This document shows positions 1 to 64,000 of a stretch of 64,000 nucleotides of DNA, one piece after another; position 1 is the first letter of the stretch, and each line of letters begins with the position of its first letter. Origin of the DNA: Kangiella shandongensis. Its GTDB lineage: Bacteria > Pseudomonadota > Gammaproteobacteria > Enterobacterales > Kangiellaceae. A model generated the notes under the pieces. That model saw nothing but the letters and a program-made list of their open reading frames with translations, did no database searches and had not been told where the DNA came from. Both the position numbers and the translations under genes were made by a program. Location of the stretch: the NCBI RefSeq assembly GCF_020005365.1, contig NZ_JACNML010000001.1, positions 124,001 through 188,000 of the forward strand. Direction: 5' to 3'.

Positions 1-72
1 CCAGTAAGCTTCGAATACTTCGGTGTATTCTTTTGATTGCTTCATCTCTTCAGGCACTACTAATACACACAT
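1..72 (-). CDS. N-terminal fragment of an unidentified protein, cut by the window edge
   Basis: Reading leftward from an ATG at 72, 24 codons stay open to the first base of the window (MCVLVVPEEMKQSKEY...). A GGAG Shine-Dalgarno sequence lies about 8 bases upstream, which supports a real start. The fragment is too short to assign a family. It is acidic and rich in Glu and Lys with no signal peptide, so it is probably a cytoplasmic protein. Confidence 0.5.
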   Translation of the reverse strand, partial: MCVLVVPEEMKQSKEYTEVFEAYW

Positions 73-254
73 TGTCGACTCCAAAAATCAGTTATGAAAT
101 ATTTTATGGGTCTAGTAGAACAAAGGAATCTGAAGTTTCAATGAATCAATTATGGCGAATTATGGCAATTATGGCTTTTTGCTTCCTTTTGTTCGTGGCT
201 ACCTTTAAATCAGTCAGTTAGCTCGCTTGGGCACTCCTTATAAAAAAGCATCGC

Positions 255-793
255 TTACCAAAACCCTCGTTCCCACTTATCGACACGATCAAGAAAGCCG
301 GGGCAAAAGTGCTCCCGGTACTGTCGTCCGGTCAACAGGCTGTAAGCATGTGGAATTGCCCGCATTTCACAGCCTGGAGTGGCGATTAACGCTGCAAGGA
401 TAAAGGAAATACCCAGGTGGACAAAAACGTAAAGTAGCCAAAGCAGACTAAAACCATTTAACACTAGCGTGACCGCGCTCAGTTCGCTTAAGGAGTTTAC
501 CCCTAAGAGAGTTATAGTAATCCCTAGAACGACCGCTTGAGGCCAGCGCTTTGTATTTAAGCCCATACCGATATTAAAAACCGGAGGGAGCAGAATAAAA
601 CCAGGAGCAATGGCAACCAGATGCTATTTCTCGAAAATAGACTTTTTCCCATTAGTAAGTCATCACTGACCTAAACAAGCTGCCATACCAAGTGTAGACA
701 GGCAATACCTAGCAGCAGCCTCAGTATTCTGCCCATAATTTTAGGCGGAAGTAACGCCCCCTGATTTTCAAAATGCGTCTTAAACTTGCTCAT
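255..793 (-). pseudogene. Decayed small integral membrane protein gene
   Basis: An ATG at 793, with GGAAG upstream, opens a 40-codon frame (MSKFKTHFENQG...) that ends at an amber codon near 671-673. Reading through it gives VSDDLL, after which sense continues in another frame as TNGKKSIFEK, then a second amber codon, then HLVAIAPGFILLPPVFNIG. This runs without a break into the longer open frame that ends at 255 (MGLNTKRW... to ...DKWERGFW). Joined, the pieces give a coherent protein of about 180 residues with three or four hydrophobic segments and a C-terminal soluble tail. Two stops and one frameshift suggest a dead gene. The family was not recognised. The alternative is that the 103-residue 3' part (255-566) is expressed alone from its own ATG. 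A sequencing error could explain the shift but hardly both stops. Confidence 0.55.
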
Positions 794-896
794 AGACTTC
801 CCATATCGCCAACGCTAAAAGGGCTTAAGGAAGCTGCTATAGGCAAACGAACATAGCCCTGCTTCCTTTCTTCACTATAACAAAGCAAGTTAGGCA

Positions 897-920
897 AAGC
901 ACATGGAGTCCCATGTGCTT
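897..920 (-). terminator. Hairpin downstream of the glutamate dehydrogenase gene
   Basis: The inverted repeat AAGCACATGG / CCATGTGCTT has a 4-base loop and lies about 10 bases past the gdh stop. The trailing T-run is short, so it is a weak intrinsic terminator or an RNA-stabilising hairpin. Confidence 0.55.
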
Positions 921-929
921 ATAGAGCAC

Positions 930-3900
930 TTATTTGACGAGCCTATGGCTACGTTGGACCAGAATCTGCAGCTCCCTCAGGGCTACCGAAAACTTAGCAA
1001 ACTCATGCGTACTGCTTTGCTTGAAATCAGTGACCATTTCTCGCCAACGAGATAACACATCATCATGATCTGCCAGGAAGTGCTTGATCCGCGTCTCAGG
1101 TGATTTGTACTTGGCTGTCAGCGGCAACACGGCTTCAATCAGATTACGCTGTTGGAAATCCAATTCTTCACGGAAAGCGGCTCTGGCAAAGGCTTGCCAG
1201 TGGTTACTGACAGGTTGCGCAATAATCTGGTTGAGGAACCAGTGCAACTCAACCTTGGCACCCAGCTTATAGTAGACTTCTGCAACCGTTAGGATGGGTA
1301 GATCGTACTGCACCGCCAGCTCAATGATATCCATCGCTGAGAACATAGTACTCAAATAACTAACTTGCTTCGCCAGCTTCTGAGGCACGCCTTGCTCAAC
1401 CAGTTCTTTAATTTCCTTATCAATGCCTTCGGCTTCTTTTGCTTCGAGCGTTTTATGCACATTTTTCTGTAACTCAGCAACGCCTTTTCTGAAGTAATTA
1501 ACCACCTCTTCAATGGTCTGGTCTTTACTGCGATTACGCACAAACCAGCGGGTTGCACGGCGCACAATGCGACGGGCCTGGAACATCATCTTGGTCTGGA
1601 TGCTCGCCGGAACAACGTTATCCAGCGCTTCGATACTCTCGAAAAGCCCCTTCAAATCAAAGGTTTCCTTAGCCATAACGTAGCACTGGGCCACCTCACC
1701 AATATTGGCACCAACTTCATCAATAACCCGGAAGGCAAAATTCGTGCCCATGAGATTAACCATCTCGTTGGCGAGACTCATGGCAATAATTTCATCCTTC
1801 AGCGGATGCTTCAACATGTTATCGACATACTTGTTGCGCAATGGCTTAGGGAAGTACTCTAGTAAGTAACTCTCAAAATAAGAATTTTCGGTTACTTCAG
1901 GAATACAGAGAGAATCCTTTAATTCTATCTTGCCGTAGGCTAATAAAACCGCCAGTTCGGCTCGAGTCAAACCACGACCATTCGCTTCGCGCTCAAGCAA
2001 CTCCTCATCCGACGGCAAAAATTCCAGCTTACGATCCAGATTGACCCTTCTTTCCAGTCCGTGGATAAAACGCATATGCTCTTTCACCATCGCCGGAGCA
2101 CGTGATTCAGTAATGCTAATAGACTGGGTCTGACGATAATTATCCTGAATCACAATATCCGATACTTCATCAGTCATTCGTGCCAGTAAGTTATTACGGC
2201 GTTTCACCGTTAGGCCTTCGTCACTCACAATGCCATTTAGCAGAATTTTGATGTTAACTTCATTGTCCGAGCAGTTCACACCACCCGCATTATCAATAAA
2301 ATCAGCATTGGCTCGACCACCGTGCTGCATATACTCGATACGCCCCAACTGGGTACAGCCCAGGTTTCCACCCTCTCCGACAACTTTGACCTGCATGTCC
2401 TTACCATCAACACGCAGACTGTCATTTGCTTTATCGCCAACCTGCTGGTGAGTTTCCTGACTGGACTTAACATAGGTACCAATCCCGCCATTCCAGAACA
2501 GATCAGCCTTCATTTTTAAGGCAGCATGGATAAACTCGGTTGGCGACAGGCTCTTCACCTTAACGCCCAACATCTCCTGGATCTCAGGGGTCAGTTCGAT
2601 CTTTTTTGCACTCCGCTCAAAAATACCACCGCCCTTTGAGATTAAATCCGCGTTATAATCATTCCAGCCGGAACGTGGCAAGTTAAATAAACGCTCACGT
2701 TCTTGATAACTGGATGCAGCATCAGGGTTTGGATCGACGAAGATATGCATATGGTTAAACGCTACCTGTAGCCGAATATGCTTCGACAACAGCATGCCAT
2801 TACCGAAAACGTCACCTGACATGTCACCACAGGCCACCACGGTAAAGTCTTCATTCTGACAATCGACGCCCATTTCACGGAAATGTTGCTTTACCGACTC
2901 CCAGGCACCTTTAGCCGTAATGCCCATCACTTTATGGTCATAACCATTGCTACCGCCTGAAGCAAAAGCATCACCCAGCCAGTGGCCATATTCTTCAGAA
3001 ATGCCGTTGGCGATATCCGAGAAGGTCGCGGTCCCTTTATCCGCCGCCACCACCAGATAGGCGTCAGCCTCATCATGTACCACCACGTCACGCGGGTGTA
3101 CCAGCTTATCGTTGACATAATTGTCGGTAATATCCAGCAAGGCTCGGATGAACGTTTTATAACACTCGACACCTTCAGCAAAGAAGGCTTCTCTGCCACC
3201 ACTGGTTGGTAACTGCTTACAAACAAAGCCACCTTTGGCTCCAACCGGGACAATGACCGAGTTTTTAACCTGTTGCGCTTTGACCAGTCCCAGGATCTCT
3301 GTACGGAAATCCTCACGACGATCTGACCAGCGTAAACCGCCTCGGGCGACTTTGCCGCCACGCAAATGAACACCTTCGACACGCGGTGAATAAACAAAAA
3401 TCTCATACATTAAGACTGGCTTTGGCATCTCAGTAATAATGCTTGGATTCAGTTTAAAGGAAATATACGGCTTGTCCTTGCCTTGTTCGTCAGCCTGGAA
3501 GAAGTTCGTACGTAACGTTGCTTCAATTAATTCAACATACTTGTTAATAATCTTATCCTGATCAAGGCTTTTAACATCTTGTACAGCTTTCAATAATTGA
3601 CTTTTTTTCAAAGCATAACGACGCTGACTGTACTCATCATGAGGATTAAACTTGAGCTCAAATAATTCGACTAAACCAGTGGCGATTTCTGGGTATTGCA
3701 CCAGCGTTTGCTCAATATATACCTGACTAAAGGTAAAGTTGATTTGCCACATGTACTTAGCGTAGGCACGCAGCATAGCGACCTGCCGCCAATCAAGGCC
3801 AGCAGCTAAAATTAAGCGATTAAAGCCATCGTTCTCGGCCTGCTTATACCAGGCCTTGGCAAATGCTTTGTGGAAACTATCACGAACCGTGTCCACATCA

Positions 3901-5768
3901 ATTTCAGCAGCATCATAGCGCACATCGAAATCAAGAATACGATAGTCACCAAGCAGTTCTGACGAAACTTCATAAGGCGTTTCATCGATCACCGTCAGCC
4001 CCATGTTCTCCAGCATTGGCATGACGGCTGATAATGGTAACGGCGTGTCTTTATGATAGAGCTTAAAGCGCAAGGATTTATCTTCACCGGAGCGGTATAA
4101 GAACATACCGAGCGGCCAGTCATCGCTTAAGTCTTCGATATTATCGATGTCCACCATGGCTGAATCGACACTTTGCTGATTCTGGAAACTTGGTGGAAAG
4201 GCTTCACGATATTTCTTCAGTAATAATGCAGCTTTTTCTCCAGAGCAACGTTTATTGATTTCGTCACTCAGTACTTCTTCCCAACTTAGTGCCGCACGCT
4301 CCAGTCTGGCTTGAAGCTCATCTAGATCATAGGTAATTGACTCTGTATTCTCTACCGGCACACGGTAGTGAGTTCGAACCAGATTCGACTCAGAAAAATA
4401 GGTTGTAAACTCAATTTCGCCTTTACTACTAAAGGTTTCGGAGAGAATGTCCGTCATTTTCAGACGAATACGTGTATTGTAAGTATCTCTCGGAACAAAA
4501 GTTAGCACGGAAAAATAACGACCGAAAGGATCGCGGCGAACAAAAGCTCTAACCTGACGTCGCTCCTGAATATGCAGAATACCCATAACGATATCCAACA
4601 GCTTCAAGGTTGGGATCTGGAATAACTCATCTCGAGGATAAGTTTCCAGAATATTTTTTAGCGCCTTATAGTCGTGGCCGCCGGGTTTCAACTTAGACTC
4701 GGTCAGAACATTATTAATCTTTTTACGCAATACCGGGATCAGCTGTGGATCCATGTTATAGGCAGCAGATGTGAATAAACCAAAGAAGCGGTGCTCACCG
4801 ATAACCTCGCCTTTATCGTTAAAGCGTTTAACGCCGATATAATCAATATGGCTGGAGCGGTGAACCGTCGATAAGCTACTGGTTTTCGTCAACACTAGAA
4901 TATGCTCGGTTGACAGGGCCAACTTTTTAGCACCTTTCGGAGAGCGTGATAAGTGATACTCAGAATACTTACGTTCATCAGAAAGAATCCCGAGACCAGA
5001 GCCCTTCACCGATTTAAGGTGGAGCTCATCCCCTTCGCCTAACAAGTCATAAGTTCTCGCGCCCATGAAGACAAAGTGGTTTTCCTTAACCCAGCGTAAA
5101 AAATCAACGGCTTCTTCAATACGGTCCTGCCTTAATGGCGGTGGATCGGATTCAAGCTCAGTGACAATCCCCCCCATCTTATCCCGCATCGGCTTCCAGT
5201 CCGAAACCGTCGAGCGGACATCGTGTAAAACCCTGACGAGATCCTCCTCAACAGTTTTCATCACCTTTGGATCAATGATGCGATCCACTTCGAGATACAT
5301 TGGCGTTTCAATATTCTCATTATGAGCGCTATCTTTGTCATAAGAAACATGAAGAGCGGACACTCGGCCTGTTTTTGTACGCTTAATGTACATCGGCACA
5401 TGAATATGAAGGTGGACGTCAATACCATGACGATTTAGTTCCATTCGAATCGAATCAACCAAAAATGGAATATCTTTATGATTAATTTCGATAATACTGT
5501 AGCGGGACTCCCAACCATCAGTTTTTTCGTCGGGGTTAAATATTCTTACTTTACTGGAACCATCAAAGTCCTGAATAAATTTCCATAAACTACTGATAGA
5601 ATCAAAAATGTGCTGAGGGCTGCGTTCAACAAACTCATCTTCAGAAACACTAAGATAGATTAATTCGGAGAATTGCTTAACAAGCTCTGCTTGACGTTTT
5701 GAGAATTGCTTTTCACAGATTTGCTGGACTTTTTCCAACAATTCGGAAGAATTACTTACACTGGCCAT
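930..5768 (-). CDS. gdhB: NAD-specific glutamate dehydrogenase, large (about 180 kDa) class
   Basis: Cytoplasmic enzyme that oxidatively deaminates L-glutamate to 2-oxoglutarate and ammonia with NAD+, normally in catabolism. The product is 1612 residues, the size usual for the bacterial 'large' GDH family. An N-terminal regulatory half is followed by the catalytic core from about residue 780: RGGLRWSDRREDFRTE with VGAKGGF at about 800-850, WNGGIGTYVK near 1090, and the glycine-rich GEGGNLGCTQLGR near 1130. An in-frame TTG at 5780 could extend it by four codons. I chose the ATG at 5768 (MASVSNSSELL) because it follows GGACAGGA closely. A strong terminator lies upstream, so the gene is transcribed alone. 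The family assignment is certain; the symbol follows Pseudomonas usage. Confidence 0.95.
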   Translation of the reverse strand: MASVSNSSELLEKVQQICEKQFSKRQAELVKQFSELIYLSVSEDEFVERSPQHIFDSISSLWKFIQDFDGSSKVRIFNPDEKTDGWESRYSIIEINHKDIPFLVDSIRMELNRHGIDVHLHIHVPMYIKRTKTGRVSALHVSYDKDSAHNENIETPMYLEVDRIIDPKVMKTVEEDLVRVLHDVRSTVSDWKPMRDKMGGIVTELESDPPPLRQDRIEEAVDFLRWVKENHFVFMGARTYDLLGEGDELHLKSVKGSGLGILSDERKYSEYHLSRSPKGAKKLALSTEHILVLTKTSSLSTVHRSSHIDYIGVKRFNDKGEVIGEHRFFGLFTSAAYNMDPQLIPVLRKKINNVLTESKLKPGGHDYKALKNILETYPRDELFQIPTLKLLDIVMGILHIQERRQVRAFVRRDPFGRYFSVLTFVPRDTYNTRIRLKMTDILSETFSSKGEIEFTTYFSESNLVRTHYRVPVENTESITYDLDELQARLERAALSWEEVLSDEINKRCSGEKAALLLKKYREAFPPSFQNQQSVDSAMVDIDNIEDLSDDWPLGMFLYRSGEDKSLRFKLYHKDTPLPLSAVMPMLENMGLTVIDETPYEVSSELLGDYRILDFDVRYDAAEIDVDTVRDSFHKAFAKAWYKQAENDGFNRLILAAGLDWRQVAMLRAYAKYMWQINFTFSQVYIEQTLVQYPEIATGLVELFELKFNPHDEYSQRRYALKKSQLLKAVQDVKSLDQDKIINKYVELIEATLRTNFFQADEQGKDKPYISFKLNPSIITEMPKPVLMYEIFVYSPRVEGVHLRGGKVARGGLRWSDRREDFRTEILGLVKAQQVKNSVIVPVGAKGGFVCKQLPTSGGREAFFAEGVECYKTFIRALLDITDNYVNDKLVHPRDVVVHDEADAYLVVAADKGTATFSDIANGISEEYGHWLGDAFASGGSNGYDHKVMGITAKGAWESVKQHFREMGVDCQNEDFTVVACGDMSGDVFGNGMLLSKHIRLQVAFNHMHIFVDPNPDAASSYQERERLFNLPRSGWNDYNADLISKGGGIFERSAKKIELTPEIQEMLGVKVKSLSPTEFIHAALKMKADLFWNGGIGTYVKSSQETHQQVGDKANDSLRVDGKDMQVKVVGEGGNLGCTQLGRIEYMQHGGRANADFIDNAGGVNCSDNEVNIKILLNGIVSDEGLTVKRRNNLLARMTDEVSDIVIQDNYRQTQSISITESRAPAMVKEHMRFIHGLERRVNLDRKLEFLPSDEELLEREANGRGLTRAELAVLLAYGKIELKDSLCIPEVTENSYFESYLLEYFPKPLRNKYVDNMLKHPLKDEIIAMSLANEMVNLMGTNFAFRVIDEVGANIGEVAQCYVMAKETFDLKGLFESIEALDNVVPASIQTKMMFQARRIVRRATRWFVRNRSKDQTIEEVVNYFRKGVAELQKNVHKTLEAKEAEGIDKEIKELVEQGVPQKLAKQVSYLSTMFSAMDIIELAVQYDLPILTVAEVYYKLGAKVELHWFLNQIIAQPVSNHWQAFARAAFREELDFQQRNLIEAVLPLTAKYKSPETRIKHFLADHDDVLSRWREMVTDFKQSSTHEFAKFSVALRELQILVQRSHRLVK

Positions 5769-5844
5769 TGTCCTGTCCAAGAATAATATATGGGTTAAAT
5801 CAACGCTGTTTTAAACGTTACCTAATTCTAGGACATTTATATAC

Positions 5845-5883
5845 AAAATGGCACCTTAATTTACGATAAAGGTGCCATTTTTT
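5845..5883 (-). terminator. Terminator of the DUF1302-RND operon
   Basis: A 13-base inverted repeat (AAAATGGCACCTT / AAGGTGCCATTTT) with a short AT-rich loop and flanking A and T runs. It sits between the RND gene stop and the gdh start and separates the two transcription units. It is symmetric enough to work in both directions. Confidence 0.8.
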
Positions 5884-5912
5884 ACACTGCTAATACCAGT
5901 GCTATGTTGTTT

Positions 5913-8534
5913 CTAGCGACGGTAAAATATCGAAGCGAGTGCAGGTAACAGGAAGATCGCACCCAGCATGTTCACCAGGAACATAAAAGTTAACATGATC
6001 CCCATGTCAGCCTGATATTGTAGTGCTGAGAAAATCCAGGTGCTGACACCAATGGCCAGAGTTAAACCAGTAAATAACACTGCATTACCTGTCAGCTTCA
6101 AAGTTTCAAAATATGCTTCCGAGACGCTGCGACCTTCCCGTATAAAGCCGACCATGCGCGAGAAAATATAAATACCGTAATCAACCCCGATACCCACACC
6201 AAGAGCAATCACTGGCAAGGTCGCCACGGTGAGACCAATTTCTAGCCAGGTCATCAAAGCCTGCGCTAATAGGGAAACCACTACCAGAGGCAATACCACA
6301 CAGATAGTGCCACGAACCGAGCGGAAACTAATTAAGCATAATAAAGTTACTGCCAGATATACCCAGATCATCATCGGCATTTGTGCCGCTGCAACCGCTT
6401 CGTTAGTTGCCGCCATGACCCCTACGGCTCCCGTCGCCAAACGGAACTTCACTGGCTTGAAGCCACTTGCCGGCAGTTCGTCCTCAAGTGCTGAAGTTAG
6501 CTGCTTTAATTGATCCTCACTTATCGTCTCTGAACCACTGAGCTGATCAGTAACATATTCTTCGAGCTCAGGCTTAGCATCATCCTCATGGTACGAAAGC
6601 TCACTATAACCGTCTAACACTGGCGCCAGTTCCGACTTGATAACCTCTCTTTCAGAGCTTTCCAGTGAACCAAAACTTGTATCAACTAAAGTCATGACTT
6701 TCGATTTTTCAGCGTCAAGGTAATCACTCTGAAACGACTTGACCGAGCCAACCACTCGCTCAATAGTTTCTGCTTTGTGATCGGTCAGGAACACCATGAT
6801 CGGCATAACACTACAGCCAGAGTTAAGGAGGCCGGTACTGGTTTCTACTCGGGCAATGGTGTACGGCAGTACCGCTTCATCTTTCGGTAACATTTTCCAC
6901 TTCAGGTTACCTTCACTCAGCAAACCGTTAACTACTTTTGATATTTGCGGCAGGCTAAGTGTCGATTGAACCCCTTTGATATTGGAAAGCTGCCACTGGA
7001 AGTCATCAATGGTCTCCATAATATTGTAGAAGGTACAACCGTCAGCACGGGTCTCTGCCAAGATCGAAATGACATCCGTACCTATCGAGTACTTTTCAGT
7101 AACGTACTTGGTATCCAGATTATAAGGTGAGTTTTGCTTCAGGGCAGGCGCACCCGCATGCAGATCGCCCACCTTCATATTCTCGGCTCCCCAATAACCA
7201 ATCAATCCCAGTATAATACCAACAACAACGATAACGGTAGCCATGGGACGTTTAGCAAAAACCGACAATTTCCCCCACCACTTTTCATGCGACTTTTCCC
7301 GTTGCTGTACACTTTTAACAAAAGATTGTGGGAAGTGAGTGTAAGAAAGCAGCAGCGGCAGCAGAATGAGGTTAGTTAAAATCAATACCGCCACACCGAT
7401 ACTCGCAGTAATGGCAAGTTCGCGGATAATATCAATTTCAATAAGCTGCAACGTTAAAAAGCCAATGGTATCACTCAACAAAGCGACGCCACCGGGAACG
7501 ATCAGACCAGCGCATGCCGCAATGGCCGCATCATAAACCTTAAAGCCTTTGCCCACATTATGCTGCACACCATTGATCATCTGCACGCCGTGACTGACAC
7601 CAATGGCAAAAATCAAGAATGGAATCAGGATCGACATAGGATCGATGCCGTAACCCAGAGCTGTTAATATGCCCAGCTGCCAAACCACTGCAACACTCGA
7701 TGTCAGCAACGGCAATAAGGTCAGCTTAATAGAACGCGAATACCAATAGACCAGCAACGCAGTAATCAGGAATGCGATCAAGAAGAAGAAAATAACGTTA
7801 CCGGCACCATCACTGACATCACCGATCATTTTGGCAAAACCAATGATATGAACTTCGATATTCGGGTATTTAGCTTCGATATCGGTTCTCAGCGTTTCCA
7901 GCTGATGTGCGACTTTAACATAGTCGGTCTTCACCATCTGCGACGCTACCTGACCATTACCATCCAACGTCAGTTCAGCATCTGGATCGTTATACTCAGA
8001 AAAAAGTTGGGCGGAGATCATTGCCGAGGTAAAGTCATTGGAGACTAAGCGACCTCGAATGCCAGCTTTAAGGATATTTTCTCGTACTTTAGAAAATGCT
8101 TGCTCTTTATCAACCTGCTCAAACTCAGGAGGAATGACCGGCCCACCTTCTAAGCCCTGTTCGCTGGCTTCAATATAGCGAACTGACGGTGAGAATAAGG
8201 ACTTTACCTGAGACTGATTAACCCCTTCGATCCCTTCAACAATATCATCGGCTTCTTTTAACGCATTAAAGAACTCATTATTAAAAATTTCCCCCTGCTT
8301 TGCTTCCAAAGCAACGAACACCCGGTTTGCACCACCGAATTCATCCTGATACTGCAAATAGGTCTGCATATACTCATGTTTCAGGGGAATATTCTTTTCA
8401 AAACTGGCATCAACTCGAAGCTGTGAAACGAAATACGCCATAATAGCTGTAACTGCGGCGAATACAGCTACCCATAAACCGCGCTTGCTAAATAAAATAC
8501 TCTTAACCAAAGGTTCTAATTTATTCTTTGCCAT
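5913..8534 (-). CDS. RND/MMPL-family inner-membrane exporter
   Basis: An 873-residue polytopic protein of the RND superfamily, MMPL branch. TM1 is at about residues 15-35 and is followed by a large periplasmic loop. A first block of membrane helices (about 240-420) contains a short hydrophilic linker, then a second periplasmic domain, then a second helix block (about 720-870) that includes GVGIGVDYGIYIFSRM. Proteins of this type use the proton gradient to move hydrophobic or lipid-like substrates without a classical adaptor. It is the last gene of an operon, starting one base after the stop of the YCF48-like gene. With a DUF1329 and a DUF1302 protein upstream, it probably moves a lipophilic compound or envelope lipid. 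The substrate is unknown. Confidence 0.9.
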   Translation of the reverse strand: MAKNKLEPLVKSILFSKRGLWVAVFAAVTAIMAYFVSQLRVDASFEKNIPLKHEYMQTYLQYQDEFGGANRVFVALEAKQGEIFNNEFFNALKEADDIVEGIEGVNQSQVKSLFSPSVRYIEASEQGLEGGPVIPPEFEQVDKEQAFSKVRENILKAGIRGRLVSNDFTSAMISAQLFSEYNDPDAELTLDGNGQVASQMVKTDYVKVAHQLETLRTDIEAKYPNIEVHIIGFAKMIGDVSDGAGNVIFFFLIAFLITALLVYWYSRSIKLTLLPLLTSSVAVVWQLGILTALGYGIDPMSILIPFLIFAIGVSHGVQMINGVQHNVGKGFKVYDAAIAACAGLIVPGGVALLSDTIGFLTLQLIEIDIIRELAITASIGVAVLILTNLILLPLLLSYTHFPQSFVKSVQQREKSHEKWWGKLSVFAKRPMATVIVVVGIILGLIGYWGAENMKVGDLHAGAPALKQNSPYNLDTKYVTEKYSIGTDVISILAETRADGCTFYNIMETIDDFQWQLSNIKGVQSTLSLPQISKVVNGLLSEGNLKWKMLPKDEAVLPYTIARVETSTGLLNSGCSVMPIMVFLTDHKAETIERVVGSVKSFQSDYLDAEKSKVMTLVDTSFGSLESSEREVIKSELAPVLDGYSELSYHEDDAKPELEEYVTDQLSGSETISEDQLKQLTSALEDELPASGFKPVKFRLATGAVGVMAATNEAVAAAQMPMMIWVYLAVTLLCLISFRSVRGTICVVLPLVVVSLLAQALMTWLEIGLTVATLPVIALGVGIGVDYGIYIFSRMVGFIREGRSVSEAYFETLKLTGNAVLFTGLTLAIGVSTWIFSALQYQADMGIMLTFMFLVNMLGAIFLLPALASIFYRR

Positions 8535-8535
8535 A

Positions 8536-9555
8536 TTATTGACCTTTCACTGCAGAAGCTTTCTTTTCATTATTAGCATCATAAGTTTCAACACCACCTT
8601 CGCCAACAATGATAAAACGTTCATTACCCAGACTCACTAGAGCTGCCCGTCCTTTCAGATCAGATCGTTTGGCCACAGATATATTGTCACCCTGCTTATG
8701 AACCAGAACGCCACCGGTGCCAACCAGCACCAAGCCATTATTTTCCGTAATTAACATATCATGCAAACCAGCTTCATTTGCCAGCTTGAGCTTCTTCCAG
8801 CTACCACCCTGATCCTCAGAATGAAACAAATTCCCCCTCAAACCATACACATACAAATCACCATTGGTTACGCTGATTCCAAAAAAGGAACCTTCATAAG
8901 GGGAGTTTATCTTTTCCCAGGTTTTGCCGGCATCCCGGGTAACAGCCACCATGCCTTTACTAAACTCTTCACCAATATCATTCGCTTCAGCAATATATTT
9001 TTCGCCAGCCATAAACCAGGTTTCGTCAGACCGTTTTTCCAAGTCATAAAAATGGCTGAAGCCATCATAAACATCGCTCAAACTGGTTATCTCACGTACC
9101 TGCCAATTATCACCACCATCGTTGGTTTCCAGATATAAACCATAAGAGCCAACCGCAGTAATGTTATCGCTGGATGCATACAATACACTGAACAGTGCAG
9201 GCTGATAATTGGATACTTGCTGGTGGCTTATAGTCCAGGTCTCGCCAGCGTCTTCTGTGAGCAAAATAGTTTGGTCAAAGCCTACGGCAACTCCATGTTG
9301 CTCATCCAGGAAGTCAACCGCGGCTAAATTAACATCTACAGGCACCTCGACCTGACGCCAGCTCGCACCTTTATCCTCTGAAATGAGTATATGACCACGC
9401 TCACCGACAGTGATATAGCGCCCTTCCGATACCTTAACTATATCGAGAAGTAACGAGGAATCTGCTTTTGGCGCAATGACTGCAGGTTTAGCCTGCCCGG
9501 TACATGACATAACAAACATCAGGCTAAGGCAAAGAAGTTGTAGGACGGTTTTCAT
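8536..9555 (-). CDS. YCF48-like beta-propeller protein, exported
   Basis: A 339-residue protein with an N-terminal signal (MKTVLQLLCLSLMFVMSC). The Cys in FVMSCTG could be a lipobox Cys, though the box is imperfect. The body repeats the photosystem II assembly factor-like/BNR pattern: GxxGxILxSxDxGxSW, for example GERGHILISEDKGASW near 53-68, EDAGETW, NDGGDNW, RDAGKTW and EDQGGSW. These fold as a seven-bladed propeller. Such proteins are constant partners of MMPL-type RND, DUF1329 and DUF1302 genes in marine gammaproteobacteria, which matches this operon. It is presumably a periplasmic scaffold. No catalytic residues are recognisable. Confidence 0.88.
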   Translation of the reverse strand: MKTVLQLLCLSLMFVMSCTGQAKPAVIAPKADSSLLLDIVKVSEGRYITVGERGHILISEDKGASWRQVEVPVDVNLAAVDFLDEQHGVAVGFDQTILLTEDAGETWTISHQQVSNYQPALFSVLYASSDNITAVGSYGLYLETNDGGDNWQVREITSLSDVYDGFSHFYDLEKRSDETWFMAGEKYIAEANDIGEEFSKGMVAVTRDAGKTWEKINSPYEGSFFGISVTNGDLYVYGLRGNLFHSEDQGGSWKKLKLANEAGLHDMLITENNGLVLVGTGGVLVHKQGDNISVAKRSDLKGRAALVSLGNERFIIVGEGGVETYDANNEKKASAVKGQ

Positions 9556-9624
9556 TTGTGATTAGTATTTCTATGGGGTTAATAGCAAAGCGGCCGGTGA
9601 ACCCGACCGCTGTTAACGTAACGA

Positions 9625-11001
9625 TTATCGGCGGCCAATTCTACGCAGTGCCGATGGAGTGAAATGCGAAGCATTAAACTCTATTTCAAAATCGTACATG
9701 TCTTCCTGGTTATCCAGACCAAGTACTAAGTAACGACCCGATGGTAAATCATAATAAGTTTCCAAGGTCGACCAAAGAGTCGGAACATCATAGTAATTAA
9801 TCGGGTATGCCATAGCGACACGCCACAACTCATCACGCTCGTCATACATCTCTTCAGCTACGATTTGGTAACTGTCTTCATCAATGTAGAACACACGCTT
9901 TTTATACTGGTGACGAGTATCTGATTTCAGGTTAGCTTCCAGAACCCAAACGCGATGCTTTTCATAGCGTACCAGATCAGAGTTAATCACACCCGGCTTT
10001 ACGATATCATCATACTCCACCTCATCTGAGTGTAGCTTATAATTATTGTAAGGGATGTACATTTCCTTCTTACCTTTAATCGTCCAGTTATAACGATCAG
10101 GCGCACCATTGAACATATCGAAATCATCAGTAGTACGAAGACCATCCGATGCTGTACCCGGTGCATCATAAGCTACATTCGGAGCTCGACGCACACGACG
10201 CTGACCCGGATTATAAGTCCAAGCCTTACGCGGCTCTTTCACCTGGTCCATGGTTTCATGGACTAACAATGCAGTGCCAGCTAATCGTGCTGGCGCTTCA
10301 ACGATTTGACGGAACAAGAACAGCACATTACCTTCCGTCAGTTTCTCCGGGGTCATTTCAGGTTCGTTGTAAATGTGATGTAGCTGATCTTTCAACTTGA
10401 CCAATACATAGTCACCGTCAGGAAGCGGTGTTGCCTGACCCACTTCACGCTCAACCGATACACCGCGATAACGAGTTAATGAGTTCCAGATAAGCTGTAA
10501 GCCATTTTCAGGGAATGGGAAAGGAACACCTATAGATGCGCCTGAGATACCATTACCGCCTTGGACCAGCTCCGCGCGAGGAGCGTTCACTTTGATCGCA
10601 TCGTAAACGTGCTGTGGAAATGAAGCCGAGCGACGTGTTTGATACACGTGCATCTTGTAGCTTTCAGGATAGGTTTTAAATAGCGCAACCTGTCCAACCG
10701 TTAAGTAATCTTCATAATCCTTATAGTTAGATGCTGTAATAGTGAATAAGACTTCATCCTCCGCAAATGGATCCGGATGGTGATCACCCGCTTCATAACC
10801 GGCTGGTACTTCCTGTATACCACCAGTCCAGGCCGGAATAGAGCCATCTTCATTACCCGCTTTCTCCGAGCCCATCGGGGTATAAACATCACCGCCAAGC
10901 TCCGCTGCTTTTTCTGCTGTTACCTTAGCAGTTGCTACACCAGAAAAGAGTACCGAAGCGACTGCACTCGCCAATAACCATTTATTCATCATCTTAGCCA
11001 T
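9625..11001 (-). CDS. DUF1329 family periplasmic/outer-membrane-associated protein
   Basis: A 458-residue exported protein with signal peptide MNKWLLASAVASVLFSGVATA. The N-terminus of the mature part is typical of DUF1329 (LGGDVYTPMGSEKAGNEDGSIPAWTGG). Family members are LolB/LolA-like beta folds thought to bind lipids or hydrophobic compounds. The gene is second in the DUF1302-DUF1329-YCF48-RND operon and begins 20 bases after DUF1302. The start could be the first ATG (11001) or either of two closely following ATGs; the upstream Shine-Dalgarno is weak. Function is inferred from the family and neighbours only. Confidence 0.9.
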   Translation of the reverse strand: MAKMMNKWLLASAVASVLFSGVATAKVTAEKAAELGGDVYTPMGSEKAGNEDGSIPAWTGGIQEVPAGYEAGDHHPDPFAEDEVLFTITASNYKDYEDYLTVGQVALFKTYPESYKMHVYQTRRSASFPQHVYDAIKVNAPRAELVQGGNGISGASIGVPFPFPENGLQLIWNSLTRYRGVSVEREVGQATPLPDGDYVLVKLKDQLHHIYNEPEMTPEKLTEGNVLFLFRQIVEAPARLAGTALLVHETMDQVKEPRKAWTYNPGQRRVRRAPNVAYDAPGTASDGLRTTDDFDMFNGAPDRYNWTIKGKKEMYIPYNNYKLHSDEVEYDDIVKPGVINSDLVRYEKHRVWVLEANLKSDTRHQYKKRVFYIDEDSYQIVAEEMYDERDELWRVAMAYPINYYDVPTLWSTLETYYDLPSGRYLVLGLDNQEDMYDFEIEFNASHFTPSALRRIGRR

Positions 11002-11021
11002 AAACTGTTAATACCCTTTTA

Positions 11022-12935
11022 TTAGAATGAGTAACTTAGTGCCAGAGAGACATAATCACGATCTGAGATTAAGTTTTTGTCTTCGGCACCCATAAATACA
11101 TTGTAAGCAAAGTCGACTTTCCAACGGCTTTGGTAGTCAAAACTTGTACCTAGAGCGATAGACTGGCGATCTTCGAGGAAGTTCGAAATCGGAGCTGGTG
11201 TATTACCCTTGACATCATGCTGGAAAACCACACGAGGCTTCATATTCCAGCCACTAAAGACATCGTTATACTCCCAACGCATGGCAACGCGATAACCCCA
11301 TGAGAAGTCGGTGGCAAAGCCATCTGTCATGCCTTCACATTCGGTCGTTACACGATTACCTGTAGCCGGGTTAGTAAAGCCACAAGGCGTGCTGCCAGGA
11401 GGAGCCAGTTCAAATAAACCTCCAACAGTACCGTTACCATTGGCGTCAACGGCACGAGCCGGGTTACCTGAACGGAAAGTACCCTCGGCTTCATAGCGCA
11501 ACTCATTTTCCTCAGGCATATTCAAGATCTGATTCATGCCCACTTCGACTAAGAAGACCGTTTGATCGGAGCCCCATACAGAACCCAACAGGTTGGTCAG
11601 TGTCATTTGTGCCTGAATAGTATCATGCAGACGGTAACCTGAAATTTCTTCACCCAGACCGACACCATTCGCCACCTGGCTGGTACCGCTTGGAATTTGG
11701 CCGATAGGTTCCAGAGTTGCAAATAGCAGCTCAACATCATCAACCTGCAGCGGCTCATCGATACGGTATGAAATTTCACCCGCAACCGAAACACCACCAT
11801 CAGTCGCCGTATTCACACTAACCCCCAGCATTTGGACGTCTTCCGGATACTCCAGGAAGCCAAATACCGTACCAGTTTGATCGGCTGCGTTAGCAGAGAT
11901 AATTGGACGACGGTTGTGGTAATTCATGTAATAGAAACCCCACTCGGTTCCCATTTCAGAAAAGTAGCCTAATTTAACACCGTATTGACCGTTATCATCG
12001 GCTGGACGTGTGTCCCTTCTGATAGCAACCGTTCCTGGCTGCCCTTCCGGGAATTGTGCAAAGCCCAAATGTACTTCGGAGCCCTTCAGGCCTAAGAAGT
12101 CACGTGTGGCAAAATAAGTACCAGGTTCATCGGTACGAACAGGCTCCCACTCAAACTGATAGAAACCTTCAAGAGTAAAGCTGCTGCCGCTATCGCTAAT
12201 CCACTCACCCGATGCCCACAGCATGCTGGATGGAATAAATGCTTCTTTCAGCTCGGCTCCTGGGTTACGCAAAGTTCTTAAATCAACGGCATTGGCTTCT
12301 GATAGACTGTGTTGAATAAAGGTACTTTCGCCCCAGCTGACCACCTGCTCACCTAAACGTACTTGCATAACGCTATAGTCACTCAGGTCCCAGGTTGCCC
12401 AGGCATACACGTCTAACATGCGTGCATCATAACCCTGTTCTTTACGGACTGTTGTTTCACCAGCAGCATAAGCTCCTGCAGGATAGGTGTCGAGGTCACG
12501 GAAACGGAGTTCTTTATCCATTAAAACGCGATCGTAGTACCACAAGCCACGGGCAAACAAACCATAATCACCGTCTTCATGGCGGATATCTAATTCGTGA
12601 GTCCCTTTGATAACTTGAGAGAAGAAGTCCCCTTTGTCAAAGTTCAGGTTGCCATCGTCTGAGTTGTTCGACCAGGCGCCATCAGGCACGGTACCTGATC
12701 CATAAAGAGAGGTAACTGGCATGCCAGTTTCCAGTTGATACAGGTTAGCTTTACCGACTAGATTGCGGTCACGCTCTTCAACACGCATGCTCCCACCGAC
12801 TGAGATGGTGGAGTCAAAGCTAAATTCAAAGCTTTCACTTTCCCAACTGACAGCGTTCGATGCAGTAGCAGCAACAGCCAAAGAGACACCCGCTGCAATC
12901 TTTGACAAGGTCATTATTGGTTTATTTCTTTTCAT
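11022..12935 (-). CDS. DUF1302 family outer-membrane beta-barrel protein
   Basis: A 637-residue protein with a signal peptide ending near TASNAVSW. The rest is rich in alternating aromatic/polar beta strands and ends in YVSLALSYSF, a C-terminal Phe signature of outer-membrane barrels. DUF1302 proteins are nearly always followed by DUF1329. A good Shine-Dalgarno (AAGGA, 6 bases from the ATG) marks the start, and the first gene of the operon is preceded by a promoter-sized gap. It probably forms the outer-membrane part of the export or uptake route served by the RND protein. The transported compound is unknown; long-chain lipids or hydrocarbons are a guess from the distribution of the family. 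Confidence 0.9.
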   Translation of the reverse strand: MKRNKPIMTLSKIAAGVSLAVAATASNAVSWESESFEFSFDSTISVGGSMRVEERDRNLVGKANLYQLETGMPVTSLYGSGTVPDGAWSNNSDDGNLNFDKGDFFSQVIKGTHELDIRHEDGDYGLFARGLWYYDRVLMDKELRFRDLDTYPAGAYAAGETTVRKEQGYDARMLDVYAWATWDLSDYSVMQVRLGEQVVSWGESTFIQHSLSEANAVDLRTLRNPGAELKEAFIPSSMLWASGEWISDSGSSFTLEGFYQFEWEPVRTDEPGTYFATRDFLGLKGSEVHLGFAQFPEGQPGTVAIRRDTRPADDNGQYGVKLGYFSEMGTEWGFYYMNYHNRRPIISANAADQTGTVFGFLEYPEDVQMLGVSVNTATDGGVSVAGEISYRIDEPLQVDDVELLFATLEPIGQIPSGTSQVANGVGLGEEISGYRLHDTIQAQMTLTNLLGSVWGSDQTVFLVEVGMNQILNMPEENELRYEAEGTFRSGNPARAVDANGNGTVGGLFELAPPGSTPCGFTNPATGNRVTTECEGMTDGFATDFSWGYRVAMRWEYNDVFSGWNMKPRVVFQHDVKGNTPAPISNFLEDRQSIALGTSFDYQSRWKVDFAYNVFMGAEDKNLISDRDYVSLALSYSF

Positions 12936-13243
12936 ACAATTCCTTCCCCCATCGACAGGAATTAGCTGTTTATTACATTATTCCGGAAGCGGCTTTTCCA
13001 AGACGTCATACCACTTGCTAAACTGCATACTATCAATAATGTCCACTTTTTAGCAAGAAATATAACGGAGAGACGGATTTAGATGGCTAAATGCAACTTT
13101 TTGCGGAAAATCAAAGCAATATATGCCCTCTCTACAACTCTGTTAGCCGCTAAGGGAGATGCAATACCCAGATACAAAAAACCAGCCAAGCCTGATAGGT
13201 AAACTTAGCTGGTTGCTCACGATAACCTGATGAAGGTCAGAAA
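12936..13243. other. Intergenic region: DUF1302 operon promoter and the terminator of the YtrA operon
   Basis: This 308-base gap holds the minus-strand leader of the DUF1302 operon at its left and a terminator at 13175-13214. Near 13018-13055, GCTAAA and TTTAGC form an inverted repeat about 25 bases apart, around a promoter-like stretch (TGGACA ... TAGTAT on the minus strand). This could be an operator. No convincing gene was seen. Confidence 0.4.
13175..13214 (-). terminator. Terminator of the GntR-ABC operon
   Basis: On the minus strand an 11-base stem (AACCAGCTAAG / CTTGGCTGGTT, one mismatch) is followed by a T-run. It lies about 30 bases past the stop of the 63-residue gene. Confidence 0.75.
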
Positions 13244-13435
13244 CTAATCAACCTGACTCACAAAAAGGTTTTTTACGCCATGATGAATAGTTTGCACCGT
13301 TTCCAGAGTATTCAGTAAGCCGACTTCTGGCTGTACTCGATCCAGCTTCGCCGCGATGGTATAACCAATAGCCGCCAGAGCAATGTATAAACAGATTCGG
13401 CTAATCCGTTTACTCGATTTCCTGTTGTAGGTCAT
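13244..13435 (-). CDS. Small single-pass membrane protein, last gene of the YtrA/ABC operon
   Basis: 63 residues: a basic N-terminus (MTYNRKSSKRISR), one hydrophobic helix (ICLYIALAAIGYTIAA), then an amphipathic tail. A perfect AGGAGG lies 7 bases before the ATG, which strongly supports translation. The gene is 35 bases downstream of the ABC permease and upstream of a terminator, so it is the fourth gene of that operon. By its N-in/one-helix form it may be an accessory subunit of the transporter. The family was not recognised. Confidence 0.7.
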   Translation of the reverse strand: MTYNRKSSKRISRICLYIALAAIGYTIAAKLDRVQPEVGLLNTLETVQTIHHGVKNLFVSQVD

Positions 13436-13470
13436 AAGTGCCTCCTTAAATTTACGTTAACTGCACTCAA

Positions 13471-14433
13471 TTAAAATGCTTCATCTCTAAAGCGACGGAT
13501 ATAAATAGCGGCACCAATCATGATGACACCCAGTACGATACCCACCCAGAACCCGGTATCACTCAGCTGACCACCAAAACTCATGAACTCTAATTCGTCA
13601 GCTATGAACGATAGATCATCATCGACCTCTGCCCGCTTTTGTGAGAATTCTCTTGCCAGAGCGTTAAATGGGGCCATCAGCGCCTGCACCACACCAAATA
13701 ATTTTTCACCAAGGAAGCTTAAGACGTGGCCCGTTTTAAAGATCATCCCTTCAGCGATAATAACCAATACTGGCGGTACCGTTGCAACCAAAAATGGCAC
13801 CTTCTTGGTCCAGCTGGACACCAGCAACAAATAGCCGATAAATGGTATCGCCCATAACATCGCCATATAGATGGCAGCCAACTGGTATAGCGACACCTTA
13901 ATGAAACCCGAGTTCGCCCATAGCGTTGACCAGGCGTTAACGTCAGATACCCAGGCAAAAATTGTTGCAATAATTAACATGACAAAGTTTGTCGCGATAA
14001 TCACCAGCCAGTATATAAAGGGCGCGATAACTGCCACTGCAACAACTTTGGATAAGACGGTCTGGGTATCAGAAATTGGCATCGACTTCCAGAACAGAAT
14101 ACTCTTATCCTTACGATCGTCGTAAAGTGAACCCAGACAATAAAAGAAGCCGACGATGCCAAGCACTATATAATAGCTATATATCGCTGAGTAGAGCGCA
14201 CTCTGGGTAGCAAATGCCTTAATATCATTATCCACCGTGACATCGTACAGTTTGAACAAGCTGCTCAAATCGTGCGAACCATAATTAACGGTTTCAATAT
14301 TGCCGTTCGATACAATAATCAAACCAAGTATGGCAGTAAATAATGATATGCCCGTAATAACCAGAGGAACCCAGTAGAACCCCGTTTTGTTTTCCCAAAA
14401 CTCACGTTTCAGCAATGTTCCAAATGTATTCAT
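13471..14433 (-). CDS. ABC-2 type transporter permease
   Basis: A 320-residue inner-membrane protein starting MNTFGTLLKREFWENK, the usual ABC-2 opening. It has about six hydrophobic segments, including a last helix VGIVLGVIMIGAAIYI and a short basic tail. It overlaps the upstream ATPase gene by 4 bases (ATGA), so the two are translationally coupled. Regulators of the YtrA type usually control exporters of lantibiotic-like peptides or cell-wall-active compounds. The substrate here is unknown. Confidence 0.9.
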   Translation of the reverse strand: MNTFGTLLKREFWENKTGFYWVPLVITGISLFTAILGLIIVSNGNIETVNYGSHDLSSLFKLYDVTVDNDIKAFATQSALYSAIYSYYIVLGIVGFFYCLGSLYDDRKDKSILFWKSMPISDTQTVLSKVVAVAVIAPFIYWLVIIATNFVMLIIATIFAWVSDVNAWSTLWANSGFIKVSLYQLAAIYMAMLWAIPFIGYLLLVSSWTKKVPFLVATVPPVLVIIAEGMIFKTGHVLSFLGEKLFGVVQALMAPFNALAREFSQKRAEVDDDLSFIADELEFMSFGGQLSDTGFWVGIVLGVIMIGAAIYIRRFRDEAF

Positions 14434-15287
14434 GCTACCTCCCCTTTCATCTTCGCCACGAACAGGTCGGCAACGCTTGGCTTTCTTACCTTACCCATTT
14501 CTTCCAACTGTGCTCGCTCAACACCATTGAATAAGCAGACCTTCTGTCCAAATACGTCACGAACATTCATCGGTTTAAGTGCCAATGCTGCTTCTTCAAA
14601 CTCTTTCTCAACCATCACTTCGAAGTAAGACTGAGCAACTTCTTCCATGCTGTCATCAAGCACAATGCGACCATCCTGAATAAATACCAGATCGCTTAAA
14701 ATATGCTCGATCTCTTCTACCTGATGCGTCGTGATAAGAATGGTTCGCTCACCGTCAAAGTAATCGTTCAGCAACGTTTCATAAAAGGATTTACGATAGA
14801 GAATGTCCAAGCCAAGGGTCGGTTCGTCGAGAATCAGTAAGTCTGCATCAATCGCCATAATCAAAGCCAGGTGCAATTGAGCGACCATGCCTTTGGACAA
14901 TGACTTCACTTTACTCTCACGTTTAATCTTGGTTTCAGATAAATACTTCTCACAAAGCTCACGATTAAACTTAGGGTGGACTCCCTCCACAAATTCAATC
15001 GCCTGCTCCACTTTGATCCAGCGCGGCAATACCGCTACATCCGCCACAAAACATACTCGTTTCATCAACTCATCGCGCTGCGTATGTGGATCCAGCCCTA
15101 ATACCTTCAGATCGCCGGAATAGTTGGTCAAACCAAGTAGCGCTTTTAACAACGTCGTCTTACCGGCCCCATTAGGACCAATCAGTCCCAAGATACTACC
15201 TTTTTTCACATCAAAGCTAACATCATTAAGCGCCTGAAAGTCGCCGTAAAACTTGTTGAGCTGTTTTGCTGAAATGACATTAGCCAT
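14430..15287 (-). CDS. ABC transporter ATP-binding subunit
   Basis: A 285-residue ATPase with Walker A GPNGAGKTT (about residue 37), signature LSKGMVAQ, Walker B LLILDEPTLGLD and the H-loop TTHQVEE. I chose the ATG at 15287 (MANVISAKQLNKFYGDF) because AAGGAGGA lies 8 bases upstream. An in-frame ATG at 15308 would add seven basic residues without a Shine-Dalgarno. The gene overlaps the stop of the GntR gene by 8 bases. It pairs with the ABC-2 permease downstream, most like the YtrB/NatA group. Confidence 0.93.
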   Translation of the reverse strand: MANVISAKQLNKFYGDFQALNDVSFDVKKGSILGLIGPNGAGKTTLLKALLGLTNYSGDLKVLGLDPHTQRDELMKRVCFVADVAVLPRWIKVEQAIEFVEGVHPKFNRELCEKYLSETKIKRESKVKSLSKGMVAQLHLALIMAIDADLLILDEPTLGLDILYRKSFYETLLNDYFDGERTILITTHQVEEIEHILSDLVFIQDGRIVLDDSMEEVAQSYFEVMVEKEFEEAALALKPMNVRDVFGQKVCLFNGVERAQLEEMGKVRKPSVADLFVAKMKGEVA

Positions 15288-15654
15288 GATCCGATTCCTC
15301 CTTATCAAAGGCTTCCATGAATTGTTCTTTTGTTATGTTGAGCCTTTTCAATTTTCTTATCAGTGCAGGCAACTCTGTCGTTAAGAACATTTCTCTCTCC
15401 TGCTGCAATAACTTATCTTTTGCACCTTCCACCACAAACATACCCAGTCCTCGTTTTTTCTCTGCCAACTGATCATCCACTAACAACTGGTAAGCTTTCG
15501 ATACGGTTATCGGGTTTAACTGATACTCAGCTGATACCGTTCTGACCGATGGTAAAGCCTCCCCTTCTGCTAAATTGCCTTCCAGAATCATGTTCTGGAC
15601 ACGATCCCTAAGCTGGAGATAAATTGGCTGTGAGTCATCCCACTGTATTTGCAT
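15280..15654 (-). CDS. YtrA-type GntR family repressor
   Basis: A short GntR protein (124 residues from MQIQWDDSQPIYLQLRDR). It has a winged helix-turn-helix (LPSVRTVSAEYQLNPITVSKAY region, about 32-55) and only a small two-helix C-terminal part, as in the YtrA subfamily. An ATG at 15693 would add 13 residues, but the family N-terminus fits the ATG at 15654. It leads the operon of ABC ATPase, permease and small membrane protein, and YtrA members repress their own operon. An inverted repeat at 15753-15776 is the likely operator. Confidence 0.88.
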   Translation of the reverse strand: MQIQWDDSQPIYLQLRDRVQNMILEGNLAEGEALPSVRTVSAEYQLNPITVSKAYQLLVDDQLAEKKRGLGMFVVEGAKDKLLQQEREMFLTTELPALIRKLKRLNITKEQFMEAFDKEESDHG

Positions 15655-15752
15655 ACTCTTAGTACCTTTGTAAGCCACTGACTTATAAGTCATTCTGTAG
15701 GCTAGTTTCGATTCAATATGACTGGTTTCACCATCACTGCCATACCGATTAT

Positions 15753-15776
15753 GGTGTTATACTTACATACAACACC
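15753..15776 (-). promoter_or_regulatory. Probable YtrA/GntR operator
   Basis: GGTGTT and AACACC form a perfect inverted repeat separated by 12 bases of AT-rich sequence. The site lies about 100 bases upstream of the GntR start. Known YtrA sites have a GTGTA-N3-TACAC-like shape, and this one is similar with wider spacing. Confidence 0.5.
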
Positions 15777-15890
15777 TAATCAGTAAAGCACTTTTTTGTA
15801 TTATTTTTATGCAGAAAGCAAAAAGAGATGCAGATTAATCTCAACCCGAGTACACTGTGCGCCAAAGTTTAAGACTTTCTAATATAACCC

Positions 15891-16835
15891 ATGGCCCTGG
15901 ATAGCAATAAAAAGTTTGAGCTTGTTGCTAACTCTTTACTGATCTTATTATCCATTTTATGTATTGCCGGTTTGCTTAAAGCAAGCTATGCGTTGGCGCT
16001 TGGGCTGATCTGGGGGTGGTTTTTTGCCGGAAGCCATTCTTTGCCGCTTGGCTCCTGGGCAGGACTACTATTAAAAGTCGCCATTGTCTTACTTGGCTTC
16101 ACCCTACCTTTCGATGAACTGGTGTCTAACGCCGGCGGAAACTTCTGGCTCACGGTTCTGGTTATCGGTGGAGCAATTGTGCTGGGCCTGCTTCTGGGTA
16201 AGCTGCTGAAAACCGATAATAAACAGAACTGGCTGATCAGCTCCGGTACAGCCATATGCGGCGGCAGTGCTATTGCAGCAGTTGGCTCATCCATCAAAGC
16301 CAACCAGCAGCAAATGGTGATATCGCTGGCAATCGTGTTTTTACTCAACGCCGTAGCCCTGTTTACCTACCCTGCAATAGGGCACTGGCTCGAACTGGGG
16401 CAAAAACAGTTCGGCGTCTGGGCAGCGTTAGGCATCCACGATACCAGCAGCGTGGTCGGTGCCGCCGCCGACTATGGCAAGCAGGCATTAGAAGTTGCGA
16501 CAACGACCAAACTGGCTCGAGCTCTGTGGATTATCCCAGTGGCGCTTATTGCCTCCATTGTGGCTCATTCAGGAAAGTGGCGACTGAATATCCCGCTTTT
16601 TATCATTTTCTTCTTATTAGCCAGTAGCCTTGGAAGTTGGCTTGATATGTCGCCATTGACCAACTATATTCAGCCAGCAGCCAAAAACCTGTTTGCCATG
16701 AGTTTGTTATGGATGGGCACCAGCTTAAATAAACAGGCCATAAAAGCCATCCCCTTCAAAGCAATGTTACTAGGAATCATTTTGTGGTTGATACTATCCA
16801 TTGGCACATTGCTAGTGGTACTGTATTGGCTCTAA
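15891..16835 (+). CDS. YeiH family (UPF0324) putative sulfate/anion permease
   Basis: A 314-residue inner-membrane protein with about ten hydrophobic helices. Two family signatures are clear: SSGTAICGGSAIAAVGS near residues 118-134 and HDTSSVVGAAADYG near 182-195. The family is annotated as putative sulfate exporters; in enterobacteria YeiH is often next to a LysR regulator, which is absent here. No clear Shine-Dalgarno precedes the ATG. nudC follows 27 bases downstream on the same strand, so the two may be co-transcribed. The transported ion is uncertain. Confidence 0.88.
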   Translation: MALDSNKKFELVANSLLILLSILCIAGLLKASYALALGLIWGWFFAGSHSLPLGSWAGLLLKVAIVLLGFTLPFDELVSNAGGNFWLTVLVIGGAIVLGLLLGKLLKTDNKQNWLISSGTAICGGSAIAAVGSSIKANQQQMVISLAIVFLLNAVALFTYPAIGHWLELGQKQFGVWAALGIHDTSSVVGAAADYGKQALEVATTTKLARALWIIPVALIASIVAHSGKWRLNIPLFIIFFLLASSLGSWLDMSPLTNYIQPAAKNLFAMSLLWMGTSLNKQAIKAIPFKAMLLGIILWLILSIGTLLVVLYWL

Positions 16836-16862
16836 AAAATACAAAAGGTATGTAAGCTCGTT

Positions 16863-17786
16863 ATGTTTACCTTCCAAACCAATCCATTAAACCGCCACGG
16901 CCATAACCGACACACCTCACAATTTATTCGACGGTGCTTACAACAGGCGAATACACGCTTTTTACCCGTGATTCGCCAGTCTATCCTCAGCATTGAAGAC
17001 GCAGACGGAAAAATGCAGCCTTTATTGTTAAAACAAGGAGAGCTGGAATCCGTTATTTCAAATATCGAAACAAAGCATTTGATTTACCTGGGCGAGATGG
17101 AGCAGCAACACTATTTTACCTTTCGTTTAAAATCGAAAGCACTGGTGGAAGGTTTTGCAGCGGTCGCCCGACATAACAATGTAGTCCTGACCGATCTGCG
17201 CCAATTATTTAAACACCTTTCACCTAATCAGGCACATCTGTGCAATGTAGCAGTGGCTTTGGAGCACTGGCATAACACCCATCAGTACTGCGGTGTCTGC
17301 GGCCATGCCACTTATGCCACCCAGTCCGGCTTTGTTCGTACCTGCTCCAATCCGCAATGTGAAACAGAGCATTTTCCACGAACTGACAGCGCAGTTATTT
17401 GCGCCATCACCCACCAGGATAGACTGTTGCTGGGACGTCAGAAGAATTGGCCGGAACACCTGTATTCAGTTATTGCCGGCTTTGTTGAGCCAGGTGAAAC
17501 CCTGGAACAAGCTGTTGCTCGTGAAGCCTATGAAGAGACGGGCTTACCTCTCAGCAACATCCAGTATTACCAATCCCAGCCATGGCCGTTCCCTCAATCG
17601 TTAATGGTGGGATTTACCGCGGAAGCAAACCATGACACAGTTAAGCTGCTGGATAAAGAACTGGAGCATGCACGATGGTTTACCAGAGAAGAAGTAAGAC
17701 GAGAGAGTGAAAACGGTAAGCTCGTGCTACCTTTTAAATATTCCATTTCACGTACCTTAGTTAATCAATGGCTGAATACCGACTAA
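16863..17786 (+). CDS. nudC: NAD(H) diphosphatase / NAD-cap RNA decapping Nudix hydrolase
   Basis: A 307-residue protein. It has a Zn ribbon (CGVCGHA ... CSNPQC, about 142-168), then the Nudix box GFVEPGETLEQAVAREAYEE (about 205-228), then the NudC-specific SQPWPFPQSLM array about 15 residues later. NudC hydrolyses NAD+/NADH to NMN(H) and AMP and removes NAD caps from RNA. All key Nudix acidic residues are present. It lies 27 bases after the permease gene in the same direction; there is no obvious functional link. Confidence 0.95.
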   Translation: MFTFQTNPLNRHGHNRHTSQFIRRCLQQANTRFLPVIRQSILSIEDADGKMQPLLLKQGELESVISNIETKHLIYLGEMEQQHYFTFRLKSKALVEGFAAVARHNNVVLTDLRQLFKHLSPNQAHLCNVAVALEHWHNTHQYCGVCGHATYATQSGFVRTCSNPQCETEHFPRTDSAVICAITHQDRLLLGRQKNWPEHLYSVIAGFVEPGETLEQAVAREAYEETGLPLSNIQYYQSQPWPFPQSLMVGFTAEANHDTVKLLDKELEHARWFTREEVRRESENGKLVLPFKYSISRTLVNQWLNTD

Positions 17787-17944
17787 TTATATCCAAACCG
17801 GGTGTGAATCGGTGATATCACTTGAAAAATGCACCAATTTAACGTATCACTAAAGACAATATAGTATAAAAAGAACGATACACTTCTAAAAATATAGCTG
17901 GAAAGGAAACGCGCTCTTAGCAGAGTAACGATCGAAATAGGCAT

Positions 17945-17968
17945 AAAGCGACCCCAAGCAGGCGCTTT
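17945..17968 (+). promoter_or_regulatory. Hairpin next to the ribosome binding site of the first unknown paralogue
   Basis: AAAGCG and CGCTTT pair around a 12-base loop. The 3' arm ends two bases before AAAGGAG, the Shine-Dalgarno of the gene at 17981. It could modulate translation initiation or be incidental. Confidence 0.3.
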
Positions 17969-17980
17969 GAAAGGAGAATT

Positions 17981-18358
17981 ATGTCGACAGTTACAATTTT
18001 AGCAGGCGACTTTCCACGAGGGACGGGTCATTTCACTTTCCGCAACTTCACATTGCCCGGTGATGAAGAACATTACCTTTGCGAGACTGTGTGTATCACA
18101 CAAGTTGAGTTTCTTAACGAAGCCACTCCGAAAATGGCTCTCTTACTCAATAAAGATCCCGAGTTAACCGAAGAAATCCACTTGGAGCTGGAAGAAAAAA
18201 TTCGTATTGCCGACGAAGATGATGTATTTTTTATGGTCAGATTAGCCGATCAAAGACGATTTATCGCGGAAACGGATCAAGCGACTTACGACAAAATAAA
18301 GAATAGCCTGGAAGAGTTATCTCTAACCCCGGCCTCTTATCTCGGTAATCGTGCGTAA
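17981..18358 (+). CDS. Conserved-looking protein of unknown function, tandem paralogue A
   Basis: 125 residues, cytoplasmic, acidic. It opens MSTVTILAGDFPRGTGHF, followed by the block FRNFTLPGDEEHYLCETV. A second conserved block, FFMVRLADQRRFIAETD, is near residues 86-102. AAAGGAG lies a few bases before the ATG. The gene 254 bases downstream encodes a protein with the same N-terminal block and same layout, so this is a tandem duplication. I do not recognise the family. The DGRRF/DQRRF block with alternating hydrophobics suggests a beta-strand of a small sensing or scaffold domain. There is no membrane segment or catalytic motif. Confidence 0.8.
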   Translation: MSTVTILAGDFPRGTGHFTFRNFTLPGDEEHYLCETVCITQVEFLNEATPKMALLLNKDPELTEEIHLELEEKIRIADEDDVFFMVRLADQRRFIAETDQATYDKIKNSLEELSLTPASYLGNRA

Positions 18359-18538
18359 CGGGCAGGATCAGAAACTTCAGAGGTCCACGAGCATTGGCAC
18401 CGATGCTAAAATCTATTTCAGCTCAACAAGTTAGCTGAACAAACAAGTCAAATTTGCAAAAAACAACAACTCTGTCCCAACTCTTCGTTTAAGAGTGTCA
18501 AAAAAATTGACGGTCTCCTGACGATCCCTAATACTGTA

Positions 18539-18561
18539 AACATGGTTCTAAAATACATCTT
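18539..18561 (+). promoter_or_regulatory. NsrR-type site upstream of paralogue B
   Basis: An 11-1-11 arrangement: left half AACATGGTTCT (7 of 11 to AAGATGYATTT) and right half AAATACATCTT, a perfect match to the reverse half. It lies about 50 bases upstream of the ATG at 18613. It overlaps a perfect 8-base inverted repeat, ATGGTTCT / AGAACCAT (18542-18549 and 18569-18576). Confidence 0.4.
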
Positions 18562-18612
18562 ATATCGAAGAACCATAATACCAAAAACTGGGGAATCAAT
18601 GAGGTAAGATAT

Positions 18613-18966
18613 ATGTCGAAATTGACCATATTAGCTGGAGACTTCCCTGTCGGCGCTGGACGTTTCACTATCCGAAACTTCACGCTACCTGGAGACGAGA
18701 ATCACTATTTATGTGAGACCGTAGCAGCCAATCAAATCACAGCTCTGAATAATGCCACTGAAAAACTCCTACTGCTTTTAGATATCAGTGATAGCACCAA
18801 AGAGTTCATAAAAAATGCCAAGCGTGATCAAACATTCTTTATGGCTAAACTGAAGGATGGTCGGCGCTTTGTTGCCTCTACCGACGACAGGACTTTTAAC
18901 AAAATTGTACAAGCTGTTCAACGAGAAACGGATATACCATTAGACAAAACGCCCTCAGCGGCCTAG
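18613..18966 (+). CDS. Conserved-looking protein of unknown function, tandem paralogue B
   Basis: 117 residues, related over its whole length to the protein at 17981: MSKLTILAGDFPVGAGRF, then IRNFTLPGDENHYLCETV, then FFMAKLKDGRRFVASTD. The middle acidic helix of paralogue A is shortened here. GAGGT precedes the ATG by about 7 bases. It has its own upstream region with an inverted repeat and an NsrR-like element, so it may be regulated separately from its twin. Its stop is 4 bases from the end of the convergent epmA. Function unknown. Confidence 0.8.
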   Translation: MSKLTILAGDFPVGAGRFTIRNFTLPGDENHYLCETVAANQITALNNATEKLLLLLDISDSTKEFIKNAKRDQTFFMAKLKDGRRFVASTDDRTFNKIVQAVQRETDIPLDKTPSAA

Positions 18967-18970
18967 TAAT

Positions 18971-19933
18971 TCAAGCCCTGTCCGCTGAAAAGGCGATAAC
19001 ATCCTGCAGTGTGTTTGCTTGAAGCAGAATCATTAAAAGTCGATCAACGCCAAGTGCGACTCCCGAGCAGTCAGGGAGGCCGCGCTCTAATGCAGCAATC
19101 AGGTGCTGATCGATAGTCATCCGAGGCAACCCCTGAGACACCCGCCACTGGTTATCCGCCTCAAAGCGTCGACGCTGCTCTGCGGCATCGGATAATTCAT
19201 AAAACCCATTGGCTAACTCAACACCTTGCCAATAGACCTCAAAACGGCAAGCCACTTCAGGATTATCAGGATTTAAACGCGCCAATGCCGCCTGACTCGC
19301 CGGGTAATCGTAAATACAATCAATGTCACCATTCTGACCGAGCAGTGGCTCAATCCGATCCTCAAACAACAGCACCAGATAATCATCACGCTCCAGCTCC
19401 GAAGGTAGATCGCCCAATAAGTTTCCAGCCAACTCTACCAGTTCAGAGTCGCTTATCGACAAAGGGTTAATATTCAAATAGTGAGTAAACACTTCGGTGT
19501 AATTTCTTTTATTCAAAGCAACCGAAAAGCCTTGCGTTTGCGCTAATGCCTCCAACAATTCAAACACCTGCTCCATCAATTGATGATGGTCAAATCCTTC
19601 GCAATACCACTCGAGCATCGTGAACTCAGGATTATGCCGCTGACCCAACTCATCTTGACGGAAGGACTTACAAATTTGGAAAATGGAGCCGGAACCCGCT
19701 GCCAACAGACGCTTCATGGCGTACTCCGGCGACGTCTGCAAAAAGCCTACGCCGCCCGCAAAGCCGTCTACCTGAAACGACTTCATATATCGATCCGTCA
19801 CACCATGATGACTTAGAAGTGGCGTCTCAACTTCAAGAATATCGCGCTCGGCAAAAAACTGACGGATCTGTACCAACAGCTCAGCACGAGTCTTTAAGGT
19901 TTCAATTGAAGCGGTTGGTTTCCAGTCAGACAT
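18971..19933 (-). CDS. epmA: EF-P--(R)-beta-lysine ligase
   Basis: A 320-residue homologue of the class II lysyl-tRNA synthetase catalytic core without the anticodon-binding domain, as is typical of EpmA (GenX/PoxA). Visible class II motifs are FLQTSPEYAMKRLLAAG, FRQDELGQRHNPEFTMLEWY (motif 2) and GVALGVDRLLMI (motif 3). The enzyme adenylates (R)-beta-lysine and attaches it to Lys34 of EF-P. efp lies 240 bases upstream on the same strand, and epmB, which makes the beta-lysine, is just beyond it. The whole modification cassette is therefore local. epmC, a hydroxylase, was not seen. Confidence 0.95.
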   Translation of the reverse strand: MSDWKPTASIETLKTRAELLVQIRQFFAERDILEVETPLLSHHGVTDRYMKSFQVDGFAGGVGFLQTSPEYAMKRLLAAGSGSIFQICKSFRQDELGQRHNPEFTMLEWYCEGFDHHQLMEQVFELLEALAQTQGFSVALNKRNYTEVFTHYLNINPLSISDSELVELAGNLLGDLPSELERDDYLVLLFEDRIEPLLGQNGDIDCIYDYPASQAALARLNPDNPEVACRFEVYWQGVELANGFYELSDAAEQRRRFEADNQWRVSQGLPRMTIDQHLIAALERGLPDCSGVALGVDRLLMILLQANTLQDVIAFSADRA

Positions 19934-20092
19934 GGTGGTCTCTATATCGATAACAAGGTAGGGTCTGTTCCTTTGGGTACCCTACGTTTGCTAGCTCAGT
20001 AAAGTTTTTGCTAGACAAGACTTACTGCTTTTTGAAACACGGAATGTAATCCACCACCTAGCGCAGGAAAAATATTCTTAGGCAAGGCATCC

Positions 20093-20143
20093 GGTTTAAT
20101 TAGACGCGGAGTTTGCTCTAGCAAATGAGCATCTAATCAAACC
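20093..20143 (-). repeat. Nested inverted repeat between efp and epmA
   Basis: The outer arms GGTTTAATTAGA (20093-20104) and TCTAATCAAACC (20132-20143) pair with one mismatch. Inside them TTTGCT and AGCAAA form a second hairpin with a 2-base loop. It lies 30 bases past the efp stop on the transcribed strand. No T-run follows, so it is more likely an mRNA-processing or stability structure than a simple terminator. Confidence 0.5.
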
Positions 20144-20174
20144 TGATAACAAAGCATAAGGATATTTTAACAAG

Positions 20175-20738
20175 CTAGGCGCGTGAAACGTATTCGCCGG
20201 TACGCGTATCGATTTTCAGTTTGTCGCCAATATTCACAAACAAAGGTACTTTAACGACCGCACCTGTATGCATGGTTGCTGGCTTAGAGCCACCGCTGGA
20301 AGTATCACCACGTAAACCAGGATCGGTATCCGTTACTTCCAGTACAACGAAGTTTGGCGGTGAAACATCAATAGGACGACCATCCCACAGTGTTACCTGG
20401 CACTTGTCCTGTTCAATCAGGTAGTACTGTGCATCCCCAACGGCATTAGAATCTGCCGAGACCTGCTCAAAAGTATTCGGATCCATAAAATACCAGAATT
20501 CTCCATCGTTATAGATATAATCCATATCAGTATCAATAACATCAGCAGTTTCGATACTTTCGCCAGACTTAAAAGTTTTCTCAACAGTACGCCCGGTTAA
20601 TAAGTATAATACCTTTGTTTTACTGAAGGCTTGGCCTTTACCCGGACGAACAAATTGATTATCAACCACTGTACAAGGCTCGCCATCTAACATGATTTTG
20701 GTACCATTGCGTAGGTCGTTAGTTGTAATTGTTCCCAT
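20175..20738 (-). CDS. efp: Translation elongation factor P
   Basis: 187 residues, full-length three-domain EF-P. Its N-terminal loop, RPGKGQAF, carries Lys34, the residue beta-lysylated by EpmA/EpmB. The C-terminus keeps [20 protein letters not shown] relieves ribosome stalling at polyproline stretches. Only 26 bases separate its start from the divergent epmB start, so at least one promoter must lie inside the neighbouring coding region or be very compact. Confidence 0.97.
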
Positions 20739-20764
20739 GAAATCCTCTAATACTGAATATATTT

Positions 20765-21805
20765 ATGATTCAAAACGTGCAGATTTTAACGCGAAATGAC
20801 TCTTATTGGCAGGACAATGAGTGGAAAAAGTGGCTTTCTGGCGCTTTTTCTTCACCAAACAACCTCCTGCAGCACTTAGAACTGGCTCCAGAGCAGCTGC
20901 CCTATCGGGTTCTGCCCGATCACCCATTTCGCCAGCGCGTGCCTCAACCGTTCGTTGATCGTATGGAAGCCGGTAACCCTGATGATCCATTATTGTTGCA
21001 GGTATTGCCACTGGCGCAAGAAGCAGAGGAAGTCGACGGTTATGTAGAGGATCCTTTAGGCGAACATGACAGTACGTTACCGGGCTTACTGCACAAATAC
21101 CAAAGTCGAGTACTGGTGATGCTGGCTACCGCCTGTGCCGTCAATTGCCGTTATTGCTTTCGCCGCGAGTTTCCCTACTCAGATAACAAGCTGGGCAAAG
21201 GAGACTGGACAGCGATTATCAATTATTTGCAACAAGACGAAGACATTAACGAAGTCATTCTCAGCGGTGGCGATCCGTTAATAGCCAATGACGATTATCT
21301 AGCTGCATTTATCAAACAAATAGAAACTGTAAAACACATTAAACGCTTGCGTATCCACAGCCGCCTTCCCGTGGTTATTCCGCAAAGGATCACCTCAAAA
21401 TTAGTTGAGCTGCTCAGTTCAAGTCGGCTGCAATGCGTATTCGTGACACATATCAATCACCCCAATGAGATCGATGAATTGTTGGGCAAAGCGATGCAGC
21501 GTCTTCACCAGACCGGAATTACCCTATTAAACCAGACAGTGTTACTAAGGCATATCAACGATAATGCCGAGACTCTGGCCGACTTGAGCGAAAAACTATT
21601 CGACAACCACATATTGCCTTATTACCTGCACTTACTGGACAAGGTCAAGGGCTCACATCACTTTGACACCGAGGAAGCGGTGGCCGTTGATATTATGCAA
21701 CAACTCCAGTATCGACTGGCCGGTTTTCTGGTACCCAAATTAGTCCGCGAAGAAGCTGGAAAGCCCCACAAATCCTGGATTGATTTAGCCAATAATAATC
21801 AATAA
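20765..21805 (+). CDS. epmB: EF-P lysine 2,3-aminomutase (radical SAM)
   Basis: A 346-residue radical SAM enzyme of the lysine 2,3-aminomutase family. The cluster motif CAVNCRYCFRR (about residues 123-133) supplies the three Cys, preceded by KYQSRVLVMLATA. SGGDPL follows at about 170. It converts (S)-alpha-lysine to (R)-beta-lysine for EF-P modification. It is short, like EpmB, and lacks the extended C-terminus of catabolic KamA. It lies next to efp and near epmA, which fixes the role. Confidence 0.95.
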   Translation: MIQNVQILTRNDSYWQDNEWKKWLSGAFSSPNNLLQHLELAPEQLPYRVLPDHPFRQRVPQPFVDRMEAGNPDDPLLLQVLPLAQEAEEVDGYVEDPLGEHDSTLPGLLHKYQSRVLVMLATACAVNCRYCFRREFPYSDNKLGKGDWTAIINYLQQDEDINEVILSGGDPLIANDDYLAAFIKQIETVKHIKRLRIHSRLPVVIPQRITSKLVELLSSSRLQCVFVTHINHPNEIDELLGKAMQRLHQTGITLLNQTVLLRHINDNAETLADLSEKLFDNHILPYYLHLLDKVKGSHHFDTEEAVAVDIMQQLQYRLAGFLVPKLVREEAGKPHKSWIDLANNNQ

Positions 21806-21885
21806 GTTAAGCCCCAAACCACTAGCACCGCATGTGACTTTTCGCTAAGATAGTCTTAAACAGCCATAATATACGGGGAAAGATA

Positions 21886-23673
21886 GTGGCGCTTACTCAA
21901 GGAACTGTGGGGCTAACGACTCGAGTCCAGAATGACTCGACTGTGCCTGATATACCCTCATCGATAAAAGAAGCTAAGCACTGGATAGACATGCTACCAG
22001 TCGCGGATATGGGCGAAACTGCCTCGAAAATTTTCCACTATCTGTATGATTTAAACCAATCCTCGTTGGCTCCCAAGACCCGCTTACAAATTCTAGAAGC
22101 GATCAAACCGTCTTGTCTTAACATTCTTAACGCTTTGGCCACGGTATATATCCACAGCCCATTAAAATACTCTCAAAAACTTCAGTCAGCTTCAGAGCTG
22201 GTGCATGCCATTGCCTCTGAAACCGTCTTCGGCTTTAACACGGTAATCGAAGATATTTGTGACGATCCTGCAGCTATAGAGAAATACCAGAAGACCATAC
22301 TCCCTGCAGCTTGTGCCAACAGTTTGCAGTTTCAAGGCTTTATTCAACTACAGCGCTATCAGCTGTATAAAACCGTTGGCTCCAAACTCTGGGTACAACA
22401 AAACATTATCTATAAGTTGGCCCAGAAGTACGATCTGCTCGAGCATAAGCTGAGAAAAGACTCTGCATCACTCGGCACCATCAAAAAGCAACTGCTGATC
22501 AATCTCATGTTGCCGGTATCCAACCCTTACCAGCTGAAACACGGTGAAATAAACGAAGTTTACAACAGCCTGGACGCACTTGCCGAACTGGCGGATCTGC
22601 AGCCTGAGGGCACTCAGGGCTGTTTATTTGCTTTTTTACCTGACAACGATATAGCTCCACAGCCAGTCAATGCAGTAGAACAAGAGTCACTGACGGTAGT
22701 TGGTATTAACTTACAGCAACCAGTTAAAGCCTTGGAGCGTAACTTAAAAAGTAATTCTGAAGGCTTTTTCAGCCGCTTTAAGAAGACCCCCCCCCAGCTC
22801 GAGTTAGATGTCGATTTATCAGAGCACCTGATTACTCACTGGAGCAAAACGCTCAACCGCAACTTCATTCGTATGAACTCACAAGCCAGCACCGAAGTTT
22901 GCATTGGACTGGCAGCTTCTCACCACTTTCTGGTCGAAAAATTAGGAAAAAAGGTTCATGAGCGTTTTTTTGGGCAGAAAAAAAACAAAACAATGGAACT
23001 GGAACCAGAAGTACTACAGCTTGACCAGGATGAAGGTGATAGCCAGCACAGTTTTGTCTGGAAAACACGCTCCAGTGGGATGGGGCTCAGTAGTGAACAG
23101 CAAAAGGATGCTTTCGCCTCTATCTACAAACCCATCAGCAAGGAAGATCAACAACATATCAAAGAAGATAAGCCATTTAAGAATATAAAGACCAGAGCCC
23201 GCTACCAATGGACATCCGGTAGCGTGCGTGATGCCAGCCCAGCTGGTTTCTGCCTGGCATTTGATAAAGCTCCTTCGTCCTACGCCGAAGCCAACGAGCT
23301 TATTACCGTCAAAAACCTAAAAGACCGTCAGGAACAGTATAGCCTGGGCATGATTCGCTGGAATCGTTGGCATAAAGATTCACTATTCCTCATCGGCATT
23401 GAGATTATATCGCCGGAACCAACGCCGGTAAGGGCGACGCTAGATTGGGATTATGCAAAGCCAGCCTATCATCACAATGGCCTCTTGCTACCCGAGATGC
23501 CGAATGTCGGTATTGATGCAACCATTATCTTGCCCCCGCTGGGATATCGCTCGGGACAAACCGTTGCTATCATGACTCCTGACGATGAATTCAAATTAGA
23601 ACTTAACAAGAAGGTTATTGAAACCGATAATTTCATCCAGTTCCAGTTCAGACAGAAACAAAAGCAGTTTTAG
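21886..23673 (+). CDS. Large PilZ-like c-di-GMP signalling protein
   Basis: 595 residues from a GTG with GGGGA about 8 bases upstream. The N-terminal half is helical and opens with SIKEAKHWIDMLPVADMGET, a pattern of the FimW-like/PilZ-containing proteins of Pseudomonas. The C-terminal part from about residue 430 (KTRARYQWTSGSVRDASPAGFCL ... SLGMIRWNRWHKDSLFLIGIEI) looks like a PilZ-type beta-barrel; the RxxxR...DxSxxG signature is only approximate (R-YQW, DASPAG). It lies directly upstream of the FimX-like gene, the layout of a type IV pilus c-di-GMP module. A nine-C tract lies mid-gene at 22787-22795. Function is inferred. Confidence 0.65.
   Translation: MALTQGTVGLTTRVQNDSTVPDIPSSIKEAKHWIDMLPVADMGETASKIFHYLYDLNQSSLAPKTRLQILEAIKPSCLNILNALATVYIHSPLKYSQKLQSASELVHAIASETVFGFNTVIEDICDDPAAIEKYQKTILPAACANSLQFQGFIQLQRYQLYKTVGSKLWVQQNIIYKLAQKYDLLEHKLRKDSASLGTIKKQLLINLMLPVSNPYQLKHGEINEVYNSLDALAELADLQPEGTQGCLFAFLPDNDIAPQPVNAVEQESLTVVGINLQQPVKALERNLKSNSEGFFSRFKKTPPQLELDVDLSEHLITHWSKTLNRNFIRMNSQASTEVCIGLAASHHFLVEKLGKKVHERFFGQKKNKTMELEPEVLQLDQDEGDSQHSFVWKTRSSGMGLSSEQQKDAFASIYKPISKEDQQHIKEDKPFKNIKTRARYQWTSGSVRDASPAGFCLAFDKAPSSYAEANELITVKNLKDRQEQYSLGMIRWNRWHKDSLFLIGIEIISPEPTPVRATLDWDYAKPAYHHNGLLLPEMPNVGIDATIILPPLGYRSGQTVAIMTPDDEFKLELNKKVIETDNFIQFQFRQKQKQF
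22787..22795 (+). repeat. Nine-C homopolymer tract inside the PilZ-like gene
   Basis: C9 within codons Thr-Pro-Pro-Gln, at about residues 301-304. A gain or loss of one C would truncate the protein before its PilZ-like C-terminus. Confidence 0.9.
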
Positions 23674-23792
23674 CCTACGTACGATTGTCATAATCGTGAA
23701 ATATTGTAGAATTTGTGGGCCAGTTACAGTAACCCCCGAGGAAACACTTTAGAATGTAGGCTTGGGGAATAATTAATAATGACTAGATAGCA

Positions 23793-25865
23793 ATGATGAA
23801 AGAAAAGGTTAAACAATCACCGATTAATACAATCATCTTTTCCTCCTCGCCTAATGACAGCGAGCAGGTGGCGAGCCATTTAAAAAATATGGGACTGCCG
23901 ATTCGCCATCAGGTCATTTCAGATAGCGAGCAACTAAAGGACGCGCTACAAACCAAACACTGGCAGCAGGCTATTTTTATTGATGAGCTTGATAATCTAC
24001 CTATCAAGTTAGCGTTAAAACAACTGCGCAGCCAGCCTTATGCCGTTCCGGCTATTCTACTGAGTAATCACTACAGCGAAGAAAAGCGCTTGGAGACGAT
24101 TGCGCAAGGCCTGAAAGACTGTATCCCGACGAAATCACTTGATCTGCTCGCATTATTGGTCAAACGAGAGCAACAACTGGTAAATAGTCTCCAGTCTCTT
24201 GAGCAAGCGAATAAGATTGTTTACGAAACCAATAAGCGTAACGAGTTACTTCTTGACAGCTCAAAAGACGCCATCGCTTATATTCATGACGGTATGCACA
24301 TTTATACCAATCCAACGTATACCAAACGTTTTGGTTATGAAGAAGATGAGATTATCGTTATGACCATTATGGACATCATTGCTGACGACGATAAAGATAA
24401 AATTAAAGCTCTCCTCAAACGCCAGGCACAGGAAGGAACCGAAGTTAGCGAAGTACTCAAAGGCAAAACAGCTTCTGGTGAAGAGTTCGAAGCTGACTTT
24501 ATCATCAGTTCTGCAATTTACGATGATGAAGACTGTGTCCAGCTGCTGGTGCGGGATATTGGAGATCAACAAGAACTGATCAAAAAGCTTAAGGAAGTCA
24601 GCCAGATTGACCAGGTGACCGGTGCATTAAACCGCCCTGCCTTTATGGAACATCTGGAGCAAACCATACTCACGACTCGAAGCAATAAGCAGGAAGCCCT
24701 GCTTTATCTTGTAGAAATTGACAAGTTTATGGATTATCGAAGCAAATTTGGCATTGCCGATTGTGACGTTCTCTTGAAAGATACAGCCGACTGGTTGCGT
24801 GATCATGTGGACAGTAGCGACGTTATTGGACGAATTAGCGACAGTAGTTTCGCAATACTACTCAGCAATACCGAAAAAGCACCTACAGAGTTACCTAAGC
24901 GTCTGTGTCAAGAAATTGAGCAACAATTATTTGAAGTCTCTGGACAGACCCTAAAAGTTAGCTTCAGCGTCGGTGGCGTTCCAAGTAAAGACAATGACGT
25001 TGAGCCCACCAAGTTATTACTTCATGCGACAACTGTAGCTCACAACTTACAGGAAGAAGGCGGTAATAAATATCAGATATTCAACCCTTCTATCGACAGC
25101 CTGCTAAATGAAAAAGAGCGCAAAATTTACGAAGAGTTCACCTTAGCTCGTGAAGAAGGCAAGATGACTCTGTTCTATCAGCCTATGATGAGCCTAAAAG
25201 GTAGCCCGAAAAAGCAGTACATGTGTTACTTCCGCTATCAGCTCAAAGATGGCGGCTGGGGACTGGGCGAAGATATTTTCCCAATTTTTGAAAAAATCGG
25301 AATTGATGCCGATATCGATAAAATCACTCTAAAGCATAGCCTTAAAGTATTGGCCAAAGACCAAGCGAATGGTAACGATAACAAGTTATTCCTGGCGCTT
25401 AATCCAAATACTTTATTGCGAGAGGATCTTGAGAGCTGGTTAGACAAACTAGTCTCTGCAGCCGGTATTAATAGCGAAAACCTTATCTTAACTTTAAAAG
25501 GACATATCGCTAAAACTTACCTGAAAAGAGTGGTTGAGCTGAAAAGCTCTCTTAAGAAAACTGGAGTGCCGTTCTGTCTGTCAGGCATTGATATTGAAGA
25601 TAGTGAGCTGATAGGTTCAATCAAACCACAGTTCGTGGCCTTTGCTCCAAGCTTTATCGACACACTGAAAGAAGAGGGTGCTGAAAAGGTACGGCCTGTT
25701 ATTGATGCCGCAGCAGATATAGAAGCCAAAACCATTATCTCGAATTTAGAAGATGCTTCAACATTAGCGCAGATATGGCCTCTAGGTATTGATTTTGTCA
25801 TGGGTAACTATGTTTCAAAACCGATCCCTAAGCTCAATTATGACTTTGCCGATAGTGACTTCTAA
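23793..25865 (+). CDS. fimX: FimX-like REC-PAS-GGDEF-EAL protein with degenerate active sites
   Basis: 690 residues, essentially the length of Pseudomonas FimX. A receiver-like domain (1-130) lacks the usual phosphoacceptor pocket. A PAS domain (about 150-265) contains IYTNPTYTKRFGYEEDEI. A GGDEF-like domain (about 275-420) has SDSSF in place of GGDEF near 348. An EAL-like domain (about 430-690) has YMCYFR at the ExLxR position near 477 and lost its DDFG motif. It is therefore probably a c-di-GMP receptor/scaffold rather than an enzyme. FimX controls type IV pilus assembly and twitching with PilZ and PilB. Its neighbours are the PilZ-like gene and serB, as in Pseudomonas. No clear Shine-Dalgarno precedes the ATG. 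Confidence 0.85.
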   Translation: MMKEKVKQSPINTIIFSSSPNDSEQVASHLKNMGLPIRHQVISDSEQLKDALQTKHWQQAIFIDELDNLPIKLALKQLRSQPYAVPAILLSNHYSEEKRLETIAQGLKDCIPTKSLDLLALLVKREQQLVNSLQSLEQANKIVYETNKRNELLLDSSKDAIAYIHDGMHIYTNPTYTKRFGYEEDEIIVMTIMDIIADDDKDKIKALLKRQAQEGTEVSEVLKGKTASGEEFEADFIISSAIYDDEDCVQLLVRDIGDQQELIKKLKEVSQIDQVTGALNRPAFMEHLEQTILTTRSNKQEALLYLVEIDKFMDYRSKFGIADCDVLLKDTADWLRDHVDSSDVIGRISDSSFAILLSNTEKAPTELPKRLCQEIEQQLFEVSGQTLKVSFSVGGVPSKDNDVEPTKLLLHATTVAHNLQEEGGNKYQIFNPSIDSLLNEKERKIYEEFTLAREEGKMTLFYQPMMSLKGSPKKQYMCYFRYQLKDGGWGLGEDIFPIFEKIGIDADIDKITLKHSLKVLAKDQANGNDNKLFLALNPNTLLREDLESWLDKLVSAAGINSENLILTLKGHIAKTYLKRVVELKSSLKKTGVPFCLSGIDIEDSELIGSIKPQFVAFAPSFIDTLKEEGAEKVRPVIDAAADIEAKTIISNLEDASTLAQIWPLGIDFVMGNYVSKPIPKLNYDFADSDF

Positions 25866-25886
25866 CACGAATGCTAATCATCGGTT

Positions 25887-25920
25887 AAAAAGGCCCTGCT
25901 GTTATTCAGGGCCTTTTTTT
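25887..25920. terminator. Bidirectional terminator between fimX and serB
   Basis: AAAAGGCCCTG and CAGGGCCTTTT pair around an 8-base loop with A and T runs on both sides. The right arm encodes the last codons and the TGA of serB, so the serB stop is inside the terminator. Confidence 0.9.
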
Positions 25921-26847
25921 GTTAGTGACAGACATAACGGTAAGGATAATATCCTGCAAGGCGTTCATATCAGCGAAGTGCAACACACAGTCCGCCCCCT
26001 CACGCAGGAATGGTTTTGCTTTATAGGCAATACCAAATCCTGCCTCCTGAAGCATCAATAAGTCATTAGCCCCATCGCCTACGGCAATAGTAGCCTGCGG
26101 CTTTAACTGACGGGCCTGCCGCCATTGTAGTAGTGATTCCGCTTTAACAGTTCCGTTAACGATAGGATAGCAGGCTTGACCCGTTAACCGCCCTTGCTCA
26201 AAGTCTAGCTGATTGGAACGAACTTCACTAAAGTCGATCCACTCAGAAAGCGCTCGAGCAAAGACGTCAAAACCACCTGAGGCAATAGCCACCTCTGCCC
26301 CTTGACTTATGACCCAGCGAAGGAAGTCCTCAACCCCGGGCTTAAAACACAGTCGAGCAAGGACCTTTTCCACCGCATCCTGCGGCATGCCCTGGAGCAA
26401 AGCCAGCCTTTTCTCAAAACTTTGATTAAAGTCCAGCTCCCCTAACATTGCAGCCTCAGTAATAGCTGCTACCTGAGACACAACACCTGCTTCTTTAGCC
26501 AGCTCATCAATGACCTCCATCGGGATCAAGGTGGAGTCCATATCAAAAACTGCAAGCTCTACCTTGTCCAGGTAGAAATCCTGCCCCAAAATACAGTAGT
26601 CACACTGTAACTCCTGGGCTAACTCAGACAACGCTCGACGGAAATGATCTGGCTCTTCAGTTGTCATCATCAACGCATTGCATGAGCTATAATGTTGTAG
26701 CCTGGCGTCACATTCTGTAATCTGCTTAACAACAATCCCGAGTTCGTTCAAATACTCCTGAGATTCTCTTAGCCACAGCTCTAACCTCTCCAAAGGTAAG
26801 GGCTGTAACGAAAAGAGTAACCATCGATAGTGTTCGTATTGTTTCAT
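25906..26847 (-). CDS. serB: Phosphoserine phosphatase
   Basis: Haloacid dehalogenase-type phosphatase that makes L-serine from phosphoserine. Motif I is VFDMDSTL (about residues 100-107), motif II IASGG, the Lys region KAESLLQWR, and motif IV VGDGANDLLML. An N-terminal region of about 85 residues resembles the ACT-like part of SerB. I use the ATG at 26847 (MKQYEHYRW). A GTG at 26895 would add 16 residues with no Shine-Dalgarno. It is divergent from the ytjB-like gene, the arrangement known from E. coli serB-ytjB. Confidence 0.95.
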   Translation of the reverse strand: MKQYEHYRWLLFSLQPLPLERLELWLRESQEYLNELGIVVKQITECDARLQHYSSCNALMMTTEEPDHFRRALSELAQELQCDYCILGQDFYLDKVELAVFDMDSTLIPMEVIDELAKEAGVVSQVAAITEAAMLGELDFNQSFEKRLALLQGMPQDAVEKVLARLCFKPGVEDFLRWVISQGAEVAIASGGFDVFARALSEWIDFSEVRSNQLDFEQGRLTGQACYPIVNGTVKAESLLQWRQARQLKPQATIAVGDGANDLLMLQEAGFGIAYKAKPFLREGADCVLHFADMNALQDIILTVMSVTNKKRP

Positions 26848-26910
26848 TTTTCCACATTCATTGCGAAGCCGAACTGGGTCGTGCTTCTCTGCCACATAAT
26901 CTGTGATATA

Positions 26911-26919
26911 TTATCCACA
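26911..26919 (+). promoter_or_regulatory. Perfect DnaA-box 9-mer in the serB/ytjB-like intergenic region
   Basis: TTATCCACA matches the consensus exactly. It lies between the divergent starts of serB and the ytjB-like gene. About half an exact 9-mer of this kind is expected by chance in a window this size, so it is not evidence of an origin by itself. Confidence 0.3.
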
Positions 26920-26941
26920 AATAAGCGCACTATGTAACTTC

Positions 26942-28069
26942 GTGAGCCATAAGAACAGTAAAAATAAAACCTATCTTCAATCGATTCGCCTGCCGATACT
27001 CATATCCTCAGCATTAGCGATTGTCGCTCTATGCTTTTTGATTTCTTCCTGGTATGAAAAAGTCGTTGATTATAAACAGCATAGCTTCTCAGTAACTTAC
27101 AACCAGGGGTTGGCGGATAGTACGGCCTCATTCTTAGGCCAGTTAATAGAAGATGGTGATATTGAAGCTATCCGTAACATTGGTCAGCGCCTGTCAAAGC
27201 ACCCTAATATACAAAAGGTTGCAATATATCAAAGAACCGGCGAATTAATACATGAAGAAGGTGAGAGCTCCACAGCTCATAGTGATCCAGTCATAGCCAA
27301 TATCAGTTATGACGATCATTATAATGGTTATTTTATTGCCTACTTTTTACCATCATCAGAATTAACTGCCGATCAAGATAAAGTATGGTTACAGGGCAAT
27401 GTCATTTGGCTGCTAGGGGCAGGCGTTTGGTTACTTTTCTTTATTGCGTTAAATATCAAGCGCTGGTTAACCTCATCGCCAAAAACAAACCAGCACCACC
27501 AGTCCACTGACGCCGAGAAACTGGCCCAGTCTGATAACTCAAGGCTACTGAAGCAATTGGTAAAACAAAACCTAAAACAAAGTAAGGATGCCAACTTTGA
27601 TGGCTCGCTGATCATAAAGGCTGACTGGACAAAACTGGATAACCAAACCAACAATAAACTGTTAAGAATTCTCAGCCGCTGGCTGCCACAAAATGGACTT
27701 ATTGCGACCCAATTCAACAGTGACTTACTGATTCTCGGCTTAGACAGTAGTTTCTCACCATTAAGAAGAAACCCTGTCTATGCCTTAGAGCAAAGTCTGA
27801 AGAACCTTCAGTTAGAACCTAAAATTATTCTTCATGAGCTCGACGTTGGGCAGGATGTTTGCCAAACTTTTTTCAGTATTATCGAGCCGGGTATATGGTT
27901 TGAAAAGTCGTTGAAAGTATCAAGCTCAAAAGAAGCCTGGCCAGCTCAAAAAACGATTGATATAGAATTAGAGGATAAAGAGATAGTGGAGCTGTGTCAG
28001 TTACCCGAACCCGACGCCCAACAGATAACTCTGATTGAGCGTCAGATTCGCTTTATTAGCGACGATTAA
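26942..28069 (+). CDS. YtjB/AhpA (SMP) family membrane protein
   Basis: About 375 residues from a GTG at 26942 ([22 protein letters not shown]). An upstream GTG at 26903 would add 13 residues; neither has a clear Shine-Dalgarno. The first hydrophobic helix is at about 20-40. A periplasmic domain follows with [20 protein letters not shown] and [17 protein letters not shown], then a second helix ([19 protein letters not shown]) and a cytoplasmic C-terminal domain. The SMP_2 domain layout and the divergence from serB match E. coli ytjB. Role unknown. It ends four bases inside the convergent parC. Confidence 0.75.
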
Positions 28070-30315
28070 GCCTTAGTTTCAACCGCCATAGAATCAACCC
28101 GCTGGAAGCCACGAGGCAGCTTACTGCCTCGACGGCCTCGCTCACCTCGGTAGTGCTCCAAATCTTTTGGCTTTAACGTGAGGTGTCGTTTTCCCGAGTA
28201 AATCACTAAACTATCACCCTCCGTCACCACAGCGATCGAAACCACAAACTCTTCGCGACTCTTGGCTCTGGCAGTTGGTATGCTGATAATCTTATTTCCC
28301 TTACCTTTTGCCAGCTCGGGCAAGTCCTTCAGCGGAAACACCAGCATGCGTCCCTCGTTGGAAACCGCGATGCAATAAAGCTCGCCTTCCTGAGGCAACC
28401 GTTTCGGCTTTAGCACCTTGGCCCCTGACGGTAGCGTTAAAAAGGCTTTACCATTTTTCGTTTTAGACACCAGGTCGCTAAACTTAGCTACAAAGCCGTA
28501 CCCGGCGTCAGAGGCAAACAGGAACTTATCGTCATCTTCTCCCATGATGGTAGCTAAAAACTCAGCGCCCGCAATAGGATTAACTCGACCAGTTACCGGT
28601 TCGCCAAGACCTCGGGCAGAAGGCAGCGTATTTGTCAGTAGCGAAAAACTTCTACCAGTCGAGTCCAGAAATACCGCATATTGATTACTCTTGCCCTGAG
28701 ACGAATCGAGATAAGAGTCACCAGAACGATAATTCATTCCAGCAGCATCCACATCATGGCCCTTAGCGCAACGTACCCACCCTTTCTCTGACAAGACCAC
28801 AGTAACGGGTTCCGTAGGTATCAGAGCAGTTTCAGATAACGCCTTGGCTTCATCTCGCTCAACGATCGGCGAACGACGCTCATCACCATGCTCGTCGATG
28901 ACTTCTTTCAGCTCTTTTTTCACCACCGTTTTCATACGCTGCTTAGAGCCTAACGTTAATTGCAACCAGTCAGCTTCATCTTCCAGCTCTTCCTGCTCGC
29001 CTTTAATTTTCATTTCTTCAAGCTTAGCCAGATGACGCAACTTAAGCTCAAGAATGGCTTCTGCCTGTCGATCCGATAGTTTAAAGCGTTCGATCAACTT
29101 CGGCTTTGGTTTATCTTCCGTTCGAATAATATGAATGACCTCATCAATATTGAGGTAAGCAATCAGCAAGCCATCCAGAATATGCAGACGATCCATCACC
29201 TTGTCTAAACGGTGTTGCAAACGACGACGCACGGTTTCCAGACGATAATCCAGCCATTCTTTAATGAACACTTGCAGATTTTTCACCTGAGGACGGCCAT
29301 CCAGACCGATCATATTCATGTTGACACGGTAGGTCTTTTCCAAATCCGTTGTCGCAAACAGATGGCGCATTAACTCGTCGGTATCCACTCGATTGGAGCG
29401 AGGAACAATCACCAGGCGTGTAGGATTTTCATGATCCGACTCATCGCGCAGGTCACTCACCATGGGCAGTTTCTTGGCCTGCATTTGGCTCGCAATTTGC
29501 TCCAGGACTTTCGAACCAGAAGCCTGGTGTGGTAACGCTGTAATGACAATCTCACCCTCTTCTTTTTCAAAGTAGGCGCGCATCCTAATCGAGCCACGGC
29601 CTTTATGGTACATTTCCAGGATATCCGATTTCGACGTAATGATTTCAGCATCGGTCGGAAAGTCCGGCCCTTGGACATGCTCCATCAAATCTTCAACTGT
29701 CGCTTTCGGATTATCCAGCATGTGTATACAGGCATTAGCCACTTCGGTCAGGTTGTGTGGCGGCACATCGGTAGCCATGCCTACGGCAATGCCGGTGGTT
29801 CCATTCAGCAATAAATTCGGAACGCGGGCCGGTAACACCTTTGGTTCCTGCATGGTGCCATCAAAATTCGGGATCCAGTCGACCGTGCCTTGTGAAACTT
29901 CTTTCAATAATACTTCGGAGTATGCCGCAAGTCGGGATTCCGTATATCGCATTGCCGCGAATGATTTTGGATCGTCAGGTGCTCCCCAGTTGCCCTGCCC
30001 GTCAACTAAAGGATAACGATAGGAGAAAGGTTGCGCCATCAGAACCATCGCTTCATAACAGGCTGAATCACCATGCGGATGGAACTTACCCAAGACATCA
30101 CCCACCGTACGCGCCGACTTCTTATACTTTGACGTTGCTTTTAAGCCCAGCTCGCTCATGGCATACACGATACGGCGCTGCACTGGCTTCAAACCATCAC
30201 CGATATGCGGCAAAGCACGATCCATGATGACGTACATGGAATAATTTAAGTACGCCTCTTCTGTAAATTCGGCTAGCGATCGCTTCTCAATACCTTCGTA
30301 ATCTATTTCTTCCAC
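28066..30315 (-). CDS. parC: DNA topoisomerase IV subunit A
   Basis: 749 residues, full length. The catalytic Tyr is Tyr124 in AAMRYTE. The quinolone region [12 protein letters not shown] keeps Ser84 and Glu88, equivalent to E. coli Ser80 and Glu84, so it reads as wild type. C-terminal beta-pinwheel blades follow ([21 protein letters not shown]). With ParE it decatenates daughter chromosomes. It lies 17 bases downstream of parE and is co-transcribed with it. Confidence 0.97.
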
Positions 30316-30332
30316 GTTAACTCACTATTCTT

Positions 30333-32276
<1,944 letters not shown>

Positions 32277-32368
32277 TTATAACGCCTTATCCTATAAAGG
32301 CGGATCTATTTGTGCAAGTAAAATATCAGCTCTTGAGCCGAAGACTCGGCGGCTAAGGTTTGCGTCAG

Positions 32369-33193
32369 TTAATAACCGGAGATGGCCAGGTTTACCGACG
32401 GTAAATAATCATCAACGCGGAAGCTTTCTACCTCAATCTGTCCATTTTTGCGACAGTGGTAAATATTGTAGCCCGGTTTTTCCGCACTTGCAGAGAAGTC
32501 TTTAGAATGCTTTTTAAACTGAACACAGGTCGACGGAACAGAGCGATAATCGACCGTTTTATGCTCGATGGCCGATGATTGGTGCACATGGCCGAAGGCA
32601 CACATCTGAACTTGCGGGTACTGTGATAATAGCTCAACCAGTTGCTGGCCGTTTTCAATACCAATCTTATCCAGCCACATGCTACCGACGGGCACAGGAT
32701 GATGATGTGTGAAAACCATCGTAGGTAAGTCGTTATTCTCATCCAGGCATTTTTCGAGCCAGGCCAACTCGTCCTGGTTGACTTCTCCATGAACTTTACC
32801 TGGAACATGGCTATTTAACATCAGCATTTGCCAATGCTCTGTAATCAGCTGCTCAGCCGTGGAGAACAAGGAAGTCGATAGATACTGCTTGAGCTTAGGC
32901 CGCTCATCATGGTTGCCCGCCAAGCTGAATACGGGCTTGTTGTAACGGGATAGGTACTGAATAAAGTTTTGATACGACTCTGGAGTATAGTCTTGTGAAA
33001 TATCTCCAGTAACCACTATCAAGTCTGGACGGATATTGCGATTATCAATATCTTCTAAGACAGCCATCAGGCTTTCGTTCGTATTTACTCCAAGCAACGT
33101 CGAACCACGATCGGCAAAGAGATGCGGATCGGAAAGATGTAATACAGTCATGTTGGGACGCCCAATAAAAAGACGTGTTTGCTCTTTGTTCAA
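32369..33193 (-). CDS. cpdA: 3',5'-cyclic AMP phosphodiesterase
   Basis: A 274-residue calcineurin-like metallophosphoesterase. All metal-binding blocks are present in order: SDPHLF, GDISQD, GNHDE, HHHPVPVG and GHVHQS. CpdA lowers cAMP. I use a TTG start at 33193 because GGGGTG lies a few bases upstream. The first ATG, 14 codons later, has no Shine-Dalgarno, and E. coli CpdA also has an N-terminal extension. It is in the conserved order tolC-nudF-yqiB-cpdA-parE. Confidence 0.93.
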   Translation of the reverse strand: MNKEQTRLFIGRPNMTVLHLSDPHLFADRGSTLLGVNTNESLMAVLEDIDNRNIRPDLIVVTGDISQDYTPESYQNFIQYLSRYNKPVFSLAGNHDERPKLKQYLSTSLFSTAEQLITEHWQMLMLNSHVPGKVHGEVNQDELAWLEKCLDENNDLPTMVFTHHHPVPVGSMWLDKIGIENGQQLVELLSQYPQVQMCAFGHVHQSSAIEHKTVDYRSVPSTCVQFKKHSKDFSASAEKPGYNIYHCRKNGQIEVESFRVDDYLPSVNLAISGY

Positions 33194-33235
33194 AACGCAC
33201 CCCTTTTCTATTTACTTATTATTATCTCGCGTTCA

Positions 33236-33700
33236 CTAATCAAAAAAAACCAATTGAGTCCTATTGAAACTGTGAGGTTGGCCAAATTCTAAACAAAAAT
33301 TTAACCATTCTGACAAAAAACGGTTCAATTGAATCTTTTCATCAGGTTGTTTCATTTTATTATTAGGATAGGGGTACACTGGAGGCAGCATCCCTTTGTT
33401 GAGCCCTGACAATACTTCGGCTACCTTAGCATCATGGTACATACGAACCAAATAATTACGCTGAAGACTGATTTGAGACGACTCCTGCTTTAACTCATAA
33501 GTCGCAGTATGTTGACTTTTCTGTTTAAGGCAGAGCTGTAAATCTGGTTGTTTTTCTACGGGCAAAGCAAAGCCCTGCCCAACCTCGAGCTCAGCTAAAT
33601 TGATTAGACGAGCGAGTTTTGCATAGTTACTGGCACAGAGTGCCATAAACTCTTTTAAATCAGGGACATACTTTCTCTTAACTCGACTCGACATAATCAT
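33236..33700 (-). CDS. yqiB: DUF1249 family protein YqiB
   Basis: A 154-residue basic cytoplasmic protein with the DUF1249 pattern YVPDLKEFMALCASNYAKLARL at the start and VRMYHDAKVAEVL in the middle. It is known as YqiB in E. coli, where it also lies between nudF and cpdA. The start is coupled to the nudF stop (TGAATGATTATG); a second ATG two codons later is an alternative. The biochemical function is unknown. Confidence 0.9.
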   Translation of the reverse strand: MIMSSRVKRKYVPDLKEFMALCASNYAKLARLINLAELEVGQGFALPVEKQPDLQLCLKQKSQHTATYELKQESSQISLQRNYLVRMYHDAKVAEVLSGLNKGMLPPVYPYPNNKMKQPDEKIQLNRFLSEWLNFCLEFGQPHSFNRTQLVFFD

Positions 33701-34303
33701 TCAGGGTAAGCTCAGCTTACTTTCATTTAATAAAAACCACTGTATCGCAATAATCGCCATCGCATTATTAATGCGGCCTTCTTCTAATAATTTCAATACT
33801 TCCGCTCGACTGAGCACTAATACTTTAATGTCTTCATGCTCAGTTTCAAGCCCAGCGTAATCGGCGACCTCATCACTATCGGCTAAACCCAAGAATAAAT
33901 CCACATATTCTGTCGTTCCTCCCGGGCTGACCCAGTAGCCTGACATTGGAATCAACCGTTGAATGTGGCAGCCCACCTCTTCTAGTGACTCCCTTTTTGC
34001 AACATCCTCTGGACTCTCGCCTTTTTCAACCATACCTGCCACGATCTCGACCAACCAAGGGGTATCGTCACCTTTTAAAGCGCCAGGTCGACACTGTTCG
34101 GCCATAATAAACTTCTGTTTACCGGGATCATACAGTAAAACCCCAACCGCATTGCCTCGTTCAAAAATTTCACGCTCGACAACGGGGCTCCAATCACCCT
34201 GATAACGACGATGCTGATAACGGTACTTTTTCATCGAGAAAAAGCCCTTGTACAGATCTTCACTATCAATAAATTTAATATCGTCGTGTGTAAAGCAGGA
34301 CAT
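33701..34303 (-). CDS. nudF: ADP-ribose diphosphatase (Nudix)
   Basis: A Nudix hydrolase of about 200 residues that cleaves ADP-ribose to AMP and ribose 5-phosphate. The Nudix box is GMVEKGESPEDVAKRESLEE, near residues 93-112. I start at the ATG at 34303 (MSCFTHDDIKF) because GAGG lies about 8 bases upstream. An ATG at 34363 would give a 20-residue extension lacking a Shine-Dalgarno. It is conserved next to tolC on one side and yqiB on the other. A Pcm-like gene is inserted before tolC. Confidence 0.93.
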   Translation of the reverse strand: MSCFTHDDIKFIDSEDLYKGFFSMKKYRYQHRRYQGDWSPVVEREIFERGNAVGVLLYDPGKQKFIMAEQCRPGALKGDDTPWLVEIVAGMVEKGESPEDVAKRESLEEVGCHIQRLIPMSGYWVSPGGTTEYVDLFLGLADSDEVADYAGLETEHEDIKVLVLSRAEVLKLLEEGRINNAMAIIAIQWFLLNESKLSLP

Positions 34304-34450
34304 GATACCTCTATTTATTTTGCAATGCAGAGCCTTATTTCGACTCACTATTAGATTGAGCATACCACTCTTTCATAATCTGTTACACTTACCCTGTTGT
34401 TTGAAATATTAGAAATGACTATTCTTTGCACAAGGTAACGTGAGGTAATC

Positions 34451-35119
34451 ATGACAGATATGGCCGCTGATTTCGAACAGGCACGACACAACATGGTAGA
34501 ACAACAAATTCGCCCGTGGAATGTTCTTGACCAGCGCGTGCTGGACAAAATCCAGGGGTTAGCCCGTGACCGTTTTGTTCCGAAAAGGTATTGTGACATT
34601 GCTTATGCAGATACCCAAATCGATATTGGTCATAGTCAGATCATGATGACTCCAAAGGAAGAAGCCCGAATGCTACAAGCCCTGGCCATTCAACCAACGG
34701 ACTCAGTGTTAGAGATTGGCACAGGGACCGGTTACTGCACAGCCTTAATGGCAAGCTTGGCAAAAAAAGTTTACAGCGTGGACATCATTGAAGAGTTTAT
34801 TGAGTCCGCAAGCGTTATAACGAAGAGCTTAGGGCTTACCAATATTGAGTTTGAAGAAGGTGATGCTGTTAATGGCTGGCCGCACCATAAGCCCTATGAT
34901 GCCATAGCGATTACCGGAAGTTATTATCAGTTACCAGAGGCTTATATGACACACCTGTCGATAGGTGGTCGCCTATTCTGTGTAACAGGAACTAAGCCAG
35001 CTATGCAGGCTCAACTGATTACACGCCTTGGAGAAGAAGAGTGGCACTACGAAACATTGTACGAAACAGTCATTCCAGAGCTGATTAATAGTAAGCCAAA
35101 ACCACAGTTTAACTTTTAG
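34451..35119 (+). CDS. Protein-L-isoaspartate O-methyltransferase family protein
   Basis: A 222-residue SAM-dependent methyltransferase of the Pcm family. Motif I is VLEIGTGTGYCTALMA (about residues 80-95), close to the Pcm consensus VLEIGTGSGYQTA. The N-terminal MVEQQIRPWNVLDQRVL is characteristic of the Pcm-like protein found upstream of tolC in many gammaproteobacteria. The canonical pcm lies with surE/nlpD, so this is probably a paralogue whose target may differ. It lies 48 bases upstream of tolC in the same direction, so co-expression is likely. Confidence 0.88.
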   Translation: MTDMAADFEQARHNMVEQQIRPWNVLDQRVLDKIQGLARDRFVPKRYCDIAYADTQIDIGHSQIMMTPKEEARMLQALAIQPTDSVLEIGTGTGYCTALMASLAKKVYSVDIIEEFIESASVITKSLGLTNIEFEEGDAVNGWPHHKPYDAIAITGSYYQLPEAYMTHLSIGGRLFCVTGTKPAMQAQLITRLGEEEWHYETLYETVIPELINSKPKPQFNF

Positions 35120-35166
35120 AGTTTGCTTCCTCAGGAAATTAATAACACATTAAGAGACCATTTTTA

Positions 35167-36567
35167 ATGAAACAGACAACCACTTATAAACTACTCGCTG
35201 CTGCTTTGCTTGGTGGAATGACAAACTTGAGCATTGCCAGCACCGACTTATTAACGGTCTATTCGGATGCATTAGAGAATGATACTCAGTACAAGATCAG
35301 TGCAGCGGATCTAAAATCCACAGAGCAAGGATACCGCATCACACGCTCTAACTTATTGCCACAAATTAATGGTAGCATCAGCCGCTCACGTTCTGACTCG
35401 GATAATGAAGGTCAGGGTCTCGATGGCAGCCCGTCCGATCCCTTCAATAATGTAGTGAATAGCACTACCTATGGAGTACAACTGGATCAGGTACTGTTTG
35501 ACTGGAGTCAATGGTTAGCTTTAGATCAAGCTGAAATGCGGGTCAGAGCTTCGGAGTTAAGCCATGGAGCTAATTTACAAAGTCTGATGCTACGCACCAC
35601 TCAAGCCTACTTCGATATATTATCCGCAGAAGAAGCTCTGGACATAACGGTCAATGAAAAAGGAGCCCTGCAACAACAACTCAAGCTGACTCGAGAGCAA
35701 TACGAAGCAGGCCTGGCCAATGCTACAGACTTTCTCAATGCCCAGGCAAATTATGATCAAGCCGTTGCCAACGTCATCAGTCAGGAAAACAACTTGATCA
35801 ATGCCCAGGAGACTTTGCGTGAACTGACGGGGAAATACTACTCCCAGCTTGAAGATATTGGTAACAGTGTTTCCATGCAGCAACCAACGCCAGACAATGT
35901 TGATGACTGGATGCGTGTGGCCAATGAGTCAAACCTTGGCCTAAAAGCTCAGCAGATGAATGTGCGGATTGCACGAGATGAAGTGAAACGAAATCGCAGC
36001 GGGCATTATCCAAGCGCGAACTTAAAGATCAGTTATAGCGATCAAGACAGAGATACAGAAAGACTTTTCCCTCAAGGTACAACAGGAACGCCTGCATTAC
36101 CGCCAGGGACCATAACCAACTCATCCACCCTGTCCGATGGCTACACTGCAGGAATAACCGTATCAGTCCCGCTATTCTCAGGTTTTAGAACCTCTGCTCA
36201 AACAGAGCAGGCCAAACAAGGTTATTTAAAAGCAACTCACGAATTAGAGCAGAATGCTCGACTGGTTCAGAAAAATGTTCGTTCGGCTTACTCAACCTTA
36301 AAAGCAGCCATTCAATCATTCAAAGCCAATAAACGTGTACTTGAATCAAGCCAAAGTTCCTTAGAAGCCACGCAAGACGGTTATCAGGCTGGTACGCGTA
36401 ACATCATTGACGTGCTTTCTGCCACGCGCGCTGTTTATGCCGCAGAACGCTCTTTAAGCCGCGCTAAGTTTGACTACTTACAGAGTGGCTTGCAGCTCAA
36501 GCAAGCGGTTGGAACCTTAACGAAACAAGATCTTGAGCAAGTAAACCAGTGGTTACTGAATAACTAG
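35167..36567 (+). CDS. tolC: Outer-membrane efflux channel TolC
   Basis: 466 residues with signal peptide MKQTTTYKLLAAALLGGMTNLSIAS. Two homologous halves have long coiled-coil helices, including LKLTREQYEAGLANATDFLNAQA and the paired SLEATQDGYQAGTRNIIDVLSA, the TolC repeat motif (Y.aG....DVL.A). It forms the trimeric channel-tunnel for tripartite efflux and type I secretion. Its position next to nudF, yqiB, cpdA and parE matches E. coli. Confidence 0.95.
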   Translation: MKQTTTYKLLAAALLGGMTNLSIASTDLLTVYSDALENDTQYKISAADLKSTEQGYRITRSNLLPQINGSISRSRSDSDNEGQGLDGSPSDPFNNVVNSTTYGVQLDQVLFDWSQWLALDQAEMRVRASELSHGANLQSLMLRTTQAYFDILSAEEALDITVNEKGALQQQLKLTREQYEAGLANATDFLNAQANYDQAVANVISQENNLINAQETLRELTGKYYSQLEDIGNSVSMQQPTPDNVDDWMRVANESNLGLKAQQMNVRIARDEVKRNRSGHYPSANLKISYSDQDRDTERLFPQGTTGTPALPPGTITNSSTLSDGYTAGITVSVPLFSGFRTSAQTEQAKQGYLKATHELEQNARLVQKNVRSAYSTLKAAIQSFKANKRVLESSQSSLEATQDGYQAGTRNIIDVLSATRAVYAAERSLSRAKFDYLQSGLQLKQAVGTLTKQDLEQVNQWLLNN

Positions 36568-36576
36568 CTCGATGCT

Positions 36577-36612
36577 GGGGCCTTTCCCTAAGCTTTAAAG
36601 GAAAGGCCTTAA
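36577..36612. terminator. Hairpin between convergent tolC and waaA
   Basis: GGCCTTTCC and GGAAAGGCC pair around a 12-base loop. The hairpin overlaps the last codons of waaA, and the T-runs are short, so termination strength is uncertain. Confidence 0.45.
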
Positions 36613-37848
36613 AGCTTCAACCGTCTTATCTAAGGCACCTCGACTCTGCTCAACCACCGCTTTCGCTTTTTGTCCCATCTCCATGCGCTGTTCTCGGTCT
36701 TTCAGCAGTTGAATAACCATGGTGCTGATAGCATCGACACTATCGACAGTCACCGCCCCGCCATGCAGCTCTAACTGATGAAATATTTCATCAAAGTTAT
36801 GCACGTATGGACCGGACAAAATAGGTTTCCCAATTGAAGCAGGTTCAATCATGTTATGCCCACCGATTGGGGTTAAGCTACCAGCGACAAACGCAAGATC
36901 ACACAACTGATACGCCAGCATTAACTCACCCATAGAGTCACCAACAAGTACGTCAGCCGAAGCTTGCCATGCTTCTGGCTGAGAACGGCGGGCAAAGGAA
37001 AAACCATAAGACGTCACCAGCTTTGTCACTTCATCAAAACGCTCCGGATGTCTCGGCACAAGCACCATCTTAACGTCAGGTAATTCCTCTCTCACTTTTT
37101 GGTGGGCCTGTAACAACAGCTCATCTTCCCCTTTATGGGTACTGGCGGCTAACCATACTAAATAGCCCTGCTCCTGCCATGGAGGAAAAAAGGATGGTCT
37201 CCCGTTCTGTTCAAAAGCCTGATCAAACTTTATATTTCCGGTCACCATACACTTATCACTGCTTACACCCAGTTTGATGAAGCGAGCTTCATCCTCTTTA
37301 CCTACTGGTAAGATTCGCTCAAAAGTACTCATCATCTGTTGACTTAAAGAAGCAATTTTAAGGTATTTACTGGCTGACTTAGCCGACATACGGGCATTAG
37401 CCAGTACAACAGGGATGTGCACCTTCTCCATATGGTGAAGCCAGTTTGGCCACAACTCCGTTTCCATGATAATTAATGCCTTAGGCTTAACACGCCGGGT
37501 AAACCGTTTAATGGCGCCAGGCAAATCGCAGGGAGAATAGTGGTGAGTGACCTTGTCACCAAGACCTTCAATTATTTGTTTTGCCCCGGTTGGAGTTGTC
37601 GTCGTGACGACAACATTAAGCTGAGGCTCCACCTGAAGCAATCTGTCAATAATTGCCTTGGCTGCGTTCGCCTCTCCCATCGAAACCGCATGAAACCATA
37701 TCGACGGTTTGCTTTGTTTTTTAACAAAACCAAAACGCTCACGAAGAGGTTCTCGATACTGTGGCGGCTTAAAACTCTTATAAATCCAACGAATGCACAG
37801 CAGAGGGGCACACAGGTAATAAACGAGAGTGTAAATAAATCGTAGCAA
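36595..37848 (-). CDS. waaA: 3-deoxy-D-manno-octulosonic acid transferase
   Basis: A 417-residue GT30 glycosyltransferase that adds Kdo to lipid A on the inner membrane. It has an N-terminal membrane anchor (MLRFIYTLVYYLCAPLLC). The acceptor-side Glu lies in AVSMGEANAAKA (about residues 54-65). IIMETELWPNWL follows near 125, and a C-terminal GGHNMIEPASIGKPIL carries the nucleotide-sugar site Glu. It is 13 bases downstream of rnfH and ratA on the same strand, which is an unusual local partner set. Confidence 0.95.
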   Translation of the reverse strand: MLRFIYTLVYYLCAPLLCIRWIYKSFKPPQYREPLRERFGFVKKQSKPSIWFHAVSMGEANAAKAIIDRLLQVEPQLNVVVTTTTPTGAKQIIEGLGDKVTHHYSPCDLPGAIKRFTRRVKPKALIIMETELWPNWLHHMEKVHIPVVLANARMSAKSASKYLKIASLSQQMMSTFERILPVGKEDEARFIKLGVSSDKCMVTGNIKFDQAFEQNGRPSFFPPWQEQGYLVWLAASTHKGEDELLLQAHQKVREELPDVKMVLVPRHPERFDEVTKLVTSYGFSFARRSQPEAWQASADVLVGDSMGELMLAYQLCDLAFVAGSLTPIGGHNMIEPASIGKPILSGPYVHNFDEIFHQLELHGGAVTVDSVDAISTMVIQLLKDREQRMEMGQKAKAVVEQSRGALDKTVEALRPFL

Positions 37849-37861
37849 TGCTTAATCCTTA

Positions 37862-38197
37862 TTATTTTTTTGTTTCTTGCCTGGCTTTTTGCGCTCGCTG
37901 CTTGCGAACTTCTTTTGGGTCAATCAACAAGGGGCGATAAATTTCAACTCGATCACCATCGTGTAAATGGTCACCCAGCTTTGCCAGTTTACTGAAGATG
38001 CCAACTTTCTGCTTATTTAAATCAATCTCTGGATATAAATCCAATATTCCTGACTGTGAAATCACATCCTCAATGGTTGCATCAGCTCGAACTTCCAGTT
38101 GCAACAGGGTTTGTTTCTCTGGTAAAGCATAAGCGACTTCCACCTTCAGCTTACAGTTTTCCGCTCCTTGAATATCGCTCTTAGAAGATTGCTCCAC
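37862..38197 (-). CDS. rnfH: RnfH family ubiquitin-fold protein
   Basis: A 111-residue protein from a GTG. The UPF0125 pattern is clear: [57 protein letters not shown]. RnfH has a beta-grasp fold. It is conserved beside ratA and smpB, as in E. coli. It follows ratA by 21 bases and is likely co-transcribed. The molecular role is unsettled. Confidence 0.93.
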
Positions 38198-38218
38198 TGT
38201 AACTTTCTCCGTCTTAAT

Positions 38219-38656
38219 TTAAACCCGATCGTAAACAGCTTTAGCCCGAGCAGAAAAAGCATCCACAAAAGACTCAGCCAAGTGGCTGAAAATATTGCTA
38301 AAAGCAATACTTGCTAAGCGATTAGTAAACTCGAACGAAACGATCAATTCAACCTTACACGCCTGTTCATCGAGTTTCGAAAAAGTCCAGCAACCACTTA
38401 AATGCTTAAAAGGCCCTTCAACCAACTCCATCTCTATAGTCTTATACGGGGCATTGATATTTCTTGTCGTGAACTCCTTCTCAAAGCCACCCTTTGATAC
38501 CGCCAGGCTCGCTGTAACGGTGTTCGCAGAACGCTCCAGCTCTTTAGCGCCTGCACAATTCGGTAAAAATTCAGGATACTTTTCAATGTCATCGACTAAC
38601 TCAAACATCTGTTGCGCAGAATAGGGCAGCAAAGCCTCACGCTTAATTGTTTTCAT
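38219..38656 (-). CDS. ratA: RatA/COQ10 family START-domain protein
   Basis: A protein of about 145 residues with the ratA pattern ALLPYSAQQMFELVDDIEKYPEFLPNC near the start and GPFKHLSGCWTF in the middle. Family members are START-fold proteins. E. coli RatA blocks 70S assembly, while the eukaryotic COQ10 members bind quinone. I use the ATG at 38656 (MKTIKREALL); an ATG at 38671 would add five residues. It is divergent from smpB, matching the conserved ratA-smpB arrangement. Confidence 0.92.
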   Translation of the reverse strand: MKTIKREALLPYSAQQMFELVDDIEKYPEFLPNCAGAKELERSANTVTASLAVSKGGFEKEFTTRNINAPYKTIEMELVEGPFKHLSGCWTFSKLDEQACKVELIVSFEFTNRLASIAFSNIFSHLAESFVDAFSARAKAVYDRV

Positions 38657-38793
38657 GGAACTCGCTATCAAATTACTTACAACAATTGTAACATTGCCGT
38701 ATTGAAAAATCCTAACCTATTGAGCCCCTGCCTCATGAAGCCTATAATCCTGATATTAGAGAAGTATCTTCATTAACCATAGAGAGACATTGA

Positions 38794-39273
38794 GTGGCAA
38801 AGAAAGGTAAAAGCAAACAGTCGAGTAATACCATCGCCTTGAACAAGAAGGCGCGCCATGATTACTTCATAGAAGAAACCTTTGAGGCGGGATTGGCGCT
38901 ACAGGGCTGGGAAGTTAAGAGTTTAAGAGCCGGCAAGGTTAACTTATCTGAAAGCTATGTACTCCTTAAAAATGGCGAAGCATTCCTCTTTGGCTGCCAT
39001 ATATCTCCGTTAATTAGTGCATCAACTCATGTTGTAGCAGACCCTTTGAGAACACGAAAGCTACTACTACACGATCATGAAATAGCAAAACTATTCCGTG
39101 GCGTTGAACAACAGGGGCACACAGTTATAGCTCTCAAGCTATATTGGAAGAAATCCTTGGTAAAGCTTGAAATTGGTCTGGCCAAAGGTAAAAAGCTTCA
39201 TGATAAACGAGCTACCGAAAAAGAACGTGAGTGGAATAAAACCAAAGAACGCTTAATGAAGCACAGTGTGTGA
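38794..39273 (+). CDS. smpB: SsrA-binding protein
   Basis: 159 residues from a GTG with AGAGAG upstream. It has the SmpB OB-fold with [36 protein letters not shown]-type sequence (N-terminal third) and the basic C-terminal tail ([21 protein letters not shown]). That tail enters the decoding site. It acts with tmRNA in ribosome rescue; ssrA is 4.3 kb downstream. It is divergent from ratA/rnfH. Confidence 0.96.
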
Positions 39274-39352
39274 CCCAGTTCTAAAAACAATGGCTCATCA
39301 CAGTTAACGTAAAAAAATCCTGCTACTATTATTTGTCAAAATTATTAGGAAA

Positions 39353-40357
39353 TTGAATCAGTTGAAAGCAACCCAAAGTATTTCTAAGACAACATTAACA
39401 GCCGTCAGTGCTGCACTTATCCTTAGCGGCTGCTCTTTTAAGGAAGAGCGCGACGACGTTATCGTTCCTATTGTTGATGCCAGCCCAGCAAAGGTTCAGT
39501 CTCAGCACAAACCTGTTAAAAAGCAAAAGAAAGAAGTGCCTTCAACTCATACCTATACTGTTCAATCCGGTGACACGCTAGGCTTAATCGCACAAAAATT
39601 TCTCGGTGCCTCTAGCCGCTACACCGAATTAGTAGAACTTAATCAGCTGAATGTTAATGACGCCATCTATGTTGGTCAGAAGTTAAAACTTCCTCAAGAA
39701 GAACTTAGACAACTACCAAATGAAAAGAAAGAGCTGGCACAGCAAGACGCCTCTCAAACGGACGACAGCAGTGCTTCAGCCGACCATGAACAGTACCCAG
39801 ACTTGGCCAGGCTGATAAAGAATGAGCAATACAACCAGGCAATTCAGTGGATTCTTAATCAAGAAGACTGGGCTGGTAATGCGGCACTCCAACAAAAGCT
39901 TGTCGACAGCGCTCAGCAACAAGTAACGATTTACAAACGACAACAGAAAGTAGATGAGGCCAAAACCTTGCTGACCGGGCTCATTGCAGAAGATTCATTA
40001 AATGCATCATACAAAAATACTTTGCAAAAAGAGCTAACTGTACTAACAGCTGAACAGGAGCTTGTTAACGCTAAGCGTTATGCTGATAATCAAGAATTTG
40101 ATAAAGCCTACATAATACTATTGAGGGCTTGGCAACAGATAGGGCAGCCGTTAGAAGATAATATTTTATTCACGGGTTCACGCAACACTGTTTCTGAACA
40201 TTATCATCAAAAGGCATTACGCCATTATCGAAATCAGGAGCTCGAAGAAGCCCTGGGTTACTGGAAAAAGATCTTAGCCTTTAACCCAAACGATGATCTG
40301 GCGCTGGTGTATAGAGACAGGGTAAAAGCCCTACAAAATAAACTGGATAACCTATAA
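39353..40357 (+). CDS. LysM-domain lipoprotein with TPR-like repeats
   Basis: A protein of about 334 residues. It has a lipoprotein signal (LSGC box near residues 24-27, LILSGCSFKEE). A LysM domain with TYTVQSGDTLGLIAQKFLG ... VGQKLKLP spans about 66-118. The helical C-terminal region includes HYHQKALRHYRNQELEEALGYWKKIL, a TPR-like unit. The start is a TTG; TTG codons at 39353 and 39362 are both possible because AGGA fits neither well. It is probably an outer-membrane-anchored peptidoglycan-binding protein. It is convergent with the kinase gene, six bases apart. Confidence 0.8.
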   Translation: MNQLKATQSISKTTLTAVSAALILSGCSFKEERDDVIVPIVDASPAKVQSQHKPVKKQKKEVPSTHTYTVQSGDTLGLIAQKFLGASSRYTELVELNQLNVNDAIYVGQKLKLPQEELRQLPNEKKELAQQDASQTDDSSASADHEQYPDLARLIKNEQYNQAIQWILNQEDWAGNAALQQKLVDSAQQQVTIYKRQQKVDEAKTLLTGLIAEDSLNASYKNTLQKELTVLTAEQELVNAKRYADNQEFDKAYIILLRAWQQIGQPLEDNILFTGSRNTVSEHYHQKALRHYRNQELEEALGYWKKILAFNPNDDLALVYRDRVKALQNKLDNL

Positions 40358-40363
40358 ATTAAT

Positions 40364-42070
40364 TCATTTATTATTGGCTTCCTGTTTCGAGTCATCGTTC
40401 GAGTAGTCTAACAAAACCGTTTTATCTATTTCGGTCAGTCCCTTAATCGACTCGCTGACCTCATCCATGCTCATATGCTGGGTTTTGGTCAAACCTGCCA
40501 GCTTTTGAGTTAAATCATTAACTTCTTGCTGTAGACGACCAACCTCATCATGGGAATCAACCCTAATCAAATCCGCCTGACCGTGGGTTCTGATATCTTT
40601 AATGACCTGTCGCGCTTTATTAATACGCTGAGTGAATTTATTGGCGAGCCAATAGACGCCCGAGAACACAGCTAACATGATAACAAACATCCATATGATC
40701 ATGGTCAGTAATGAAGAGCGCGTTGCATTAATTAAGTTATTTCGCCCAATCGCAATAGTGGCGTAGCCAATTCCCTTATCCTGAAATGAGATAGGAGTAT
40801 CAAACAAAAAAGCATCTTGGCTAAAAGACTCATTATTTTCAAAGATGCGGCTGCCCTTGCTCCCACTAATCGGGCGACTCCCTTCAAAAATTTCAAACTT
40901 TCTACCGACCAACTCCTCTCTGCTACTACTCTGTATCTGATCCGACTTATCTCGGATCGAGAGGTATAAAATTTGTGAGTTTTCCACAATATCCAGAGTA
41001 ATCGCCTGCAGAGCCACATCCTCGCCCAACAATAAGGGCTCTGCCGTTTCACTGGATATAATTTGCGCCATCGAACTTCCATAATCATAAACCAGCTGGC
41101 TCATCAGTTCATTTTGACGGTCATAAACCCAAACCATGCCTAGTACCATTACCACGAAAACCAACGAGGACAGTGCAATAGCCCATCGTGCCCGCATCGA
41201 GAAAAACCGAATACCGGCAACACCCTGCCCACTTTGCTCAACCTCTTTTGCAAGCTCTTGTAATTCTTCGGTTAATTCATCCGTATCGTTATAGCGAAGG
41301 TCAGGATTTTTTTGCAGCAAGCGAAAAATGATGCTTTGCCAGATAAAACCCTGTTCAGAATAGGCATTTAATGGCTCTGGATTTTGCTGCAAAACAGCTT
41401 GCATCATGGCACCATAGTTAGCGGCCTGAAATGGCAGCTCACCCTTGGTTACCTTGTATAAAATGACGCCGAGAGAATACAAATCACTTTTAAAGTCGGT
41501 TCCTTTACCCGAGATCTGCTCCGGAGACATGTAGGCCGGGGTCCCCATAACCTTAGCTTGCTCGTCCTGACTCTCCCCTTCCAGATACTGATGCTCTATT
41601 CGCGCGATACCAAAGTCGGTAATTTTGAATCGTTTCCCTTCGTCCAGAACTAAGATATTCTCAGGCTTAATGTCTCTGTGTACCACGCCTTTTTTATGGG
41701 CATAATGCAGAGCAGAAGTCAGCTGGCACGCTAGCTCCAAAGCGGTATCCAGTGACATTGGCCCCTCATGGCTCAAATAATCATCCAGATTCTTACCTTC
41801 CAGCAGCTCCATTGCAATATAGGGCCGCTCCTGCCAGATCCCAACATCATAGATAGTAACAATGCCCGGGTGACTCAAGCCACCAGCAGCTCTCGCCTCA
41901 CGAAGAAAGAGCTGTCGATATTCTTCCTGCTCGACTAAGTCATGCTTCAATAGTTTAATGGCCAACGAGCGGCCAATTTCAGGATCCTTAGCCAAATAAA
42001 CAACAGACATAGCGCCACGACCGATTTCTTCAATCAGTTCGTAGCGACCTATGGTTAATTTATCTGACAT
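40364..42070 (-). CDS. Transmembrane Ser/Thr protein kinase with periplasmic sensor and HAMP-like tail
   Basis: 568 residues. An N-terminal Hanks-type kinase has GRGAMSVVYLAK, catalytic Lys39, HRDIKPENIL (about 131), DFGIA and GTPAYMSPEQ, so it is probably active. A first membrane helix follows at about 295-318. The next segment (about 320-450) is presumably periplasmic and contains LYLSIRDKSDQIQSS, a Cache-like look. A second helix (about 453-475) leads into a HAMP-like stretch with SHDEVGRLQQEVNDLTQKL. It is the last gene of a PP2C-FHA-kinase operon. Kinase and phosphatase probably set the phosphorylation state of the FHA partner or shared substrates. Confidence 0.9.
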   Translation of the reverse strand: MSDKLTIGRYELIEEIGRGAMSVVYLAKDPEIGRSLAIKLLKHDLVEQEEYRQLFLREARAAGGLSHPGIVTIYDVGIWQERPYIAMELLEGKNLDDYLSHEGPMSLDTALELACQLTSALHYAHKKGVVHRDIKPENILVLDEGKRFKITDFGIARIEHQYLEGESQDEQAKVMGTPAYMSPEQISGKGTDFKSDLYSLGVILYKVTKGELPFQAANYGAMMQAVLQQNPEPLNAYSEQGFIWQSIIFRLLQKNPDLRYNDTDELTEELQELAKEVEQSGQGVAGIRFFSMRARWAIALSSLVFVVMVLGMVWVYDRQNELMSQLVYDYGSSMAQIISSETAEPLLLGEDVALQAITLDIVENSQILYLSIRDKSDQIQSSSREELVGRKFEIFEGSRPISGSKGSRIFENNESFSQDAFLFDTPISFQDKGIGYATIAIGRNNLINATRSSLLTMIIWMFVIMLAVFSGVYWLANKFTQRINKARQVIKDIRTHGQADLIRVDSHDEVGRLQQEVNDLTQKLAGLTKTQHMSMDEVSESIKGLTEIDKTVLLDYSNDDSKQEANNK

Positions 42071-42077
42071 TAAAAGA

Positions 42078-42635
42078 TTAAAGGAATAACCAGATTAATA
42101 CGCCAATGAGCAACACCGCGGCAACACCAAGAGAACCCACCAACATCCAGTTGATTTCAGCCTGCTCTTCGTCCTGACTTTCCTGCGCATCGACCAGAGT
42201 AAATAAAAACTCCGTATGGCCTACCTGAATCTTGTCGCCGAAAGACAACTCTCGCTCAGAGACCTTTTCACCATTAACGATAGTACCGTTTGACGAAAGC
42301 AGGTTTAAAATTTTCCATTCACCATTATAGTAAGTGATTTGTGCGTGTGTCGAAGAGGCTGCCGGGTCATATATCGTAACTCCGTTACCTTTGCCACGAC
42401 CAATAACATTCTTACCATAGTCCAGAATAAAGGTTTGACCAGCATGAGGCTTGGTCGTTGCCAGTAATGCAGGCACTTTTGTTCCATCATCTTCTAACTT
42501 CTGAATTTCAGCAGCAATCATCCTATCAACTTCTTTAGAGTCAAAAACCAATGTTCCCTGCGGACCTGCTTTATCTTCTCGATATTCTTTATTCTTTCTT
42601 ACAGGTCTGTTTTTTGACGGATCTTGTGACGACAT
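42078..42635 (-). CDS. FHA-domain protein with C-terminal membrane anchor
   Basis: A 185-residue protein. The N-terminal part is charged, then an FHA domain (about 74-150) has GKNVIGRGKGNGV, ASSTHAQI and NLLSSNGTIVNGEKV, including the phosphothreonine-binding Arg and Ser. A single C-terminal helix (MLVGSLGVAAVLLIGVLIWLFL) makes it tail-anchored. It sits between the PP2C phosphatase and the kinase and is likely a reader of the kinase product at the membrane. Confidence 0.9.
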   Translation of the reverse strand: MSSQDPSKNRPVRKNKEYREDKAGPQGTLVFDSKEVDRMIAAEIQKLEDDGTKVPALLATTKPHAGQTFILDYGKNVIGRGKGNGVTIYDPAASSTHAQITYYNGEWKILNLLSSNGTIVNGEKVSERELSFGDKIQVGHTEFLFTLVDAQESQDEEQAEINWMLVGSLGVAAVLLIGVLIWLFL

Positions 42636-42647
42636 ACTTACCTCACG

Positions 42648-43439
42648 TTAACCTATTTTTAATAATTCTTTAATTTGATCGATAAAACTCTTTTTTTCAG
42701 GTTTCTTCGGTTCAACAACAGGCGAAGACAACAGAATGACCGAGACATTATCGCTACCCCCATTTTTACATGCAAGCGAGACCATATACTCTATTTTTGC
42801 TTGGTTATCTCGTTGCATGCGTAACGCACCAATCAACTCTGTGCGCGATAATTCATCATATAAACCATCACTGGCTAATAGAATGTGTTCACCATAATCC
42901 CACTCTCGCGTCAAAAAGCCAATATTTAATTGATGATCATTCTCAATCCCCAAGCATTGGGTTATAACGTGACGCTTCGGATGGTGTTTGGCTTGAGAGG
43001 GCTCCAGTAATCCTGCATTCATCAACTTTTGAACTAAGGTATGATCTTCAGTCAACTGCGTTAACTCACCAGTGATTTCATTCCACAGATAAGCACGGCT
43101 ATCGCCAACCCAGGCCAGCTCATAAGCATCACCTTTCGAATGCAAAGCCACCACCGTTGCCCCGCGGTCTTGCTCTTCATGACGATTATACGCTTTAATC
43201 ACAGAGTGAGCGGAATGGACAGCATTAAACAGGTTTGCCCCGGCAATAATGGATTTTCTAATTTCTTTAACCGTGTATAAACTGGCCTGCTCGCCTTGCT
43301 TCAGACCACCAACCCCATCAGACAATAGCCATAAGCCTAACTCGGATGAGCCATACACTTTATCGTCGTTATTTTGGCGAGACACACCTTTATGAGACAA
43401 CATTGCGGATGCAATGCGTTGAGTTTTTTGTTGTGACAT
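42648..43439 (-). CDS. PP2C-type Ser/Thr protein phosphatase
   Basis: A 263-residue phosphatase of the bacterial PP2C/Stp family. The acidic metal ligands are visible in NNDDKVYG, LLSDGVGGLKQGEQAS, WVGDSRAYL, LLASDGLYD and GSDNVSVILL. It is the first gene of the PP2C-FHA-kinase operon, with the FHA gene 12 bases downstream. It probably counteracts the kinase. Confidence 0.93.
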   Translation of the reverse strand: MSQQKTQRIASAMLSHKGVSRQNNDDKVYGSSELGLWLLSDGVGGLKQGEQASLYTVKEIRKSIIAGANLFNAVHSAHSVIKAYNRHEEQDRGATVVALHSKGDAYELAWVGDSRAYLWNEITGELTQLTEDHTLVQKLMNAGLLEPSQAKHHPKRHVITQCLGIENDHQLNIGFLTREWDYGEHILLASDGLYDELSRTELIGALRMQRDNQAKIEYMVSLACKNGGSDNVSVILLSSPVVEPKKPEKKSFIDQIKELLKIG

Positions 43440-43554
43440 TAACCCTCCTACTCTAGCCCACAGAGTGTAACCGTTTGCTTACATTAGGAATGTTAACCAA
43501 GCCACAATTTACTTTTAGTGACTTGAAGTCTATATACATAGTACCCATATAAGT

Positions 43555-43560
43555 TATAAT
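43555..43560 (+). promoter_or_regulatory. -10 element of the ssrA promoter
   Basis: TATAAT ends 12 bases before the mature 5' end of tmRNA, allowing a short 5' leader to be removed by RNase P. An alternative -10, TATAAG at 43548-43553, pairs with TTGAAG at 43523-43528. Confidence 0.6.
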
Positions 43561-43572
43561 GAACTGTTCCAT

Positions 43573-43923
43573 GGGGGCGAATCTGGCTTCGACGTGGATT
43601 ACGAAACTTTAGTTGCATGTCGAGATGTTCAGCGAATCTCGTAAAATCAAAGCTGAAAACTTATAGTTGCAAACGAAGACAACTACGCTTTAGCCGCTTA
43701 AGGCTAACTGTCTACTCTGAGCGTCCTTGGTAGGAGCTAGACAGTCATAGACAGGGACTCGCAGGTAACTGTGCTCGGCAGCCAACTGTTAAACTTTCCT
43801 CGAGACCGCCTTTGAAAGCCTGACCATTGGCTCGTTAAAGGTTAAATTAAAAATGGTTCTAAGCATGTAGATTCTGAAGCAGAGGATTTGCGGACGCGGG
43901 TTCGAGTCCCGCCGCCTCCACCA
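43573..43923 (+). ncRNA. ssrA: tmRNA
   Basis: 351 nt. The tRNA-like acceptor stem pairs 5' GGGGGCG with 3' CGCCTCC (one G-U), and CCA is encoded. The T arm GCGGGTTCGAGTCCCGC is present near the 3' end. The resume codon GCA is at 43669-43671. The tag reads A N E D N Y A L A A and stops at TAA, 43699-43701. It rescues stalled ribosomes with SmpB, encoded 4.3 kb upstream. A minus-strand open frame across its 3' half is an artefact. Confidence 0.97.
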
Positions 43924-43931
43924 AATAAACA

Positions 43932-43959
43932 AAGGCTCACCGAAAGGTGGGCCTTTTTT
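43932..43959 (+). terminator. Intrinsic terminator of ssrA
   Basis: AAGGCTCACC, loop GAAA, GGTGGGCCTT and six Ts. A classic rho-independent terminator just downstream of the CCA. Confidence 0.9.
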
Positions 43960-43973
43960 GTTGCTTCTTCTGA

Positions 43974-44420
43974 TTACTTTAAGTCCCAAAACGCATGGTA
44001 ACTTTTACCTTGCCAGTCTTGCACGGTCACCCAGAGTTTATCGCTTTCAGTCACTTGTTCGGGAAAAGGTGCATGGGCGTGTTTGAGGTCGCTGGCGCCG
44101 TGGATCACGCCGTCTACGCCTTCAGGCATGGGGGCTGGTGATTCACCGACACTCATGTAGGCGTAGCGGATTTTATCTGTGCAGCCTTCGCAGAACGTCA
44201 AACTGAAGTCTTTGAGGTACCCACCACCATAATCGTAAGCCGCTTCGTTGTTCAGCGGCATTGGCTGAACGGTAAAAGGACCTATATCTTTTTGCTCTAA
44301 CGGCTCGGGGAACGTCGGATTCATCTGGTGGTACAAATACCAAATTGGCAAAATCAACAACAGCCCATTAAGGCAGTATTTCCAGCGTTTTGTTGCTGCT
44401 TTTTTTGCAGGTTTAGCCAT
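43974..44420 (-). CDS. Unknown membrane-anchored periplasmic protein of the iron-uptake cluster
   Basis: A 148-residue protein. A basic N-terminus and one helix (LNGLLLILPIWYLYH) anchor it; the rest is periplasmic and contains a CEGC pair (about residue 77) and several His near the C-terminus (HAHAPF). It overlaps the end of the PepSY gene by 8 bases, so it belongs to that operon. The CxxC pair could bind a metal or form a disulfide. The family was not recognised. Confidence 0.75.
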   Translation of the reverse strand: MAKPAKKAATKRWKYCLNGLLLILPIWYLYHQMNPTFPEPLEQKDIGPFTVQPMPLNNEAAYDYGGGYLKDFSLTFCEGCTDKIRYAYMSVGESPAPMPEGVDGVIHGASDLKHAHAPFPEQVTESDKLWVTVQDWQGKSYHAFWDLK

Positions 44421-45570
44421 TAGCCAATTCCTCCTGTAACGTCTTGGACTTTACTTTCTTCGGGCTTTTTACAGTCCGTTTACTGTAAATCACAAAGCCG
44501 CTGATCGACATCATGCTCAATAACAGACCAAAAAAGAACCATAGAATCTTGGTCCAGATCCCACCCAAGGTGCCGTAGTGCAATGGATCCGTGATATGCA
44601 CGATGGTTTGCAACCCATTCATGGTGTCAGGCTGACGTAATTCCTCAACTGTCCCGGTCCAGGGGTTGACGTAAGCTTGGTGGCTGTAGGAATCATAAAA
44701 TACTTCGCCCCCCGAGCCCATGATCGTGAAATGACCACGATGGTGCTCTGGCATGGCGATATAGGAAGGCTCGAACCCTGGCATGACCTGTTCGGCGCTG
44801 TGCATTGCCGCTTCAAGTGAAATTCGCTGCGGAACCGCTTTCTGGTTTTGGCTGGTCGGCACTTGCTGGATCATCACGGCTTCGGGTTCGTCCCAGACGT
44901 CCGAGCCATTATGCCAGCCTATAGCTTGTATAAAGTAACAGAGCCCAGTCACCCCCATCACCATCAAAAACCATATCGACCAGACACCACTCAAACGATG
45001 AAAGTCACCAAAGAAAGTCCGCGCGCCTTTCTTTCGCCGCAAACGCGGCTGAGTAAATGATTTCCAAAACTTTTTATAAACGACCAAACCAGTGATCAAG
45101 GCACCCAGAGTCACTAGGGACATCAGCGAAACCAGGTAATATCCAATGCTGTAGCCTTCCTGCCATGGAAATAACAGCCAGCCATGCAATGAGCGCATAA
45201 ACTCGACGAAAGTGAAACCATTGTTAATTTCCTGGATCTCACCAGTATATTGATTGATATAAGCCATACCGACAGGGTGATCTTTGCTACTGAATCGAAT
45301 CGGTGTCACCAAATATGGCTCGAGCACCATCACCCCCTGAATCTTGGCATCGGGTATTTCTTCTTTAACCACATCCACCAGCTCGTATACCGGCTTAGCC
45401 TCCAGCTGCTGAGGATTATTAGCCCGAGCATTTGGATTGGTCAGCCACGTAAGCTCATGACTCAGTACAGCAATGGTTCCCGTTAAACATATAAAACTGA
45501 ACAAAATCCAGATGGGAAGCGAAAGCCAACCATGAACCTGAAACCATAAACGACGATTTTTTATTGCCAT
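44413..45570 (-). CDS. PepSY-associated TM protein, probable ferri-siderophore reductase
   Basis: A 385-residue inner-membrane protein of the PepSY_TM family (MAIKNRRLWFQVHGWLSLPIWILFSFICLTG). Four helices and two PepSY-like periplasmic domains are visible; His residues in the helices (FHRLSGVWSIWFLMVMG, THIT-type IVHITDPLHYG) fit heme-bound reduction. Such proteins, next to TonB siderophore receptors, are often ferric-siderophore reductases. The upstream TonB receptor gene and a Fur box support an iron role. Confidence 0.88.
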   Translation of the reverse strand: MAIKNRRLWFQVHGWLSLPIWILFSFICLTGTIAVLSHELTWLTNPNARANNPQQLEAKPVYELVDVVKEEIPDAKIQGVMVLEPYLVTPIRFSSKDHPVGMAYINQYTGEIQEINNGFTFVEFMRSLHGWLLFPWQEGYSIGYYLVSLMSLVTLGALITGLVVYKKFWKSFTQPRLRRKKGARTFFGDFHRLSGVWSIWFLMVMGVTGLCYFIQAIGWHNGSDVWDEPEAVMIQQVPTSQNQKAVPQRISLEAAMHSAEQVMPGFEPSYIAMPEHHRGHFTIMGSGGEVFYDSYSHQAYVNPWTGTVEELRQPDTMNGLQTIVHITDPLHYGTLGGIWTKILWFFFGLLLSMMSISGFVIYSKRTVKSPKKVKSKTLQEELANG

Positions 45571-45604
45571 TTTATCTAACCCAGATTAAAGAAAAGTACT
45601 AACG

Positions 45605-45639
45605 AAAAGGCACGGAACCTGTTTTCACAGGCCCGTGCC
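45605..45639 (-). terminator. Terminator/attenuator between the TonB receptor and PepSY genes
   Basis: GGCACGG and CCGTGCC form the outer stem and CCTGT/ACAGG the inner stem, with TTTT following on the minus strand. It would reduce read-through from the receptor into the PepSY gene. Confidence 0.65.
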
Positions 45640-45666
45640 AGTCCTTTTACGACTACAAGATTTGTT

Positions 45667-47826
45667 TTACATTCCCCAACGTACGGTCAGTGTATAGTTG
45701 CGTGGTGCACCGTAGTAGCCTTGTGCCCAATACAAACTGGTCAGGTATTTTTCATCCGTCACGTTGTCAACATTAAAGGTTGCCGAGAGATTATCCGAAA
45801 TTTCGTACCCTGCCATCAAACCGACGACTGCATAACTGTCCTGTTCAACGCTGAAAGGCTGGCCTGCATTTACACCAGTTGTAGCAACTCCCTGATCCCG
45901 ATAGATATCATCCTGCCATCTGACGTTCATTCCCAATCGTAAGGCTTCAAACTCAGGGAAAGTATATGAGCCCGATAAGCGTAGTGTATTTCGCGGTGTA
46001 AAGGTACGAACATCTTCACCATTCGCCCCCTCGATATCCACGTGCGTGAAACCACCTGACAGTTGCAAGCCTTTAGCCACCTGCCCCATCACGTCAAACT
46101 CATAGCCTTGACTGGACACGCCATCGACACCAATAAAGTAATCCTGACCTGTTGTTGTGTCGGTACCTGCATATTCAGCAATGTTGTTTTGCTCAGTATC
46201 AAAAACGGCAAAGCTCACGTTCAGCATATCGTCAAAGAACTCACCCTTGATGCCTAACTCATAGTTGACGCCATCAACTGGATCCAGACGATCACCATGA
46301 ATATTTTTTTCACGTTGAGGGTTAAAAATCTTAGTATAACTGCCATACAATGACAGGTTATCACTGACGTCATAAACCACACCGGCATACGGCGTGATTT
46401 CATTATCAATATTGTACTCTTTCGGCTGACCATAACTGGTTCCTTCCGAGTCCATACTGGTTGAACGGAAACCAGTAATCAAAGACAACTCATCCGCTAA
46501 TGACCAGCGTGCTGCCGCATAAAAGCTTTTCAATTCATCGGTAAAGTCGCTGCCATTTTCATAAGGTCCGAAGCCCGGTCTTGGATAATCACCAGTCCAG
46601 TCATCAAACGATGGTAATGACGTACCGATATCCTGACCGTATACAGATACATCATCGGCTTCTGAGCGCGACCAGTTAACACCAAAATTCGCCTGATGCG
46701 AACGCCCAGCCAGATTAAAAGAACCGTTCAAAGCAATATCGGCTAACAGTTGTTCATTTTTATAGCCATACAGACTTGAATAAGCAAATAAACCGCTTCG
46801 ATCTGGATTCAAACCACCGGCAGAATAAGCGTAAAATAAGGCGCTGTTAATGGTGTCCTTTCGCTTGCTGATGGTTGTGACCAGCTCCCAGTCATGGCCC
46901 AGATTATAGACTAGCTCGGCAAAGGTACGGTTAATCGTGCCATCCCAGTAAGACCAGTCGGTTGCAGTGCTACGCGACACGTCATAATCGACCTGAGTCC
47001 CGTCAGTATAATTCAGTGTTAAAGCCCCCCACATTGGGCTGTTAGGCTTATTATCCTGCGAGGTATGACCCACCGTTAATATAGCGTCTTCAGACAAATC
47101 AAACTCTAATACCCCATAGAAGATCTCTTTCTCCACAGAGTAACGATTCAAGTAAGAGTCTTTGTTCTGATAGGCACCAACAAAACGGCCTCGGATAGAA
47201 CCATCTTCATTCAGACTACCGGAGATATCCGTTTCAACACGCTGATTATCCCATGACCCAGCAATGGCAGCGATAGAAGCATGAAAGTCATCCGTTGGGC
47301 GTTTACGCACAAAGTTAACGGTTGCCGACGGATTGCCGGTACCCGACATCAGGCCGTTAGCACCACGGATCACTTCGATGCGATCATAGATCGCCACATC
47401 AATGTCACCGTAGGTATTACCGTAGACAAAAGGAACACCGACACCGTCATATTCAAAGTTCGTGATATCAAAACCTCGCGCACTGTAATAAGTGCGATCC
47501 GTTTCGACTTTCTCAACGTTGACGCCACTGGTGACCTGTAACACATCGTTGATGTTTTGCAGGGCAAAATCATCCATCTGTGCACGGGTGACAACCGAAA
47601 TCGCCTGCGGTGTTTCGCGTAACGTAAGCCCCATGCCAGTAGCGCTGCTGGCATCTTTCTCAAGATAAACGCCGTTTCCGTCAATCCCTTCACCAACGAC
47701 TTCTATCACTTCAGTTTCTTGATTGTCATCATCTTGCTTAGTGGTATTTTCTTCCGCATCGGCTCCCTGAATACTCAAAGCCCCCAATACTACTGCCACC
47801 GCAACATACACTTTTTTTGTCAACAT
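45667..47826 (-). CDS. TonB-dependent siderophore receptor
   Basis: A 719-residue outer-membrane receptor. It has a signal peptide (MLTKKVYVAVAVVLGALSIQGADA), a TonB-box-like ETEVIEVVGEG (about residues 36-46), a plug domain (about 60-180; GLTLRETPQAISVVTRAQMDD, IEVIRGANGLMSGTGNPSATVNFVRKRP) and a 22-strand barrel ending in NYTLTVRWGM. The plug motif RGANGLMSGTGNP is typical of hydroxamate/ferrichrome-like siderophore receptors. A Fur box lies 62 bases upstream of the start. Confidence 0.95.
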   Translation of the reverse strand: MLTKKVYVAVAVVLGALSIQGADAEENTTKQDDDNQETEVIEVVGEGIDGNGVYLEKDASSATGMGLTLRETPQAISVVTRAQMDDFALQNINDVLQVTSGVNVEKVETDRTYYSARGFDITNFEYDGVGVPFVYGNTYGDIDVAIYDRIEVIRGANGLMSGTGNPSATVNFVRKRPTDDFHASIAAIAGSWDNQRVETDISGSLNEDGSIRGRFVGAYQNKDSYLNRYSVEKEIFYGVLEFDLSEDAILTVGHTSQDNKPNSPMWGALTLNYTDGTQVDYDVSRSTATDWSYWDGTINRTFAELVYNLGHDWELVTTISKRKDTINSALFYAYSAGGLNPDRSGLFAYSSLYGYKNEQLLADIALNGSFNLAGRSHQANFGVNWSRSEADDVSVYGQDIGTSLPSFDDWTGDYPRPGFGPYENGSDFTDELKSFYAAARWSLADELSLITGFRSTSMDSEGTSYGQPKEYNIDNEITPYAGVVYDVSDNLSLYGSYTKIFNPQREKNIHGDRLDPVDGVNYELGIKGEFFDDMLNVSFAVFDTEQNNIAEYAGTDTTTGQDYFIGVDGVSSQGYEFDVMGQVAKGLQLSGGFTHVDIEGANGEDVRTFTPRNTLRLSGSYTFPEFEALRLGMNVRWQDDIYRDQGVATTGVNAGQPFSVEQDSYAVVGLMAGYEISDNLSATFNVDNVTDEKYLTSLYWAQGYYGAPRNYTLTVRWGM

Positions 47827-47887
47827 GCTTCAACCTTAACTTCGCTTTATAGCCCAACAATGCAATATCGCATCAAATTTTCGCGAA

Positions 47888-47902
47888 TGATAACGCTTCT
47901 CA
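47888..47902 (-). promoter_or_regulatory. Fur box upstream of the TonB receptor
   Basis: The minus-strand sequence TGAGAAGCGTTATCA matches 12 of 14 informative positions of TGATAAT-N-ATTATCA. It lies 62 bases before the receptor ATG. Confidence 0.75.
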
Positions 47903-47970
47903 TTTGTGACTTCAATACTATTTGTGTTTTTTTATATGCCGCTTTAGGCAAGATTAAGAACTGAAAAGTA

Positions 47971-47998
47971 AAAAAAGCCAGTTAGTAACTAACCGGCT
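47971..47998 (-). terminator. Terminator of the nirK operon
   Basis: AGCCGGTTAG / CTAACTGGCT, a 10-base stem with one mismatch, loop TTA, followed by a run of Ts on the minus strand. It lies 40 bases past the SCO gene stop. Confidence 0.9.
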
Positions 47999-48037
47999 CT
48001 ATATGACAGTGTAAAATGTAAGGATAAATGGTTAGAT

Positions 48038-48604
48038 TCAGCGGCTGATAATGCGCTGGACAGTTTCTTGTGCTTTATCAATGTCACCGATTTCCTGAAA
48101 CAGAACTCGCCCATTTTCGTCTAAAACTGTCATCAAGTTTGAGTGTGCGACTTCGTTATCATCGCTTTTTTTGTACTTAATATTCAGCGCCATGGCCAGA
48201 CTTCTAACGTCCTGTTCTGAACCGGTTAGCAATGTCCAGCTCTTCGGATCCAGCTTGCGCCGTTTGGCGAACGACTTTAACACCTCAGGGGTATCTGAGT
48301 CTGGTGTTAATGAAATTAACACAAAACCGACTCGCTCCTGCTCATTTTTGGGAAGTGACTTTTGAACTTCCTGCATCGTCGCTACAATTGTTGGACAGGT
48401 ATGCATACAGTGAGTATAGATTAGACTCACTACCTGCTTTTTGCCTTTTAACTGTCCAATGTTTAGCGACTCTTCATCTTGAGTCGTCCACTGACTACCC
48501 AGTTGGTAAATAGAGTCTCCAGGCATATCGCCAGCAATCACTACTGAATGAGCAGCAAGACCTAAGACACTACTAATTAGAATATTCGTTAGCCATTGTT
48601 TCAT
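48038..48604 (-). CDS. SCO1/SenC family copper chaperone-like thioredoxin
   Basis: A protein of about 188 residues from the ATG at 48604. GGAG precedes it; an ATG at 48616 would overlap the upstream gene. An N-terminal signal (NILISSVLGLAAHSVVIA) is followed by the thioredoxin fold with CMHTC and the distal His in VAHSNLMTV. SCO proteins deliver copper to redox centres. Being the last gene of the nirK operon, it probably loads copper into NirK rather than cytochrome oxidase. It is downstream of an FGE-like gene with its own GGAG. Confidence 0.9.
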   Translation of the reverse strand: MKQWLTNILISSVLGLAAHSVVIAGDMPGDSIYQLGSQWTTQDEESLNIGQLKGKKQVVSLIYTHCMHTCPTIVATMQEVQKSLPKNEQERVGFVLISLTPDSDTPEVLKSFAKRRKLDPKSWTLLTGSEQDVRSLAMALNIKYKKSDDNEVAHSNLMTVLDENGRVLFQEIGDIDKAQETVQRIISR

Positions 48605-48605
48605 A

Positions 48606-49379
48606 TTAATCTCCATTGGCTGATTTCATATCTGAAGCACAACGAAAGCCTAAGTTTGATAATGTAAACTTGGCTTCTAAACTACTCCTGAAGCCATACC
48701 GCATGAAAGCGGCATAATCTCCGGGGTCGACCGCACCACTCGCCCCTCCCGCACAAAAGAGCTTGGTATCTATGGTGCTATCTTCGCGAGACTCCCCTGT
48801 GACCAGCGTCGAGTTAAAATCTTCCGTCCACTCCCAGACCAGGCCATGCAAGTCATGAACGCCCCAGTAATTAGCAGGGCTCCCACCAACGCTCGGTAGA
48901 GTTTTTGGGCTGGGCTTGCTATACCAAGTCAATATCTGTTGTTTATAACCAGACTCAAGACTTCCGTTTGCCTGTGTTTCACTGGCCAGTGCCGCCAGTT
49001 CCCACTCAGCAACTTTAGGTAACCGCTTACCTTGGGACTGACAGTAGGCATCCGCCGCAAACCAGGACACATAGGTTACTGGACTCTCCGCGGCAATTGC
49101 CTCAAAGCTTTCGTCACTGTCCCAATGTTTTAAATAGTCTTGCTCAACAAAAATTGAAGGTGCTGCTGTCTTGCGCCACTGTGGATTTTGCTCGACAAAC
49201 TCCAGATATTGTTGATTAGTCACGGGATATTGATCAAGGTAGAAGCTACTAACCGTCTGCATTGGGCTATCCTCGCTCATATACAGCGGCCGGTACTCCC
49301 CCCCTTCAATCAAGACCTGCTCACTGGCCCCCGCAAGAGCCAGTGAAACAGTTGCTATGATAAGGGATAGTATTTTCAT
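48606..49379 (-). CDS. SUMF1/FGE-fold protein, NirV-like
   Basis: A 257-residue exported protein with signal peptide MKILSLIIATVSLALAGAS. The formylglycine-generating-enzyme fold shows YPVTNQQYLEFVEQN near residue 50, VSWFAADAYCQSQGKRLPKVAEWE near 108, and the C-terminal GFRCASD. NirV proteins of this fold accompany nirK in many denitrifiers. It lies 17 bases downstream of nirK and is cotranscribed with it. Whether it is catalytic or a maturation partner is unknown. Confidence 0.88.
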   Translation of the reverse strand: MKILSLIIATVSLALAGASEQVLIEGGEYRPLYMSEDSPMQTVSSFYLDQYPVTNQQYLEFVEQNPQWRKTAAPSIFVEQDYLKHWDSDESFEAIAAESPVTYVSWFAADAYCQSQGKRLPKVAEWELAALASETQANGSLESGYKQQILTWYSKPSPKTLPSVGGSPANYWGVHDLHGLVWEWTEDFNSTLVTGESREDSTIDTKLFCAGGASGAVDPGDYAAFMRYGFRSSLEAKFTLSNLGFRCASDMKSANGD

Positions 49380-49396
49380 AACAGTTCAATCAGACC

Positions 49397-50797
49397 TTAG
49401 TGGCCTTTCTGTTGGCGAACTTTCTGTACCTGCTCAACTGTAATTTCGCCCCCTTTATTGCCCCAGGAGTTCAGTACATAAGTTAAAACGTTTGCGATTT
49501 CATCATCTTCCAGCTTCATCGCTGGCATCACACTGTTAAAGCTCTCGCCGTTAACTTTAATCGGACCCTCGAGACCGTGAAGAATAGCTTTAATGCCTCG
49601 AACCGGATCCTCATTGAAGTAATCGGATTTTGCTAAAGGCGGAAACGCCTGAGTCACGCCGGCACCATTAGCCTGGTGGCATGCTTTACAGTTGGCGTCG
49701 TAAACCCGCTTACCGAACTTGATTTTATCTTCCTTGTTCTGAGCTTTAGCAACTTTATAATCGCCTTCCATGGTCTGCACAGCAGAGCCTTCGGGCTGGT
49801 AAATGGCATCGCTTAATTTACCTGAGTAAACGACCTTATCTTCATCCCCTTTAACGTTAATCATGCCTAACGCACCTTTGTTAAATGCGCGGAAGATAGA
49901 GTGATCCACCAGAATCAGATTACCCGGAACCTGTACCTCAAAATCAACGATCGCAGAGCCACCAGCAGGAACCAGTGTCGTCTGAATATTATGATTCTTA
50001 GCACTACCACCTTCGACGTAAACGGTATCGAAGATCTCACCAATCACATGGAAGGAAGAAACCAGGTTTGGGCCACCGTTACCCACATACAGGCGCACCG
50101 TTTCGCCTACTTTGGCTGTCAATGCATTATCGCCTGTCAAGCTGCCAACCGCGCCATTAAAGACGACATAATCAGCATCCTCATCGATAGCTTTTTCCAT
50201 ATCGAACGGTTGAAGACCTGCTTCACCATATTTGCCTTTGGTATAGAAGTCACCCTGCATCACATAGTATTCGCGATCCACTTCGGGTAGCCCTTCTTTC
50301 GGCTCGACCAGAATCAGGCCGTACATACCGTTTGCGATATGCATGCCCACTGGCGCTGTCGCGCAGTGATAAACGTACAAACCAGGATTAAGAGCTTTGA
50401 AGGCAAAGGTTGATGTGTGACCCGGAGCCGTAAATGACGATACCGCACCACCGCCAGGGCCAGTTACCGCATGTAAGTCAATGTTGTGCGGCATTTTTGA
50501 TGAGGGGTGATTAGAAAGATGGAATTCAACTTCATCACCCTCTTTCACACGAATAAAGCTACCCGGTACAGAGCCTCCAAAAGACCAGTAGACATACTCC
50601 ACACCATCGGCCATGGTGCCGACTTTTTCTACCGTTTCCAGGTGCACCACAACACGCGCGTTATGATCACGCTCAATGGCTGGTGGTACATTGGGCGGTG
50701 AAGTCAATACAGCGTCTTCAACAGGTAATTTCTTTGCTGCCCCAACGGAAGCAACAGTTGCTATCGCTAGAGTCACTAGCAGTTTCTTTCCCCACAT
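49397..50797 (-). CDS. nirK: Copper nitrite reductase with C-terminal cytochrome c domain
   Basis: A 466-residue periplasmic enzyme. Start ATG at 50797 ([18 protein letters not shown], signal peptide); GGAG is 8 bases upstream, while the ATG at 50803 has only 3. Two cupredoxin domains: type 1/type 2 copper ligands in [25 protein letters not shown] and ILVDHSIF. The putative catalytic Asp is in NIDLH and the His in SSFHVIG. A fused class I cytochrome c with CKACH near residue 370 and a Met ligand (MPAM) supplies electrons, as in the Ralstonia-type enzyme. It reduces nitrite to NO and is operonic with the NirV-like and SCO genes. Confidence 0.95.
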
Positions 50798-50860
50798 AAT
50801 CATTTCTCCACATGGTTATTCACTGTCATCTAGTATCAGACTAAAATGCGCAAACCAATA

Positions 50861-50872
50861 TGATCTAGATCA
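50861..50872 (-). promoter_or_regulatory. FNR/DNR-type box upstream of nirK
   Basis: TGATCTAGATCA has the TGAT-N4-ATCA core of Crp/Fnr-family sites. It is palindromic and about 65 bases before the nirK start. The same core, with CTAG as spacer, recurs upstream of nnrS. Confidence 0.6.
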
Positions 50873-50884
50873 TGCAGTCGCTTA

Positions 50885-50907
50885 AATACGTAAACTAATT
50901 ACATCTT
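50885..50907 (-). promoter_or_regulatory. Weak NsrR-type site upstream of nirK
   Basis: On the minus strand the halves are AAGATGTAATT (9 of 11 to AAGATGYATTT) and GTTTACGTATT, a poor second half. It lies 12 bases further out than the FNR-type box. Confidence 0.35.
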
Positions 50908-51040
50908 TTGTTATAAGAACAACACTACCATAGAAAACGTATGAGCTTCTGTTAAGAAGTTATTATTTAAAGAAATTACAGGGTTAGCCATATCGGCCAA
51001 TACTGGTACTTAAAACATAATGGAGGTGAATATAGCCTTA

Positions 51041-51484
51041 TTATACTTCAGAGATTTGCAATATGCGTGCTAACTGTGAGCGGTATTGCTCTGGTAACAC
51101 ATCTTCCAGCGTATACTCGTCAAGGGTACTCAAAAAAGACTTTAAAGCATTACTTAACACCCCTTTTAAACCACAAACGGGTGTAATAACACACTGATTT
51201 TTATCAGAAAAGCACTCTACTAATGCCAAGTCAGGCTCCATTTCACGAACCAGAACACCAATACAGATTTCATTTGGTTCCAACTTAAGACGTATGCCAC
51301 CATTTTTACCACGAACGGTTTCGATATAGCCCTTTTTATTCAGGCTATGTACCACCTTCATCAGGTGGTTACTGGAAATATTATAGCGCTCTGAAATTTC
51401 TTGAATAGTCGTTAACCGCCCCTTCTGCAATGCGAGAAGCATTAACACCCGTAAGGAATAATCAGTATACCGGGTTATATTCAC
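51041..51484 (-). CDS. nsrR: Rrf2 family nitric oxide-sensing repressor NsrR
   Basis: 147 residues. The N-terminal winged helix has MNITRYTDYSLRVLMLLAL. The iron-sulfur Cys triplet is ECF...QCVITPVC (about residues 90-104). NsrR represses NO-detoxification genes, and NO destroys its cluster. It follows ybaN by 16 bases in one operon, beside nnrS-ric-norB. A second NsrR paralogue is at 61652-62125. NsrR-type palindromes upstream of ybaN suggest autoregulation. Confidence 0.9.
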   Translation of the reverse strand: MNITRYTDYSLRVLMLLALQKGRLTTIQEISERYNISSNHLMKVVHSLNKKGYIETVRGKNGGIRLKLEPNEICIGVLVREMEPDLALVECFSDKNQCVITPVCGLKGVLSNALKSFLSTLDEYTLEDVLPEQYRSQLARILQISEV

Positions 51485-51500
51485 AAAGTTTTCTCCTAAA

Positions 51501-51866
51501 CTACGACGAAGGCCGGCTTACAATAAAAAGTATTAATCCAACAAAGAAAAACCCAAGTCCCCAGAGCAGATAAGGGTGTCCGCCGCTATACCACAGAACA
51601 AGCCAGCTACTAAGCATCATGCCGCAAGCCAAACACTTACCGGTAACCGGGATCGCTCTTCTTTGATACCAGTCATTAAGAACCGGACCAAAATGACGGT
51701 GATTCATGAGCCAGCTCTTCAGTTGTGGTGAGCCCCTGGATGCAGCCCAAATTGCTATCAATAAAAAAGGTGTCGTCGGTAATAAAGGTAACAAAGCCCC
51801 AATAAAACCGATCAACACAGCCGCTAAGGCAATGATTTTATAGAATAATTGACCCGGCACAACCAT
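51501..51866 (-). CDS. ybaN: YbaN family (DUF454) inner-membrane protein
   Basis: 121 residues with three or four hydrophobic segments, beginning LFYKIIALAAVLIGFIGALLPLLPTTPFLLIAIWAASRGSP, which is the DUF454 signature. AGGAG lies 8 bases before the ATG. Function unknown. Being the first gene of an operon with nsrR and preceded by an NsrR-like site, it is likely NO-regulated here. Confidence 0.85.
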   Translation of the reverse strand: MVVPGQLFYKIIALAAVLIGFIGALLPLLPTTPFLLIAIWAASRGSPQLKSWLMNHRHFGPVLNDWYQRRAIPVTGKCLACGMMLSSWLVLWYSGGHPYLLWGLGFFFVGLILFIVSRPSS

Positions 51867-51904
51867 TACATTTACTCCTGTACCATAGCAACAGAACGAC
51901 CTAT

Positions 51905-51927
51905 ATCATGCATTTACAATATACCTT
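51905..51927 (-). promoter_or_regulatory. NsrR-type site upstream of ybaN-nsrR
   Basis: Halves ATCATGCATTT (9 of 11) and AATATACCTTA-like (8 of 11 to the reverse half), spaced 11-1-11. It is about 39 bases before the ybaN start. Confidence 0.5.
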
Positions 51928-51950
51928 ATTTTCAATCATGTCGACCTATC

Positions 51951-51964
51951 TTGACCTAGATCAA
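51951..51964 (+). promoter_or_regulatory. FNR/DNR-type box between ybaN-nsrR and nnrS
   Basis: TTGACCTAGATCAA differs by one base from TTGAT-N4-ATCAA. The CTAG spacer is shared with the nirK-side box at 50861. Confidence 0.6.
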
Positions 51965-52069
51965 AGATAAATCAACTCATGCCACTATCCTTTAAAAGCA
52001 AATAATATCGTAATTCTTTTTGATAAACCAAAAGCATCTTTGAGTGAAGAGCTTTTCAATACAAACATA

Positions 52070-52092
52070 AAGATGTATTATAAATACATCTT
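52070..52092 (+). promoter_or_regulatory. NsrR operator upstream of nnrS
   Basis: AAGATGTATTA, one base, AAATACATCTT. The 11-1-11 palindrome is almost perfect (10 of 11 paired) and matches the NsrR consensus in both halves. It ends 18 bases before the nnrS ATG. Confidence 0.85.
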
Positions 52093-52110
52093 CTAGGGTT
52101 TAGGGCCAGC

Positions 52111-53232
52111 ATGAAGAAAGTGAATGCACAGAAACTATTTTTCCCCGCAGCAAGCATTTATGCTGCAATGGCAGTGCTACTATCTGTATTCGCCCTTCAC
52201 GCTGGCTGGCCCAGGGGCTTGATTGCCACAGGTCACGGCCATGAAATGTTTTTTGGTTTTACTCTGGCGCTGATTGCAGGTTATAACTTGGGGAAAATAA
52301 CGCAACGTTTACTACTTGCTTTATTTGTTTTGTGGCTTGCCGCTCGTATTAGTTACTTATTGGCTCCTTCACATTTAATTTCACAGTGGTTGAGCCCTTT
52401 GTTTGCTCTATTTCTAGCCTGGCATATCGTGCCACGCTTTTTCGCTGCAAAGAAGTGGCGCAATAAAGTAATCAGCCCCCTGCTATTAATAATTTGTTTA
52501 TTACCTGCGTTGTGGTTATTGCAGCAGCAAATGTCACTCACAATCGAGCATCGCCAGCTGGTTTCCGCCACCTTACTCCTACTGATCTTATTAATGGCGT
52601 TTTTTGGTGGCCGCATGATAGCGCCAACCACCGCCGGTGAATTACAAAAGCAGGGAATACGGTTACAAACTCCCGTACAACCTCGCTTAGAAGCGTTAAT
52701 ACTCCTGCTACTGCCCCTTGGTGCCCTCAGCATCTTAGTCCCTAGCACCAAACAGTTAGCAGGAGTACCTACATTTTTAGCTGCCTGTGTATTAATGGTT
52801 CGTCTCGTTCGTTGGCAGGTTTGGCGCTGCCCGAATCGTCCGGACTTATTTGGGTTAGCGGTCGGCTATTTATGGCTGGCACTGGGTACTTCAGGTCTGA
52901 GCCTGGCGTTCTGGTTTAAGCTGCCTGTCGATACTATTTTGCACATGATTACTGTCGGAGCCATAGGCTGTTTGTCGGCGAGCCTGATGTTGAAGTCCCG
53001 TTTTAAACGGAGTTCAACAGAACCACGACCCATGGTCGCATCGCTCAGCATCATCTCCCTCATTTCTCTGGCGACCATTTTACGAGTTATAGCTACCGCC
53101 GATACTTTCTCGCAACTACTGCTATGGCTCTCTGCTGTGTCATGGGCATTAGCGTTTATACGCTTAGGATTTCTCCTGCTAAGCGACGCTAATAACCCAA
53201 GCAGATTGACAACTTGGAGACAAGCAATATGA
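52111..53232 (+). CDS. nnrS: NnrS family heme-copper membrane protein
   Basis: A 373-residue polytopic protein with about ten to twelve helices and conserved His residues. The opening HAGWPRGLIATGHGHEMFFGFTLALIAGYN is the NnrS signature; a later HMITVGAIGCLSASLMLKSRF also fits. NnrS protects against NO and its iron complexes. It is the first gene of nnrS-ric-norB and carries the best NsrR operator of the window. Confidence 0.93.
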   Translation: MKKVNAQKLFFPAASIYAAMAVLLSVFALHAGWPRGLIATGHGHEMFFGFTLALIAGYNLGKITQRLLLALFVLWLAARISYLLAPSHLISQWLSPLFALFLAWHIVPRFFAAKKWRNKVISPLLLIICLLPALWLLQQQMSLTIEHRQLVSATLLLLILLMAFFGGRMIAPTTAGELQKQGIRLQTPVQPRLEALILLLLPLGALSILVPSTKQLAGVPTFLAACVLMVRLVRWQVWRCPNRPDLFGLAVGYLWLALGTSGLSLAFWFKLPVDTILHMITVGAIGCLSASLMLKSRFKRSSTEPRPMVASLSIISLISLATILRVIATADTFSQLLLWLSAVSWALAFIRLGFLLLSDANNPSRLTTWRQAI

Positions 53233-53906
53233 ATTTATTAATCACCCCATTAGGACAAATAGCCCGTGATATTCCGGGTGCCAGCGAACTGTTGTACCAA
53301 CAGGGTATTGATTATAGCTGTGCTGGTAAGACGACACTGGCCGATGCTCTGGATGCTCAAGCACTGGATATAGCGGAAACTGTTAACGCGTTAAATTATT
53401 TAGTTAAACACCCAGCCCCGGCAACTCCGAGCCTGAGTGAGGCATCTAACGAAGAGATCATTAACCATATTCTGGAGCGCTACCATCAGGTCCACCGTCA
53501 GCAGTTACCCGAGTTGCTGGATCTGGCCGATCGCGTTGAAACCGTTCACGCTTCACACCCGGCCTGCCCTAAAGGTTTAACCGAACATTTACAAAAAATG
53601 TCACAAGAAATGGAGTCGCATATGCTCAAAGAAGAGCAGATTTTATTTCCGATCATTCAACGCGGCATGGCTCATATGGCAACAAGCCCGGTCGCGGTGA
53701 TGCGAATGGAGCACGACGACCATAGCGAATCGATAAAACAATTGCAGCATCTGGCAAACAACTTTGAAGTTCCGGCGGATGCCTGCAATACCTGGCAAAC
53801 ACTTAACCAAAAACTCAAAATTTTTAAACAAGACTTAATTAATCATATTCACATCGAAAACAACATTTTATTTGAACGTATTGATAACTACCTGAGAGGA
53901 GCATAA
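53229..53906 (+). CDS. ric: Ric/YtfE/ScdA di-iron protein for iron-sulfur cluster repair
   Basis: 225 residues from the ATG at 53229 in an ATGA overlap with nnrS, with GGAG upstream. The N-terminal ScdA_N segment (PLGQIARDIPGASELLYQQGIDYSCAG) contains the conserved Cys. The hemerythrin-like domain has metal ligands in YHQVHRQQLPE, MESHMLKEEQILFP, RMEHDDHSES and HIHIENNILFE. It repairs clusters after NO damage. norB follows 3 bases downstream. Confidence 0.92.
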   Translation: MNLLITPLGQIARDIPGASELLYQQGIDYSCAGKTTLADALDAQALDIAETVNALNYLVKHPAPATPSLSEASNEEIINHILERYHQVHRQQLPELLDLADRVETVHASHPACPKGLTEHLQKMSQEMESHMLKEEQILFPIIQRGMAHMATSPVAVMRMEHDDHSESIKQLQHLANNFEVPADACNTWQTLNQKLKIFKQDLINHIHIENNILFERIDNYLRGA

Positions 53907-53908
53907 TC

Positions 53909-56191
53909 ATGGGTAAATATCGCAAACTCTGGTTTACCCTGATAGCAATATTAGCGGTAACCTTCGCTATACTTGGCTATTTTGGTAATGAAGTCTATCG
54001 ACAGGCCCCTCCCATCCCTGAAAAAGTCGTCAGCACTGATGGGCAGGAATTAATGACCAAAGAATCGATTCTTGATGGCCAAACGGCATGGCAGTCTATC
54101 GGTGGCATGCAACTGGGATCTATCTGGGGGCACGGAGCCTATCAAGCACCGGACTGGACCGCTGACTGGCTCCACCGAGAATTGATGGCATGGCTGGATA
54201 TGGCGGCGCAAGACAATTATGGCGCGGCTTATGATGAGCTGGATGGCGAACAGCAACAAACCCTCAAATATCGCTTAAAACAAGAGTATCGCACCAATAC
54301 GTTTAATAAAGACACTGGTAAGATGGCAGTTTCAGCACGTCGTGCTCAAGCAATCGCACAAACCGCGGATTACTATGATCGGTTATTTAGCGATGCCGCC
54401 GACCTCAAAGAAACTCGCAACCACTACGCGATGAAAGAAAATACATTGCCTAATGCGGAACGTCGGGAAGTCATGACACAGTTCTTCTTCTGGACAGCCT
54501 GGGCAGCCGCAACCGAGCGCCCTGGTAGCGATGCCACTTACACCAATAACTGGCCGCATGAACCGCTTATCGACAACAAACCTACCTCTGAAAATATCGT
54601 GTGGTCGATCATCAGTGTGATTCTGTTGATCGCCGGCGTTGGCGGACTGGTATGGGGTTGGGCCTTTATGCGCAAGAAGGAAGAACATGAGCCTCCGGCT
54701 CCAGAGCAAGATCCCATTACCACGTTTAAGTTAACGCCTTCGCAGAAAGCGTTAGGTAAATACTTGTTGGTTGTGGTTGCCCTGTTTACGCTACAAGTCC
54801 TGTTAGGAGGGTTCACCGCACACTATACCGTCGAAGGACAAGGCTTCTATGGTATCGAGACCTCAAAATGGTTCCCCTACTCGCTGGTTCGTACCTGGCA
54901 TATTCAAGCAGCCATGTTCTGGATCGCTACCGGTTTTCTGGCGGCGGGTCTATTCCTGGTACCGATCATCAACGGCGGTAAAGATCCCAAGTACCAGAAG
55001 CTCGGTGTCAACGTGCTATTCTGGGCTCTGGTTGCCGTGGTCGCCGGCACTTTTATCGGTAGCTATATGGCAATTGCGCAAGTCCTGCCTGAACACTTAA
55101 GTTTCTGGTTAGGACACCAGGGCTATGAGTATGTCGATCTGGGACGCCTATGGCATTGGGGCAAATTCACCGGGATTGTCCTGTGGCTGGTTCTGATGCT
55201 GCGCGGTATCGCTCCAGCGCTGAAAAAGAAAGGTGATAAAAACCTGCTGGTACTGTTAACGGCATCGGTAGTTGCCATCGGTTTATTCTACGGTGCCGGC
55301 TTCTTCTACGGCGAAAGAACACACATTTCCATCATGGAATACTGGCGCTGGTGGATCGTGCACCTTTGGGTTGAAGGCTTCTTTGAAGTATTCGCAACCG
55401 TGTCGCTGGCTTTCATTTTCCACAGCATGGGGTTGATCGGTCGCTCAACCGCAACGGCTGCCAGCCTTGCTTCGGCTTCCATCTTCATGCTTGGCGGTGT
55501 TCCTGGCACCTTCCACCACCTCTACTTTTCCGGTACAACAACACCTGTGATGGCAGTTGGTGCAACTTTCAGTGCACTCGAAGTGGTGCCTTTGATTGTC
55601 CTGGGTTATGAGGCCTGGGAAAACTATCGCTTGAAAAACCGTGCGCCCTGGATGGAAAAAATGCGCTGGCCTTTGATGTGCTTCGTGGCCGTCGCCTTCT
55701 GGAATATGTTCGGCGCTGGCGTACTGGGCTTTATGATCAACCCTCCGGTATCACTGTACTATGTGCAGGGTCTGAACATGACCCCAACCCACGCACATGC
55801 CGCTCTGTTCGGTGTCTACGGCTTCCTCGCCATTGGTTTTGTGCTGATGATATTACGCTATATTCGTCCGCACATGGTGTTTGACGAAAAGCTGATGAAA
55901 ACAGGGTTCTGGTGGCTCAACATTGGCCTCATGATGATGCTGCTAACGAGTCTGTTGCCGGTAGGAATCATTCAATTTTATGCCAGCGTCAGCGAAGGTT
56001 TCTGGTACGCCCGGAGCGAAGCCTTCATGCAAAGCGAACTTCTTTACACGCTACGCTGGGTCAGAACTATCGGTGACGTCGTCTTTATCGTTGGTGCTCT
56101 GGCCGTTACCTGGCAGGTCATTAAAGGGCTACTCAATAAACCAAGCCGCGAACCGCTTACTCAGCCAATCCCAGTCAAAGAGACTCCATAA
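53909..56191 (+). CDS. norB: Single-subunit quinol-dependent nitric oxide reductase (qNOR)
   Basis: A 760-residue NorB/NorZ type with the N-terminal extension of the quinol-dependent class instead of a NorC partner. Heme and FeB ligands are visible in LVRTWHIQAAMFWIATGF, HLWVEGFFEVFATVSL, GTFHHLYFSG and THAHAALFGVYG. The Glu of VEGFFE is a conserved active-site residue. It reduces two NO to N2O. It is third in an operon with nnrS and ric, downstream of an NsrR operator, and followed by a strong terminator. There is no norC or norQ/norD nearby. Confidence 0.95.
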   Translation: MGKYRKLWFTLIAILAVTFAILGYFGNEVYRQAPPIPEKVVSTDGQELMTKESILDGQTAWQSIGGMQLGSIWGHGAYQAPDWTADWLHRELMAWLDMAAQDNYGAAYDELDGEQQQTLKYRLKQEYRTNTFNKDTGKMAVSARRAQAIAQTADYYDRLFSDAADLKETRNHYAMKENTLPNAERREVMTQFFFWTAWAAATERPGSDATYTNNWPHEPLIDNKPTSENIVWSIISVILLIAGVGGLVWGWAFMRKKEEHEPPAPEQDPITTFKLTPSQKALGKYLLVVVALFTLQVLLGGFTAHYTVEGQGFYGIETSKWFPYSLVRTWHIQAAMFWIATGFLAAGLFLVPIINGGKDPKYQKLGVNVLFWALVAVVAGTFIGSYMAIAQVLPEHLSFWLGHQGYEYVDLGRLWHWGKFTGIVLWLVLMLRGIAPALKKKGDKNLLVLLTASVVAIGLFYGAGFFYGERTHISIMEYWRWWIVHLWVEGFFEVFATVSLAFIFHSMGLIGRSTATAASLASASIFMLGGVPGTFHHLYFSGTTTPVMAVGATFSALEVVPLIVLGYEAWENYRLKNRAPWMEKMRWPLMCFVAVAFWNMFGAGVLGFMINPPVSLYYVQGLNMTPTHAHAALFGVYGFLAIGFVLMILRYIRPHMVFDEKLMKTGFWWLNIGLMMMLLTSLLPVGIIQFYASVSEGFWYARSEAFMQSELLYTLRWVRTIGDVVFIVGALAVTWQVIKGLLNKPSREPLTQPIPVKETP

Positions 56192-56216
56192 TAATAAGAT
56201 AGGCTCTCCTGATTTT

Positions 56217-56242
56217 GAGGTGCCATGCGGCACCTCTTTTTT
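56217..56242 (+). terminator. Terminator of nnrS-ric-norB
   Basis: GAGGTGCC, loop ATGC, GGCACCTC and a run of Ts. An 8-base perfect stem. Confidence 0.92.
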
Positions 56243-56253
56243 ATCAGCTCTCT

Positions 56254-56934
56254 TTAGCGAGGCGGGTCAACTTTTTGGCCGTGACTCGTATTCAAACGAT
56301 ACCAGCCAGCAATCGAATAACGATCCCTTGCCGCCGGTAACACTTCATGCGGAAACTCTTCGCTTAAAAAGGCAACCAAGGTGCCGAAACTCGGTGTCAC
56401 TTTTGTTCCTTCCATATCAAGTTCATCGCGATATATAACTAATTCCCCCGAATCATCCGGCAACCAGCCCGGATTCAGATAAATCACTAATGACAAGACA
56501 CGGTTAGACTCGCCTTTAAATGCATCGAAATGGCGCTTATAAAAATCTCCCGGCGCATAGTGCGCATAATGACTTTCAAATGAAAAAAGTCCAAGAAGCA
56601 ACCGTGCATTCAAAAATCGCCTTAATGCTGAAGTCCATTCCAACCAACGAGCACCAGTCTCTGACGAACCGTCGATCCAACAGATTTCATCAGTGCGCAC
56701 AAAACTATTCAGCATATGATCCACTTGTCGACCAATACCTGCCGAATCAAATTCGGCCTGAGGCATTTGCTGTAACTGCTGGTAAAGCGACTGAGCTAAC
56801 TCAGGGGGAAGAGCATTTGGGTTAATACTATAGCCTTGCTCACCAATATCTTGAGCAATTTTCTCGAATAAAGCCGGAGTTTCGCCGAAGCGAGGACCAG
56901 CCAGGTATGAAACATCGATCAATGCATCGTTCAA
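56254..56934 (-). CDS. 2-oxoglutarate/Fe(II)-dependent prolyl 4-hydroxylase-like protein
   Basis: A 226-residue cytoplasmic dioxygenase. The Fe ligands are His and Asp in KRHFDAFKG (about residues 136-144) and His in EFPHEVLP. The 2OG-binding Arg is in RDRYSIAGWYR. The family includes bacterial prolyl 4-hydroxylases that modify translation factors or HIF-like substrates. It is convergent with norB, and the terminator between them is shared territory. The substrate is unknown. Confidence 0.88.
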   Translation of the reverse strand: MNDALIDVSYLAGPRFGETPALFEKIAQDIGEQGYSINPNALPPELAQSLYQQLQQMPQAEFDSAGIGRQVDHMLNSFVRTDEICWIDGSSETGARWLEWTSALRRFLNARLLLGLFSFESHYAHYAPGDFYKRHFDAFKGESNRVLSLVIYLNPGWLPDDSGELVIYRDELDMEGTKVTPSFGTLVAFLSEEFPHEVLPAARDRYSIAGWYRLNTSHGQKVDPPR

Positions 56935-57318
56935 TAGGGTTTGCCTCGAGACAACAATTAGGAGAGTCAGGATTGTCTTTACTTATATGCCGAAACCCGC
57001 TTAAAGGCAAGCTTTATATGCCACTTCTCGCCTGGGCCAGGCTGACCCGGGAACAACGAGCCCATTTAAAGACCAGTATACCTTGAAAGTACAGACAAAC
57101 CACTGATATGGCGGATCAGTCACAAAACCAGCGACAGATCCGAGCAGTTTCTTTACATAACTTTCACATCGTCAGTCTTAGGGTAAATACGAGGCCCGAT
57201 GAAAGATCATGTTCATCGCGCGAAATAAGACGGGGGTATCAATGTTACAGACGAATTCACAGACAATGATTGTTCGCCATGCAACAAAAATACCCCACAG
57301 AAAAAAGAGGTATGAACC
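56935..57318. other. Divergent intergenic region with several inverted repeats
   Basis: 384 bases between the 2OG-oxygenase and DUF4331 genes, containing GCCTGGGCCAGGC at 57030-57042 (perfect 6-1-6 palindrome), ACTGAT-N7-ATCAGT at 57102-57120, and CGATGAA-N8-TTCATCG at 57197-57218. These could be operators for the DUF4331 operon or the oxygenase. A 26-codon open frame (57242-57322) lies in its right part. No other gene seen. Confidence 0.45.
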
Positions 57319-57322
57319 ATGA
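57242..57322 (+). CDS. Possible 26-residue leader peptide overlapping the DUF4331 start
   Basis: ATG at 57242 (MLQTNSQTMIVRHATKIPHR...) runs to a TGA at 57320-57322, which overlaps the DUF4331 ATG as ATGA. A GGGGGT stretch lies about 8 bases upstream. The DUF4331 gene also has its own AGAGGT, so this may be a translationally coupled leader or a chance frame. Confidence 0.3.
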   Translation: MLQTNSQTMIVRHATKIPHRKKRYEP

Positions 57323-58914
57323 AGAAGCACATCCTATTGAGCACTGTCTGCTTATGCATGACAGGCGCTTACATTTCTCAGGAAACGGCGGCTTCCAGTC
57401 ACCGCGAGGCTCCCAATATCACGCGGTATCCAACTCTAGACTCCACCGATTTCTATGTATTCAACAGCTACGAAAGCGGCCGCTCAGGCTATGTTACCCT
57501 GATCGCAAACTACGTTCCACTTCAGGACGCTTACGGTGGGCCCAACTACTTTGCGCTGGATACTGCTGCCGATTATAACATCCATATCGACAGCGATGGT
57601 GATGCGGTTGAAGATTTAACCTTCCAGTTTAACTTCGATAATAACTTAGCCGCTGATGGCGCTGGTATTCAGCTTGCCATTGGCCCAGACGGCGCTCAGA
57701 AGCAGATCGCTATTCCACTGAAAAATGCTGGCGGGATCGCTGCCGGAGACAATTCGGCACTGAACTTTACCGAACAATATACTTTAAACCTGGTGCAAGG
57801 TCCCGTACGTTCCGGTTCCAGTTCGACAATTACCGGTTCCGGTGGCGAAACGACCTTCACTAAACCCTGGGATTATATCGGTGACAAAACCTTTGGCTCG
57901 ACATCGGCGTATCAAGATTACGCTAACCAGTACATTTATAACATCAGCGTACCAGGATGCTCAGCCGATGGTAGGGTTTTTGTCGGACAGCGCTCCGATG
58001 CTTTCGCTGTAAACCTGGGCGAAAGTTTTGACCTGGTCAACTATGTTCCCGTTGAAGGTGACAGTTCACCAGGCGCAGGTGATGGTGGCGGGTTCCCAGG
58101 AGGTATCACACAAGATATTGCGAACGACGACCTCCGAAATAAAAATGTCACGACCTTTGCGTTAGAACTACCTGCCAGCTGTATTGTTGGCGACGGTAAT
58201 GGCGTTATCGGTGCCTGGACAACAGCATACGTACCACAGGCTCGTATCCAGAACCCCAATGCCACTTTCGAAAAACCGGAAGTGAATGGTGGTGCTAAAG
58301 TGCAAATTTCTCGTTTAAGTAATCCTTTAGTCAACGAAGTGGTTATTGGCTTACCGGATAAAGACAAGTTCTCAACTGCCACTCCAGCGGACGATGGGCA
58401 ATTTGCCGACTATGTTACCCACCCGAGCTTCCCAGAACTCTTGAATATATTGTTCAGGGACGCAGTTAATTCAACCCTGGGTACGAACTTTGAGACCATT
58501 GCTCCAACCAACTTCCCCCGAGAGGATCTGGTTGCGGCATTCCTAACGGGATTCCCAGGCGTTAATCAGCAGGCCACGGTAACCCCATCCGAAATGTTAC
58601 GCCTCAATACGGCCATCCCTGCAATTCCAGCATCACAGCAATCACCATACGGTGTGGTCGGTGATGACTTAGCGGGTTTCCCCAATGGACGACGCCCGGG
58701 TGACGATGTCGTGGATATTGCACTGCGCGTCGTTATGGGTCGCTTATGTTATGAGTTCCCGGTAAATGGTACTCCAACGAACCTCGGTTACTGCGAACCT
58801 TCTGACGCCAATGTTGGCAATGCGCCATTCACTGATGGCGCACCGCTATCCGCAACAGACCTGGATGAAAGTTTTCCTTACTTGAAAACGCCTGTTGCCG
58901 GTTCACCAAACTAA
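57319..58914 (+). CDS. DUF4331 family exported protein
   Basis: 531 residues. A signal peptide precedes SSHREAPNITRYPTLDSTDFYVF, the DUF4331 opening. An acidic loop with Asp at 91, 93, 95 and 99 (HIDSDGDAVEDLTF) looks like a Ca-binding site. The sequence is Gly/Asn/Asp rich with beta-strand character and ends in a cluster of short hydrophobic segments. AGAGGT lies 8 bases before the ATG. It is the first gene of a four-gene operon with a cadherin-like lipoprotein, a TPR protein and HupE. Function unknown. Confidence 0.9.
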   Translation: MKKHILLSTVCLCMTGAYISQETAASSHREAPNITRYPTLDSTDFYVFNSYESGRSGYVTLIANYVPLQDAYGGPNYFALDTAADYNIHIDSDGDAVEDLTFQFNFDNNLAADGAGIQLAIGPDGAQKQIAIPLKNAGGIAAGDNSALNFTEQYTLNLVQGPVRSGSSSTITGSGGETTFTKPWDYIGDKTFGSTSAYQDYANQYIYNISVPGCSADGRVFVGQRSDAFAVNLGESFDLVNYVPVEGDSSPGAGDGGGFPGGITQDIANDDLRNKNVTTFALELPASCIVGDGNGVIGAWTTAYVPQARIQNPNATFEKPEVNGGAKVQISRLSNPLVNEVVIGLPDKDKFSTATPADDGQFADYVTHPSFPELLNILFRDAVNSTLGTNFETIAPTNFPREDLVAAFLTGFPGVNQQATVTPSEMLRLNTAIPAIPASQQSPYGVVGDDLAGFPNGRRPGDDVVDIALRVVMGRLCYEFPVNGTPTNLGYCEPSDANVGNAPFTDGAPLSATDLDESFPYLKTPVAGSPN

Positions 58915-58927
58915 GGAGGAGTAACCC

Positions 58928-59431
58928 ATGAAAATAGTTAATATTTATAAACTGGCGGCGATGTCCTCGTTACTTCTATTAATTGGTTGTAGTGATGATA
59001 CGGAACCTGACATCAATCAGGCTCCGGTCACGACCAAAGCGACAGTGGTAACTGAAACGGATACTCCGGTGATGGATCAACTGCAGGCCGATGATGCCGA
59101 TGGTGACAGCCTGACTTTCAATATAGTAGCTGAGCCTCAGTCAGGTAGCGTTGAATTAGGCGTCGACGGAAATTTTACCTACACCCCAGCCAAAGAATTC
59201 ACCGGCTCCGACATCTTCACATTTGTCGCCAGTGATGGCTCTCTTAATAGCGCAGTAACTGACGTTGAGATTACGGTTAATGTGAAAGAGGAAGTGTTCA
59301 GTTCCTATAGCCGCAAATCGTACTCGAATCAAAGTAACGATGAACCATCTGGAGTGAATGGCCGTCAATTCATCTTTGATGTAACGACAACCACCACTTA
59401 TCAGGACTTGGTACAAGATGGTAATCAATAA
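58928..59431 (+). CDS. Lipoprotein with a cadherin-like/VCBS-type repeat
   Basis: 167 residues. A lipobox, LLIGCSDD (Cys about 21), follows a signal. A cadherin-like Ig domain spans about residues 30-115: TDTPVMDQLQADDADGDSLTFNIVAEPQSGSVELGVDGNFTYTPAKEFTGSDIFTFVASDGS. The DADGDSL stretch is the usual Ca site of this repeat. A C-terminal tail of about 50 residues follows. It is 13 bases after the DUF4331 gene with AGGAGG-like sequence ahead, and overlaps the TPR gene start by 14 bases. Confidence 0.85.
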   Translation: MKIVNIYKLAAMSSLLLLIGCSDDTEPDINQAPVTTKATVVTETDTPVMDQLQADDADGDSLTFNIVAEPQSGSVELGVDGNFTYTPAKEFTGSDIFTFVASDGSLNSAVTDVEITVNVKEEVFSSYSRKSYSNQSNDEPSGVNGRQFIFDVTTTTTYQDLVQDGNQ

Positions 59432-60512
59432 ACGATACCAACTGATACCAGTAGCATTGAGTTTGCTGCTGGTATCGTCTCTTTCCTTTGCTAAGCAATG
59501 GGTTCCTCAAAGCGAAGAGGAAGTCGTATTGCACTACGAGCCCAACCGTATGTCGCCGCTCACGATGACTGTTCAAAGTTCAACACAACCGAACCCACAA
59601 CGACTTCTCACAATGATGTCAAAACTCATTCAACAATCCCAGTATCCAGGGCAGAGTCACGCCCTCAACGATGCCAGTGTCATGTTAAAACGACTTGCCC
59701 CCATGATGCATTCGTTAAACAAGGAACAACAAGCCCAGTACACTATCGCAAAAGCCAATATTGCTCAGCAGTCTCATCACTTCCAACGTGCACTCGATCT
59801 ACTTAGCAACGTTAAGGACAGTAGCGAACACTACCCTCAAGCACTGCTTATCCAGTCTCGACTATTACTTATTCAGGGTAATTACCCAGCAGCCGAAAAG
59901 GCCTGTAGAAAATTGATCTCTTACCATATTCAGGCAGGAGAGCTCTGCACCATCGAAGTTAAAATCTATCAACGTTCGTCTAATACTGCTCAATCCCTGT
60001 CTATTCTCAGGGAGCGCTACACAGCGGACAACGATCCATTAACTCGCTATTTCCATCAAATACAGGGGACAAGTTTTCGCATTGAACAGAATTACCAAAA
60101 GGCAGAAGAAGCCTTTAGCTATGATTTACTCAATGCGCCATCGAGCCAATGGTATCAGTGGGCCGACATGGCCTTTGCTAACCAGCGGCCACAAAAAGTT
60201 TATCAAGCCTTAAAGGCTTTAATACCCTCCGCCGACAATAACCTCGAAGATGGGTTTATTATGCGCTTGGCTCGAGCAGAAAAAGAAATGCAGTTAGTAC
60301 CTGCAAACTATCAGAAACTAGCGCAACAGCTGGTCGAATTGCGCCAGCGCAGAAATGACAAGCTACATGCCGCTGATATTGCCTATTACTTTATTTTTAT
60401 TGCTCAAAACCCTGAACAGGCGCTGAAATGGGCTAAGCTAAACTGGCAACAAGTCAAAGAGCCCAGCGACAAGCATATCCTGCAACAAGCCAGTGCCATG
60501 AATAACAAGTGA
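59418..60512 (+). CDS. Exported TPR-repeat protein
   Basis: A 364-residue protein with signal peptide (LIPVALSLLLVSSLSFA). The rest is helical with TPR-like pairs: ALDLLSNVKDSSEHYPQALLIQSRLLLIQG, then GNYPAAEKACRKLIS, and QALKWAKLNWQQV near the end. It overlaps the lipoprotein gene by 14 bases and precedes the HupE gene. It may be a periplasmic adaptor for the operon products. Confidence 0.85.
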   Translation: MVINKRYQLIPVALSLLLVSSLSFAKQWVPQSEEEVVLHYEPNRMSPLTMTVQSSTQPNPQRLLTMMSKLIQQSQYPGQSHALNDASVMLKRLAPMMHSLNKEQQAQYTIAKANIAQQSHHFQRALDLLSNVKDSSEHYPQALLIQSRLLLIQGNYPAAEKACRKLISYHIQAGELCTIEVKIYQRSSNTAQSLSILRERYTADNDPLTRYFHQIQGTSFRIEQNYQKAEEAFSYDLLNAPSSQWYQWADMAFANQRPQKVYQALKALIPSADNNLEDGFIMRLARAEKEMQLVPANYQKLAQQLVELRQRRNDKLHAADIAYYFIFIAQNPEQALKWAKLNWQQVKEPSDKHILQQASAMNNK

Positions 60513-60520
60513 GGCTATTG

Positions 60521-61615
60521 ATGCGCCACATTGCCATACTGCTAACGCTACTATTTTGCAGCCTGCCTTTAACAGCACACCAGTTCAGTACTGCTAACTT
60601 AACCATGGAACAGGTTTCAGCAGAACATCATAAAGGGGCTATAGAATTGTCACTTAAAGATTTACAACACACACTAAAGCTCGACCCCAATCAAAATGGC
60701 GCGCTTACCTGGGGTGAAGTCATCAACTCGCACTCGTTAATCACGAGCTACTTAGATGTGCACCTGGAGGTTAACACTAAGTCCGATGAATGCGACATCC
60801 AATGGGATGAGAATATTTCTCTGACAGATAGTTACGGGGAAAGACTATTAAAACAACCGCTTCTGATACAATGTCGAGGTGACTTTAACTTACATTACAG
60901 TGCTCTGTTTGAAACAACCAATAACCATAAGCTTTTAGTTAACTGGAGCCTTGATGATGGTCAAACTCAGGCCATTATCAATAATCCAGATGCAGTATGG
61001 CGAGTTGCAGCAAGTTCAAACTCAAGCTGGGATACCCTTGTTTTTTATCTTTATCAGGGCATGATTCATATCTGGATTGGTCTTGATCATGTGCTGTTTT
61101 TACTCACACTACTGCTCCACTTTAAATGGACCAAACCAACCGCCAATCAAAAACCAACAAAGGATAACAATTTCAATTTAAAATCTCTGTTATGGTTAGT
61201 TACCGGTTTTACATTGGCACACTCAATCACGTTAACCTTAACAGCCTTAAATTTAATAACGGTCTCACCGAAATGGGCCGAGGTAGGTATTGCTATATCC
61301 GTGGCTTTTGCCGCCCTGAATGCGATAACGCACTGGATAAGGCATATCATGATGATGACGGTCGCATTTGGCTTATTGCACGGACTGGGCTTTGCCGGTG
61401 CCTTAAGCGAATTAGGCTTAAGTAAATCCCACCAAATAACCAGTATCGTTGGGTTTAATTTAGGTGTTGAGGTAGGGCAAATAGCCATTATTCTTGCAGC
61501 GACACCCATACTGTGGTTAATGTCTAAAAGGGATAGTATTTATAAAGTAACGTTACCATTGATAAGCGGCATAATTTTTATGCTCGGCCTGTACTGGGTA
61601 TGGGAACGAATTTAA
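60521..61615 (+). CDS. HupE/UreJ-type membrane protein with a periplasmic EF-hand-like loop
   Basis: A protein of about 364 residues. I start at the ATG at 60521 (MRHIAILLTLLFCSLPLTAHQFS), with GTGAGG upstream; a GTG at 60509 would overlap the TPR gene. A signal peptide is followed by a periplasmic domain with DPNQNGALTWGE at residues 55-66, which has the 1-3-5-6-8-12 residues of an EF-hand loop. The C-terminal HupE/UreJ domain has about six helices with conserved His (GMIHIWIGLDHVLFLL, LHGLGFAGAL). HupE family proteins transport nickel or cobalt, or act as metal channels. The metal is uncertain. Confidence 0.88.
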   Translation: MRHIAILLTLLFCSLPLTAHQFSTANLTMEQVSAEHHKGAIELSLKDLQHTLKLDPNQNGALTWGEVINSHSLITSYLDVHLEVNTKSDECDIQWDENISLTDSYGERLLKQPLLIQCRGDFNLHYSALFETTNNHKLLVNWSLDDGQTQAIINNPDAVWRVAASSNSSWDTLVFYLYQGMIHIWIGLDHVLFLLTLLLHFKWTKPTANQKPTKDNNFNLKSLLWLVTGFTLAHSITLTLTALNLITVSPKWAEVGIAISVAFAALNAITHWIRHIMMMTVAFGLLHGLGFAGALSELGLSKSHQITSIVGFNLGVEVGQIAIILAATPILWLMSKRDSIYKVTLPLISGIIFMLGLYWVWERI

Positions 61616-61651
61616 CACGCCGAATTTAAACAACGGAGTCAGGGAGCGAAA

Positions 61652-62125
61652 CTAACCAACGTTTTTAAAAGGAATTGACGTTTTATTCGCTTCAATACCA
61701 AGAATGCCCAGCGCCTTTTCCTCGCCGCCTTTGACCACGACATCGGCTAAGGTGTATTGATTAAGCCTTTGCAGAAAGGCACTTAAGGCCGATGCTAAAA
61801 TCGACTTTAACTCACAAACAGGCGTAATGGCACAAGCGCCTTTCGGTGAAAAGCACTCAACCAGACTGAAATCAGGTTCCAGCTCCATTACCAGCTTTCC
61901 AATATTAATATCTTCCGGTGAAACACTTAATTTCATTCCGCCTTTTTTGCCGCGTAGCGTTTCTATATAACCGATTTTATTAAGATGATGAACAACTTTC
62001 ATCAAGTGATTCTTCGAAATATCATAACTATCGGCGATATCTTTTATCGTCGTCCGTTTGTTTTTATTTAACGATAAGTAGATTAAAACTCTTAATGAAT
62101 AATCCGTATATCTCGTTATATGCAT
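61652..62125 (-). CDS. Second NsrR-type Rrf2 regulator
   Basis: 157 residues, closely related to the NsrR at 51041 (HITRYTDYSLRVLIYLSLNKNKRTTIKDIAD..., ECFSPKGACAITPVC). It retains the three Cys with the same spacing. It is monocistronic and lies next to the end of the DUF4331-HupE operon, convergent with HupE. I saw no NsrR-type palindrome upstream of it or of that operon, so its targets are unclear. It could be an NsrR duplicate with divergent DNA specificity. Confidence 0.85.
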   Translation of the reverse strand: MHITRYTDYSLRVLIYLSLNKNKRTTIKDIADSYDISKNHLMKVVHHLNKIGYIETLRGKKGGMKLSVSPEDINIGKLVMELEPDFSLVECFSPKGACAITPVCELKSILASALSAFLQRLNQYTLADVVVKGGEEKALGILGIEANKTSIPFKNVG

Positions 62126-62272
62126 AACCTAGTCCAATTACTAGCAGCCCTTAACTTGTCAGTTAAAACTGCTGTGCCCACATCAATTGTTTAACTTTTA
62201 GTCATCAGTATAACCGAAGTCTTGCAGAATCATAGTTAAGCATACAACAATTTTACATAAAGGTGACAAATG

Positions 62273-62310
62273 CAAGTCACTATAGACTTACTCAGTGCAA
62301 AAGTGACTTG
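62273..62310. repeat. Inverted repeat upstream of the second NsrR gene
   Basis: CAAGTCACT at 62273-62281 and AGTGACTTG at 62302-62310, a perfect 9-base pair with a 20-base loop. Possible operator or hairpin beside the asnB terminator. Confidence 0.45.
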
Positions 62311-62317
62311 GCAGACA

Positions 62318-62347
62318 CAAAAAAAGCCCTTCAACTGAAGAGCTTTT
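62318..62347. terminator. Terminator of the asparagine synthase gene
   Basis: AAAAGCCCTTCA / TGAAGAGCTTTT, a stem with one mismatch between A and T runs, about 20 bases past the gene stop. It may work in both directions. Confidence 0.8.
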
Positions 62348-62364
62348 CAAATGAATACAGCAAG

Positions 62365-64000
62365 CTATGCAATCCAACCCAGCTCGTATGCTTTTGCCTC
62401 AGCTTTCTTTGGAATATCCTGCTTTACAAAATGATGATGCAATAATTGCACACCAAGCACATGGTTCAAAATAGCATCCATCTGTACCTTGTGATCACGA
62501 GGTACCTTTGGATCGTCATGACTATCAATCATATTCCGTAATGCCGCATAATCAATCAAGCCAGCTTCGTTGATCTTTTCTTCATTGGCAAACTCCTCCA
62601 TTAGCTCCATCAAAGCACCCCACTTTTTCTTATCGGTGTGCGCTGGCGGTGCCATAAATGCAAACTTCTGACGTTTGTATAACGTCTCTGGTAATAAGCC
62701 TTTCATCGCTTCTTTCAAGACGTACTTTTCAACGGGTCCTTTTATTCGCATTTGAGGAGGAATATTCACAGCATATGCAGCTAAGTGATGATCAAGAAAT
62801 GGTGGGCGCGCCTCCATTGAGTTCGCCATATCCACTCGATCTCCGCCCCAGGTCAGGATTTGGCCCTCGAGCATGGTTTTAATCCACACATACTGGGCTT
62901 TATCCAGCGGGTGTCGACCTTCCAGCTGTGACTCATCAAACTGTTCGGCCATTGCTGTACCCGGATCATAATCTTTAATATTAAACTGGTGCTCTTTCGA
63001 CATCAGATTCCGCGCAAAGTTATCGCAGCCCATCCAGCTCTGAATACAGGTTGGCGTAAAACCTACTTTCTGATCGATGGCTTCCGAGTGAAATTCTTCC
63101 CTTGGCAACATCGCCCCTTTAAACAAAACATTCGACTCAGCCAGTGTGTCATGTAGTTCACTTTTAAGGTTATCCGGCAAGTCAGCCAAACCATACAGGA
63201 ACATATCTTTTCTAAAGGCCGGATAGCCCGCGAACAACTCATCGCTACCCTCGCCAGTCAGTACAACTTTATACCCCTGCTCTCGTACTTTTTGGCTCAT
63301 TAACAACTTAGCCACACCCAGCGTATTGTAGATAGTTCTTTCTGTATGCCAGATAGTACGCTCAAAATGATCATAGAGGTGCTCAGCCGATAAAGGCAGA
63401 ATTATTTGCTCTGCCTCAGTCATTTCCGCCATTTCAGTGGCAATCGGCGTTTCATCATAATCCGCATCGTCGAAGCCAATGGTAAAAGCCTTTACCGGAT
63501 CCTGACGCACGGCAGCTGATAACCCCAAAATCGAGCAGGAATCAATACCACCAGATAAATAAGCTCCCACTGGAACATCTGCGTTAAGACGCAAATGAAC
63601 GGCTTCTAGCAGTTGTTCGCGAACACCCTCGATATATTCCTCTTCTTCCTTAACTTTTAAATGTTCCTCTGCTTGTGGAAAATTAATATCCCAGTATTTA
63701 TGCTGTTCGATATGTAGCTTGCCATCTTTTCTTTGAATTTTAATCCAGTGTCCTGGCGGGACCTGATTAACCCCTTTAAAAGCAGTCGAACCAGGTACCA
63801 TCACCTGGATCAGCTGATGATACAGGCCCTCAGAATCAATCTCGCGTTTAACATCAGGATGTGCAAATAACACTTTCAACTCTGAGCCAAACACTACGCC
63901 ATGTTCTGTTTCAGTCCAGTAAAGAGGCTTAATACCGAAACGATCTCGAACCAGATACATCGTTTCTTCTTCACGATCATAAATCGAGAAAGCAAACTCT
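62365..64000 (-). CDS. asnB: Asparagine synthase (glutamine-hydrolysing), 5' end outside the window
   Basis: The frame is open to base 64000, so the N-terminus (about 90 residues with the Cys2 amidotransferase nucleophile) is missing. The visible part begins within the glutaminase domain (FSIYDREEE; DRFGIKPLYW). The synthetase domain has the ATP-pyrophosphatase motif AYLSGGIDSC at about residue 145 of the visible part. The C-terminus EKYVLKEAMKGLLPETLYKRQKFAF is typical. It makes asparagine from aspartate, ATP and glutamine. It is close to full length at about 640 residues in total. The related amidotransferases of glutaminylglutamine synthesis are a less likely alternative. Confidence 0.9.
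   Translation of the reverse strand, partial: EFAFSIYDREEETMYLVRDRFGIKPLYWTETEHGVVFGSELKVLFAHPDVKREIDSEGLYHQLIQVMVPGSTAFKGVNQVPPGHWIKIQRKDGKLHIEQHKYWDINFPQAEEHLKVKEEEEYIEGVREQLLEAVHLRLNADVPVGAYLSGGIDSCSILGLSAAVRQDPVKAFTIGFDDADYDETPIATEMAEMTEAEQIILPLSAEHLYDHFERTIWHTERTIYNTLGVAKLLMSQKVREQGYKVVLTGEGSDELFAGYPAFRKDMFLYGLADLPDNLKSELHDTLAESNVLFKGAMLPREEFHSEAIDQKVGFTPTCIQSWMGCDNFARNLMSKEHQFNIKDYDPGTAMAEQFDESQLEGRHPLDKAQYVWIKTMLEGQILTWGGDRVDMANSMEARPPFLDHHLAAYAVNIPPQMRIKGPVEKYVLKEAMKGLLPETLYKRQKFAFMAPPAHTDKKKWGALMELMEEFANEEKINEAGLIDYAALRNMIDSHDDPKVPRDHKVQMDAILNHVLGVQLLHHHFVKQDIPKKAEAKAYELGWIA

Follow-up and report, generated by a model that had tools for sequence, protein, structure and literature searches.

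Gene content of the locus

Profile searches of the window, the whole 64,000-nucleotide stretch of Kangiella shandongensis DNA that was analysed, showed that eight genes fill positions 48038 to 56191 (Table 1), exactly the span given earlier. The observation of an NO-regulated nitrite-to-nitrous-oxide gene cluster in this organism is confirmed. All eight genes lie where the preliminary description had placed them (nirK-cytochrome c, NirV-like, and SCO; ybaN and nsrR; nnrS, ric, and qNOR), and its grouping into three units is supported. The SCO gene and the neighbouring FGE-domain gene overlap by 11 nt.

The proposed fusion of nirK to cytochrome c was borne out by an above-cut-off TIGR02376 match and by PDB entry 2zoo (E 1.5e-230). 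The solved cytochrome-fused enzymes 2zoo and 3ziy, presumably from Pseudoalteromonas and Ralstonia, align to residues 24 to 463 and 27 to 465 of the query, cytochrome c included. A sequence motif check found the motifs for the type 1 and type 2 copper ligands, whose roles as ligands we assume, together with those for the catalytic Asp and His; the motif SSFHV is that of Clade II. The qNOR is a single fused NorB, with the N-terminal domain (PF22085) plus COX1 and the conserved His and Glu motifs. It matched solved NorB chains (8bgw and others) with 1322 bits, and its residues 1 to 755 align to a NorB of 761 residues. We take the NorB of Neisseria to be a qNOR and the role of NnrS to be NO tolerance.

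Table 1. Genes and predicted regulatory elements of the cluster (positions in the window)
Feature	Position	Strand	Evidence or remark
SCO1/SenC-family protein	48038..48616	-	PF02630 E 2.7e-22
FGE-fold, NirV-like protein	48606..49379	-	PF03781 E 5.8e-37
nirK, copper nitrite reductase fused to C-terminal cytochrome c	49397..50803	-	TIGR02376 365 bits, cut-off 296
-10-like hexamer GATACT of nirK	50832..50837	-	22 nt past box
FNR/DNR box, nirK promoter, ATGATCTAGATCAT	50860..50873	-	8/10, 23% of shuffles
Weak NsrR-like site, upstream of nirK box	50885..50907	-	core 50887-50905, 10/14
nsrR-like, Rrf2-family repressor, GTG start	51041..51484	-	best NCBIfam model NsrR 143 bits; PF02082
ybaN-like DUF454 membrane protein, 16 nt upstream of nsrR	51501..51866	-	PF04304 E 3.9e-32
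NsrR operator, ybaN side (predicted)	51905..51927	-	core 51907-51925, 11/14
FNR/DNR box, divergent ybaN-nnrS region, TTGACCTAGATCAA	51951..51964	+	9/10, 4% of shuffles
-10-like hexamer TATCCT, distal nnrS promoter	51986..51991	+	21 nt past box
Proximal nnrS promoter TTTTCA-17-TATTAT	52053..52081	+	by eye; -10 inside NsrR operator
NsrR operator of nnrS, near-perfect palindrome (predicted)	52070..52092	+	core 52072-52090, 14/14
nnrS, haem-copper membrane protein	52111..53232	+	PF05940 E 1.2e-47
ric/ytfE, di-iron Fe-S cluster repair protein	53229..53906	+	NF008221 262 bits, cut-off 254
Quinol-dependent NO reductase (qNOR)	53909..56191	+	PF22085 E 4e-72, PF00115 E 1e-58

The start of the NirV-like protein resembles a signal peptide by eye. 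The FGE fold itself was matched, but the FGE cysteine region aligns by eye to a cysteine-free stretch of the protein; its Cys 113, 209, and 247 are retained in 89, 92, and 90 of 92 aligned rows (85 distinct), respectively. The SCO protein likely has a role in copper delivery. A NirV-like homologue accompanies nirK in 79 and an SCO homologue in 78 of 80 named loci, a set that includes one locus (L054) counted with the wrong upstream stretch and absent from the 79-locus comparison of promoter pairs. This co-occurrence suggests that NirV and SCO act in the maturation of cytochrome-fused NirK. Pairs of nirK with an FGE-family NirV-like gene are on record (PMC4770552); compared with the pairs in the cited parts of that paper, SCO is an additional third gene, both here and in the same 78 loci. 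A literature search on nirV, nirK, and SCO together found no paper.

The NsrR regulator and its predicted operators

The NsrR-like protein is a member of the Rrf2 family (PF02082), with NsrR 5n07 as its best PDB match (E 4e-16), and contains Cys 91, 98, and 104, which we take to be the cluster cysteines. At 143.3 bits it stays under the NCBIfam NsrR equivalog cut-off of 182, which is a labelling threshold and no biological feature; NsrR is still the top-scoring model. Six NsrR homologues (two from within the genus, four encoded at betaproteobacterial nirK loci) likewise scored below the cut-off (113 to 145 bits), and the RirA model outscored NsrR in one of them. The NCBIfam NsrR model looks narrow.

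Candidate NsrR sites were scored against the 14-position consensus of PMC1274295 (gATGyAT-N5-ATrCATc), with significance estimated by shuffling the dinucleotides of each site's own intergenic region, and additionally against a 23-mer consensus (22 scored positions). The palindrome at 52070 had been called near perfect, and its core is the sole exact 14-position match in the 2.8-Mb genome; none of 5000 shuffles reached even 13. The 14-position score of the 51905 site was matched by 6% of shuffles and its 23-mer score (17/22) by 0.3%. For the 50885 site, the corresponding values were 33% and, at 16/22, 1.3%. These two sites had earlier been graded good and weak, respectively. A core of at least 10/14 is present on the ybaN side, that of 51905, in seven of seven genomes; the 50885 site is weak and shared only with the closest relative (G010).

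The genome-wide enrichment that had been suggested as a check was found in a consensus-pattern scan. With up to two mismatches, the NsrR pattern gave 31 forward matches, compared to 10 for the control pattern, and with up to one mismatch, the FNR/DNR pattern TTGAYCNNGRTCAA gave 63 (4 exact), compared to 24. Of the two one-mismatch NsrR matches, one is located 54 nt ahead of a second nnrS gene, and a predicted one-mismatch operator was found at C22:225073, at a GGDEF-EAL gene. Across the window, NsrR cores with up to three mismatches were not in excess (7 found, 9 expected). Judged singly, of the NsrR sites and FNR/DNR boxes only 52070 clearly exceeds chance; the others rest on conservation.

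FNR/DNR boxes and promoter geometry

Boxes of the TGAT-CTAG-ATCA type had been reported at 50861 and 51951 and were recovered at 50860 and 51951. Among related genomes, whose counts are not independent, a box of at least 10/12 lies within 200 nt before the start in 11 of 11 nirK promoters (0.29 expected), and all seven ybaN-nnrS regions have a box scoring 9/10 or better, flanked on either side by NsrR cores of 10/14 or better. The NirK genes of G046 and G070, which match over residues 25 to 335 and 19 to 336 only, with no cytochrome part, were left out of this comparison. The combination of an NO sensor with an activator, proposed for both promoter regions, is supported for ybaN-nnrS and weaker for nirK, where the NsrR site is poor.

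The four exact boxes in the genome lie at 51951, before a hemN-like gene, before ccoN, and between an ArsR-like gene and an apparent hppD. A hemN-like gene and ccoN are typical of FNR/ANR-type regulons. The box between the ArsR-like gene and the apparent hppD has no NO link and counts on the other side. As we assume that FNR and DNR recognise one common motif, the box alone does not name its activator.

A -10-like hexamer follows the box by 21 to 22 nt in 17 of the 18 compared promoters: 10 of the 11 nirK promoters have one (at least 4 of 6 positions) at a gap of 21 or 22, with L107 lacking it, and all seven nnrS promoters have one (4 to 5 of 6) at a gap of 21. In each of the two sets of promoters the mean -10 match is highest at gap 21, although in the nirK set gap 32 is nearly equal (3.36 versus 3.45). 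In the ybaN direction there was no -10 peak at gap 21, as counted with an early box selection that was erroneous for the K. shandongensis nirK, L105, and G012. The observed distance is typical of class II activators, and the box-to-hexamer spacing is that of a predicted class II activator geometry. At the position of the proximal nnrS promoter, five relatives have TTGACG-17-TAATAT by eye.

Denitrification genes and regulators in the genome and the genus

No nar, nap, nosZ, or cNOR genes were found in the genome. PF00384 matched a single gene, NuoG (643 bits, cut-off 470); narG was not found, and no NosZ scored above its cut-off. The COX1 family has three members in the genome: CtaD, CcoN, and the island qNOR. 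These results indicate a truncated nitrite-to-N2O route, in agreement with the incomplete denitrification read from the window. The accompanying picture of an aerobe lacking Dnr is not supported, given the genes beyond the 64 kb: a DNR-like Crp/Fnr protein (C19:32234-32947; top PDB match "DNR protein" 3dkw, E 4.5e-33), an FNR-like protein that has a cysteine motif at its N terminus and is encoded near a cbb3 oxidase (C1:20611-21318), that oxidase itself, and NrdD, an anaerobic ribonucleotide reductase. This content points to a microaerobic or anaerobic capacity.

A DNR homologue is present in 10 of 20 genus genomes, including all six with nirK and all eight with qNOR. Two genomes (G004 and G008) have a DNR homologue with neither nirK nor qNOR and with narG 7.5 to 10.5 kb from DNR, indicating that DNR is not tied to the island. 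The NsrR-and-box layout accompanies the ybaN-nsrR/nnrS arrangement in all seven genus genomes that carry it. G009, which has qNOR without nirK, retains the NsrR cores and lacks any box of at least 8/10; in G003 (genome 86% complete) the box is present and nirK was not found.

Three of the 20 genomes contain narG, one of them together with nirK, where narG lies away from the island. The idea that related genomes have nar genes within the island was considered and rejected, as the genes between nsrR and nirK in G006, G012, G014, and G019 do not resemble nar genes; for G019, the genome with Pfam confirmation, they are GGDEF and GGDEF-EAL. These GGDEF genes were likewise rejected as NsrR/DNR targets, since the best upstream NsrR core in the four genomes is at most 9/14. 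A single 9/10 box upstream of them occurs in G019 only.

DUF454/YbaN and c-di-GMP

In the genus, ybaN is paired with nsrR behind a predicted NsrR operator. DUF454/YbaN might be a dedicated NO-response membrane protein, and the NsrR regulon might extend to the GGDEF-EAL protein at C22:225073, linking NO sensing to c-di-GMP turnover, but we regard this lead as unlikely. Across the class, 63 of 276 genomes gave a PF04304 match. In the 62 genomes other than our own, all 70 over-cut-off matches (four sub-cut-off matches were set aside) gave 68 regions, in which homologues of the window's NsrR, NnrS, RIC, qNOR, and NirK, the second NnrS, and DNR were sought within up to about 4 kb on each side, less at contig ends. 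DUF454 as a general NO gene was rejected: only four of the 68 regions (L213, L214, L217, and L238) had an NsrR, NnrS, or RIC homologue, and none had a qNOR, NirK, or DNR homologue. In L238, ybaN is directly beside nnrS. The L214, L217, and L238 regions contained no NsrR core at up to two mismatches. A literature search found no paper joining DUF454 with NsrR, and among the matches listed for ybaN and nitric oxide, none seems by title to be related to ybaN.

Proposed regulation and alternative explanations

The locus is very likely a respiratory and detoxification module that takes nitrite to N2O and is controlled in two layers, with the gene set probably switched on at low oxygen and NO build-up. 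From the gene identities, predicted operators, conservation, and promoter geometry shown above, we infer protein binding, a response to NO and oxygen, and N2O production. At low oxygen, and probably with NO, FNR and/or the DNR-like regulator would occupy the 50860 and 51951 boxes and, from class II positions, activate nirK-nirV-sco and the distal nnrS promoter. NirK would then produce NO. Attack of NO on the iron-sulphur cluster is a general property of NsrR; here it would release the 52070 and 51905 operators and so raise nnrS-ric-qNOR and, under autoregulation, ybaN-nsrR. The qNOR would reduce NO to N2O, while RIC would repair Fe-S clusters and NnrS support NO tolerance.

Within this scheme, NsrR control of nirK is the weaker part. 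An NsrR-like site upstream of an activator box is odd for a repressor, and nirK may therefore answer to FNR/DNR alone. The chances are about even that NsrR governs only nnrS-ric-qNOR and ybaN-nsrR, with nirK-nirV-sco an FNR/DNR set and the 50885 site a product of chance or another element. The frequency of its 14-position score among shuffles is consistent with this, as are the nirK promoters of G006, G012, G014, and G019, where the best NsrR core is at most 9/14, and the position of the site, some 29 nt upstream from the middle of the box, compared with -46 or +42 to +48 in 18 of 20 paired named loci. However, G010 has an NsrR-like site at the same nirK position (11/14) and keeps 20 of the 23 positions although the upstream DNA has diverged, few shuffles equal the 23-mer score, and K. 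shandongensis and G010 are the two, among the six genomes of the genus with nirK, in which nsrR directly adjoins it.

It is possible, though we are inclined to doubt it, that the module serves mainly NO/nitrite detoxification, with nirK clearing toxic nitrite and the anaerobic box merely an oxygen gate. RIC and NnrS are stress genes, and the failure to find a nitrate reductase in the genome and the qNOR of G009 without nirK fit such a role, whereas NirK and qNOR are by family electron-transport enzymes, the boxes at ccoN and the hemN-like gene point to respiration, and DNR co-occurs with the gene set. That the motif matches reflect chance in AT-rich intergenic DNA, with no regulation, is very improbable. 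The shuffle levels of the boxes and of the two weaker NsrR sites (14-position consensus) and the window count of NsrR cores would allow it, but the exact core at nnrS is unique, the second nnrS has a one-mismatch core, the layout is conserved in seven of seven genomes, and the -10 spacing is fixed. For 52070 and both boxes, conservation already argues against chance. The two-layer module would make this gammaproteobacterium, with no Nar/Nap or NosZ detected, a possible source of N2O, and the locus offers clear predicted operators for testing.

Comparison with known systems

The cluster is a real but ordinary set whose wiring pattern is already known from other bacteria. As early as 2005, the cited parts of PMC1274295 described NsrR sites paired with DNR/FNR sites at nirK, norB, and nnrS, and the regulatory logic seen here extends the network proposed there to another genus. 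In our 79-locus comparison, paired NsrR and box sites recur across betaproteobacterial nirK loci. The NsrR/FNR pairing was tested in Neisseria (PMC10187123). As far as the cited parts of the two papers describe it, Neisseria norB-aniA (nirK) resembles the Kangiella locus in placing nitrite and NO reductases under the NO-responsive repressor NsrR and the activator FNR, with an FNR box near nirK and NsrR dominant at norB. In contrast to that description, the nirK and qNOR of K. shandongensis are not divergent to each other, the locus also holds nsrR, ybaN, nnrS, and ric, NirV-like and SCO genes come after nirK, whose product includes a cytochrome c, and the genome has a DNR-like gene. The cited parts of PMC1274295 also describe paired DNR and NsrR sites at Chromobacterium violaceum nirK/norB, Ralstonia solanacearum COG4309-norB, and Burkholderia nnrS2; as here, both kinds of site share one promoter region and DNR is in the genome. 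In the pairs given there, the NsrR site is downstream of the DNR site, whereas the NsrR-like site of the K. shandongensis nirK is upstream of the box.

Genes of the island and their counterparts

All eight island genes are backed by Pfam and NCBIfam profiles, and the genome (2.8 Mb) is 99.98% complete. NirK scored above its equivalog cutoff, its C-terminal part is a cytochrome c, and the match to its nearest solved relatives (2zoo and 3ziy) extends through that part. Its copper and active-site motifs were found, with SSFHV being a Clade II mark in the terms used in PMC4770552. Residues 1 to 755 of qNOR align with solved NorB. The top NCBIfam model for the NsrR-like protein was NsrR, yet the score was below the model's cutoff, as were those of six homologues from relatives and betaproteobacterial loci. 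The genes nirK and nirV are 17 nt apart and nirV and sco overlap by 11 nt, ybaN and nsrR are separated by 16 nt, and nnrS and ric overlap by 4 nt, taking in the ric ATG start, with 2 nt between ric and qNOR. This spacing suggests three units (nirK-nirV-sco, ybaN-nsrR, and nnrS-ric-qNOR), as in the preliminary description. In the NirV-like protein, Cys 113, 209, and 247 are highly conserved; the FGE cysteine pair is missing by eye, and the protein may therefore not be a formylglycine maker. A gene similar to the PP2C-like gene beyond SCO adjoins SCO or lies within ~7 kb of it in four relatives (by eye). DUF454/YbaN is paired with nsrR in seven genus genomes, and one genome from a different family has it next to nnrS.

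Coordinates of the features examined (bare positions refer to the window, C10:124001-188000; C, contigs of the same genome; L, fetched loci)
Feature	Location	Positions
TonB receptor, PepSY-TM protein, and small protein, between SCO and PP2C-like gene	window	43000-47826
NirV-like protein	window	48606-49379
DUF454/YbaN	window	51501-51866
NsrR core, nnrS side	window	52072-52090
NsrR core, second nnrS	C20	2779 (L125 1501-1519)
Second nnrS ORF	L125	1574-2773
NsrR core, GGDEF-EAL gene	C22	225073 (L126 1501-1519)
GGDEF-EAL ORF	L126	from 1610
DNR-like gene	C19	32234-32947
Region with four one-mismatch FNR/DNR boxes (L109)	C19	32234-39247 (boxes 36006, 36050, 37133, 37165)
nirK, Pseudoalteromonas sp. 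T1lg88	L013	10001-11389
GGDEF and SBP-PAS-GGDEF-EAL genes, relative	L105	11765-15755
DUF454/YbaN, another family	L238	3944-4384

The lack of nar and nos noted for the window also showed in the genome-wide searches: the sole PF00384 gene is NuoG, narG was not found (it is present in 3 of 20 genus genomes), and the TIGR04246 search matched only part of NirK, below the cutoff, indicating no NosZ. The three COX1-family genes encode CtaD, CcoN, and the island qNOR. The proposed aerobe lacking Dnr, however, was not borne out, as the five HTH_Crp_2 matches include FNR-like and DNR-like proteins. The former starts with CQSCSINQLC and is encoded ~7 kb from the cco genes. The DNR-like gene lies beside an NrdG-like gene and nrdD, and the best solved match of its product is 3dkw, "DNR protein," from P. 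aeruginosa. The same contig carries four one-mismatch FNR/DNR boxes close to nrdD and to the gene for a pyridoxal-dependent (tyrosine-type) decarboxylase.

A DNR homologue occurs in 10 of 20 genus genomes, including every genome with nirK or qNOR. nirK (E ≤ 1e-100) was found in 6 of the 20, this genome counted, and in 3 of 60 other relatives searched; qNOR was found in 8 of the 20. In G004 (C4) and G008 (C28), the remaining two of the 10 genus genomes with a DNR homologue and both without nirK or qNOR, this homologue is 7.5 to 10.5 kb from narG. NirK of Pseudoalteromonas sp. T1lg88 is 88% identical to that of the island, whereas four of the five other same-genus proteins are just 82 to 83% identical, which suggests gene transfer.

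Predicted NsrR and FNR/DNR sites

Using the NsrR consensus gATGyAT-N5-ATrCATc as printed in PMC1274295, the nnrS-side core was the sole exact match in the genome. Two cores had one mismatch. One is 54 nt ahead of another nnrS gene, the second in this genome (PF05940, 367 bits); the other is 90 nt ahead of a GGDEF-EAL gene. NO genes thus hold two of the top three cores, and cores with up to two mismatches numbered 31 on the forward count, versus 10 for a control pattern. This answers the genome-wide NsrR scan proposed earlier, as far as a consensus pattern rather than a weight matrix can. The second nnrS encodes 399 aa; its core is a near-perfect palindrome, and no FNR/DNR box over 8/10 was found there. 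The GGDEF-EAL gene is divergent from a histidine kinase, and its upstream core may link NO to c-di-GMP. Four relatives have GGDEF and SBP-PAS-GGDEF-EAL genes immediately upstream of nirK (L105; similar in G006, G012, and G014; domains Pfam-checked in G019 only), and these genes are absent from the corresponding place in this island.

The preliminary description placed NsrR and FNR/DNR sites together at both promoter regions. For ybaN-nnrS this held in all seven regions compared (this genome, G003, G006, G010, G012, G014, and G019). In each, the ybaN side has an NsrR core scoring 10/14 or more, the nnrS side has one or two that reach at least 11/14, and between them is at least one box scoring 9/10 or more. 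Six of these genomes have nirK; it was not found in G003 (86% complete), whose contig ends 1.5 kb beyond nsrR. In G009, which has qNOR without nirK, NsrR cores were present and no box of at least 8/10 was found. At nirK, the box also held, at 10/12 or better in 11 of 11 upstream regions (this genome, five of the genus, L107, which belongs to the same order, and L013 to L016, the best four of the named loci), versus 0.29 expected. The NsrR-like site, which precedes the box centre by ~29 nt on the upstream side, is weak: a third of shuffles reach its 10/14, and 1.3% equal it on a longer 23-mer consensus. G010 has a site in the same position (11/14) amid diverged upstream DNA, and the top core in the four other genus promoters scored 9/14. 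NsrR control of nirK is as likely as not.

In class II activation, the box is centred near -41.5. The best mean TATAAT match was 21 nt past the box in both the nirK set (3.45/6; average over gaps, 2.05) and the nnrS set (4.29/6; average, 1.82), and this spacing fits class II activation. For nirK, gap 32 was nearly equal (3.36), the hexamer is at gap 22 in this genome and G010, and L107 is off the pattern. No -10 peak towards ybaN was seen in the gap scan; the ybaN-side core is 38 to 43 nt from the box centre. In five relatives, both nnrS-side cores have a TTGACG-17-TAATAT promoter between and under them (by eye). With class II geometry, two nnrS promoters would follow, with FNR/DNR activating the distal one and the NsrR operator covering the proximal one.

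Comparison with known systems

Confirmed NirK relatives numbered 154; in the 80 best named loci among them (at most 10 kb per side), FGE-family homologues were found in 79, SCO in 78, qNOR or NorB homologues in 27, and NsrR homologues in 13. With L054 left out, 55 of 79 loci had a box of at least 9/10, and in 20 of the 55 an NsrR core scoring 11/14 or more was no further than 90 nt from it, versus 0.6 expected from shuffling, so predicted pairing at nirK is common. Eighteen of the 20 cores are at -46 (10 loci) or at +42 to +48 (8 loci), the +42 class resembling the ybaN-side arrangement. From record titles, we take 19 of these loci to be betaproteobacterial (one is named Pseudomonadota only); the 20 are not independent, since several are close Ralstonia relatives.

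Paired control is already known. PMC1274295 describes NsrR and DNR sites at betaproteobacterial nirK, norB, and nnrS2 and NsrR and FNR sites in Neisseria. In the account of PMC10187123, FNR is essential for aniA, which NsrR represses, and NsrR repression is dominant at norB. Compared with the pairing described in these sources, the island is a further member with a layout of its own.
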